Positions 1 to 39,733 of a stretch of 39,733 bases of DNA are shown here, piece after piece (positions within the stretch are counted from its first letter, which is position 1; each line of letters begins with the position of its first letter). The notes beneath the pieces were generated by a model that did no database searches, was not told the DNA's origin, and worked only from the letters and a program-made list of their open reading frames with translations. A program made the translations under genes and the position numbers. This stretch comes from Candidatus Synechococcus spongiarum LMB bulk15M (GTDB lineage: Bacteria > Cyanobacteriota > Cyanobacteriia > PCC-6307 > Cyanobiaceae). The DNA lies in NCBI GenBank assembly GCA_002018045.1, contig MWLD01000057.1:1-39733 (forward strand). The letters run 5' to 3'.

Positions 1-164
1 AAGGAGACTGAAAGAAGAAAGACGTTTCATGGTGAGGAAATTGGGTGAACTCCTACTATGGCGGAGGAAGAGACCATGTGCCACTATCTACCACCTCGGT
101 GCATCCATCCTGCCGACGCAACCGCAAGCTGCCTGTTGGCGTGAGACCCACCACCCGAACGGGA

Positions 165-218
165 GCGCCCGTGGGACCCGTCAGAGGGTCCCGGGGGCGC
201 CAGAGCCGGGCACGGCTC
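165..218 (+). promoter_or_regulatory. Two consecutive GC-rich hairpins upstream of gmk
   Basis: Seen directly: bases 165-170 and 173-179 can pair with 195-200 and 186-192, giving a 7-bp perfect stem with a 6-nt loop extended by six more pairs across a 2x2 internal loop. It is followed at once by a second hairpin (203-208 with 213-218, 4-nt loop). The pair ends 18 nt before the ATG at 237. No U-tract follows, so it does not look like a standard terminator. It could be a structured 5' leader of gmk or the 3' end of a small RNA reaching back toward position 100. No known RNA family was recognised. Confidence 0.4.
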
Positions 219-236
219 CCCATCGTGGTCCAGCCT

Positions 237-995
237 ATGGCAGACTACACAGAATGTGGTGAAATCCTGCTGTTGCACGGGAATGCCAACGCCAGATTCG
301 AGCCTCAATCCGCGGCGGCTGACGCTGCCGTGAAGTCTGCCGAACCCTCCAGCCGCCTGCTGGTCCTGACCGGACCCAGTGGGGTGGGCAAGGGCACCGT
401 CTTGCAGGCCCTCCTGGCCCGCTACCCCCAGGTGTGGCTGTCCGTATCCGCCACCACCCGACCACCACGGCCCGGCGAATGTCACGGGGGAAACTATTTC
501 TTCATGGATCGCCGTAGCTTCATGGATCAGGTGGCCCGTGGCGAATTCCTGGAATGGGCAGAATTTGCCGGCCACGCCTACGGCACCCCCGCCGGACCCA
601 TTCAAGCTCGGCTCCGTGCTGGCCGGACGGTGATACTGGAAATCGAAGTGGAGGGGGCCCGCCAGGTGCGTCGTCGCCTCCCCACCGCTGTGCAGGTGTT
701 TTTGCGTCCCCCTTCCATGGCCACCCTGGAGGAGCGCATTCGTACCCGGGGTAGTGACTCCGAGGATTCCATTGCCAGAAGAATTGCCCGAGCCAGGGAG
801 GAACTGACTCGGGCAGAGGAGTTTAACCACGTGATCCTGAACGGGAACCTGAATCAGGCCATTGCTGACGTGGACGCCGTTCTTCAAACCATGCTGCAGA
901 CCGCCTCAAGTCGAGACGGCGCCCCCCGTCAAGCCCATGGTTCAGGCGTCGAGCTCACAGGGGATGGAAGAGCAGGTCGGGGAAGAAGCGGTTGA
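237..995 (+). CDS. gmk: Guanylate kinase
   Basis: Phosphorylates GMP to GDP with ATP in the cytosol, feeding GTP and dGTP synthesis. The P-loop reads [11 protein letters not shown], followed by the GMP-binding segment ([13 protein letters not shown], then YFF and EFLEWAEF) and the lid region ([17 protein letters not shown]). The reading frame is open back to 45. The ATG at 237 gives 252 residues with about 40 residues before the P-loop motif. A GTG at 330 would give a length closer to typical family members, so the start is uncertain. The C-terminus runs about 30 residues past the usual end and overlaps the convergent psaJ by 41 bp; this tail is probably not conserved. The position beside psaJ-psaF agrees with the order I recall for marine Synechococcus. 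Confidence 0.93.
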
Positions 996-1071
996 ACTCG
1001 ATAGCAATGCCCGCATGGAAGGTGAGCCAAAGAGCAGCCAGGACAGGGGCAGTGGTGAGAAATTTTGTCAT
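955..1071 (-). CDS. psaJ: Photosystem I reaction centre subunit IX (PsaJ)
   Basis: A 38-residue single-span membrane subunit of photosystem I that sits beside PsaF in the thylakoid. The protein begins [18 protein letters not shown], continues with the hydrophobic helix and the characteristic [15 protein letters not shown] ending, all typical of PsaJ. It starts 5 bp downstream of the psaF stop, so the two are surely co-transcribed. I see no clear Shine-Dalgarno sequence, which suggests translational coupling to psaF. Its 3' end lies inside the 3' end of gmk on the other strand. Confidence 0.95.
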
Positions 1072-1076
1072 GGGGA

Positions 1077-1553
1077 TCAACGGGGAGAAACGGTGATTCG
1101 GGAGTCGTCTGCAAACATGGCGCCGCTGCGCATCTCACCAACGGCATCCACCGGCCACTTGGCGGCGCCCAGGGCGCAGGAGAGGGCCAGGCCGGGATCA
1201 ATCTGAATTTCCTTCATTTGAGACCCCTTGCCGCGGATGGCCATCATGTAGCTGCGGCCAGCCCAGCCGATCCAGCCGGCCATATAAAGGAAGAGCAAAC
1301 CGGGAATCAGAAAATCGCCAGCGTGGCTGAAGCGGCCATCAACGATGAGACGTGGTAGACCGTCTTCTCCACAGGAGGCTTGGCTGTACATGGTGAAACG
1401 GGCCTTTGCCTGCTCCGTGGCGGCAGCGGCAGCCCGTTCCTGAAAGCGGGGTGAGTCGGCGCAAAATGTGAGTCCTGCCACATCGGCATGGGCAGCAGGC
1501 GCAAATCCGAACAGCAGAACTGCGGAAAGAAGCGCTGCAAAGAGACGTTTCAT
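1077..1553 (-). CDS. psaF: Photosystem I reaction centre subunit III (PsaF)
   Basis: PsaF is a thylakoid subunit of photosystem I with a lumenal N-terminal domain, near the electron donor docking site. The chosen ATG gives 158 residues beginning [17 protein letters not shown], a signal peptide ending at AHA, then the lumenal domain ([11 protein letters not shown], with a second Cys in [11 protein letters not shown]). A membrane helix ([19 protein letters not shown]) follows, then the stromal tail with the family signature EIQIDPGLA. An in-frame ATG six codons upstream (1571) would put charged and proline residues ahead of the signal peptide and is less likely. First gene of the psaF-psaJ operon, divergent from tsaD. 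Confidence 0.96.
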
Positions 1554-1666
1554 GGGATCCGGGGAAGGCAAACGGCGGGAGGACAGCTATCACTTGCCGG
1601 AATTGGCAGAATGACGACGTGCCAGCCACACGCTGGTTTCAATCTTAAAGGAAGTGGAAAAGACCG

Positions 1667-2725
1667 TTGACCGTCGTTCTGGCCCTCGAAACAAGTTGTG
1701 ATGAGACGGCAGTAGCCTTGGTGGACGGTCGGCGTGTGCTGGCCAGCGTGGTGGCCAGCCAGGTGGCCAGCCATGCCCCCTACGGTGGGGTTGTGCCGGA
1801 GTTGGCCGCGCGGCGGCATGTGGAACTCCTGCCCCACCTGGTGGATCAGGCCTTTGCGGAGGCCGGCATCGGTTGGGCCGAGGTGAATGCCGTCGCTGCT
1901 ACCGCCACTCCCGGTCTGGTGGGGGCGTTACTGGTGGGTCTCACCACCGGTAAGACCATGGCCCTGCTCCATGGCAAGACCTTCCTGGCGGTTCATCACC
2001 TGGAAGGTCACCTCTGCTCCGCACAGTTGACGGGCGGCCCACCTCCGGAAACACCGTTTCTGGTGTTGCTGGTCTCCGGTGGTCATACCCAGTTGGTGCG
2101 GGTGGACGGCCCCGGAGTCTACAGGATCTGTGGCGCCACCGTGGACGATGCAGCGGGGGAAGCCTTCGACAAGGTGGCGCGCCTTCTGGGGTTGGGCTAT
2201 CCGGGTGGACCCGCCATCGAGGCCGTGGCCGGCAGTGGTCAACCCCGGCGCTTTGCGTTCCCCCAGGGGCGGGTCCGGCGAAGGGGGGGTGGGTACGAAC
2301 CCTATGCCTTCAGCTTCAGCGGCTTGAAGACAGCGGTGCTGCGCTGCATCGAAGCGCTGCAACGCCAGGGAGAACCCTTGCCCGTGGCTGATCTGGCCGC
2401 CAGCTTCGAGGATACCGTGGCCACGGTGCTCAGCCGCCGCAGTGTGGGTTGCGCACTGGATCAGGGATTATCCCGGTTGGTGGTGGTGGGCGGTGTGGCT
2501 GCCAACCGACGCTTGCGCCAAACCCTGGAGCAACGCTGTCGGGAGGAGAAGATCGACCTTGTGATGGCGCCGCTGGCATTTTGTGGAGACAACGCCGCCA
2601 TGATTGGCGTGGCCGCCAGCCAGCGGCTGGCCTCAGGCTGCCAAAGCCCCTGGACAATTGGCGTCAGCCCGCGACTACCGCTGCACGAGGCCGGTTCTCT
2701 CTATCACCCACAACCTCCCTTTTGA
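1667..2725 (+). CDS. tsaD: tRNA N6-threonylcarbamoyladenosine transferase TsaD
   Basis: Transfers the threonylcarbamoyl group from its adenylate to A37 of tRNAs reading ANN codons. The protein (352 aa) starts at a TTG preceded by AAAGGAAG at 1647-1654, giving MTVVLALETSCDETA, the usual TsaD N-terminus. Metal-binding histidines are visible in VHHLEGHL, followed by the nucleotide-binding VSGGHTQL and GGVAANRRLR and the C-terminal FCGDNAAMIG. Length is normal and no domain is missing. Divergent from psaF with a 113-bp shared upstream region, and followed closely by the hli gene. Confidence 0.96.
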   Translation: MTVVLALETSCDETAVALVDGRRVLASVVASQVASHAPYGGVVPELAARRHVELLPHLVDQAFAEAGIGWAEVNAVAATATPGLVGALLVGLTTGKTMALLHGKTFLAVHHLEGHLCSAQLTGGPPPETPFLVLLVSGGHTQLVRVDGPGVYRICGATVDDAAGEAFDKVARLLGLGYPGGPAIEAVAGSGQPRRFAFPQGRVRRRGGGYEPYAFSFSGLKTAVLRCIEALQRQGEPLPVADLAASFEDTVATVLSRRSVGCALDQGLSRLVVVGGVAANRRLRQTLEQRCREEKIDLVMAPLAFCGDNAAMIGVAASQRLASGCQSPWTIGVSPRLPLHEAGSLYHPQPPF

Positions 2726-2764
2726 AAGTTCTAAAATTTTCATTAATTGTTCGTCCTGCCCACC

Positions 2765-2947
2765 ATGAATCGGTCGGATGCTCCGACGGTTGATCTCGGC
2801 ACTCCTGTTGCCGAACCCGTCAGCCGTGAAGAACTCAACAGTTGGAAGCGTGGCTTTACCCCGCAAGCAGAAATCTGGAACGGTCGTTTGGCCATGATCG
2901 GTCTCTCCGTGGCCATCCTGGTGATCGTGGTGCTGCGCCTGGGGTGA
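2765..2947 (+). CDS. hli: High-light-inducible chlorophyll a/b-binding-like protein (Hlip)
   Basis: A 60-residue single-helix thylakoid protein of the light-harvesting-like family that binds chlorophyll and carotenoid and protects photosystems or chlorophyll intermediates under stress. The helix carries the chlorophyll-binding signature EIWNGRLAMIG followed by a hydrophobic stretch ending VVLRLG. The N-terminal 30 residues are polar and acidic, as in cyanobacterial Hlips. The ATG at 2765 was preferred over an upstream TTG. Its stop codon overlaps the GTG of the next gene by four bases (GTGA), a translational-coupling arrangement. Confidence 0.93.
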   Translation: MNRSDAPTVDLGTPVAEPVSREELNSWKRGFTPQAEIWNGRLAMIGLSVAILVIVVLRLG

Positions 2948-4071
2948 AGTATCGGGTCAACATTGTCCTTGGAACCCGTCCGGAAGCCATCAAGCTGGCG
3001 CCGGTGATCCTGGCGTTTCAGGCGGCCAACGACTGTTGCACCCGTGTGATCCAGACCGGACAGCATCGGCATCTGGTGAAGCCCGTGATGGACCTGTTCG
3101 GTCTGACGCCGGATCAGGATCTGGCGCTCATGACGCCACGGCAAAGCCTGGCCCATATCACCTGCACGGCCCTGACGGGCCTTCAAGAGGATTTTCGCCG
3201 TCACCCCCCTCACCTGGTGCTGGTTCAGGGGGACACCACCACCGCATTTGCCGCTGCCCTGGCGGCGTTCTATCAGCACGTTCCCCTGGCCCACGTGGAG
3301 GCGGGTCTGCGCACGGACGATCTATGGAATCCCTACCCGGAGGAAGCCAATCGCCGCCTGATTGGCCAGTTGGCCCAGCTCCACTTCGCTCCCACACCCC
3401 GCGCAGCCCGTAATCTCAAGGCTGCTGGCGCACTGGGAACCGTTGCGCTCACGGGCAACACGGTGATCGATGCCCTCTTGACCGTGGCCCGGCAGCAGCC
3501 CACCTGCCCTGTTCCCGGCCTGGTGTGGGATGCCGGGCAGGTGATCCTGGTGACCGTTCACCGGCGGGAAAACTGGGGAGAACCCCTGCAGGAGATTGGC
3601 CGCGGCCTGCGCCACGTGCTGGACAACCACCCCAAGGCCAGCCTGCTCCTCCCCTTGCATCCCAATCCCACCGTGCGTGAGCCTCTGCGGCAGATGCTGG
3701 CGGATCATCCACGGGCCTTTCTGGTGGAGCCTCTGGACTACAAGGCCCTGGTGGGCGCCGTTGCCGGCTGCACCATGGTGCTCACGGATTCCGGGGGTCT
3801 TCAGGAGGAGGCCCCGACCCTGGGGAAACCCGTGCTGGTGTTGCGGAACACGACGGAACGGCCCGAGGCCGTAGATGCCGGCACAGCCCGCTTGATTGGC
3901 ACCTCGGCCAGCGCCGTCCTTGGTGAAGTCTCACGGTTGCTCACGGACGCAACCGCCTACGACGCCATGGCCCGCGCTGTCAATCCCTTTGGCGACGGTC
4001 AGGCCAGCGGGCGCATCGTGGCTGCCTGTCGAGAGTTTCTCCACCGGCACGGCACGGTGTCACAGCCCTAG
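2944..4071 (+). CDS. wecB: UDP-N-acetylglucosamine 2-epimerase (non-hydrolysing)
   Basis: Interconverts UDP-GlcNAc and UDP-ManNAc, a precursor of surface polysaccharides. The GTG at 2944 gives 375 residues beginning VKYRVNIVLGTRPEAIKLAP, the conserved family start. Further motifs are QGDTTTAFA, HVEAGLRT, PEEANRRLIG, VTVHRRENWG, and the UDP-binding TDSGGLQEEAP with RNTTERPEA. The frame is open further upstream, but that stretch is antisense-like read-through of the hli gene. Overlap with hli by 4 bp indicates coupling. It lies convergent with ycf54, with only one base between the stops. Confidence 0.94.
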   Translation: MKYRVNIVLGTRPEAIKLAPVILAFQAANDCCTRVIQTGQHRHLVKPVMDLFGLTPDQDLALMTPRQSLAHITCTALTGLQEDFRRHPPHLVLVQGDTTTAFAAALAAFYQHVPLAHVEAGLRTDDLWNPYPEEANRRLIGQLAQLHFAPTPRAARNLKAAGALGTVALTGNTVIDALLTVARQQPTCPVPGLVWDAGQVILVTVHRRENWGEPLQEIGRGLRHVLDNHPKASLLLPLHPNPTVREPLRQMLADHPRAFLVEPLDYKALVGAVAGCTMVLTDSGGLQEEAPTLGKPVLVLRNTTERPEAVDAGTARLIGTSASAVLGEVSRLLTDATAYDAMARAVNPFGDGQASGRIVAACREFLHRHGTVSQP

Positions 4072-4072
4072 A

Positions 4073-4429
4073 TCACGTGGGGAGCGGCAGGTCGTTGTCG
4101 TTCTTCGTCGCAAGGCTGGCCAGGGGATCGGGAACGGCTGGTGTGGGTGCGTCAAACTGCCCTCTGGCTACCCACTCCAGGCGCAGCTTCATGAAGTCGA
4201 TGAACCTGGCGTCCGTGGAGACCACGGCTGCTGCGGGACGAGGAACGGCGACGCCACCAGCCTTCACAGGCTCTGCATCCAGAAAGGCCGGCTGGCGAAC
4301 CAACCAGAAATCAACCGTCCTGCCGTGGTCCCTGTAATGATCTCGCCGCTCCCGCAACACTTCGGCAAGGGGTTCTTCCTCGCAGAGGAAGCGTTCGCTG
4401 GCGGCAACGTAATGGTAGGTGGGCATCAA
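4073..4429 (-). CDS. ycf54: Ycf54 family protein, Mg-protoporphyrin IX monomethyl ester cyclase partner
   Basis: A 118-residue protein of the Ycf54 (DUF2488) family. In cyanobacteria and plastids it is needed for accumulation and activity of the aerobic cyclase that forms ring E of chlorophyll. The N-terminus ([27 protein letters not shown]) and the core [14 protein letters not shown] match the family closely. The tail from about residue 95 is low in similarity and proline-rich. The ATG at 4429 overlaps the pdxJ stop (ATGA), so it is the last gene of the queD-like/pdxJ/ycf54 minus-strand operon. Confidence 0.9.
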
Positions 4430-5163
4430 TCCTCGTTGGCCGGAAGGTTGTGACGTGGATGCCGGATCAACGCTTTCATCTCGCGGACAGCAGTGGTCAG
4501 GCCCACGGCCAGGGCTCTCGCCACAATGGTATGACCAATGTTGAGCTCTTCCATGGCAGGAATGGCAGCTACGGGTTCCACGTTCCGGTAGGTGAGGCCG
4601 TGACCTGCGTTCACCCGTAACCCCAAGGCGCAGGCCAGACGGGTCCCCGCCTGAAGGCGAGCCAGTTCAGCCGCGGGGTTGGTGGTGTTGGCATAGGCGC
4701 CGGTGTGCAGCTCCACCCACCGGGCTCCGGACGTTCGGCAGGCTTGCAACTGGTCGGCCTCGGCATCCACAAACAGGCTCACGGGAATGCCTTCCCCCTG
4801 GAGGCGCTCCACAACCTGGCGCAGCACCGGCAGTTGCCGCACCACATCCAGGCCCCCTTCGGTGGTCACCTCTTCCCGCCGCTCGGGCACCAGGGTCACC
4901 TGATGGGGGCGCACCCGCAGGGCCGTGGTCACCATCTCTTCCGTGGCGGCCATCTCCAGGTTGAGACGACTGCGCAGGGTGTGGCGAAGCAACTCCACAT
5001 CCCGGTCTTGAATGTGGCGCCGGTCTTCCCGCAGATGAACGGTGATACTGTCGGCGCCCCCCAACTCCGCCAGCACTGCCAGTTGAACGGGGTCGGGTTC
5101 CACGGTGCGGCGGGCTTGCCGCACCGTGGCGACGTGATCCAGATTGATGCCCAGGCTCGCCAT
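4426..5163 (-). CDS. pdxJ: Pyridoxine 5'-phosphate synthase
   Basis: Condenses 1-deoxyxylulose 5-phosphate with 3-amino-2-oxopropyl phosphate to pyridoxine 5'-phosphate in the DXP-dependent vitamin B6 pathway. At 245 residues it has normal length. Signatures are the N-terminal [15 protein letters not shown], the [16 protein letters not shown] segment, [26 protein letters not shown], and the C-terminal NAGHGL and ELNIGHTIV. Starts 27 bp after the queD-like stop and overlaps ycf54 by four bases. Confidence 0.96.
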
Positions 5164-5190
5164 GACCTCTCTGTTGATGGTCCCATTGGT

Positions 5191-5655
5191 TCATACACCG
5201 TCATACCAGTCAGGGCACTGTTCATAGCAAGCCCTGTTGCTGTCGTTTTCCCGAGCTTCCACTTTCCAGCAGCAGCAGCGCCCCTGATTCCGCCGCCGGA
5301 GCAGGGCGTTGGCCCATCCCCATACCAGCTTGGCCGTGGCCTCCATGCCCACGTTCTCCAGTACCCGCAGATCCAGCGCACCCAGGTGGTGCAGCCGTTG
5401 CCACTCTGCCAGAAGGGGGTCGTCGTGATTCACCAGGAAGGTGTGGTCAAACTGCTCCGCCAACTGCCGCCGCAGGGGATCCAGGCTGGAGAAATCCACC
5501 ACGAAGCCGTGCTCGTCCAGATGGGTGGCGGCAAACCAGAAGGTGAAGGAGCGGCTATAGCCATGGACAAAGCGACAATGGCCCTTGTGGCGCCACTGGC
5601 GATGGCAGCAGGGGAAATCCGTGAACGCTTTGCTACAGGTGTAGGGACTCCGCAT
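5191..5655 (-). CDS. 6-pyruvoyl-tetrahydropterin synthase / QueD-family protein
   Basis: A 154-residue member of the T-fold PTPS/QueD family (COG0720), which acts on dihydroneopterin triphosphate to give 6-carboxytetrahydropterin (queuosine pathway) or related pterins. Visible landmarks are [47 protein letters not shown] and [10 protein letters not shown]. The family metal site normally reads C-x3-HGH; here it is C-x3-HGY, so one histidine is replaced. I recall this HGY variant from other marine cyanobacteria, so it may be a subfamily trait. The start [11 protein letters not shown] was chosen over an ATG 17 codons upstream that gives an unlikely Pro-rich leader. First gene of the operon with pdxJ and ycf54. 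Confidence 0.82.
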
Positions 5656-5727
5656 GGCCGGGCAGGGGTTGGGGTCATGGCTGGGGCGGCCCCCTGTGGG
5701 GGACAATCACCAAAGGTGCAACGGCCC

Positions 5728-6459
5728 ATGACCCATCCTGCTGCCCCGGAGTCCGACCATGGCGCCCTGTCGGCGCCTTCTGTCCCATGGAACCGGCACT
5801 TGCAACGCCCTCCCCTGGAAACGTTGCGCTTTGACGATGCAGGCCTGATGCCCGCCGTTGCCCAGGACTGGCTGGATGGCGCCGTGCTGATGGTGGCCTG
5901 GATGAACCGGGCCAGCCTGGAGCAAACCGTGGCCACCGGTGAGGCCCATTACTGGAGCCGCTCCCGGCAGGAACTCTGGCGCAAAGGAGCCACGTCCGGC
6001 CATCGGCAACGGGTACGCCAGTTGCGCTACGATTGTGATCGGGACGTGCTGTTACTCACGGTGGAGCAGGTGGGGGACGTGGCCTGCCACACCGGCGCCC
6101 GCAGTTGCTTTTACGGCTGTGGAGCCGAACCGTCCCCCGGCGGCCCCCACGCCCCGTCGCCCCCGGCGGATATGGCATCCGAGTTGTATCAACTGATTCT
6201 GCAACGCCGTCGGCAGCCGGAAGACGGAAGCTACACCAATGCCCTCTTCCGTGGTGGGGACAACCGCATTCTCAAGAAAATCGGTGAGGAATCGGCAGAA
6301 TTCGTGATGGCCTGTAAGGACGACGACGCCACCGCCATCAGCGCCGAAGCCGCGGACATGCTCTATCACGTCATGGTGGCCCTGGCCCACCATGGCGTAT
6401 CCTGGCGCCAGGTGTTGCTGGAGTTGGCCAGGCGCCGTTATCAGCCCCGGTCCGGCTAG
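5728..6459 (+). CDS. hisIE: Bifunctional phosphoribosyl-AMP cyclohydrolase / phosphoribosyl-ATP pyrophosphatase
   Basis: Catalyses steps two and three of histidine biosynthesis. The HisI half (roughly residues 30-130) shows [11 protein letters not shown], the [18 protein letters not shown] signature, the acidic CDRD metal site and [10 protein letters not shown]. The HisE half (from about 150) is an all-alpha MazG-like domain with [19 protein letters not shown] and [10 protein letters not shown]. The ATG at 5728 gives 243 residues and a slightly long N-terminus. The frame is open for about 1 kb upstream on the antisense of pdxJ, but that is a shadow. Confidence 0.95.
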
Positions 6460-6507
6460 GCCAGCCCGCTTCCATATGCCCCACCCTGTCTCCAGGAGAG
6501 TGCTGCC

Positions 6508-6879
6508 TTGACCACCCCCGCCACATCCACACCAGCCCAGCCGGCTCATTGCGGCTCACGTCCCAAGAGGATTGCCTTCGGCATTGCCCCGCTGGGGGTG
6601 ATTTCCATTGGCATTGTGCCCATGGGGGTGGTGGCCATTGGGGTGGTGCCCATGGGGGTGGTGAGTCTTGGCGCTGTGGCCATGGGGGTGATCACCGGCT
6701 CGGTGGTGGGCATGGGGGTGATCACGGCTGGCGTCAGCACCATGGGGGTCTGGTTTGTGGGTAGTGATGCGGGAAGCATGGGCTTGGTGCGCCTTGGCCC
6801 TGGCGCCAGGGATCCGCACCACGGCAGCACACCCCACCCATCCCGTCGTGGCGATTATCACGGCCATGGGGGCCACTAA
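6508..6879 (+). CDS. Glycine-periodic five-residue repeat protein with His-rich tail
   Basis: Unrecognised function. The TTG start at 6508 has AGGAGAG seven bases upstream and gives 123 residues. From residue 25 to 85 a glycine falls on every fifth position (25, 30, 35, 40, 45, 50, 55, 60, 70, 75, 80, 85; only 65 breaks the rule), with the unit G-[VIA]-x-x-[MIL]. This resembles the spacing of pentapeptide repeats but with a different consensus, and could form a beta-helix or a membrane-associated sheet. The tail is rich in His and Gly (HHGSTPH, DYHGHGGH), suggesting metal binding. Alternatives are a membrane-inserted stress protein or a structural protein. The gene stands alone between hisIE and tRNA-Val. 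Confidence 0.7.
   Translation: MTTPATSTPAQPAHCGSRPKRIAFGIAPLGVISIGIVPMGVVAIGVVPMGVVSLGAVAMGVITGSVVGMGVITAGVSTMGVWFVGSDAGSMGLVRLGPGARDPHHGSTPHPSRRGDYHGHGGH
6580..6762 (+). repeat. Tandem 15/30-nt coding repeat
   Basis: Within the preceding gene the segment CCATGGGGGT recurs at about 30-nt spacing, reflecting pairs of the five-residue unit. Near identity of the 30-nt units around 6600-6720 suggests expansion by slippage or unequal exchange. Confidence 0.7.
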
Positions 6880-6953
6880 AGCCTCGAAGCCCGGGTTTTC
6901 AGTCCACCCTGAGGGCTGGTTGTTGTAACGTGGAAGTATTCACCCTCATTCCC

Positions 6954-7025
6954 GGTCGATTAGCTCAGCGGTAGAGCGCATCCTTCACACGGATGATGTC
7001 ACTGGTTCAAATCCAGTATCGACCA
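6954..7025 (+). tRNA. tRNA-Val (anticodon CAC)
   Basis: Complete cloverleaf of 72 nt including the discriminator A. The acceptor stem GGTCGAT pairs with ATCGACC, the D arm is GCTC-AGCGGTA-GAGC, the anticodon arm is CATCC-TTCACAC-GGATG, and the T arm is ACTGG-TTCAAAT-CCAGT. The seven-base anticodon loop gives CAC, reading GUG valine codons. CCA is not encoded. A short GC hairpin follows at about 7043-7056. Confidence 0.97.
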
Positions 7026-7152
7026 TGTAACGAGAAACGGATTCCCCTGGCTGGGGGGACAGGGTGATTGGCCCCAGGCAACATGACGCCGCGGACAATT
7101 CGTCCACGGGACATGGGATTTGTGTAGAAGACGAGTTCGGCCATGGCGCGTC

Positions 7153-7899
7153 TCACAGGGAAATGGGTGCGTTGTCCCCCCGCAAAACGCAGTGGGAGAT
7201 GGACCAGTCGTAATGGCTCCAGACTTGTGGGGGAAGCTTGTAATCGGCGCCAGGGAAATCCCCCAACACCTGTCCGGTGGGCATGGCGGAGCAGTAGGGG
7301 CGGCTGCCGGGCTTGGCCAGGTACTGCTGATGGTAAGCCTCCGCCGGAAAAAACGGCTGCCCGGAGATGATGTCCGTGGTGATCTCCCCACGACCTGCAG
7401 CACTGAGGAGTTGCTGATAGGCCGTGCGGCTGGCCTCGGCCATGGGCACCTGCTCCTCCGAGGTGGTGTAGATGCCGGAGCGGTACTGGGTGCCGCGGTC
7501 ATTGCCCTGGCCCATGCCCTGGGTGGGGTCGTGGCACTCCCAAAACAACTTCAGCACGTCGGCAAAGCCAATCACGGTGGGGTCCCACACCACCCGCACC
7601 ACTTCCGCGTGGCCGGTGGCGCCGCTGCACACCTCTTCATACGTCGGGTTGGGGGTGATGCCCCCCTGGTAGCCCACGCTGGTGAGATGGACCCCGGGCA
7701 GCCGCCAAAAGGCCTTTTCACTGCCCCAGAAACAACCGCAGCCAAAGCTGCAGTCTGCAAAACCGGAGGGGACAGACTCCAACAGGGGGGTACCCAGCAC
7801 ATGGTGGCGTCTGGCCGTGGGAATGGGTGTGTTGCGACCGGGAAGCGCAGCGCCGGCTGAAACCGGAGCCGTCTTGTTGCCGCCAAAGCGCCCGAACAT
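7153..7899 (-). CDS. msrA: Peptide methionine sulfoxide reductase A
   Basis: Reduces the S-epimer of methionine sulfoxide in oxidised proteins, using thioredoxin. The catalytic motif appears as GCGCFWGSEKAF; further conserved segments are GVHLTSVGYQGG, NPTYEEVCSG, TGHAEVV and NDRGTQYRSGIY. At 248 residues it is slightly longer than the minimal enzyme because of a 45-residue N-terminal lead-in (MFGRFGGNKTAPVSA), common in cyanobacterial MsrA. It is transcribed toward the tRNA and stands alone. Confidence 0.95.
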   Translation of the reverse strand: MFGRFGGNKTAPVSAGAALPGRNTPIPTARRHHVLGTPLLESVPSGFADCSFGCGCFWGSEKAFWRLPGVHLTSVGYQGGITPNPTYEEVCSGATGHAEVVRVVWDPTVIGFADVLKLFWECHDPTQGMGQGNDRGTQYRSGIYTTSEEQVPMAEASRTAYQQLLSAAGRGEITTDIISGQPFFPAEAYHQQYLAKPGSRPYCSAMPTGQVLGDFPGADYKLPPQVWSHYDWSISHCVLRGDNAPISL

Positions 7900-8038
7900 G
7901 GTGAAGGATCAAGAGAGGGGAGCTTCGTGGATCTCCCTTGATGAAATTTTAAGGAGTCCTTCGCAGATCCGGACTGTCCCAATGTCGAAGTCATAATGAG
8001 TATGGGTTAGAATCGTTGGATCCATCGCTCTGCTCGCC

Positions 8039-8977
8039 ATGGCCCACATCCGGAAGCGTCGTCCCGAAAATGTGAGCGGACCGTTCTATGTGGACAGCAG
8101 TTGCATTGACTGCGGTACCTGCTGGCAGTGGGATCCCCGGCACTTTGAAGACCATGGCCACCAGGCGCGGGTCCGGGCCCAGCCCGAACCCGGGTTGGAG
8201 ACGGAACGGGCCCTGATGGCCGTGCAGGCTTGTCCGGTGGCCGCCATCGGCACCACGCCCCCCCTGCTGCGCCAGACGCCCACCCAGGGTTTTCCCGTGC
8301 TGATCACCCGCCATCCCGCTGGAGACGTGTACTACTGCGGCTGGACTTCACGGCGCAGCTTTGGGGCCAGCAGCTACCTGGTGGTGCGTCCCCAGGGGAA
8401 TGTGCTCATTGATTCTCCCCGCTACAATCGGCCCCTCAAACAGGCCATCACGGCACGGGGTGGGCTGGCCGCCATGGTGATGAGCCACCGGGACGACGTG
8501 GCGGATCACAAGCGTTGGGCTGGGGTTTTTGGCTGTCCCCGCTGGATTCACCATGCAGACCGGGATGCCGCACCAGGCGCCGAGTATTGCCCGGAAGGCG
8601 AAGACCCGGTGTGGCTCCAGGAGGGCTTGCAGTTGATCCCTACCCCCGGCCACACGGCAGGCTCCATGGTGGCTGTGCTGGGTGCAGCCAGCCAGGATGC
8701 CCTGCAGGTGCTGTTCAGCGGAGATCACCTCTGGTGGAACCCCGAGCACCAGCGCCTTGTGGCCTCCCGGCAGTATTGCTGGTGGAACTGGCGCGAGCAG
8801 GTGCGCTCCCTCGCCAGGTTGCAACACCTGAACGTGGGCTGGCTTCTGCCTGCCCATGGGGACCGCCGTTGTTTTGGTCCGGGGGAATGGCAGAGCCAGC
8901 TCAAGGCGCTTCTGGCAGCCGTTGAGGACGACGACGCCAGCACCACATCGTCCGGGGGGTGTGGCGGCGGCCCCTAG
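8039..8977 (+). CDS. 4Fe-4S ferredoxin / metallo-beta-lactamase fold fusion protein
   Basis: 312 residues. An N-terminal ferredoxin-like region carries CIDCGTCWQW and a later CPVAAIG cysteine (residues about 20-80). A metallo-beta-lactamase fold domain follows from about residue 100. The metal site reads SHRDDVADH, the variant found in the ferredoxin-MBL family of cyanobacteria and plastids rather than the classical HxHxDH. Additional ligands are in PTPGHTAGSM, FSGDHLWW and LLPAHGDRR. The substrate is unknown; the fusion suggests a redox-coupled hydrolase or oxygen/NO-related reaction. The 3' end overlaps the convergent yqeG by four bases. Confidence 0.88.
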   Translation: MAHIRKRRPENVSGPFYVDSSCIDCGTCWQWDPRHFEDHGHQARVRAQPEPGLETERALMAVQACPVAAIGTTPPLLRQTPTQGFPVLITRHPAGDVYYCGWTSRRSFGASSYLVVRPQGNVLIDSPRYNRPLKQAITARGGLAAMVMSHRDDVADHKRWAGVFGCPRWIHHADRDAAPGAEYCPEGEDPVWLQEGLQLIPTPGHTAGSMVAVLGAASQDALQVLFSGDHLWWNPEHQRLVASRQYCWWNWREQVRSLARLQHLNVGWLLPAHGDRRCFGPGEWQSQLKALLAAVEDDDASTTSSGGCGGGP

Positions 8978-9528
8978 CTGTCCGGCGGGGCGGGGGCGCT
9001 GCCAGGGGTAGTGGGATACCCCAGCGCCCTCAACAGGCTCAACTCCACGCGATAGAGCCGGTCTTGGCGGCTGGGCCGACCATCGGGGGCAATGGGTTGC
9101 ACCAGCAGGCTCATCATGCCCATGCGGTTGCCCGCCAGGACGTCGGTGAACAGTCGGTCTCCCGCCATGGCCACTTGGGCAGGGGGCAGGTTGATGGTTT
9201 TGAGTGCCTGGCGCAGACTGCGGCGGCTGGGTTTCCTGGCGGCCAGACAATAGGGAAGGTCGAGCTGCCGGGCCACCCACAGGATCCGTCGGCGGCTGGG
9301 ATTGTTGCTGAGCAGGTGCAGCTTGAAGCGGGGCCGCACCTGTTCAATCCAGTGGCGCACCGTCTCCGGCAGGATGAGTTGATGTCGGGGTGTCAGGGTT
9401 CGGTCCACGTCCAGCACCAAACCGCGAATGCCCCGGGACCACAACATCCGGGGATCGACGGCCGTAATGGGTCCTGCAACAATGAAATCGGGTTGAAGCC
9501 ATCGCGCCACCCGGTGGAGGGAGGGCAT
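8974..9528 (-). CDS. YqeG family HAD-type phosphatase
   Basis: A 184-residue HAD-superfamily class IIIA phosphatase of the YqeG branch. The nucleophile motif is LVLDVDRTLTP, the second motif LLSNNPS, the lysine is in the AARKPSRR segment and the acidic motif is AMAGDRLFTDVLAG. In YqeG members acting on phosphatidylglycerophosphate the substrate is lipid-linked, but the activity here is unproven. The ATG at 9528 overlaps the stop of DUF3727 (TGATG), which supports it over the GTG at 9537. Last gene of a five-gene minus-strand cluster. Confidence 0.9.
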   Translation of the reverse strand: MPSLHRVARWLQPDFIVAGPITAVDPRMLWSRGIRGLVLDVDRTLTPRHQLILPETVRHWIEQVRPRFKLHLLSNNPSRRRILWVARQLDLPYCLAARKPSRRSLRQALKTINLPPAQVAMAGDRLFTDVLAGNRMGMMSLLVQPIAPDGRPSRQDRLYRVELSLLRALGYPTTPGSAPAPPDS

Positions 9529-10082
9529 CAAGGACACACCTCCCCGCCAGCGGCCAGCAGGGCCTCCTCCACCAGGGGTTGAAGCTTGGCCAACGCGTCC
9601 GGCGTCAGCAACTCCGCGGCGCCCGGACCGAGGCGCGCCAACAGGAAACAGGGATCCATGCTGCCATAGAGGCCGAACTCCGTCCCCCCGTGGCAGACAC
9701 CGGCCAGCAGAACGTAGGTGTCCGGATCATCGTCTTCCGTGGGCGCCTCCACACCGTCCGGATCGGCGTTGTCCAGCTCCCCTGCCACTGTGAGTACGCC
9801 GGCGGAGCGCACCAGGCAAAGTTCCTGCTCCTGTAATGCCATGTCCAGGTCATCCAGAACCTGGGGGTACTGGTGGGGATCGGCAATCAACTCGGGATCG
9901 GCGTCCGGATCGGCAGGCCAGCGGCAGAGGTGGGCCGGGGTGTCCACGGGAGACAGGAGGCCATAGTCCTTGTCATGGATACGGATGGATTGCTCCACAA
10001 AGCAGTGGAGGATCCGGCCGGCGGCATCGGTGGCCATCACGGTGGCCGCGGCTGTGCTGTCCTCATCCCACGGACGATCCAT
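9528..10082 (-). CDS. DUF3727 domain-containing protein
   Basis: An acidic 184-residue protein conserved in cyanobacteria and plastids, function unknown. The N-terminal part includes VMATDAAGRILHCFVEQ and YGLLSPVDTPAHLC, the middle is highly acidic (DADPELIADPHQYPQV and DGVEAPTEDDDPDTYVLL), and the end is a helical segment LAKLQPLVEEALLAA. No signal peptide or membrane span is seen. It sits between ruvX and yqeG, an order I recall from marine Synechococcus, and is coupled to yqeG by a one-base overlap. Confidence 0.85.
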   Translation of the reverse strand: MDRPWDEDSTAAATVMATDAAGRILHCFVEQSIRIHDKDYGLLSPVDTPAHLCRWPADPDADPELIADPHQYPQVLDDLDMALQEQELCLVRSAGVLTVAGELDNADPDGVEAPTEDDDPDTYVLLAGVCHGGTEFGLYGSMDPCFLLARLGPGAAELLTPDALAKLQPLVEEALLAAGGEVCP

Positions 10083-10116
10083 GGCCCCGTCGTCACCTGC
10101 TGTACTGTTGTTCAGA

Positions 10117-10566
10117 CTACTGTTCCGGTGCTATGGGCTCGGGTCCCTCCGCCAGCCATTGGCTCAAGATCAGGACCGCCGCGGCACTGTCCAGGTGGCC
10201 ACTGCCATCAGCCCGCAAGCCGGTCATCTCCCCAGCGGCCCAACTGGTGTAGCGCTCATCCACCCAGGCCAGGGGCAACGCCAGGGCACGGGCCAGGGCC
10301 GACCCGTAGCGGCGGGAATGGCGGCATTGAATTCCCTCTTCCCCATTGGACAGAAGGGGGAGGCCCACCACCAATGCGGCAACACCCCGGGCCTGACACA
10401 GGGGGCGCAGCCGCGCCACGTCCGTAGCAAAATCCTTCCGTTGCAGGGGCTGTAAGGGACGCACACTGATGCCCAGGGGATCGCAGCCTGCCAGGCCAAT
10501 GCGACGACGCCCCACATCCACAGCCAGCACCGAACGGGGACGAGGAGGGATCGGCGCGGATGGCAT
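10117..10566 (-). CDS. ruvX: Putative pre-16S rRNA nuclease / Holliday junction resolvase-like RuvX (YqgF)
   Basis: 149-residue RNase H-fold nuclease of the YqgF family, implicated in 16S rRNA 5'-end processing; the Holliday junction role rests on structural likeness. The first acidic residue lies in VLAVDVGRRRIGLA, the central segment is ALVVGLPLLSNGEEG, followed by VDERYTSWAA and LDSAAAVLILSQWL containing the last Asp. The start MPSAPIPPRPRS is chosen because the next upstream ATG would overlap sodC. It begins 32 bp after the sodC stop. Confidence 0.9.
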   Translation of the reverse strand: MPSAPIPPRPRSVLAVDVGRRRIGLAGCDPLGISVRPLQPLQRKDFATDVARLRPLCQARGVAALVVGLPLLSNGEEGIQCRHSRRYGSALARALALPLAWVDERYTSWAAGEMTGLRADGSGHLDSAAAVLILSQWLAEGPEPIAPEQ

Positions 10567-10598
10567 CACCAGCACCCTGCTTCCTCCACAACCTGCTT

Positions 10599-11132
10599 CT
10601 AGGGCCTCTTGACGACTCCGCATCCGATCCGCCCGCCCGCACCGCCAATGGGCTGGCTCATGTGATCGTCAGGCATGTCGTGAATAACGATTGCGGAGCC
10701 GTTCTCGTCCAGAAGCGCCGGTCGACGGCGCCGAGCCCTGCCGCTGACGGAGACGCGGGTGGTGAAGAATTCCGCCTGCACCGTTCCGTCCGCGGCCACG
10801 TACAGATTGGGTAGATCGCCGTTGTCCGGACCGTCCGGGTGGCGAAGACCATGGGCAACCTTACCGGGATTGATGTGACCCGCTGCAGCCGTGAAGTCCG
10901 GTGTGCAGGACCCGACGGCGTGCAGGTGAATCCCATGGGGGCCAGGGGGCAGGTCCCGTGCCTCGACAAAGATCAGCACACCGGTGGGTGTTTGCTCAAA
11001 GACGGCCTTGCCCACCATGTCGCCTGCGGCATTGACAATCTCGGCGTTGGCCGTGGTCATCTTACTGGCAAAAGCAGCAGAAGGAGAAACAACGAGTGCG
11101 AGGACAGTGGCGGCAACGAGCAGAGCTTTCAT
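10599..11132 (-). CDS. sodC: Superoxide dismutase [Cu-Zn], exported
   Basis: Periplasmic enzyme that dismutates superoxide. The N-terminus (MKALLVAATVLALVVSPSAAFA) is a signal peptide. Metal ligands are visible in GIHLHAVGSCTP, AAGHINP, HPDGPDNGDLPN and IVIHDMPDDH; the disulfide cysteines are in GSCTP and RIGCGVV. Total 177 residues, the usual bacterial length. An AGAGGG sequence lies just before the ATG. It follows the M16 peptidase by about 61 bp in the minus-strand cluster. Marine picocyanobacteria often rely on Ni-SOD, so a Cu-Zn enzyme is lineage-informative. Confidence 0.95.
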   Translation of the reverse strand: MKALLVAATVLALVVSPSAAFASKMTTANAEIVNAAGDMVGKAVFEQTPTGVLIFVEARDLPPGPHGIHLHAVGSCTPDFTAAAGHINPGKVAHGLRHPDGPDNGDLPNLYVAADGTVQAEFFTTRVSVSGRARRRRPALLDENGSAIVIHDMPDDHMSQPIGGAGGRIGCGVVKRP

Positions 11133-11193
11133 GGGATCCCTCTTTTTGGCTCAGTTTAATTCGGCAGACCGTCCGAGGGCTTGATCGACATGA

Positions 11194-12480
11194 TCAAGAC
11201 GCGCTGTCGCCAGGCATCACAGAGAGCCAATGGGCTTTCCGGGGCGCAAAGAGGGGCATCACCCGGGTATGCAGTGTGGTGGGGGTCCAGGTTCCCAGAT
11301 CCACCAGTTGGGTATCCAGGGGCGTCGCGTGGCCCCGTAGCAGGGCAGGCCCCATGTGGACAGCGGCGCTTCCGGCGCTTTCCAGACCGAAGGAGAACCG
11401 AGTGACCGTTTGACGGCAGGCCCGTTGCAAGGCTTGAGGTTGAGGTGGTTGGCACAACCAGTCCGTGAGACACCGGGGCAGCATCCGCTCCAACTGTTGC
11501 AGCCTGTCGGGGGCGCAACCGGCTTCCAGGACGGCCAAGCTGCCCGCTTCCAGGGGAATGAGTTCCAGGTCCAGCTCGTCCACCAGGTCCAGTTCTTCAC
11601 GGAGACGGGAAATCAGCCAACTGCACCGGCCTTCAACCAGCAGGCAGATGGCCAGATCCAGCCCGGCCAGCATGGTGTGCTCAGCCGCTGGGGGCATGGC
11701 CCAGCATGCCATGAGGCGTGCGCATTCCAGGCGTTCGAGCTTGATGTGATCGTGGCCTGGCTGGATCGTCAGCCGTGGCTCCACGCCCTGCGGTGGAGAG
11801 ACAGGGTCCCGTTGACTCAGCGGACCGGACCCCAGACGTTCATGAAACACGTCCGGCACCACCCCCCCACTCGCCACCACCGCCAACCGCCCTGCCCCGT
11901 AGAGGCGCCGATGGAAGGCGGCCATGGTGTTCACCGTCAGGGCGTCCAGGCTGGTGGGTGTGCCCAGGATCGGTCGGCCGTAGTTGTGGGAACCACAGGC
12001 CCGCTCCAGCAACGTCTGATAGGCCACTTCATCGGGCTGATCCAGGGTTTGCTTCAACTCTTCCTGCACCACCAGCCGCTCCAGGGCAAAGGCTCTGTCC
12101 TCGAAGCTGGGGAAAAGGACAAGTTCCGTTAACAGGTCCAACGCTTCCATGGCCGCGGCGGCGGGGCAGGACACATGGAAGCGCACGTCATCCAGCCCTG
12201 TGGCCGCATTACTGGTTCCCCCCAGGGTCTCGATGCGCCGGTCGAATTCTCCTTGCGCAAGACGGCGACTGCCCTTGAACACCATGTGTTCCAGAAAGTG
12301 TGCCAGTCCCGTCTCCGTTGCCGTTTCCCAGCGACTGCCGGCGGCAACCCACAGGTCAAGGCAGGTGAGCCCGTTGTCCGGCAAGGGGATATAGCCGACG
12401 GGGATGCCGTTTGCCAGAGAGTAACGGTGGACTGCGGGCGTGGTTGTGCCGTTCCAACAAGAAAGCTTTAGGCTGGCCAT
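11194..12480 (-). CDS. M16 family zinc metallopeptidase (processing-peptidase-like)
   Basis: 428 residues in two homologous halves, the family's usual layout. The catalytic inverted zinc motif HFLEH sits in LAHFLEHMVFKG, with the downstream glutamate in RLVVQEELK. The following NYGRPILGT segment is also typical. The C-terminal half lacks the zinc motif, as expected. Likely cytosolic, degrading peptides or working with a paralogue; cyanobacterial members occur in pairs but no partner is in this window. First gene of the cluster with sodC, ruvX, DUF3727 and yqeG, and divergent from pcyA. Confidence 0.92.
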   Translation of the reverse strand: MASLKLSCWNGTTTPAVHRYSLANGIPVGYIPLPDNGLTCLDLWVAAGSRWETATETGLAHFLEHMVFKGSRRLAQGEFDRRIETLGGTSNAATGLDDVRFHVSCPAAAAMEALDLLTELVLFPSFEDRAFALERLVVQEELKQTLDQPDEVAYQTLLERACGSHNYGRPILGTPTSLDALTVNTMAAFHRRLYGAGRLAVVASGGVVPDVFHERLGSGPLSQRDPVSPPQGVEPRLTIQPGHDHIKLERLECARLMACWAMPPAAEHTMLAGLDLAICLLVEGRCSWLISRLREELDLVDELDLELIPLEAGSLAVLEAGCAPDRLQQLERMLPRCLTDWLCQPPQPQALQRACRQTVTRFSFGLESAGSAAVHMGPALLRGHATPLDTQLVDLGTWTPTTLHTRVMPLFAPRKAHWLSVMPGDSAS

Positions 12481-12591
12481 GGCTTGACCTTAAGTGGCGC
12501 ACGTTGAACCTGTGTACGTACTGCCGGTCGTCAGGAACGCTGCCCGCCAAGACACAATACCTCCAGGAAGCGTCACCATGTCAGGAAGCCC

Positions 12592-13398
12592 ATGACTTCT
12601 CCCGTGACCCGGTTGGGTGCATCGTTGTCCCGATTGTTGCGCCGTACTGGTGAACGGAACAATGCCATGGGTGTGGATGCTGCCGCCATTTGCACACACC
12701 CCCTGGTACTCAACCTGGCGCAAATCCTCCAGACCCACTGGCGGGAACTGGAGCAGTGCAAACCGTTGGCCCTACCCCGTGGCATGGAGCAGGTGAAGGG
12801 AGCCATGGAGGACGGACCTGTACGGATTCGCAATTGCTGCTTCTCGGCACGGGGGTTTCGCAAGATGCATCTGGAGCTTGCCAGCATTGGACCGGGACTC
12901 AACATTCTCCATGCGGTGATGTTTCCGGATCCCTGCTGGGATCTTCCCCTGTTCGGTTGTGACCTGGTGGCTGCTCGGGGCCAGGTGAGCGCTGCGGTGG
13001 TGGATCTCTCGCCGACAGCAGAGGCGTTGTCCCCTTCCCTCGGTCGGCAGCTACAAGCCTTGCCAAGACCGGAGTTTTCCGAGCCCCGCCAACTCCCGCC
13101 GTGGGGGGACATTTTCTCCTCTGCCGTCTGCTTCGTTCGGCCCCGTGGCGTTGAGGAGGAGCAGGCGTTTCAGCAATTGGCAGCCGGTTATTTACGCCTT
13201 TTACAGGATGAGGCCACGCGCGTCGGTCCCGACTCACCGGATCATCCCGCTACTGTGGCCCGTAGAGCAGCACAGGTCCGGTATTGCCGTCAGCAGCAAT
13301 GCAACGACAAAACCCGGCGGGTGCTAGCCAAAGCCTTCGGGGATCCATGGGCTGACGACTACATTCGGCATGTCCTCTTTGACGAACCCGATTCCTGA
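12592..13398 (+). CDS. pcyA: Phycocyanobilin:ferredoxin oxidoreductase
   Basis: Four-electron, ferredoxin-dependent reduction of biliverdin IX-alpha to phycocyanobilin, the phycobilisome chromophore. Active-site residues known from Synechocystis PcyA are recognisable: the glutamate in RKMHLELAS, the histidine in ILHAVMFP and the aspartate in LFGCDLVAA. Also typical are the IFSSAVCFVRP strand and the C-terminal FGDPWADDYIRHVLFD. The ATG at 12592 gives 268 residues; the ATG at 12667 gives 243, nearer the family norm, so the N-terminus is undecided. Its presence indicates phycobiliprotein-based light harvesting. Confidence 0.95.
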   Translation: MTSPVTRLGASLSRLLRRTGERNNAMGVDAAAICTHPLVLNLAQILQTHWRELEQCKPLALPRGMEQVKGAMEDGPVRIRNCCFSARGFRKMHLELASIGPGLNILHAVMFPDPCWDLPLFGCDLVAARGQVSAAVVDLSPTAEALSPSLGRQLQALPRPEFSEPRQLPPWGDIFSSAVCFVRPRGVEEEQAFQQLAAGYLRLLQDEATRVGPDSPDHPATVARRAAQVRYCRQQQCNDKTRRVLAKAFGDPWADDYIRHVLFDEPDS

Positions 13399-13461
13399 CG
13401 ATCATCCGGCCTTGTCCACACGTTCCTGCTCCGTCAGCCTTGCCCTCCACCCATCCTGACC

Positions 13462-14418
13462 ATGGCAATCCGGCGAGGCTTACTTCTGGTTGGCGTCACC
13501 GTGGCGGTTCTGGCCGCGGGCCTGCTTGCTTTCCGTCTCCTGCGCCCGGAGGGGGAAGAGCAATCTCCCGAAGTGTCCTCGGTGGTAGCGGCGCCCCAGG
13601 TTAGGGAGGAGGAGGACGTACCGGATCCCGTCACCCGCTATGTGGCTGCCCTGGGGTATATTGAGCCCCGCGGTCAGGTGCGGCGCCTGGCCGGGGCCAA
13701 CAACGGCGGCGCCGCCGCTCGTGTGGCCGAGCTTCTGGTGGACGAGGGAGATACCGTTGTCGAAGGTCAGGTGCTGGCGGTGTTTGACAACGTCCCTCGG
13801 CTCCGGGCAGAGCGTCAGGTGCTCCAGGCGAAGATGGATTCCCTGGCCAGGCAGTTGGAGGTGGTCCGCAGTGAAGAGAAGCGCTATGCCGCTCTGGTGG
13901 CAACCGGCGCTGTCAGCTATGACAGCCTGGATCAGCGCCGCCGCTCCACGGAGCAGTTGTCAGGCGGCTATGCCGAGGTCAAGGCTCAACTCCAGGTGGT
14001 TGATGCCGATTTACGGGATGGTGTCCTCCGTGCTCCCATGGCGGGAACCGTTCTGAAAATTCTCACTCGCGAGGGAGAGCAGCCCAGCAATTCCGTGGTG
14101 TTGGAGTTGGGCCAGACGGACTTCATGGAGGTGGTGGCGGAGGTCTACGAGACGGACATCAGCCGAATTCGTCCGGGCCAGCGGGTACGCATCACATCGG
14201 AGCATGGCGGCTTTACCGGTGAGCTGTCCGGACAGGTGCGGGAGATCAGTCGTCAGGTGAATCGCCGTGACGTGTTCAGTTCCGATCCCGCCGACGCTGT
14301 GGATGCACGGGTGGTGGAGGTGCGGATTGCCCTGGATCCATCCGCCTCGCAGCGGGTCAGGAATTTGACGCGGATGCAGGTGCTGGTCCGCATCGACACG
14401 GAGTCGGACCCGAGTTGA
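13462..14418 (+). CDS. devB: DevB-type periplasmic adaptor (HlyD/membrane fusion family)
   Basis: 318-residue adaptor of a DevBCA exporter. An N-terminal anchor helix (LLLVGVTVAVLAAGLLAF) precedes the biotinyl-lipoyl-like half VRRLAGANNGGAAARV with DEGDTVVEGQVLA. A coiled-coil hairpin (about residues 113-180) follows, then the second lipoyl half APMAGTVLKILTREGE and the beta-barrel region. In Anabaena DevBCA exports heterocyst glycolipids with TolC; in unicellular strains the substrate is unknown. First gene of the devB-devC-devA operon, overlapping the usual intergenic space with devC by 8 bp of spacing only. Confidence 0.92.
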   Translation: MAIRRGLLLVGVTVAVLAAGLLAFRLLRPEGEEQSPEVSSVVAAPQVREEEDVPDPVTRYVAALGYIEPRGQVRRLAGANNGGAAARVAELLVDEGDTVVEGQVLAVFDNVPRLRAERQVLQAKMDSLARQLEVVRSEEKRYAALVATGAVSYDSLDQRRRSTEQLSGGYAEVKAQLQVVDADLRDGVLRAPMAGTVLKILTREGEQPSNSVVLELGQTDFMEVVAEVYETDISRIRPGQRVRITSEHGGFTGELSGQVREISRQVNRRDVFSSDPADAVDARVVEVRIALDPSASQRVRNLTRMQVLVRIDTESDPS

Positions 14419-14426
14419 GGGGGATA

Positions 14427-15599
14427 ATGAAGTTTGGTTTGCGACGGCAAATTCCCCTGGCCTGGTGCCTGCTCACCCGACAGCCGGGGCGGCTGGCGGT
14501 GGCCTTGGCGGGCATCTGCTTTGCGGGGATGCTCATGTTCCTGCAACTGGGTTTTCGGGATGCACTCTTTGACGCCAGCATTGCCATCCACCGCCTCTTC
14601 AATGCGGATGTGGTGCTCATCAGCTCCACCAGCTCCAGTTCCATTTCCATGGAGCCGTTCCCCAAGCGGCGTCTGTTTCAGGCGGCATCCTGGCCGGAGG
14701 TGGAGAGCATTTCCCCGGTGCGCTGGGGCCTGCTTGTCTGGAAAAATCCGGAAACCGGCTCACCCCGCGGCATCCTGGCCGTGGGTTTCGATCCCGATGA
14801 CGACATCTTGAGCCTGGAGGGCCTTGCGGAGCAAAAGAAGGGCCTGCAACTGGATCAGCGGGTTCTCTACGACCGCCTCAGCCGCCCCGAGTTTGGTCCT
14901 GTGGAAGACTGGCTCAAGTCCGGACGCACCGTCACCGCGGAAGTACGGAACGTACGGGTGCAGGTGGACGGCCTGGTGGAGCTGGGAGTCTCTTTTGGGG
15001 CGGATGGGAACCTGCTCACCAGCAATCGCACCTTTAACCGGTTGTTGGGATCTGCGGACGGCTCCAGCACGTCCATCGAGCTGGGATTAATTCGCCTTGT
15101 GCCTGGCGCGGATCCAAAAACCGTGGCGACAGTTCTGAAAAACGCTTTACCCAACGACGTGCAGGTGCTCACCAAATCGGAGTTCCTGGCGTTCGAGCAG
15201 GACTACTGGCGCTCCAGCACATCCATCGGCTTCATTTTCAATCTGGGAGCGGCGATGGGCTTGGTCGTGGGTGCAGTGGTTGTTTACCAGATTCTCTTCA
15301 GTGACGTGGTGGACCACTTGCCGGAATACGCCACCCTCAAAGCCATGGGTTACAGCTCCATGAACCTGGTGACGGTGATCCTGCAGGAATCCCTGCTGCT
15401 GGCAGGATTTGGCTATATTCCTGCCTTTTTTGCGGGGAAGGGAATCTACGGTCTCACGCGCTCTGCAACCAATTTACCCATTGGCATGAGCAGCCGGATG
15501 GCTGTCTTTGTGTTTGCCATGATCTTTACCATGTGCGTCATCTCGGGATTGTTGGCCATGGGCAAGCTCAGGGATGCGGACCCGGCCGAGATTTTCTAA
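14427..15599 (+). CDS. devC: DevC-type ABC transporter permease
   Basis: 390-residue permease of the MacB/FtsX topology. A first membrane helix at residues about 25-50 precedes a large periplasmic domain (about 50-265), then three C-terminal helices (FNLGAAMGLVVGAVVVYQIL, LLLAGFGYIPAFFAGK and VFVFAMIFTMCVISGLLAMG). The coupling-helix motif before the second is LPEYATLKAMGYSS. The ATG at 14427 has GAGGGGG upstream; a TTG four codons earlier is possible. Works with DevB and DevA on either side. Confidence 0.93.
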   Translation: MKFGLRRQIPLAWCLLTRQPGRLAVALAGICFAGMLMFLQLGFRDALFDASIAIHRLFNADVVLISSTSSSSISMEPFPKRRLFQAASWPEVESISPVRWGLLVWKNPETGSPRGILAVGFDPDDDILSLEGLAEQKKGLQLDQRVLYDRLSRPEFGPVEDWLKSGRTVTAEVRNVRVQVDGLVELGVSFGADGNLLTSNRTFNRLLGSADGSSTSIELGLIRLVPGADPKTVATVLKNALPNDVQVLTKSEFLAFEQDYWRSSTSIGFIFNLGAAMGLVVGAVVVYQILFSDVVDHLPEYATLKAMGYSSMNLVTVILQESLLLAGFGYIPAFFAGKGIYGLTRSATNLPIGMSSRMAVFVFAMIFTMCVISGLLAMGKLRDADPAEIF

Positions 15600-16319
15600 G
15601 TGACCACCCTGCACCCCACCTCACCCCACCCCCTGGTCAGTATTGCTGGGCTGAACCACTGGTTTGGTCGCGGCGACCAGCGCCGTCAAGTGCTGTATCA
15701 ACTGCATCTCACCCTGAATCCGGGCGAGATGGTGTTGCTCAGTGGTCCTTCCGGCTGTGGGAAGACCACCCTGTTAACGTTGATTGGCGCCCTGCGCACG
15801 GTGCAGAACGGATCCGTGGAGGTGCTGGGGGAACAACTGCTCAAGGCGCGCAAATCCGTACAGCAGCGGGTGCGACGTCAAATGGGTATTATCTTCCAGC
15901 AGCACAATCTGTTGCGTTGCCTCACCGCTGCCCAGAACGTGCAGATGGGAGCGGATCTTGTGCCCGGATTGAGCTTTGGTCAGCGGCGCCAACGCTCCAT
16001 TGATCTGCTGGCGGAAATGGGCTTGAAGGATCATCACGGCAAGCTGCCTTCCGCCTTATCGGGGGGGCAGTGTCAGCGAGTGGCCATTGCCCGTGCCTTG
16101 GCGGCAAATCCCAGGGTTCTACTGGCGGACGAACCCACCGCTGCCCTGGATCGTCGCACGGGTCGCGAGGTGGTGGAGCTTTTGAAGCGGATGGCAACCC
16201 ATCACCATTGTGCAGTACTGATGGTGACCCATGATCCGCGCATCCTGGATGTAGCGGACCGATTGCTACAAATGGAGGACGGCCGTCTCACAACGGCTCA
16301 GGCGGCGCTGCAAGCCTAG
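15600..16319 (+). CDS. devA: DevA-type ABC transporter ATP-binding protein
   Basis: 239-residue ATPase of the MacB/LolD class that energises the DevBC exporter. Walker A is LSGPSGCGKTTLL, the Q-loop is IFQQHNLL, the signature is LSGGQCQRVAIARAL, Walker B is RVLLADEPTAALD and the switch histidine is in MVTHDPR. The GTG start directly abuts the devC stop. Last gene of the operon. No strong terminator is visible right after it. Confidence 0.95.
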   Translation: MTTLHPTSPHPLVSIAGLNHWFGRGDQRRQVLYQLHLTLNPGEMVLLSGPSGCGKTTLLTLIGALRTVQNGSVEVLGEQLLKARKSVQQRVRRQMGIIFQQHNLLRCLTAAQNVQMGADLVPGLSFGQRRQRSIDLLAEMGLKDHHGKLPSALSGGQCQRVAIARALAANPRVLLADEPTAALDRRTGREVVELLKRMATHHHCAVLMVTHDPRILDVADRLLQMEDGRLTTAQAALQA

Positions 16320-16941
16320 CTACGCCGATAGTATAGGGCACCGTCATGAGACCAGCGTTCCGGACGGCTCAATTAACTCTACTGGCAAGATATTTTATAG
16401 GATATCTTTTGCGATCACAGAGTAAATGTAAACCGTAAATTTTTTTCAGATCAAACCTGAAAAGTCGCTTCAATCTCTGCTGGCACATGATTCCGGCTCT
16501 TTCAGAAGTTAGCCGAGGACAACCCGGGAGATGGCGGAACAGGCCAACTGTAGAGTCTGGAAGCCCGGTTGCCACAAGGCTTTTCAATAAGCTCAGACGG
16601 TCCGGAGCGAACGTTCCAGATTGTCCCTGGCGCAGATCTACGGACGGGAGGCCACAACACTCACCGCCACATACAGCCCCGTCAGTAGACCCAAGACCGT
16701 CAAGACGGCATGATCAGAGCGCTCGTACTGGAGGCACCGGCACCGAGGGCAGTGGTCGACGAAGAGAGAGAACGACCTCCGGGAACATCGTCGGAGACGC
16801 TGTGGTTCCGCTGGCAGCCCACGTAGGCGATGCCAGCAACAATCGCCGGATACAGCCCGAAGATCAAGATGGTGGCTGGTATCTTCTCTGCTCAGGACCA
16901 GGGGAGCGATAGGATCGGAGCACTCGTGAGCTTGGTTGCCG
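16320..16941 (+). other. 622-bp gap between devA and uvrA without a convincing gene
   Basis: Two small inverted repeats are visible: 16387-16393 with 16402-16408 (8-nt loop), and 16443-16449 with 16457-16463 (7-nt loop) beside a T-run. The first 150 bp are clearly more AT-rich than the surroundings. On the minus strand at about 16640-16900 two hydrophobic stretches occur in different frames (TILIFGLYPAIVAGIAYVG and AVLTVLGLLTGLYVAVSVV). They may be remnants of a frameshifted small membrane protein, or chance. No RNA gene was recognised. Confidence 0.5.
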
Positions 16942-19896
16942 ATGTCCATTGAGCGGTCAGCCGCATCACCACTTGATCTGCGGGCTCCCGTGACGCCTCC
17001 GGCACTGTCTCGGGAGCCCTTCCCGGAGGATGTGATCAGGATTCGAGGCGCTCGTCAGCATAACCTTCGCCACATCAATCTCACCATTCCTCGCAATCGC
17101 CTGGTGGTGTTCACGGGCGTCAGCGGCAGCGGTAAGTCGTCCCTCGCGTTTGACACCATTTTTGCCGAAGGCCAGCGGCGTTATGTGGAGAGCCTGTCCA
17201 CCTATGCGCGCCAGTTTCTTGGCCAGTTGGATAAGCCCGAAGTGGATGCCATCGAGGGACTCTCTCCCGCCATCTCCATTGATCAGAAATCCACCAGTCA
17301 CAATCCCCGCTCCACGGTGGGCACAGTGACAGAGATCTACGATCACCTGCGCCTCCTCTTCGGTCGGGCCGGACAGCCCCACTGCCCCCACTGCAGTCGT
17401 CCCATCAGGCCCCAGACTATTGACGAGATGGTGAGCGCCGTTCTCCAGTTGCCGGAAGGGATTCGCTTTCAATTGCTGGCCCCTGTGGTGCGGGGTCAGC
17501 AGGGCAACCACACTCGACTTCTGGCCAATCTGGTGGCGGAAGGATTTGCCCGTGTGCGAATCAATGGGGAGGTGCGGGATCTGAACGACAACATTGTGCT
17601 TGAGAAAAATCACCACCACACCATCGAGGTGGTGGTGGACCGGCTTGTAGCGCGCTTGGGCATTGACGAGCGCCTCCATGACTCCCTGCGCACCTGCTTG
17701 CAGCGGGGGGATGGTTTGGCAGTGGTCAACGTGGTGTTGCGTCAAGGGGAGGAGCTGCCTCCCGGTATCCAGCAGGAGTGGATGTTCTCCGAACACTTTG
17801 CCTGTCCAGTGCATGGGGCGGTGATGGACGAGCTCTCCCCCCGCCTGTTTTCTTTCAATTCCCCCTACGGAGCGTGTCCCGATTGTCATGGCATTGGCCA
17901 TCGTCGTTGCTTTACGGTGGAACGGGTAATTCCTGATCCCAACCAGCCCGTCTATGCCGCAATTGAGCCATGGAGTCATCGGGATGATCATTATTCCTAT
18001 TCTTTGCTTTATAGTCTTGGCAAGGGTCTTGGATTTGATTTACAGACACCTTGGTGTCAACTCAATTCCACACAACAGGAAGCTATTCTCTATGGCGTGA
18101 AAGATTTAATTCTTGTTCATGGAGATAGTCGATACCGTTCTAGCCAAGGCTATAAAAGAAAGTTTCATGGTGTGCTGGCCATGTTGGAGAACCAGTATCA
18201 GGAGACCGGCTCCGAGGCCATGCGCCAGAAGCTTGAACACTATCGAGAAGCTGTCCTCTGTAAGAGCTGCTCCGGACGACGCCTGCGCCCAGAGGCCTTG
18301 TCCGTACTGGTTGGGCCTTACGGCATTCACGATCTGACCAGTATGACCATTGACCGGTGCCTGGCCAGTATTGAGCGATTAGGGGGCATGGAGGAAGAGC
18401 AATCACCCCCCTTGCTGACACCCCGCCAACTGCAGATTGCCAAGCAGGTCCTGGTTGAAATTCAGGCTCGCCTCCGATTTCTTCTGGATGTGGGATTAGA
18501 CTATTTGAGCCTGGATCGTGCCGCCGTCACTCTCTCTGGTGGCGAAGCGCAGCGGATTCGTCTAGCCACCCAAATAGGCTCCGGGTTAACCGGTGTACTC
18601 TATGTACTGGACGAGCCTAGCATTGGACTACACCAGCGAGACAATCGTCGTCTTTTGCAAACCCTCTTCCAACTACGGGATCTGGGGAACACCCTCATTG
18701 TTGTGGAGCATGACGAGGAAACAATCAGAGCCGCAGATTATTTGGTGGATATTGGTCCTGGAGCGGGTGTCCACGGAGGGAAAATTATTACTTCCGGTTC
18801 CATTGATGATGTATTGACCAGTCAGGATTCCTTAACAGGAGCTTATCTATCCGGTCGTTGCCGTCTCCCCACACCGGAGCAGCGCCGCAACCGTAACCGA
18901 CGGTGTCTCCGGATGATCAACTGTCATCGCAATAACTTGAAAAACCTGAACGTTGATATTCCTCTGGGACGGCTGGTGTGTATTACGGGAGTGAGTGGTA
19001 GTGGCAAAAGCACCTTGGTAAACGAACTCCTTCAGCCCGCCCTGGAAAACCGGTTGGGCCACAGGACACCGTTCCCCGATGGTTTGGGTGCGCTCCAGGG
19101 AGTCCAGGCGCTGGACAAGGTGATTGTGATTGACCAATCCCCCATTGGCCGCACGCCACGCTCCAACCCGGCCACCTACGTGGGAGCCTTTGATGGGATT
19201 CGTCAGTGTTTTGCAGCTACCGTTGAGGCAAAAGCCAGAGGTTACCGGGCTGGTCAATTTAGCTTTAATGTTAAAGGTGGACGCTGCGAGGCCTGTGGTG
19301 GACAGGGTGTCAATGTAATCTCCATGAATTTCCTACCTGATGTCTATGTTCAATGTGATGTTTGTAAAGGTAAAAGATATGATCGAGAAACTCTACAAGT
19401 CCGTTATAAAAATCATTCAATTTCCGATATTTTAGAAATGACCATTGAAGAAGCTAAGGATGTTTTCTCATCGATCCCACCCGCTGTGCAGCGGCTACAG
19501 AGCTTGGTGGATGTTGGTTTAGGTTATATGCGGTTGGGACAGTCTGCCCCCACACTTTCTGGCGGGGAAGCGCAGCGCATAAAGTTGGCAACGGAACTTT
19601 CAAAACGGGCCACGGGAAAAACCCTGTATCTCATTGATGAGCCCACAACTGGCCTCAGTTTTTACGATGTTCATACGCTAATGAATATCTTACAACGCTT
19701 GGTGGATAAAGGAAACTCTATCATTATAATTGAGCACAATTTAGATGTGATACGCTGCGCCGACTGGCTGATTGATTTGGGTCCTGAAGGGGGAGATCGT
19801 GGTGGAAAGCAGGTGGTCTGTGGAACACCTGAGCAAGTGGCCGAGCATCCTCACAGCCATACGGGTCGTTATCTGAAGCCTCTGCTGGCCAACTAG
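16942..19896 (+). CDS. uvrA: Excinuclease ABC subunit A
   Basis: ATPase that scans DNA and loads UvrB at bulky lesions in nucleotide excision repair. 984 residues from the ATG at 16942 (a TTG two codons upstream is an alternative). First ATP site TGVSGSGKSSLAFDT with ABC signature TLSGGEAQRIRLA. Zinc motifs are CPHC, CPVHGA..CPDC and RCEACGGQG..CDVCKGKRY. Second ATP site ITGVSGSGKSTLVN with TLSGGEAQRIKLATEL and IDEPTTGLSF. All parts are intact. Base composition is uneven: about 18000-18170 and much of 18570-19900 are far more AT-rich than the 5' third, suggesting a mosaic allele. Confidence 0.97.
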   Translation: MSIERSAASPLDLRAPVTPPALSREPFPEDVIRIRGARQHNLRHINLTIPRNRLVVFTGVSGSGKSSLAFDTIFAEGQRRYVESLSTYARQFLGQLDKPEVDAIEGLSPAISIDQKSTSHNPRSTVGTVTEIYDHLRLLFGRAGQPHCPHCSRPIRPQTIDEMVSAVLQLPEGIRFQLLAPVVRGQQGNHTRLLANLVAEGFARVRINGEVRDLNDNIVLEKNHHHTIEVVVDRLVARLGIDERLHDSLRTCLQRGDGLAVVNVVLRQGEELPPGIQQEWMFSEHFACPVHGAVMDELSPRLFSFNSPYGACPDCHGIGHRRCFTVERVIPDPNQPVYAAIEPWSHRDDHYSYSLLYSLGKGLGFDLQTPWCQLNSTQQEAILYGVKDLILVHGDSRYRSSQGYKRKFHGVLAMLENQYQETGSEAMRQKLEHYREAVLCKSCSGRRLRPEALSVLVGPYGIHDLTSMTIDRCLASIERLGGMEEEQSPPLLTPRQLQIAKQVLVEIQARLRFLLDVGLDYLSLDRAAVTLSGGEAQRIRLATQIGSGLTGVLYVLDEPSIGLHQRDNRRLLQTLFQLRDLGNTLIVVEHDEETIRAADYLVDIGPGAGVHGGKIITSGSIDDVLTSQDSLTGAYLSGRCRLPTPEQRRNRNRRCLRMINCHRNNLKNLNVDIPLGRLVCITGVSGSGKSTLVNELLQPALENRLGHRTPFPDGLGALQGVQALDKVIVIDQSPIGRTPRSNPATYVGAFDGIRQCFAATVEAKARGYRAGQFSFNVKGGRCEACGGQGVNVISMNFLPDVYVQCDVCKGKRYDRETLQVRYKNHSISDILEMTIEEAKDVFSSIPPAVQRLQSLVDVGLGYMRLGQSAPTLSGGEAQRIKLATELSKRATGKTLYLIDEPTTGLSFYDVHTLMNILQRLVDKGNSIIIIEHNLDVIRCADWLIDLGPEGGDRGGKQVVCGTPEQVAEHPHSHTGRYLKPLLAN

Positions 19897-19904
19897 CCCA
19901 ACTC

Positions 19905-20804
19905 TCAACTTCTCTCTGTCTTGCGTACAACTCCATGATAAAGCCCCATAAAAGCAGGATACGTGATATTATCTGTTTCAGAAAAATAACGAGCTCCAAC
20001 TTCTTCCGGTTTCAAGTGATTCGCTGTTTCATAGCCCAACTCATTAAGAAATTCAGGTAATTTATCCGGAACAAAACTGGAAAGCCATGGTTCTCCACGC
20101 TTGGCAACAAAGTTGGCACTGTTTTCTTGCATTCTAATAAATCCATAAGGAGTTAACTCCGGATCGGCAAGATAATCAAACATGACCGCTGATCCAGACG
20201 CCATATGGGAAGAAATGCTGATTAGTGTTTCTTTGATTGACTCCATCTCCAGATAGTATGTAACACCAAACCAGGAAAACAAAGCAGGACGTGTTGTGTC
20301 GAAATTGACCCGTGCCAGAGCCTCATGGAGTTTCTCTCGATTGAGATCCGATTCCACGTAGCACACATTCTCATGTTCTATTATTCCCGCTGCTTTCATG
20401 CGCTCCCGCTTTGATTGCTGCGTGGCGGCCTGGTCCAGTTCATAGAGAGTCAGCTTGTCCATGAGATCAGGACGTCTTGCAGAAAATGTGTCATATCCTG
20501 CCCCCACAATCACATATTGATCCAGCCCCTCCTTGATAGCGGCCTCCAGGATATCTTCACCGAAACGGGCCCGTGTGTAGACGACTGGCATGATGCCTGA
20601 CGTGGTTTTCAAAAGTGTGTCCACCACCAAATTGGAGAGCCATTCGCTGGAGACCACGCGACGCCAGAAATCTCCGCACATGGCCAAGGCATAGGGATCG
20701 TTAAACAACGGTTGTCTGGCGCGGCGCTGATGAAGCGCCCGTGTGGCTGCTGCAATCTCGGCTGTTTTGCTGGGAGTTGAAATGGTGACGTTGGTGGAGC
20801 CCAT
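19905..20804 (-). CDS. Leucine carboxyl methyltransferase family (TIGR00027-like) SAM-dependent methyltransferase
   Basis: 299 residues from MGSTNVTISTPSKTAE. Family markers: NDPYALAMCGDFW, VYTRARFGED, the SAM motif IVGAGYDTFSARRPD, LYELDQAATQQSKRER, CYVESDLNREK and FSWFGVTYYLE. The family includes enzymes that O-methylate small carboxylates and many of unknown substrate, often in secondary metabolism. The coding sequence shares the lower GC of the 3' part of uvrA, which it faces with 8 bp between stops, so both may have arrived on one segment. A longer start (20912) would overlap the next gene. Confidence 0.85.
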   Translation of the reverse strand: MGSTNVTISTPSKTAEIAAATRALHQRRARQPLFNDPYALAMCGDFWRRVVSSEWLSNLVVDTLLKTTSGIMPVVYTRARFGEDILEAAIKEGLDQYVIVGAGYDTFSARRPDLMDKLTLYELDQAATQQSKRERMKAAGIIEHENVCYVESDLNREKLHEALARVNFDTTRPALFSWFGVTYYLEMESIKETLISISSHMASGSAVMFDYLADPELTPYGFIRMQENSANFVAKRGEPWLSSFVPDKLPEFLNELGYETANHLKPEEVGARYFSETDNITYPAFMGLYHGVVRKTERS

Positions 20805-20901
20805 GGCTGGCAGACTGTGTATCCTTCCCATGAAACTTAGCATAGGGTAACGCACATGTTGTTGTCTTCCTGATTGCACCGTCCGGATTGGACGCAGAGC
20901 A

Positions 20902-21456
20902 CTATGGATCATGGTGCTCGTTGGATGCTGAGCCTTCTACTTCTGCCTCTGTCTTTTGGGGACGCTTGCTTGGATCCAGGACGTCGCGAAGCTTTTGCTC
21001 GTCCACATGGCTGAGGCTTGTGTGCAGAAGTTTGGTGTGTGGGGCATGGCTCTGCAGTTTCTCCAGCACACGATCCACGGTGACCGTGCGTACCAGAAGA
21101 CAAAGAGCGGCACTGTCTTCTGGCAAGGTGCGTCCCAACTCCCGCATGAATTCGTCGTTAATGCCCATATCCGCCAAGGCCCCTGATGCGGCGCCCACCC
21201 CTGCTCCCACAGCGGCGCCCAGGAGGGGGTTCAGCACGATCAACCCAACGAGTGATCCCCAGAACCCACCGCTGATGGCGCCAGCGGTTGTGAGGTTCAC
21301 GGCTTGCCGCAGGTGGACGTGGCCCTGCTTGTCCCTCTCCACCACAACGGCATCCTCCAGGGAGATCAGATGCTGCTGCTGGAGACCTGCCAACTCCCTC
21401 CGCACATCCTCGGCTTCATTCACCGTGGGAAAGCCAACCACAACCAGATGACTCAT
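20902..21456 (-). CDS. DUF1269-family protein with glycine-rich membrane hairpin
   Basis: 184 residues. The N-terminal part resembles a small alpha/beta domain (MSHLVVVGFPTVNEAEDVRREL, ISLEDAVVVERDKQGHVHL). A central hydrophobic glycine-rich hairpin follows (GGFWGSLVGLIVLNPLLG, AAVGAGVGAASGALAD), then a second alpha/beta half (MRELGRTLPEDSAALCLLV) and a charged tail. This matches DUF1269 proteins, which are likely membrane-associated stress proteins; function is unproven. It precedes the methyltransferase by about 97 bp on the same strand. Confidence 0.85.
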   Translation of the reverse strand: MSHLVVVGFPTVNEAEDVRRELAGLQQQHLISLEDAVVVERDKQGHVHLRQAVNLTTAGAISGGFWGSLVGLIVLNPLLGAAVGAGVGAASGALADMGINDEFMRELGRTLPEDSAALCLLVRTVTVDRVLEKLQSHAPHTKLLHTSLSHVDEQKLRDVLDPSKRPQKTEAEVEGSASNEHHDP

Positions 21457-21532
21457 TGCGCCGCTGTATACCCTTCAGGTGGAAGCAGTGTAGGGAGGGA
21501 TTGTCTTGCCGATCGTGTTACCCACGATGTTG

Positions 21533-22090
21533 TCAACTGTCTTGTCCCCCTGGCTGAATGCGACGGCTGGAGCGAGGCCGGGGGCGCGACAGACCACTAC
21601 CCCCATCTCGGCGGGGTGATCCTGATGCATCCTGATTGCCGAACGGTTGGCGGGGCTTGACGGCAGCGGATGGGGTCTCTTGCCACCGATCCGGGGAAGG
21701 TTCCGCTTGCGGAAGAAGGGGTGGGGCAGGGTGGGGAATCACCTGCAGAGGACGCCGCCGTAAACCGTCGTTCCCCGGGTTGGACCAGGGCGGCTCCGTG
21801 CCCGCTGCCGCATGATTGGCCGTTCGGCCGGTTCTGCTGCTCCTCCGCCCGTGAATCGGGGATTGTGGCTCCCGCAACGTCGTCTCCTGTGCCGAGCTGT
21901 TGGAATCCTCCTCCAGAAGCCAGTTGATTCCCTCTCCTACCCAGCGGCTCACCTGGCTGATCCCCCCCCCGTTCCTGCGGCGTTGTGATCCCGGTCTGGC
22001 GCCGGCGGCGCCGTGAACAAGATCACGGCCGGCCTCCACCAGATTGCCCAGGACGTGACCAGGGCGGCGACGGTAGACATCTTGCGTCAT
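21533..22090 (-). CDS. Hypothetical protein with basic Pro/Arg-rich C-terminus
   Basis: 185 residues if the ATG at 22090 is used. It follows the SprT-like gene by 13 bp on the same strand, as in an operon. Third codon positions are mostly G or C, as in neighbours, and segments such as SRWVGEGINWLLEED and RRPLQVIPHP look protein-like. The rest is low-complexity and ends in a basic SRPRPRSSRR stretch, a pattern I associate with poorly conserved picocyanobacterial proteins. No known domain. It could also be a decaying or chance frame. Confidence 0.45.
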   Translation of the reverse strand: MTQDVYRRRPGHVLGNLVEAGRDLVHGAAGARPGSQRRRNGGGISQVSRWVGEGINWLLEEDSNSSAQETTLREPQSPIHGRRSSRTGRTANHAAAGTEPPWSNPGNDGLRRRPLQVIPHPAPPLLPQAEPSPDRWQETPSAAVKPRQPFGNQDASGSPRRDGGSGLSRPRPRSSRRIQPGGQDS

Positions 22091-22103
22091 GATGGTTGTC
22101 AGC

Positions 22104-22649
22104 CTAGCCCACACTTGCCTGGTCCTGCTGACCTCCTGCGGGATGCCGTTCAAACCGCAAAAGGAAGCGTCGATCCCAGCGCCCTCCGTTCAAACGCCTG
22201 CAACAGGCTCGGCAGGCCAGGCCTTTTACGCGTCGTTGATAGGGGGTGACGGTTCCACAGCATTCACAACGGGCTTGCCAGGATGCCGGGGTCCGGGGGA
22301 TGGGAAAACGGTGCCGAACGCTGACGGTCAGCCCCGTTCTCCGGCCGTTGATGTCCTCCATCTTGGCGTGAAAACAGGGGCCATGGCTTTCCCGTCGGTG
22401 AAGGACCAGATCCACCCACGCGTGAATCATCTCGTGGACCAGTGTGCTGTGGGTGGCCGATGTGGGCAACGGTGACAGCACGGGCAAAGAGAGGTTAATC
22501 GCCGCAAGGCCGCCACGGCGACGATAGGAACCTGCAGCACGGCTCATGCGGCGGCTCCAACCGAGGCACAGTTGGTCGTAGGGAATGGCTTGGTCGAAGA
22601 ACGTCTGGTTGTAGCGATGGAATAACGGTGGCAGGAACGCTATGCCCAT
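22104..22649 (-). CDS. SprT-like zinc metallopeptidase
   Basis: 181 residues from MGIAFLPPLFHRYNQTFF. The SprT-like domain is shown by the metalloprotease helix THSTLVHEMIHAWVD (HExxH) and the third-ligand region RESHGPCFHAKMEDIN. A C-terminal zinc-ribbon follows with CECCG and CRACCRRL. Family members in eukaryotes (Spartan) cleave DNA-protein crosslinks; the bacterial role is not settled. The ATG at 22649 was chosen because the upstream in-frame part is Gly/Pro-rich and overlaps the promoter region of the divergent gene. Confidence 0.85.
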   Translation of the reverse strand: MGIAFLPPLFHRYNQTFFDQAIPYDQLCLGWSRRMSRAAGSYRRRGGLAAINLSLPVLSPLPTSATHSTLVHEMIHAWVDLVLHRRESHGPCFHAKMEDINGRRTGLTVSVRHRFPIPRTPASWQARCECCGTVTPYQRRVKGLACRACCRRLNGGRWDRRFLLRFERHPAGGQQDQASVG

Positions 22650-22747
22650 GTCCCATGTCCCATGTCCTCCAGGCCCTGATTTTAACCCTAGCCCCCGGAG
22701 GGGCCAGCCGTCCGGCACAATTTCCTTGCGCCGCTGCTGCCTGGTCC

Positions 22748-23164
22748 ATGGACATGACTCTATTGCGAGAGTACGGGGTGAAGGTCCTTCTGGCAGCCCT
22801 CGCAGCGCTTCTCACCTATTGGTTGATCAGCGCCATCCGCCTCATCGTCAGCGCCCGAGGCATCAACCCCCTGATCAAGCAATTCTTCAACCAGGTGGCG
22901 CGGGGACGTGTTGACGCTGCCTACCTGCTCACCACGAAGAATTATCGGCTCCATGTGAATCGCCAGAACTTCATTCGCTTCCTCTCCGGCCTGGATCTCA
23001 AGCGCTACCGCAATCTCAAATCCGGTCGTCCCCGCGTCCAGGAGGGACAGATCACGCTGACCGTGAGGCTCAACTCCGAAGACAAAAAGCAGGTCCTTCC
23101 CCTGGATTTCACCTTCATCAAGGTGGGTAAGGATTGGCGCATTGAACGCATCCTTAAGCTTTGA
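22748..23164 (+). CDS. Conserved hypothetical protein with N-terminal membrane anchor
   Basis: 138 residues. One membrane helix (VKVLLAALAALLTYWLISAI) near the N-terminus, then a soluble region with an NTF2-like feel: FNQVARGRVDAAYLLT, an FIRFLSGLDLKRYRN helix, strands ITLTVRLNSED and [19 protein letters not shown]. The last part is typical of small beta-sheet domains measuring accumulated peptide or lipid, but no function is assigned. The ATG at 22754 is an alternative start. Its end overlaps the TTG proposed for ligA. Confidence 0.75.
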   Translation: MDMTLLREYGVKVLLAALAALLTYWLISAIRLIVSARGINPLIKQFFNQVARGRVDAAYLLTTKNYRLHVNRQNFIRFLSGLDLKRYRNLKSGRPRVQEGQITLTVRLNSEDKKQVLPLDFTFIKVGKDWRIERILKL

Positions 23165-25727
23165 CGCAGACAGCCACACCGCCTTGAGCTTGTCCCCCAC
23201 CTCCCCTGCTGCGGCCGAGGCCAGGGCAGAAGCCCTGCGGCAGCAGTTGAATCAAGCCAGTCACGCCTATTACGTTCTGGCGGCACCGATCCTGCCGGAT
23301 CAGGAGTATGACCGCCTCTATCAAGAGTTACTGGCGCTTGAGGAGAGCCATCCCCACTTGGTGCAACCCGACAGCCCCACCCAGCGGGTGGGTGAGCCGG
23401 TGGAGGCTGGTTTTCCCAGCGTCGTCCACAGGATTCCTCTCCTCAGCCTGGACAACGTCTTTGCCGTGGAGGAGCTGCCGAAGTGGGAGCGGCGGCTGCG
23501 ACCCCGTCTTGACGGCTCCCCTGACCAACCCTTGGCCTATTCCTGTGAGTTGAAGGTGGATGGGGTGGCCTTGGCCTTGCGCTATGAGCATGGCCTGCTG
23601 GTACAGGGGGCCACACGGGGAGACGGTCAGCGGGGAGAGGAGATCACCGCCAGTGTCCGCACCATTCGCTCCATTCCCCTACGGCTACGATGCACGGAAC
23701 CACCAGCCTGGGCAGAAATCCGTGGTGAGGCGTTTTTGGCGGAGGCCACGTTCTCCGCCATCAACCAGCAGCGCCGCCAACAGGATGAGACCCCCTTTGC
23801 CAATGCCCGCAACGCTTGCGCAGGCACCTTGCGCCAGTTGGACCCCCAGGTGGTGGCCAGCCGCAAGGTGGATTTTGTGGCCTATGGCCTTCACCTCTCG
23901 CCGGAGCAGCCCCAGCCCCCCCGGCAATTGGAGGCCCTGAACTGGCTGGCTGCGGCTGGATTCAAAACCGACGCCCATGCCCGGCACTGCTCCAACCTGG
24001 CAGACGTAGAGCGGTTTTACCGGCATTGGAACCTTCGGCGCCACCGCCTTCCCTATGGAACGGACGGCGTGGTGGTCAAGCTGAACGACCTGGCCCTTCA
24101 GCAGCAGGCAGGCAACACGCAAAGGGCGCCCCGCTGGGCTGTTGCCATGAAATTCAGCCAAGTGGAAGCCAGGAGCACCCTGCGGCGCCTTGTGGCGCAG
24201 GTGGGCCGTACAGGGGTTGTTACACCGGTGGCGGAATTTGACCCTGTGCAACTGGACGGGAGCACCGTGGCGCGGGCTACGCTTCACAATGTGGCGCGTA
24301 TCGACGAACTCACCCGAGGGGAAGGGCTACGGGAGGGAGACACCTTTGTGGTGCGCAAGGCGGGAGGTGTCATTCCCGAGGTGGTGGCAATGGTGCCCTG
24401 TGCCCTGCCCCCTGGACGCCCCTTGACCTTTCCCCGTCACTGCCCCAAATGCGCCTCTCTCCTGGTGCGGGAATCGAAGGAAGCCGCGCTACGGCAGTGG
24501 CTGTCGGATTCAGCCAATCAACATCTCCTGGACCGTTGCCCCAATCTCAAGGCGTCGCTCCTCAAGTCTCTGGCCGGACTGGAGGCCGCCACCCGCTGTG
24601 TCAATAGCAGTTGTCCAGCAATCCTCTGTGGTGCTCTCCGCCACTGGGTCAGCCGGGATGCCCTGGACATTGACGGCCTTGGACGTGAGGGCGTTGAGCA
24701 GTTGGTAGAGAATGGCTTGGTTCACACCATTGATGATCTCTATAGACTCCGAGAGACCGATCTGGCGGCATTGGAGGGCTGGGCTGCGCCGTCGGCCCGA
24801 AGTCTGTTGCAGTCGCTGGAGGCCTCCAGGCAGCAGCCGTGGCATCGTGTTCTCTACGGCCTGGGGATTCCCCATGTGGGCAGTGCCAATGCCAAAGTGT
24901 TGGCCCATGCCTTCCCTTCGGCGGAGGACCTGAGTGAGGCATTTGCAGTGACTCGGCAATTCCAGGGTGCCGATGTGCCGATGTTGGATGCTCTTCGGAA
25001 GAAGGAGAAGAGAAAAAAGATGGGAATTGCCGAAGGACTTGCCTTGAAACTGCAAAAGTGGCTCAGCAGTTCAGACAATCGGAAGCGCTTGATGTTGAAA
25101 GCCTTCGGGGAAACCTCTCGGAAAGATGTGTTCTGCATCATTCCCGACGTGGGTCCGGAAAAGGCTCGAATCCTGGCCGATGTCTTCCCCTCGGCGGAGG
25201 ATCTGATAGAGGCTTTTGCGGTGACCCGGCAATTCCAGGGTGCTGACGAACGTCTTTTGGAGGATCTTCCAGGCGTTGATAACAAAATTGCCCTTGCCCT
25301 GCAGCAGTGGCTGGCCAACCCGGCCAACCAAAAGCTGCTGGCTGGCCTTGCCCGGGTTGGCTTTTCGCTTCATGGCCAGCGTTCCGAGACGCTCGCAGGA
25401 CCACTCACCGGCCAGACGTTTGTTCTCACCGGCGCCTTATCCTCCTTCAGCCGGGCCGAGGCTCGGAAGCGAATTGAGGCGGCAGGAGGAACAGTGGCCA
25501 ATAGCGTCAGCAAGAAGACCACCCATCTGGTGGTGGGCGCCAATCCGAGCAGCAAGCTGGATAAGGCCCATGCCCTTGGCATCGAGATTCTCGACGAAGA
25601 CACGCTCTTGCAGCGCTTGAACTGCCAGCAACAAGACCTGGCTCCGCCGAACCCGGATCTCCCTTTGATGAAATATATGAGTGAAGCAAGCCCTGCTGAT
25701 GACCACAACCCAGCCGCCCAGCCTTGA
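23142..25727 (+). CDS. ligA: NAD-dependent DNA ligase, enlarged
   Basis: Seals nicks using NAD in replication and repair. Order: Ia domain ([14 protein letters not shown]), adenylation domain with catalytic lysine 138 in CELKVDG, OB fold, zinc finger (CPKC at 434-437 and CVNSSC at 486-491), helix-hairpin-helix region and BRCT (about 750-830). At 861 residues it is well above the usual 670-700. The excess comes from about 34 extra residues between zinc cysteines two and three, and a duplicated HhH half-module: [21 protein letters not shown] (591-611) recurs at 682-702 with one change. No ATG is available at the N-terminus; TTG at 23142 or 23184 is the start. The 3' end overlaps the exonuclease gene. 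Confidence 0.95.
24912..24974 (+). repeat. HhH-module direct repeat, copy 1 (in ligA)
   Basis: First copy of a direct repeat inside ligA; the second is at 25185-25247, 273 bp (91 codons) downstream. The encoded 21 residues differ at a single position (S or I after AEDL). DNA identity is lower, mostly at third positions, so the duplication is not brand-new. Confidence 0.85.
25185..25247 (+). repeat. HhH-module direct repeat, copy 2 (in ligA)
   Basis: Second copy of the ligA internal repeat. It sits in a module that begins with [13 protein letters not shown] and ends with [17 protein letters not shown], which looks like the standard C-terminal HhH half. The copy 1 module ends with the related [14 protein letters not shown]. 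Confidence 0.85.
25395..25619 (+). repeat. BRCT-encoding repeat, ligA copy
   Basis: Encodes the 75-residue BRCT domain of LigA. It matches 26359-26583 at 59 of 75 residues (about 79%). An exact 30-nt block is shared (25518-25547 and 26482-26511). The two copies are direct repeats 964 bp apart and flank the exonuclease catalytic domain. Confidence 0.9.
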
Positions 25728-26601
25728 AACCCTGCTGATCCTGGACTTGGAGACCACGGGGCTGAGTCCTGAGAAGCACCGCTGTATCGAGTTGGGAGCC
25801 GTGCTGTTCTCCGTGTCCCTGCGCACCATCCTCAGCCAAGTGTCTACGCTGCTTCCCGTTGACAGGAATCCTGCTCAACGGATCAACAGGATTCCACCAA
25901 AAGCCAGCCAGCGGCCACAGCCATGGCAGCAGACACTGGAGTTGTTTCAGGTGATGGCCCAACACGCTGATGTGGCGGTGGCCCACAACGTCAGCTTTGA
26001 TCGCCGCTGGTTTGGTCGCCCACCCCTGCCTGCCGTGACATTGCCTTGGATATGCACCTGTACAGCCCCATGGCCGTCACAACCGGGTCTGCGGCCCGGG
26101 CGGCGGGTGTCCTTGAAGGATCTTGCCCGCGCCCATGACGTACAGATCGGGGACGCACACCGCGCCCTGGCGGACTGCACCGTCCTGGCCCGGATCCTGG
26201 CGCGTTGCGATGATCTGGAGGCGTTACTCTTGTCCGGCCTGGTCCAGCCCAGGCCTCAGCGCCAGGACAAGACTTCACTGGCCTCGTTGCGGAGGGCGGC
26301 AGACAAACCAGGCCGGACGCTGGAGTCCTCCGGAGCCAACCATACGACCCCATCTCCTGCAGGGCCACTCGCCAGCAAGACATTTGTTCTCACCGGCACC
26401 TTATCTTCCTTCAGCCGGGCCGAGGCCGAGAAGCGGATTGAGGCGGCAGGCGGAGCCGTGACCAGTAGCGTCAGCCGGAAAACCACCCATCTGGTGGTGG
26501 GCGCCAATCCGGGCAGCAAGCTGGACAAGGCTTGTGCCCTTGGGCTGGTGATTCTGGATGAGGCAGCTCTGTTGCAGCACTTGGAGCCTGCGTCCGCTTG
26601 A
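25699..26601 (+). CDS. DEDDh 3'-5' exonuclease with C-terminal BRCT domain
   Basis: 300 residues. The DnaQ-like exonuclease (1-180) has intact motifs: [12 protein letters not shown] (D and E), [14 protein letters not shown] (HNxxFD) and [13 protein letters not shown] (H and D). A linker of about 40 residues leads to a BRCT domain (221-295) highly similar to that of LigA just upstream. Probably a repair or proofreading-type nuclease recruited through BRCT contacts; substrate unknown. The ATG at 25699 lies inside the ligA 3' end (29-bp overlap), and a GTG at 25681 is an alternative. Overlap suggests co-translation with ligase. Confidence 0.88.
26359..26583 (+). repeat. BRCT-encoding repeat, exonuclease copy
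   Basis: Second copy of the BRCT-encoding segment described at 25395-25619. The reading frame is intact in both copies. Confidence 0.9.
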
Positions 26602-26641
26602 CGAAAATTGCGGCACACTAAAGGCAGTTCTCCGTCAACCC

Positions 26642-26827
26642 ATGGACCAAGGAATTGAACGCTGGATCAAAACCGAGTGTGGTCGCGCCAAGTACGCTCA
26701 GTTGTCTCAGCGGCGCGGAATCGTGGCCCGCCTGCGTCTGGCGTGGTTTGTGGTCGTTGCCGTCCTCCGCGACGTTGTCCTGGCCCCCGTCAGCCGCGGC
26801 ATTCGCAACTTTTTCCGCGCAGCCTGA
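26642..26827 (+). CDS. Small basic hypothetical protein
   Basis: 61 residues: a charged N-terminal helix (MDQGIERWIKTECGRAKYAQL), then LRLAWFVVVAVLRDVVLAPV, a possible membrane or amphipathic helix, and a short RGIRNFFRA end. Length, composition and its tight fit between the exonuclease and the convergent TVP38 gene (stops adjacent) support a real gene, but there is no recognisable family. Confidence 0.6.
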   Translation: MDQGIERWIKTECGRAKYAQLSQRRGIVARLRLAWFVVVAVLRDVVLAPVSRGIRNFFRAA

Positions 26828-27445
26828 TCAGGTGTCGGTTTCACTCAGTTGTTTCTTCAGCACCCTGCTGGCTGTGCGTCCCACCAGCCAAACCACGGCA
26901 AAGGTGGCTGCCACTCCAAGGATCCGAAGAAAAAATCGAGACTGCTCCAGGCCACCATCCAACGTCAAACCCTGGCGGACTGTGTCGCCGATGTAGATGT
27001 AGAGAACGGTGCCAGGAAGGATGGCGGCCGAGGCCGCCATGTAGCTCGGGAAGCGAAGGTTGCTGGTGAGGGCACACACCAGGTTGATCAAAACAAAGGG
27101 AAACAGTGGCGACAACCGCAGAAGCGCCACCAACTTCCAACCCTCGTCCCGGCTCAGCACCTGCTCCAGCCGCTGCAAGCGTGGATTCTGCTCCAGTTTC
27201 CTCTGAGCCCAGGGACGTAGCCACTGGCGCGTAAGAAACCAGTTGCCAGCCATACCGAGAAAGGCGCCCGCCAGCACTGCCAACACCCCCAGCCGCGGCC
27301 CAAACAACGCGCCACCCAACAGGGTCAGCACCGATCCCGGCACATAGAAGGTGACAGCCAGGGCGTACAGGGCAATAAACAGGATCCAGCCCACCGGGCC
27401 TAGCTCCCTGAGGAAGGTTTCAACGTGTGCGATAAGGGACGGCAT
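26828..27445 (-). CDS. TVP38/TMEM64 family membrane protein (VTT domain)
   Basis: 205 residues with several membrane segments (GWILFIALYALAVTFYV, LLGGALFGPRLGVLAVLAG, FPFVLINLVCALTSN, LRILGVAATFAVVWLVG). The VTT-domain signature is GALFGPRLGVLAV with GNWFLTRQWL, and the re-entrant LLRLSPLFPFVLINLVCAL. Members of this DedA-related superfamily act as lipid scramblases or lipid-carrier flippases, so a role in polyprenyl or phospholipid flipping is plausible but unproven. Located just downstream of the valS fusion on the same strand. Confidence 0.9.
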   Translation of the reverse strand: MPSLIAHVETFLRELGPVGWILFIALYALAVTFYVPGSVLTLLGGALFGPRLGVLAVLAGAFLGMAGNWFLTRQWLRPWAQRKLEQNPRLQRLEQVLSRDEGWKLVALLRLSPLFPFVLINLVCALTSNLRFPSYMAASAAILPGTVLYIYIGDTVRQGLTLDGGLEQSRFFLRILGVAATFAVVWLVGRTASRVLKKQLSETDT

Positions 27446-27506
27446 GGCGTTCGTGGTGGGGAACCGAGATCGGCTCAGCCTTGTCCAGGCTGGGGCAGGA
27501 CTGCCC

Positions 27507-30500
27507 TTAGTCCAGGGAGGTCAGACGACTTTGGGCCAGGCGGTGCTGCTGCTGAGCCTCGTTCAGACTAGAGCGCATCTTGCTCACCACCTCCCGGGGA
27601 GCCTGATCCAGAAATCCGGGATTGCGCAAGCGCTCGGAAAGAACGGTGATCTCCTTCTCCGCCTTTCCGAGATCTTTCTGCAGACGACCCCGCAGGGCGT
27701 CCACATCCACAAGACCACCGACCGGCAGGAGAATTTGTAATTCACCACTGACGGCACTCAAACAGCGGGGCAGGTTCACGGAGGTGGTGCTGATGTCCAC
27801 CGTCCCGGCCCTGGTGAGGCCGGCAATGTCCGCTTGGGCCTCCCGTAGGAGTCCACACAGTGCTTCGTTGTCGCTCACAAAGAGCACGTCCGCAGTCTGG
27901 GAGGGTTTCAAGCCCGCCACTGCCCGCAGGTTGCGCACCACGCGAACGGCGTCGATGAGTGCGGCAAACTGCTGTTCCAGGTGATCGTTGACGTGGGCTG
28001 GATCCAACTGGGGCCACTGCTGCAGGGCCAGAAAAGTGTGGTCGGGAACACCAGTCAGCCGATGCCAGAGCTCTTCGCTGATGTGGGGCATGAAGGGATG
28101 CACCAGCACCAGCAGTTGCTCCATCACCAAAGCCAGAACCTGCCGGGCCGTGTGGCGATCCTCCGGATTGCTGCCGTTGAGGCGCCGCTTGAGCAACTCG
28201 ATGGTCCAGTCGCATACGTCGTTCCAGGCAAATTCATAGAGGAGTCTGGCAGCTTCTCCCAAGCCGTAGTTGTCCAGCTTCTCTGACATGGTCCGACTGG
28301 TGCGCACCAGACGGGAAAGGATCCAGCGATCTGCGATCAAGAGCCTGGCAGGGTCCGGCTGGCCAAGGGATGCGGGGGTGGCCCCATCCAGATTGAGGAG
28401 GGCAAAGCGGGTGGCATTCCACAACTTGTTGGCAAAGTTCCGCGAGACCTCAACGATGTTGGACGTCTGTGTGGTGGGGTCGAAATCCAGGCGAATGTCC
28501 TGCCCTGCTCCGGCCACGCCCCGCACCATGGAGAAGCGCAGGGCGTCTGCCCCATAGCGCTCACAGAGCACCAGGGGATCAATCCCGTTGCCTGCGGATT
28601 TGCTCATCTTGCGATTCTGCTCGTCCCGCACCAGGCCGTGAATGTATACATCCGCGAAGGGCATGGTATTGGTGCAGGCCGAGGCCATCATCGTCATTCG
28701 AGCCACCCAGAAGAAGATGATGTCAAACCCGGTGAACAGTGTGCTATTGGGATACCAGCGCTGCAGGTCTGCATTCTCCTCATCCGGCCAGCCCATGGTG
28801 GAGAAGGGCCAAAGCGCGCTGGAGAACCAGGTATCCAGAACGTCCTCGTCCTGCTGAAGTTTTGCGTTGGGACCATAACGCCGCTGCGCTTCCTGGTGGG
28901 CTTCGGTTGCGTTACGGGCCACCACATAGGGTGTGTCACTTCGTAACCGGGAGTCGGTTTCACTCACCACGAACCAGGCTGGAATGCGATGCCCCCACCA
29001 CAACTGGCGGCTGATGCACCAGTCGCGGATCTCCATGAGCCAATCCTTGTACACCTTGGCCCAACGCTGGGGAACAAAGCGAGGCTGGCCTTGGTTTATG
29101 GCGGTCAAGCAGGCCTCAGCCAGAGGTTGGGTACGGACAAACCACTGCGTGGACAGCAGTGGCTCCACCGGAACTTTGCCCCGGTCGGAATAGGGAACAG
29201 TGTGACGGTAGTCTTCCACTTTTACCAGGGCCTGTTCAGCGGCCAGAGCGGCCACAACGGCTTGCCGTGCCTCGAAGCGGTCCAGGCCACGGAATTGGCC
29301 TGCGGCTTCACTCATGCGCCCGTCTTTGCCCATGATTGTCACGAGGGGCAGGCCATGGCGCTGACCGATGGCAAAGTCGTTGGGGTCATGGGCCGGGGTC
29401 ACCTTTACACATCCGGTGCCGAATTGGGGATCCACGTGATCATCAGCAACGATGGGAATCTCGCGACCCACAAGCGGCAGAGTGAGGGTACGTCCCACCC
29501 ATGGTGCATAGCGCTCATCGCCGGAATTCACCGCAACCGCCACATCCCCCAGCATGGTTTCGGGTCGGGTGGTGGCCACCTCCAGGTGGCCGGAACCGTC
29601 GGTGAGGGGATAGCGGAAATACCAGAGATGTCCATCCACCTCTTTCATCTCCACCTCCAAGTCACTCACAGCCGAGCCTGAGGCAGGGCACCAATTCACC
29701 AGATATTCCCCGCGATAAATCAAACCCTTGTCATACAGCCTCAGAAAAGATTCCTGTACAGCCTGGCTGAGTCCCGGGTCCAGGGTGAAGCGCTCCCGTT
29801 GCCAATCCACGGAAAAACCCAGCCGACGGAGCTGGGTCACGATGGTTCCACCGCTCTCCTGTTTCCAGGACCAGGCTCGCTCCAGGAACGCTTCACGGCC
29901 AAGTTTGTCTTTGCTGGTTCCTTCCCGCTCCAGTTGTTTTTCCAGGAGAGTTTGTACCGCAATCGAGGCGTGGTCTGTTCCTGGCAGGCAGAGGGTGTTG
30001 TATCCTTGCAACCGCTTGAACCGCACCGTGGTGTCGATCAGAGCCGCTTCAAAGGCATGTCCCATGTGCAGGCTGCCCGTCACGTTAGGGGGCGGAATCA
30101 CCACCCCATAGGGTTGTCCAGGCGCCTGGGGATCGGGGTGGAACGCATCACACTGCTCCCAAGCCGACTGCCAGCGGGATTCCGTTGGCTTGGGGTCGTA
30201 TTGCCCCATTGGCGGCATCGCTGGCCGCTGATCCACTGGCTGCTGATCCACGACGTTCCTGCCCCGCTCCAGCACGGTGAGCATAACATGACCGTCCCTG
30301 ATCTCAATGGCCATCGGATCACCAGGCGCCAAACCCGTCTGCCTGGTATAGGCCTTGCCAATCAGTAAATTTCCATTGGCCTGGACCCTGGCTGCAAAGC
30401 CGAGTGTACGGTCCCTTCTGGATCCAGCGCCAATCTGCACGCCCCGGGCCTGGAGAAGCGCTTCGTAAAAGGCGATGAAATTGAGGCGTTCCCGGCCATC

Positions 30501-30602
30501 CTTTGTGGTGGTGACGTAGCCACAGGCGCGGATGACGTCTTCTTTGCCGGCGTCAGCAAGCTCACGGACCTTATCGAGAAGCTCTGTGTGTTTGAGCATC
30601 AT
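27507..30602 (-). CDS. valS: cyAbrB DNA-binding domain fused to valyl-tRNA synthetase
   Basis: A single uninterrupted frame of 1031 residues from [12 protein letters not shown]. Residues 1-112 are a cyAbrB regulator domain ([42 protein letters not shown]). A short linker ([16 protein letters not shown]) joins it to complete ValS. ValS motifs: HMGH at 179-182, the editing-domain [25 protein letters not shown] at 665-669 and a C-terminal coiled-coil arm. ValS alone could start at Met129 (30218) or Met132, but no Shine-Dalgarno is visible there. ValS charges tRNA-Val in the cytosol. A free-standing cyAbrB lies 187 bp upstream. Whether fused, separate or both products are made is unknown. Confidence 0.93.
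30222..30251 (-). repeat. 15-bp tandem duplication in the AbrB-ValS linker
   Basis: On the coding strand two 15-bp units, GTGGATCAGCAGCCA and GTGGATCAGCGGCCA, stand back to back and differ at one base. They encode [10 protein letters not shown] exactly at the joint between the AbrB domain and ValS, where a stop codon would be expected. Confidence 0.9.
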
Positions 30603-30789
30603 TCGTGCGAAGGGGTTTGCGTCATCGTTCAACGTCGCCAACGGTGGCGTCTGTCGTTGCTCAAGGCAGCACGGACATCCGCAAAGCGAGTCCGTATCAG
30701 GCCCGGCTCCCCCTGACACAGGAAGGCTTTTCAACAGGCCGGTACTGCGGCAGGGGACAGCCGATCCTGAGGCGTTACGCGGCGAACAA

Positions 30790-31155
30790 TTACTCCTCTC
30801 CGCCGTCGTCTTCGCTGCCCAGAGGAACAAGGCGGATGTTTTTCCGCCCCAGCTTGATCTCGAACTCGTCACCGGGGTTCAAGCCAAGCTTTTTGGTGTA
30901 GGCCTTGCCAATGAGCAGGTTGCCGTTGCCCTGAATCTTGGTCATAAAGCTGAGCTTGCGGCCACTCTTGGAGCCACCGCCGCCCCCAATCTCCACACCT
31001 TTGGCATCAAGAACTGCTTCGTAGAAAGCCGTGAAATTAAGGCGCTCACGCCCATCTTTGGTGGTCGATACATAGCCACAGGCACGGACCACATCCGATT
31101 TGCTGGCATCAGCAAGCTCACGGACTTTGTTGAGAAGCTCTGTTTTTGTCAGCAT
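30790..31155 (-). CDS. cyAbrB-type transcriptional regulator
   Basis: 121 residues from [21 protein letters not shown] codons at 31167 and 31182 are alternatives. The protein has the cyanobacterial AbrB layout: N-terminal helices, [19 protein letters not shown], then [23 protein letters not shown] and a C-terminal [22 protein letters not shown] with an acidic end. cyAbrB proteins bind DNA broadly and tune nitrogen and carbon metabolism genes. The first 59 residues agree with the ValS-fused domain at about 46 positions, so the two are tandem paralogues. Lies 153 bp downstream of tRNA-Val on the same strand. Confidence 0.92.
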
Positions 31156-31308
31156 TGCTTGGAACATAGGATTCCTGGACATTCCAAACTCTAGCATGCT
31201 TTGGCGCCAGGGCAACACAGGGGAAAGCAGAAGAGTTCCTTGGGTTGCGCATCGTCCTGGGCACGATCTACAAACGAGGTCGCCAGAAGAGGCATTGCGA
31301 GAAACAGA

Positions 31309-31380
<72 letters not shown>

Positions 31381-31537
31381 GATCAGGCATCAATCCTGAA
31401 ACTCTATCCTGGGCGGGTCAAACGAGAACCTTCATCGTAACAGCATGAGAGCCCGTGCATGAATGTGGTCTCTGCCGTAGCCTACACGGAGAAACCCGGA
31501 TCGGCTAGACTGTCGGAACAGATGACCGGACAGCACC

Positions 31538-34500
31538 TTACGACAGCGGACCATGTCCCAGTCTCCGAAATGCCCTCAGAGCCTTCAGGCACATCTCCAC
31601 GGAACGGTAGTGACCGTACGCTGCCAACTCTTCCTTCTCCATGATGGGAAATGTTGAGTAAACGTAACGCATCTCCTCCTCGCTGGTTATGCCGTAGAGG
31701 AGGAAAAACAGGGCATCCAGTCTTGCGCGCAGATGGAGACGGCGCTGGGCATTCCAAATGAAGGGTGGTCCCCTATGGCCCAGATCACGGGCAAAAGCGG
31801 TGAGGTCCCATGCGGTGTACGTGAGTTCCAGCACAGTAGCCCTGATGATGGCAGCGACTGTGGTGGAACCGATCCGCAGGTTGAAGTGGTCTGGCGGCAC
31901 AACAGGGAGCTGCTCGAGAATATGGAGCGTCAAGCTTGTTCCATACAGCTTCTGGCGGACGACGAAATCAAAGACGATGGAATTGAGGTTTGCGAGAACA
32001 AAACAAGCCCAGGACGGCCGACTGCCGATGTGACCGTTCAATAACAATAGAGGAAGTTTATGGCTGACGGCAGCGCGCGGCAGAATTGCTGCGATCATGG
32101 TCCTCGTGTTTGTTGTGGACGTGATGTCCTTAAAGGCAACAACCCATGCCTCGGGCCAGAACCAATGCCTGGTGTCCACACGGACATAATGCCGCCAGCG
32201 TGGTCGCCGCTCGGGACTGGCCTTTTCGGAGTTCTGCAAGAGACGCTGCTGGCCCGGACGAAACATGTTGCTCCGATTGACCACAACGTCGGCAGCGCGA
32301 TGGTCGAAGGCTTGCATCATTTTTCCCTCGTAGAGAGGCAGCCAGCCGCTGTCTTCAGGGGTGCTGCGAAACAGGTGGGAATCGGAACCCATATCGAACA
32401 TCCTCCGGTAGGTCACTGGCCATGTGCGGTTGACCGTGTCTCCCGATCGGTTGACCAGTACAGGTAGGCGCCGATAAATCCCTGTGGTGATCCGAGCGTC
32501 CCGACGCGTCCGAAACAGGGGCGCGGTGCCGGTATTGGGATTGACCCGGGCAAAGTCTTCCGCACGCAGAAGAAACCGCCGCTCCGGGTCCTTCAGCTCG
32601 GCGATGCTGTTGAGGCAGAACGCACAGTGGGCTGCGCCAACCACGGAAGAGGGACTGGTGCGCAAGGGGTAACGGCGTACATACCCGTCCCCGTCCGGCA
32701 ATGACTTCTGTGGATTCTTTCGGGCAACAAAGACGCAAAACCGAAACGATCCATGAATATCCGGGAAAAAGGTCTTTCGGTTTTCAAAGTCGTACAAGAC
32801 TTTCAGACCCCCTGCCTGCACGACACGGCGAAAAAAGGCTGCCCCCGCTTTCCCGGACACCAAGCTGGACGGTGTCAGCATTCCCACCAGCCCATGGGGC
32901 TTGACCAACGCCATGGCCCGCTCCACAAAGAGCGCATAGAGATTGAGATCCCCTCCGGAAAGCAGGGGATAGTCTCCACAGGATCTGGCCACACGGGATT
33001 GGGCGGCTGCACGCGCTGCTGCATGGGCGTAGGCCACCGCTTGAGGATCCTGGAAACGTTGCAGTTGTGCAATGCGCTGCCGCCGTGCCGCCGCATGGGG
33101 TGCGCGCGCCATATCAGGGCAGTTTTGCGCAAACCATTCCACCTGTTGCAGCTTTACCCTGTCCCATGGCGGATTGCCGATCACGGCATCAAAGCCGCCG
33201 TTGCGCTGCTCGCCGTCCCCCTCCGGCCAAAGGCCGGGACAGGCCAATTGCCAGTGGAAAAACCTCTCTTCGGCAACGATGGCGTTCATCCGATCCAGGA
33301 GTTGGCCCAGCCGCTGGTCGGGGACTGGAACAACGCCTGTCACAACATGAACGGGATTTCCCCAACGACCACGCCACAGGTCGCGAATCATGTCCATGTC
33401 CCCGGTTGAGGCTGCTCCCAACCAACGCCCTGCATGGATGGCAGACAAAACGGCTTCCAGCGGTGCATTGGCTTTCTCCAGGTCATGCCAACGCTCTGCA
33501 CTGGCTGGTCCGGGCAGCGTTGCCGTATCCATGGTGGTGATCGCGGCAGTGGCTCTGCATCCGGATTGCAGCAATGTCTGCAGCGTTGTGGAGCCGTCTG
33601 CATCCCGAATCGTCTTCACGGCATCCCGAATCCAACTACCAAACAGACTGTTGCCGCAGTGCAGATGACGATCAAGATGTCCTGCATGAGTGGAATCGCC
33701 GTGGAGCATCAACGCCATCCGCGCCAGATCTACAGCCATGGGATCTTTATCCACACCGTAGATACAATGCTGTAGCACCAGATTGCGCACGGTCCAGGCA
33801 TCCCGGGCTTCCGGTTGATGGTTGCCAACGGATGAAGGACGATTCGATGCGGTGGCAGCAAAAACAGCGTCGCCGAGACGATCCAGAAGACCCGTCAGAA
33901 CGTTGCCCGTGCCCATGGCGGGATCGCAAATTTTCAAACGGAGCAATTGCCGGACCGAGCGGCCGTGCATCAATGGAGCAACGGTTTCCTGAAGAACGAG
34001 ATCCACCAGTCCCCTTGGGGTGTAATAGCAACTGGCTCTCTTCCGGGACAACCTGCTGGACTCCAGGGTGATCCGGCCCGTATCGTCCCGCTTCAGCCGG
34101 AAGGCCATGAGTTGTTCATACAACGCGCCAAGCTGCTCCACAGCCAGATCGCCATAATCGATGGGCTCACCGTTGCGGGCAAAGCACAGCCCCGTCAGGG
34201 CATGGGCCACCGTCTCCTCCTTGCAGGCCAGGTTGTCCAGCAGGGGCATCGGTTGCGTCGAGAAGAGGCGCTGTCCCAGTCGGCCCAGGCCCGGTTGCCG
34301 GTGGGCCGTGTCGTGGAAGAGGGCGGCCATGGTTGTCCAGGAACTGCGCTGCTCCGTCCCCTGCCCCTTGCGCCGGGTCTCGCTCACCAGGGCGGCCAAG
34401 CCATGGAGACTGTAGCCGTTGCCCGCTGCATGGACGTGCAGAAGGCCACGGCTTTCTCCATAGAGAAGGAACAGCAGGCGATAGAGAAGAATCAGGCTGG

Positions 34501-35266
34501 CCTCCCGCACCGCTGCCCGGGGTGCTGTTGGGGTAGCCTGAGCCACGACTGTGGCCAGGTTCGGGAACACCTGACGGCAGGCCTGCTGTATGAATGCAGT
34601 GGCCATGCGCTCTTGACGGTGTCCATGGGCGGTCAAGGCGGTCCCCAGCCAACTGTTGCCGTCCGGGGGGCATCGCAGGGCCTGGGGGCGAAAAAACACC
34701 ACGAACCGCTTCAGGAGGTCAGGCTGCTGGAGCGCCTGGAGCAGGTGGATGTCCAGAAATCCCTGGGTCACGGAGCGGGCTTGGCCGTCGTACAACCGCC
34801 AGCAGTTGCCGTTGCTGAGGATGCCCCAGCGGGGCCGTCCCTCCTTGCGCAGATCCGCCACCATGCAGGCCGCCGGCGCCGGTTGGTGGCCGTGGCCCTG
34901 GTCCAGGTCCGCTTGCCATGCCGTTGTCTTGAGCACCACCAGGGCTTGGCCGTCCTGCTGCCGGCCTGGGGAGTGTCCCGGTTGGGGTGGTCGACGTCGT
35001 TGCCCCTGCCGCCAACCCAGACAACGGAGCACCGGCCGGATCACCCTGCGTCTGGTGTCTGCCACCTTGAGCGCCAGCCCGGCGCTGACACCGGAGACAA
35101 CGGCCTCCAACTTCAACCGGACGGTCTCCAGTTGCCGGGTATCCAGTGCTTGCCACGGCTGGGTATGTTTCAGTTCCTTGTCCAGAAAGCCGCGGCTGAA
35201 GAGACGTCCTCTTCCCGGGTTGCCCCACGACGCCCCATGGGTGTGGACCTGGGCATGGGTCACCAT
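31538..35266 (-). CDS. Large Eco57I-like N6-adenine DNA methyltransferase (type IIG-like, nuclease motif apparently lost)
   Basis: 1242 residues in one polypeptide. N-terminal region resembles the nuclease part of type IIG enzymes, with the recognisable WGILSNGNCWRLYDG strand. The usual acidic/ExK catalytic residues are not visible: where relatives read V-E-x-K, this reads VVLKTTAW near residue 113. The methyltransferase core has the SAM motif DPAMGTGNVL (448) and catalytic NPPW (698-701). The C-terminal 400 residues are probably target recognition, ending in the conserved LDALFFLLYGITSEEEM. Likely an active methylase without cleavage, or a phage-defence component. The start at 35266 leaves 24 bp to nadC on the other strand. 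No separate nuclease or specificity gene is nearby. Confidence 0.85.
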   Translation of the reverse strand: MVTHAQVHTHGASWGNPGRGRLFSRGFLDKELKHTQPWQALDTRQLETVRLKLEAVVSGVSAGLALKVADTRRRVIRPVLRCLGWRQGQRRRPPQPGHSPGRQQDGQALVVLKTTAWQADLDQGHGHQPAPAACMVADLRKEGRPRWGILSNGNCWRLYDGQARSVTQGFLDIHLLQALQQPDLLKRFVVFFRPQALRCPPDGNSWLGTALTAHGHRQERMATAFIQQACRQVFPNLATVVAQATPTAPRAAVREASLILLYRLLFLLYGESRGLLHVHAAGNGYSLHGLAALVSETRRKGQGTEQRSSWTTMAALFHDTAHRQPGLGRLGQRLFSTQPMPLLDNLACKEETVAHALTGLCFARNGEPIDYGDLAVEQLGALYEQLMAFRLKRDDTGRITLESSRLSRKRASCYYTPRGLVDLVLQETVAPLMHGRSVRQLLRLKICDPAMGTGNVLTGLLDRLGDAVFAATASNRPSSVGNHQPEARDAWTVRNLVLQHCIYGVDKDPMAVDLARMALMLHGDSTHAGHLDRHLHCGNSLFGSWIRDAVKTIRDADGSTTLQTLLQSGCRATAAITTMDTATLPGPASAERWHDLEKANAPLEAVLSAIHAGRWLGAASTGDMDMIRDLWRGRWGNPVHVVTGVVPVPDQRLGQLLDRMNAIVAEERFFHWQLACPGLWPEGDGEQRNGGFDAVIGNPPWDRVKLQQVEWFAQNCPDMARAPHAAARRQRIAQLQRFQDPQAVAYAHAAARAAAQSRVARSCGDYPLLSGGDLNLYALFVERAMALVKPHGLVGMLTPSSLVSGKAGAAFFRRVVQAGGLKVLYDFENRKTFFPDIHGSFRFCVFVARKNPQKSLPDGDGYVRRYPLRTSPSSVVGAAHCAFCLNSIAELKDPERRFLLRAEDFARVNPNTGTAPLFRTRRDARITTGIYRRLPVLVNRSGDTVNRTWPVTYRRMFDMGSDSHLFRSTPEDSGWLPLYEGKMMQAFDHRAADVVVNRSNMFRPGQQRLLQNSEKASPERRPRWRHYVRVDTRHWFWPEAWVVAFKDITSTTNTRTMIAAILPRAAVSHKLPLLLLNGHIGSRPSWACFVLANLNSIVFDFVVRQKLYGTSLTLHILEQLPVVPPDHFNLRIGSTTVAAIIRATVLELTYTAWDLTAFARDLGHRGPPFIWNAQRRLHLRARLDALFFLLYGITSEEEMRYVYSTFPIMEKEELAAYGHYRSVEMCLKALRAFRRLGHGPLS

Positions 35267-35290
35267 GGCTCCAGCGCCACTCTTTTCCCC

Positions 35291-36193
35291 ATGGCTGTCC
35301 TGTCCTGGACCCCGGAACTCCGCCATAGCCTAGAACGCTGGCTACAAGAAGACCTGGGCCGTGGTGATCTCAGTGGCGCCGCCGTAGGGGACGGGCAAGG
35401 CTGTGCCGTCTGGCGCGCCAAGGAGCCGGGCCGCTTTTGCGGTGGTCCTCTTGCCGTGGAGTTGTTCCGGCTGCTGAACCCGGCGGTGCGCGTGCAGGTG
35501 CTGGCGGCGGACGGAGAGGACGTGATCCCGGGTACGGAACTCCTGCGCCTCCACGGCCCTGCCGCGGCCCTTCTGGCGGGTGAACGGGTGGCCCTGAACC
35601 TGGCCATGCGCCTGTCCGGTGTGGCCACAGCCACAGCCCACCTGGTGGACCAACTGGCGGGCAGCGGCATTCACCTGGTAGACACCCGCAAAACCACACC
35701 CGGTCTCCGGATCCTGGAGAAATACGCTGTCCGTTGTGGGGGTGGCCTCAATCACAGAATGGGCCTGGACGATGCGGTGATGCTGAAAGAAAACCACCTG
35801 GCCTGGGCTGGTGGCGTGGTCCCCGCGTTGCAGCGGGTGCGGACGCAGGCGCCGTGGCCGGTGGCAGTGATTGTGGAAGCGGAAACGGAAGCCGAGGCCC
35901 AGGCGGCTGTGGGCGCAGGCGCTGACGGGGTGTTGCTGGATGAGTTCACCCCGGAGGCGGTGGCGGAGTTGGCTCCCAAGCTGCGTCACACAGCCAGGCA
36001 GCGGGGGAAGACCCTGGTGCTGGAAGTCTCCGGTGTCCGCCCCGGGCAATTGCGAGCCTACGTTTCCTGCGACGTTGACCTCATCTCCATCAGCGCCCCT
36101 GTGACCCGCTCCCCCTGGCTGGATCTCGCCATGCGCCATGAAGGCCGTCTCGTCCGTCCAGCGGCAGGACGTCTCCGAACTCAAGGCAGATAA
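35291..36193 (+). CDS. nadC: Nicotinate-nucleotide pyrophosphorylase (carboxylating)
   Basis: Quinolinate phosphoribosyltransferase; makes nicotinate mononucleotide for NAD synthesis. 300 residues. Motifs: LQEDLGRGDLSG, ALNLAMRLSGVATAT, VDTRKTTPGLRILEKYAVRCGGGLNHR, MLKENHLAWAG, VIVEAETEAEAQ and LEVSGVRPGQLRAY. Intact. Divergent from the methylase gene and convergent with the PfkB kinase. Confidence 0.96.
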   Translation: MAVLSWTPELRHSLERWLQEDLGRGDLSGAAVGDGQGCAVWRAKEPGRFCGGPLAVELFRLLNPAVRVQVLAADGEDVIPGTELLRLHGPAAALLAGERVALNLAMRLSGVATATAHLVDQLAGSGIHLVDTRKTTPGLRILEKYAVRCGGGLNHRMGLDDAVMLKENHLAWAGGVVPALQRVRTQAPWPVAVIVEAETEAEAQAAVGAGADGVLLDEFTPEAVAELAPKLRHTARQRGKTLVLEVSGVRPGQLRAYVSCDVDLISISAPVTRSPWLDLAMRHEGRLVRPAAGRLRTQGR

Positions 36194-36265
36194 CAGAGCC
36201 CCTCCTGGGCGGACAAGCCGGATCACCTGGCTGCGGGTCTCCGGCGGCCAGGCAAGCCCGGTGGT

Positions 36266-37264
36266 TCAGGGAAGCCGCCCCTGGCCCAGCCCTTCCGCAA
36301 AGCCCTGCTGCTCCAGGAAAGCGGCAACGGCCCCTGCCTCCGGCTGGGGATCAATGGCGCCTGCCCCTGCGCAGACCATGGCGCCACAGGCGCTGGCAAA
36401 GGCCATGGCCCGGTCAACGGCATCCGCCGAGGGATGATGTCGTAACCGGGGTTGCGTCACCAACTGGTGCAACAGCCCCGCCAGGAAGGCATCTCCCGCA
36501 CCGGTGCTGTCCACCACGGACACCGGATAGGCGGGCTGCTGCCCACGGCTCCCCCCCATCCACCACGTTGCGCCGTCCCCACCGGCGGTCACCACCACGG
36601 CGGGCTGTTGCGGCAGCGCCAGACCAATGGCCTGAGGATCCCGCTCACCCAGCAGCCACTCTGCTTCCTCAACCGCCAGCTTGAGCACTTGCACCCGCTC
36701 CAGCAAGGGACGAATCCGCTGTCGGGCCATGGATGCATCGCAGCGCCAGAACGTGGGTCGCCAGTTCACGTCCAGAGCCAACCGCACCTGCCGGTCTTCC
36801 GCCATGGCCATAGCCTGCTCCAACGCCGCCGCCGCCGTGGGACTGGCCAGGGGGATCGTGCCGAACAGCAGCCAGCGGGCAGACCGGAACAGGGTGGCCG
36901 GGATCCGGTCCGGGGCGAAGGCCGTATCGGCAAAGCCTGCGCCGGCATCCCCCAGGAATCCCCTGAAACTGCGTTCGCCGTTGTGCTGCCGCTGCACCAG
37001 CACAATTCGGGAGGGGCGCTGCTCGTCCCACTGCACCCCTTGCCGGTCCACCCCCCGCTCTTGAAAGAGTCGGGCAAAGGCTGTACCAATAGCGTCCCGC
37101 CCCAGGCGGCCCAGAAAACCGGTTGACGTGCCCAACCGGGCCAGTCCACAACACACGTTGGCGGGGGCGCCGCCCAAGCGGTCTTCTCCACCCTCGGCCG
37201 GGTTTCCCCCCGGTGGACCCAGGCGATCCACCAGCGCCTCTCCGCAGCAGATAACGTCCGGCAT
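36266..37264 (-). CDS. PfkB-family carbohydrate kinase (fructokinase-like)
   Basis: 332 residues from MPDVICCGEALVD. PfkB signature one is GGAPANVCCGLARLG; signature two is DSTGAGDAFLAGLL with catalytic Asp. Also FLGRLGRDAIG and the NWRPTFW segment seen in fructokinases. Likely phosphorylates fructose or a related sugar in the cytosol; related kinases act on ribose or 2-keto-3-deoxygluconate, so the substrate is not certain. Confidence 0.9.
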   Translation of the reverse strand: MPDVICCGEALVDRLGPPGGNPAEGGEDRLGGAPANVCCGLARLGTSTGFLGRLGRDAIGTAFARLFQERGVDRQGVQWDEQRPSRIVLVQRQHNGERSFRGFLGDAGAGFADTAFAPDRIPATLFRSARWLLFGTIPLASPTAAAALEQAMAMAEDRQVRLALDVNWRPTFWRCDASMARQRIRPLLERVQVLKLAVEEAEWLLGERDPQAIGLALPQQPAVVVTAGGDGATWWMGGSRGQQPAYPVSVVDSTGAGDAFLAGLLHQLVTQPRLRHHPSADAVDRAMAFASACGAMVCAGAGAIDPQPEAGAVAAFLEQQGFAEGLGQGRLP

Positions 37265-37776
37265 CCTTGCCTCGGCCAACTGGATTCAGCCTGCAACGGC
37301 CCTGGGCCGTTCGGCAAGCGGACCCGGCAAACCGATGCATCAGCGCCAAAGCTCCCTCAACCTCGAACCCGTCTCAAATTGGAACATCCCTACCACAAAG
37401 CCATGACAGCTTGGGAAGTGTCCACAAGGAAACCCCGAAAACACCAGGGCGCCCCGAAACTTGCGCCTTCCGCCTGGCCCGGCCTGTATCGGCAGGAAGG
37501 GAGAAGAACGATTGACAGAAGGAGCAACTCCGGCCTTAGGATGGGCAAGCCGTTTTTGACTTTGCCCAGAAGCGCCCATGAAGCCCATGAACAATCCGGA
37601 TCCGAAGCTGGTGCATCTTGGCGAAGACGTCCCATGGGGTGTGGATGGAGAGAGAGAAGACCTGACGGCTAGTAAAAAGAATGTTAGAAACGTGTCTTTC
37701 GTAACCAGTAAGGAGTACGGAAGGAGTAGAAGCGGTCCAGAGGTCCAGAGGTCCAGCACACCGGGGGTGGTGTGTC
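37265..37776 (+). other. 512-bp gap upstream of the fibronectin protein
   Basis: No convincing gene. A possible promoter begins with TTGACA at 37511-37516. A run of 2.9 copies of GGTCCAGA occurs at 37734-37756, just before the start codon at 37777. A short open frame at 37578-37853 (MKPMNNPDPKLVHL) has no support beyond being open and overlaps the next gene. Confidence 0.5.
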
Positions 37777-39733
37777 ATGAGGTGCGTCCAACGGGAAGCT
37801 GGCGCACCTCGTCTGGCCCCCACATCTTCAACAGGCTCCCGGTCCAGGGCTGAAGCGCGTTCCGCTGGTGGGGCTTGTTTCCGCCGCCGTCTGCTGGCGC
37901 TGTTGCTGGCCGTTCCCGGCCTGTTCACTGCTGCCCCCGGCCTGGTTGTTGCTCCCACTGCGCTGCTGCTCGGCGCGCTTTCGCTGGTCGCCCCCGCGCC
38001 GGCTGCCGCGGACGTGCTGGTGAGCAACTTGGGGCAGACGACGGATGATACTTTTTATGGGGCCTACAATCCGCAAAGAATAGTATCTGGGAGACGGGCG
38101 ACTTGGGAGCAGTTACTATCCCTGGACAACGCGAATTTAGCTCAACAGTTCACTACGGGAAGCAGCTCTCAGGGTTACATTCTCAACAGCGTCGAAATAG
38201 AATTATCACGTCAGGATGCCAATCGTCGAATTGTTGTGGTGGAGCTCTGGTCTTCCAGCAACAGCGGTACGCCGAATGCCAAACTACACGACTTGACGGG
38301 ACCAGCGATCCAGCCAGCCGGGGTAAATACTCTCACCTTCACGGCCCCGGCGAACACCGTGCTTTCGGCGAACACCAGTTATTTTGTTGTATTTTACAGA
38401 GGACCGAGCAGAGGGTCCGGACATCTCGCCACAGCCAGTACCACAGCAAGTCTTACGTCCTCGGCAAGCGAGGATTCCGGCGGACTGGCCGGGTGGAGCA
38501 TCGCGAACACGCTGCGTTATAACTACTTCCCCGACAATAGCCCTATTGTATGGAGTAACAACGCGAACAGGGCGTTCCAGATACGCGTCAACGGCTCCGT
38601 CGTCCCCGGCGAACCCACGGGTCTGACGGTAACGCCGGGGAACGCGAAGCTGGATCTGAGCTGGACCGCGCCCACGGGCACGGTGACGGGGTACGATGTG
38701 CATTACACCTCGGCTGCGTCTTCGGGTAGCGATGCAGTGGCGGACGATGCGACGGTGCAGACGGGCAATACGGCCACGGCTGCGACCGGCTGGCTGGCGG
38801 TGACCCGCAGCGGCACGACGGCCACGCAGGCGATAGCAAGCCTGAGCAACGGCACCACCTACCGGGTGCGTGTGCGAGCGAAGACCAGCAACGGCAACGG
38901 AGCTTGGGTGTTCGGGACGGGCACGCCCAAGGCGCCCCCGGCGGCGCCGACCAATCTTTCCACGTCGGCCGAGGAGGAGTCATTGACCGTCACCTGGACG
39001 GCCTCGACCTCGACCGGTTCCGCCGCCCCCACGTACTATGAGGTGGCGTTCGACGTGGCGACCAGGACCGTCAGCAATCTACGCTACACGGCGCGCACGC
39101 CGGACGGGACGACAACGAGCCTGACAATCGACAGCGACAGTTCCGGCCTGACGATTGAGGACGGCACCCAGTACCGGGTGACGATTCGCGCCTGTAACCC
39201 GGTCTGCAGCGCCTACACGGGCAACGAAACGATCTGGACGGTAGTGAAAGCACCTGCCGCTATCGCCAACCTGGTCGTGACGCCGGGCGACGAAACGCTG
39301 GCTTTGTCCTGGACTCTTAACTTCTCCGGCGGCACCATCGTCCGAGGGGCGCCCACCGTCTACGAGGTGGCCTACACCACCTCGACCACCGTGGACGACG
39401 ACGCGGCCGTGGGCACGGACCCGGCCACCGAGTGGGTGGACGCGGGCTACAGCGACAGCAACCTGGCGACCAGCTACACGATCACCGGCCTGACCAACGG
39501 CCAGGCCTACCAGGTGCGGGTTTGGCCGAAGCGCATAGTGGTCTCCCCCAGTGGGGAAGCTCACTTCGCTAGCAGAGGTTTCGGCACGGGCACGCCGGAG
39601 GGGACGATACGGGTGACGCTCGGTCCGTCCAGCGTCACGGTGGAGGAGGGGAAGAAGGCGTTGCTGAATCTGGGGTTCTCCCGCTGCGTGGAGGGGCATG
39701 TCACGTCGATTCGGGTCACCACGACGCGGATCC
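37777..39733 (+). CDS. Secreted multi-domain protein with fibronectin type III repeats (3' truncated by window)
   Basis: Open from ATG 37777 to the end of the window (652 codons, no stop). An unusually long basic N-region is followed by a hydrophobic export signal (RRRLLALLLAVPGLF to about residue 70) with a likely cleavage site after APAAA (78). Residues about 79-275 look like a choice-of-anchor-type beta domain (LVSNLGQTTDD, FTTGSSSQGYILNSVEIELS, ANTSYFVVFYR). Three fibronectin type III domains follow, beginning near residues 279, 387 and 492 (EPTGLTVTPGNAKLDLSW, APTNLSTSAEEE, ANLVVTPGDETLALSW). A further repeat starts at about 608 with SSVTVEEGKK. Such proteins are known to be numerous in sponge-associated Synechococcus and are thought to contact the host; that role is inference. 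Confidence 0.87.
   Translation, partial: MRCVQREAGAPRLAPTSSTGSRSRAEARSAGGACFRRRLLALLLAVPGLFTAAPGLVVAPTALLLGALSLVAPAPAAADVLVSNLGQTTDDTFYGAYNPQRIVSGRRATWEQLLSLDNANLAQQFTTGSSSQGYILNSVEIELSRQDANRRIVVVELWSSSNSGTPNAKLHDLTGPAIQPAGVNTLTFTAPANTVLSANTSYFVVFYRGPSRGSGHLATASTTASLTSSASEDSGGLAGWSIANTLRYNYFPDNSPIVWSNNANRAFQIRVNGSVVPGEPTGLTVTPGNAKLDLSWTAPTGTVTGYDVHYTSAASSGSDAVADDATVQTGNTATAATGWLAVTRSGTTATQAIASLSNGTTYRVRVRAKTSNGNGAWVFGTGTPKAPPAAPTNLSTSAEEESLTVTWTASTSTGSAAPTYYEVAFDVATRTVSNLRYTARTPDGTTTSLTIDSDSSGLTIEDGTQYRVTIRACNPVCSAYTGNETIWTVVKAPAAIANLVVTPGDETLALSWTLNFSGGTIVRGAPTVYEVAYTTSTTVDDDAAVGTDPATEWVDAGYSDSNLATSYTITGLTNGQAYQVRVWPKRIVVSPSGEAHFASRGFGTGTPEGTIRVTLGPSSVTVEEGKKALLNLGFSRCVEGHVTSIRVTTTRI

Follow-up and report, generated by a model that had tools for sequence, protein, structure and literature searches.

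Tandem repeats behind promoter-like boxes as a candidate expression switch for exported repeat-domain proteins in a cyanobacterial genus of probable sponge symbionts

The analysed window is one whole contig (G000:C48, 39,733 bp, G+C 61%) of a draft genome, G000, of 1,500,513 bp in 84 contigs that is 73.98% complete. At its end lies an ORF on the forward strand (37777..39732) which begins with the ATG at 37777, is open at the contig end after 652 aa, and encodes an apparently exported choice-of-anchor R/fibronectin type III protein. The choice-of-anchor-like beta domain of the original prediction is confirmed by a match to NF041539 (38128..38595, residues 118-273, 95.6 bits against a cut-off of 30), as are at least three fibronectin type III domains, with PF00041 matches over the Pfam cut-off at 38611..38907 (42.5 bits), 38944..39198 (27.4 bits) and 39262..39522 (25.8 bits). 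The whole protein scores 75.4 bits against fn3 (PF00041, cut-off 25, E 4.1e-21) over three stretches, and the Pfam scan otherwise gave weak fn3-like or Ig-like matches only. A further repeat claimed for the window edge was not confirmed: the last 51 aa matched no Pfam family and, by eye, more closely resemble the beginning of a Calx-beta-like unit than they do a fourth fn3 domain. The predicted export signal is in line with the N-terminus (37777..38010), which by inspection looks like a Sec signal, with a basic n-region, about 40 hydrophobic residues and a predicted cleavage after APAAA (APAAA/D). Elsewhere, the reverse strand of the window encodes an Eco57I-type restriction-modification methylase (31538-35326, 1262 aa, PF07669) and a valyl-tRNA synthetase ORF (27507-30872), with an AbrB-like stretch in front (residues 134-197) that probably belongs to an upstream gene sharing this open frame. 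The window also contains Val tRNA genes at 6954 and 31309, and CCCATGT three times at 22645-22665.

The signal-like N-terminus is common to a family of paralogues. A tblastn search of the own genome found this stretch on C51, C55, C79, C67 and C82 at 63-83% identity (76% over residues 1-97 for C51), ending in PAQA/Q (C51, C55, C82) or VQA/H (C67). The bodies of the paralogues differ: by Pfam, C51 has four fn3 stretches and two He_PIG, C55 has Calx-beta and LapA, and C82 has Calx-beta and He_PIG over the cut-off. The C55 gene (L021 380-2410, reverse strand) is broken in frame at a seven-C run, after which another frame resumes and encodes, like C82, a proline-rich linker and a cadherin-like stretch; this is a pseudogene, a sequence error or a poly-C switch. 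By blastn, homology among the paralogues extends upstream past the start codon.

In the window, this upstream homology begins with a conserved box (37428..37500), at which blastn homology with C51 and C79 starts and which is partly seen upstream of other copies. Alignment of the copies places behind it a promoter-like pair (37512..37542), comprising TTGACA (37512-37517), a 19-nt spacer and TAGGAT (37537-37542). This is followed by a leader ORF (MKPMNNPDPKLVHLGEDVPW.., 37578..37853), which overlaps the start of the main gene in a different frame and whose coding status is only suggestive. Within the leader, the alignment shows a degenerate -10-like hexamer, TAGAAG (37727..37732), directly before a tandem array of three units, GGTCCAGA GGTCCAGA GGTCCAGC (37734..37757), the last with one base changed. 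A GGGGG (37763..37767) nine bases before the ATG was noted by inspection as a possible weak ribosome-binding site, a position occupied by AGGAG or GGGAG in C18 and C79. A consensus promoter scan of 37300-38100, which allows spacers of 16-18, returned no promoters, and the output of Tandem Repeats Finder does not include the array, three units being too short. The leader ORF matched no Pfam family, and a leader DNA pattern had no matches in genome contigs or in viral contigs.

A DNA search of the own genome with window positions 37380-37800 gave 18 matches, which fall at 16 places on as many contigs when the window is counted and the three matches on C35 are taken as one place. In the oriented cassette, the 5' part consists of the conserved box, TTGACA with its -10-like hexamer and the leader ATG (MKPMNKPDPKLV..), and the 3' part has the layout of a second -10-like box, tandem (GGTCCAGA)n and a start codon, where GTGTGTCATGAGG or similar is the start of the exported protein. 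In C48, C51, C55, C79, C18 and C67, the start codon behind the array and the signal-like stretch share one reading frame. Two or more units stand in tandem in 13 of the 16 copies, with n from 2 to 8: seven units in C51, five in C55, four in C35, three in C48 (the window), two in C79, eight in C18 (one GGTCCAGA, six TGTCCAGA, one TGTCCAGG), five of GGTCCGGC in C67 and five of GGCCCGGA in C72. The C82 copy has no array, and the C34 and C28 copies stop before the array position. Ahead of the array, the hexamer reads TATAAT in six of the 13 (C51, C29, C37, C58, C40, C73) and TAnAAT in ten (TACAAT in C18 and C55, TAAAAT in C67 and C72); TATAAG is found in C79 and TAGAAG in the window, and the hexamer is lost in C35. 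A two-unit GGTCCAGA pattern with up to two mismatches has 49 overlapping matches in the genome, compared with five for the reversed pattern. With its short array and degenerate -10 box, the window's gene is possibly a member of the family that is frozen or only weakly mutable; the case for a promoter array is strong for the family and weak for the window's own gene.

Five cassette copies in the own genome terminate inside the array at a contig end (C37, C58, C40, C73 with at least six units, C29 with at least five). Such ends were considered as proof of variation and set aside, because shared repeats break assemblies regardless; the arrays may, for their part, help to explain the breaks of draft genomes at these genes. 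A variant unit fills the whole array at C18, C67 and C72, and one array in another species (G006:C17) consists of two homogeneous blocks. Independent point changes would not yield uniform variant arrays, which therefore point to gain and loss of units. As read from the sequences, this turnover is a trace of past slippage and not evidence of present switching.

The proteins themselves have a narrow distribution. In a sample of 151 family genomes, fn3 was found in seven, namely G000, G001, G002, G003, G006 and G007 of the genus and G057, and choice-of-anchor R in ten, namely G000, G002, G003, G005, G006 and G007 of the genus and G052, G057, G132 and G148; these are counts among the genomes listed, which include seven genus members for each domain, with a further 121 and 124 no-match genomes standing outside the lists. 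Published work places FN3 proteins in five of six Ca. S. spongiarum genomes, strain m9 being the exception, and finds them absent from all 19 free-living cyanobacteria compared (PMC6506613). Both sets of counts agree with the predicted enrichment in sponge symbionts and rarity in free-living relatives, and close homologues throughout free-living Synechococcus were not found. An exported, repeat-domain, adhesin-like type that is scarce in the rest of the family is supported for the window protein; the original interpretation is plausible and largely in print already, with host contact as a putative part of it. The window protein also has relatives on two MAG contigs, one of Chloroflexi (L154, 50% identity over residues 276-629) and one of Rhodobacteraceae, the latter from the sponge Aplysina aerophoba (L155, 53% over residues 121-381; PMC5649159); neither contains an exact array of at least three units of 6-9 bp, and the relatives reflect either domains common across phyla or mis-binned contigs.

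The genus is represented by ten genomes, G000 (own) to G009, one genome per species. The cassette DNA of the window is absent from the nine others, apart from a weak 32-base match in G008, and five of these nine carry arrays built from different units, among them ATCGG, AGGAGCGC and GATCGCCG; many of these arrays begin within a few bases of a TATAAT, and most precede exported proteins. Such arrays thus recur in six of the ten genomes, G000 included, with units that differ between species. The layout in G003 is TGCTATAATCGG(ATCGG)nCGGCCATGAGG or nearly so, with the ATG 5 nt behind the array; n is 7 at five gene-preceding loci (C84, C8, C73, C20, C78) and 10 at C44, and further ATCGG arrays lie at the contig ends of C42 and C55, with a variant on C82. 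The C78 array precedes an exported-looking protein outside the domain hits. The same genome has (TCGGG)6, (GATGGCCG)5 and (TGGCCGGG)6, the last about 10 nt from its TATAAT. The pattern CTATAATCGGATCGGATCGG occurs at nine places in G003 and at none in the nine other genus genomes, and its reversed form has no match.

Six places in G006 have TGCTATAATCGC(AGGAGCGC)n, with n from 2 to 11 and boxes from TATAAT to TACAAG (the search with this unit covered four genomes), and (GGAGAGCC)7 and (GGCTCAGC)7 also stand behind TATAAT. G005 has (GATCGCCG)n at six places, with n from 8 to 17, TATAAT at two and weaker boxes at four. Two G005 arrays precede other exported-looking proteins, with likely starts 181 and 244 nt behind the array; behind the (GATCGCCG)n promoters of L265 and L266 (G005:C80, C106), the exported-looking proteins belong to another family, with the motif ..APxCTSANxDGSYTVPxNWALKPSGLAANTNFRLLFVTSTT... 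One (GATCGCCG)-type array with n = 4 is present in G004:C19, for which no gene behind the array was identified; nearly the same promoter has four units there and eight and nine in G005, a difference between species. G009 has (GGAAGCA)16 with the weak box CACAAT. The stretches examined in G001, G002 and G007 contain no such array, apart from a 9-bp array in G007, while G008 has no fn3 match and lies outside the stretches sampled for arrays.

The association with this class of genes was assessed by counting perfect arrays (unit 4-11 bp, at least three units, at least 24 bp) in 40 stretches around fn3 or choice-of-anchor R genes of G001-G007 and G009 (296,291 b) and in 20 control stretches from G003-G006 and G009 (321,622 b). 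The domain hits G001:C16, G002:C53, C78, C97 and C173, and G007:C87 were left out, and G006:C63 was added later. Arrays are concentrated at the repeat-domain genes, with 20 near them and four in the controls (6.8 vs 1.2 per 100 kb), counts that are not independent, many arrays within one species sharing ancestry. At the start of the array, an exact TATAAT is present in nine of the 20 and at least five of six matching bases in 13, including L169 on the strand opposite the gene, compared with 11 and 235, respectively, of 10,000 random control places and with none of the four control arrays at the five-of-six level. All 13 box-adjacent arrays come from the 15 with units of 5, 7 or 8 bp; the five with 6- or 9-bp units (L167, L171 second, L175, L183, L186 second) reach 4/6 at most. 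Two control arrays, (ACACCAGC)6 (L205 1-48, G006:C10) and (CGACC)5 (L199 3637-3661, G003:C12), sit at a contig end or close to one and could be signs of additional loci like these. The array patterns had no matches in viral contigs.

The family shares one feature with simple-sequence-repeat phase-variable loci, a tandem array of a short unit placed at the promoter, the 5' UTR or the beginning of the coding region of a surface gene. We consider it probable that these slippage-prone promoter and 5'-UTR repeats vary the expression of an exported surface-protein family, where the present change in unit number and its effect are what we infer. In the proposed mechanism, an array of 5-, 7- or 8-bp units sits directly behind the -10 box and before the start codon. 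Where it begins only a few bases behind the hexamer, transcription would start in the array, which would then form the initially transcribed region and much of the 5' UTR. Slipped-strand mispairing would add or remove units. Each such change would alter the initially transcribed sequence and how far away the start codon lies, and promoter or message output would then shift locus by locus, yielding a mixed population of surface phenotypes, in proteins that would meet the host. An effect on expression is suggested by analogy with the behaviour of hmwA-type arrays in Haemophilus influenzae, for which transcript and protein fall as (ATCTTTC)n units in the promoter region become more numerous (PMC8262952). 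For the array promoters, a -35 box at the usual spacing was not established, several G005 arrays have boxes weaker than TATAAT, and a second promoter-like pair further upstream is confined to the window's species. RNA structure was considered as the switch and rejected: predicted fold stability rises with n and start-codon access swings between 0.43 and 0.57 in G006:C8, but in folding predictions for n of at least 2 this access hardly changes in three of four contexts.

Among the alternatives, the one that survives best, though we hold it unlikely, is frame switching in the window's species, in which translation would initiate at the leader ORF and continue across the 8-bp array, and slips would leave the leader fused to the protein, out of frame past its start, or stopping at a TGA that overlaps the ATG. 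All three frames are indeed found (fused in C51 and C79, overlapping in C48, C55 and C67, stop on ATGA in C35), and the leader is open through the array in 11 of the 12 copies that have both, the exception being C18. Homology starts at the leader ATG in C55, C72, C40 and C67, and in the first 35 codons every gap is 6 nt and pN/pS is 0.59 in frame, compared with 0.94 and 0.86 in the other frames. However, 13 of 200 column shuffles gave a ratio as low as that observed, gaps in C18 and in the 3' part of the leader have lengths not divisible by three, arrays of the other species of the genus have no such leader, and the start codon behind the array is by itself frame-locked to the protein body. 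The leader as translation start was initially the favoured reading and was demoted in view of the leaderless arrays elsewhere and the -10 box between leader and array. As part of the preferred promoter-array mechanism, the leader ORF might add frame-dependent effects in the window's species, although the evidence that it is coding is weak.

Somewhat less probable still is that these are ordinary exported FN3 proteins, with arrays that are neutral or the product of functionless decay. In its favour, FN3 proteins have already been described from these symbionts (PMC6506613), the array in the window is short, and the argument for switching is drawn from sequence. Neutral arrays, however, should not begin at -10 boxes in several species with differing units, nor should they reach a density about five times that of control stretches, and eight choice-of-anchor R stretches from other genera (53,181 b; five from G057, and G132, G148 and G052) contain no arrays. 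It is highly improbable that the repeats are regulator-binding sites for transcription or translation whose number is no switch, as proposed for the TAACTGA heptamers: short direct repeats do occur near start codons in some cyanobacteria (PMC4679880), but units here vary between species and within one genome (ATCGG, TCGGG, GATGGCCG and TGGCCGGG in G003; AGGAGCGC, GGAGAGCC and GGCTCAGC in G006), which a sequence-specific regulator would not tolerate.

Promoter-repeat switching of expression is best known in animal-dwelling bacteria facing immune pressure. On slightly better than even terms, we favour the wider view that these photosynthetic sponge symbionts possess, as a genus, a phasome of many exported, adhesin-like genes with a slippage-prone promoter repeat before each one, so that symbiont cells within a single host would differ randomly in their surface proteins. 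On this view the units have been renewed in each species, which suggests that a mutualist has long been selected to keep its surface variable. If this is true, a long-term partner varies its surface as pathogens do, at proteins thought to touch the host, with a switch anatomy that spans a genus of (probably) cyanobacterial sponge symbionts. Among the titles and abstract openings listed by a necessarily incomplete literature search, none reports phase variation or promoter repeats for Synechococcus spongiarum or sponge symbionts.

Several known systems share parts of this anatomy. The window protein is of the published kind of FN3 eukaryote-like protein of sponge cyanobionts, whose enrichment is already known (PMC6506613); promoter repeats or variable expression are not mentioned in the accessible text of that source, and the promoter array is the new point. 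The TAACTGA heptamers resemble the present arrays as short direct repeats near start codons, some of them in cyanobacteria, and show whole-unit indels between two Cyanothece strains (PMC4679880). By contrast, TAACTGA is one fixed heptamer described before genes of many functions (PMC4679880), whereas the units here vary and sit behind the -10 boxes of mostly exported proteins. Simple-sequence-repeat contingency loci likewise have short repeats where slippage can alter the expression of surface genes, and a survey of H. influenzae names penta-, hepta- and octanucleotide repeats as candidates (PMC2651432). Tetranucleotides dominate in that survey (PMC2651432), whereas promoter units of 5 and 8 bp are found here, in a cyanobacterial genus. 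A further close parallel is hmw1A/hmw2A of H. influenzae, in which a 7-bp array lies in the promoter region of large exported adhesins, at several loci with one array each (PMC8262952), as do the units of 5, 7 or 8 bp described here. The Pfam scan shows the window protein to be unrelated to the HMW type. Unit variation and its effect have been demonstrated for hmwA (PMC8262952) and would, in the present genus, follow by inference. The hmwA array lies between promoters P2 and P1 (PMC8262952), whereas the arrays described here begin directly behind the -10 box.
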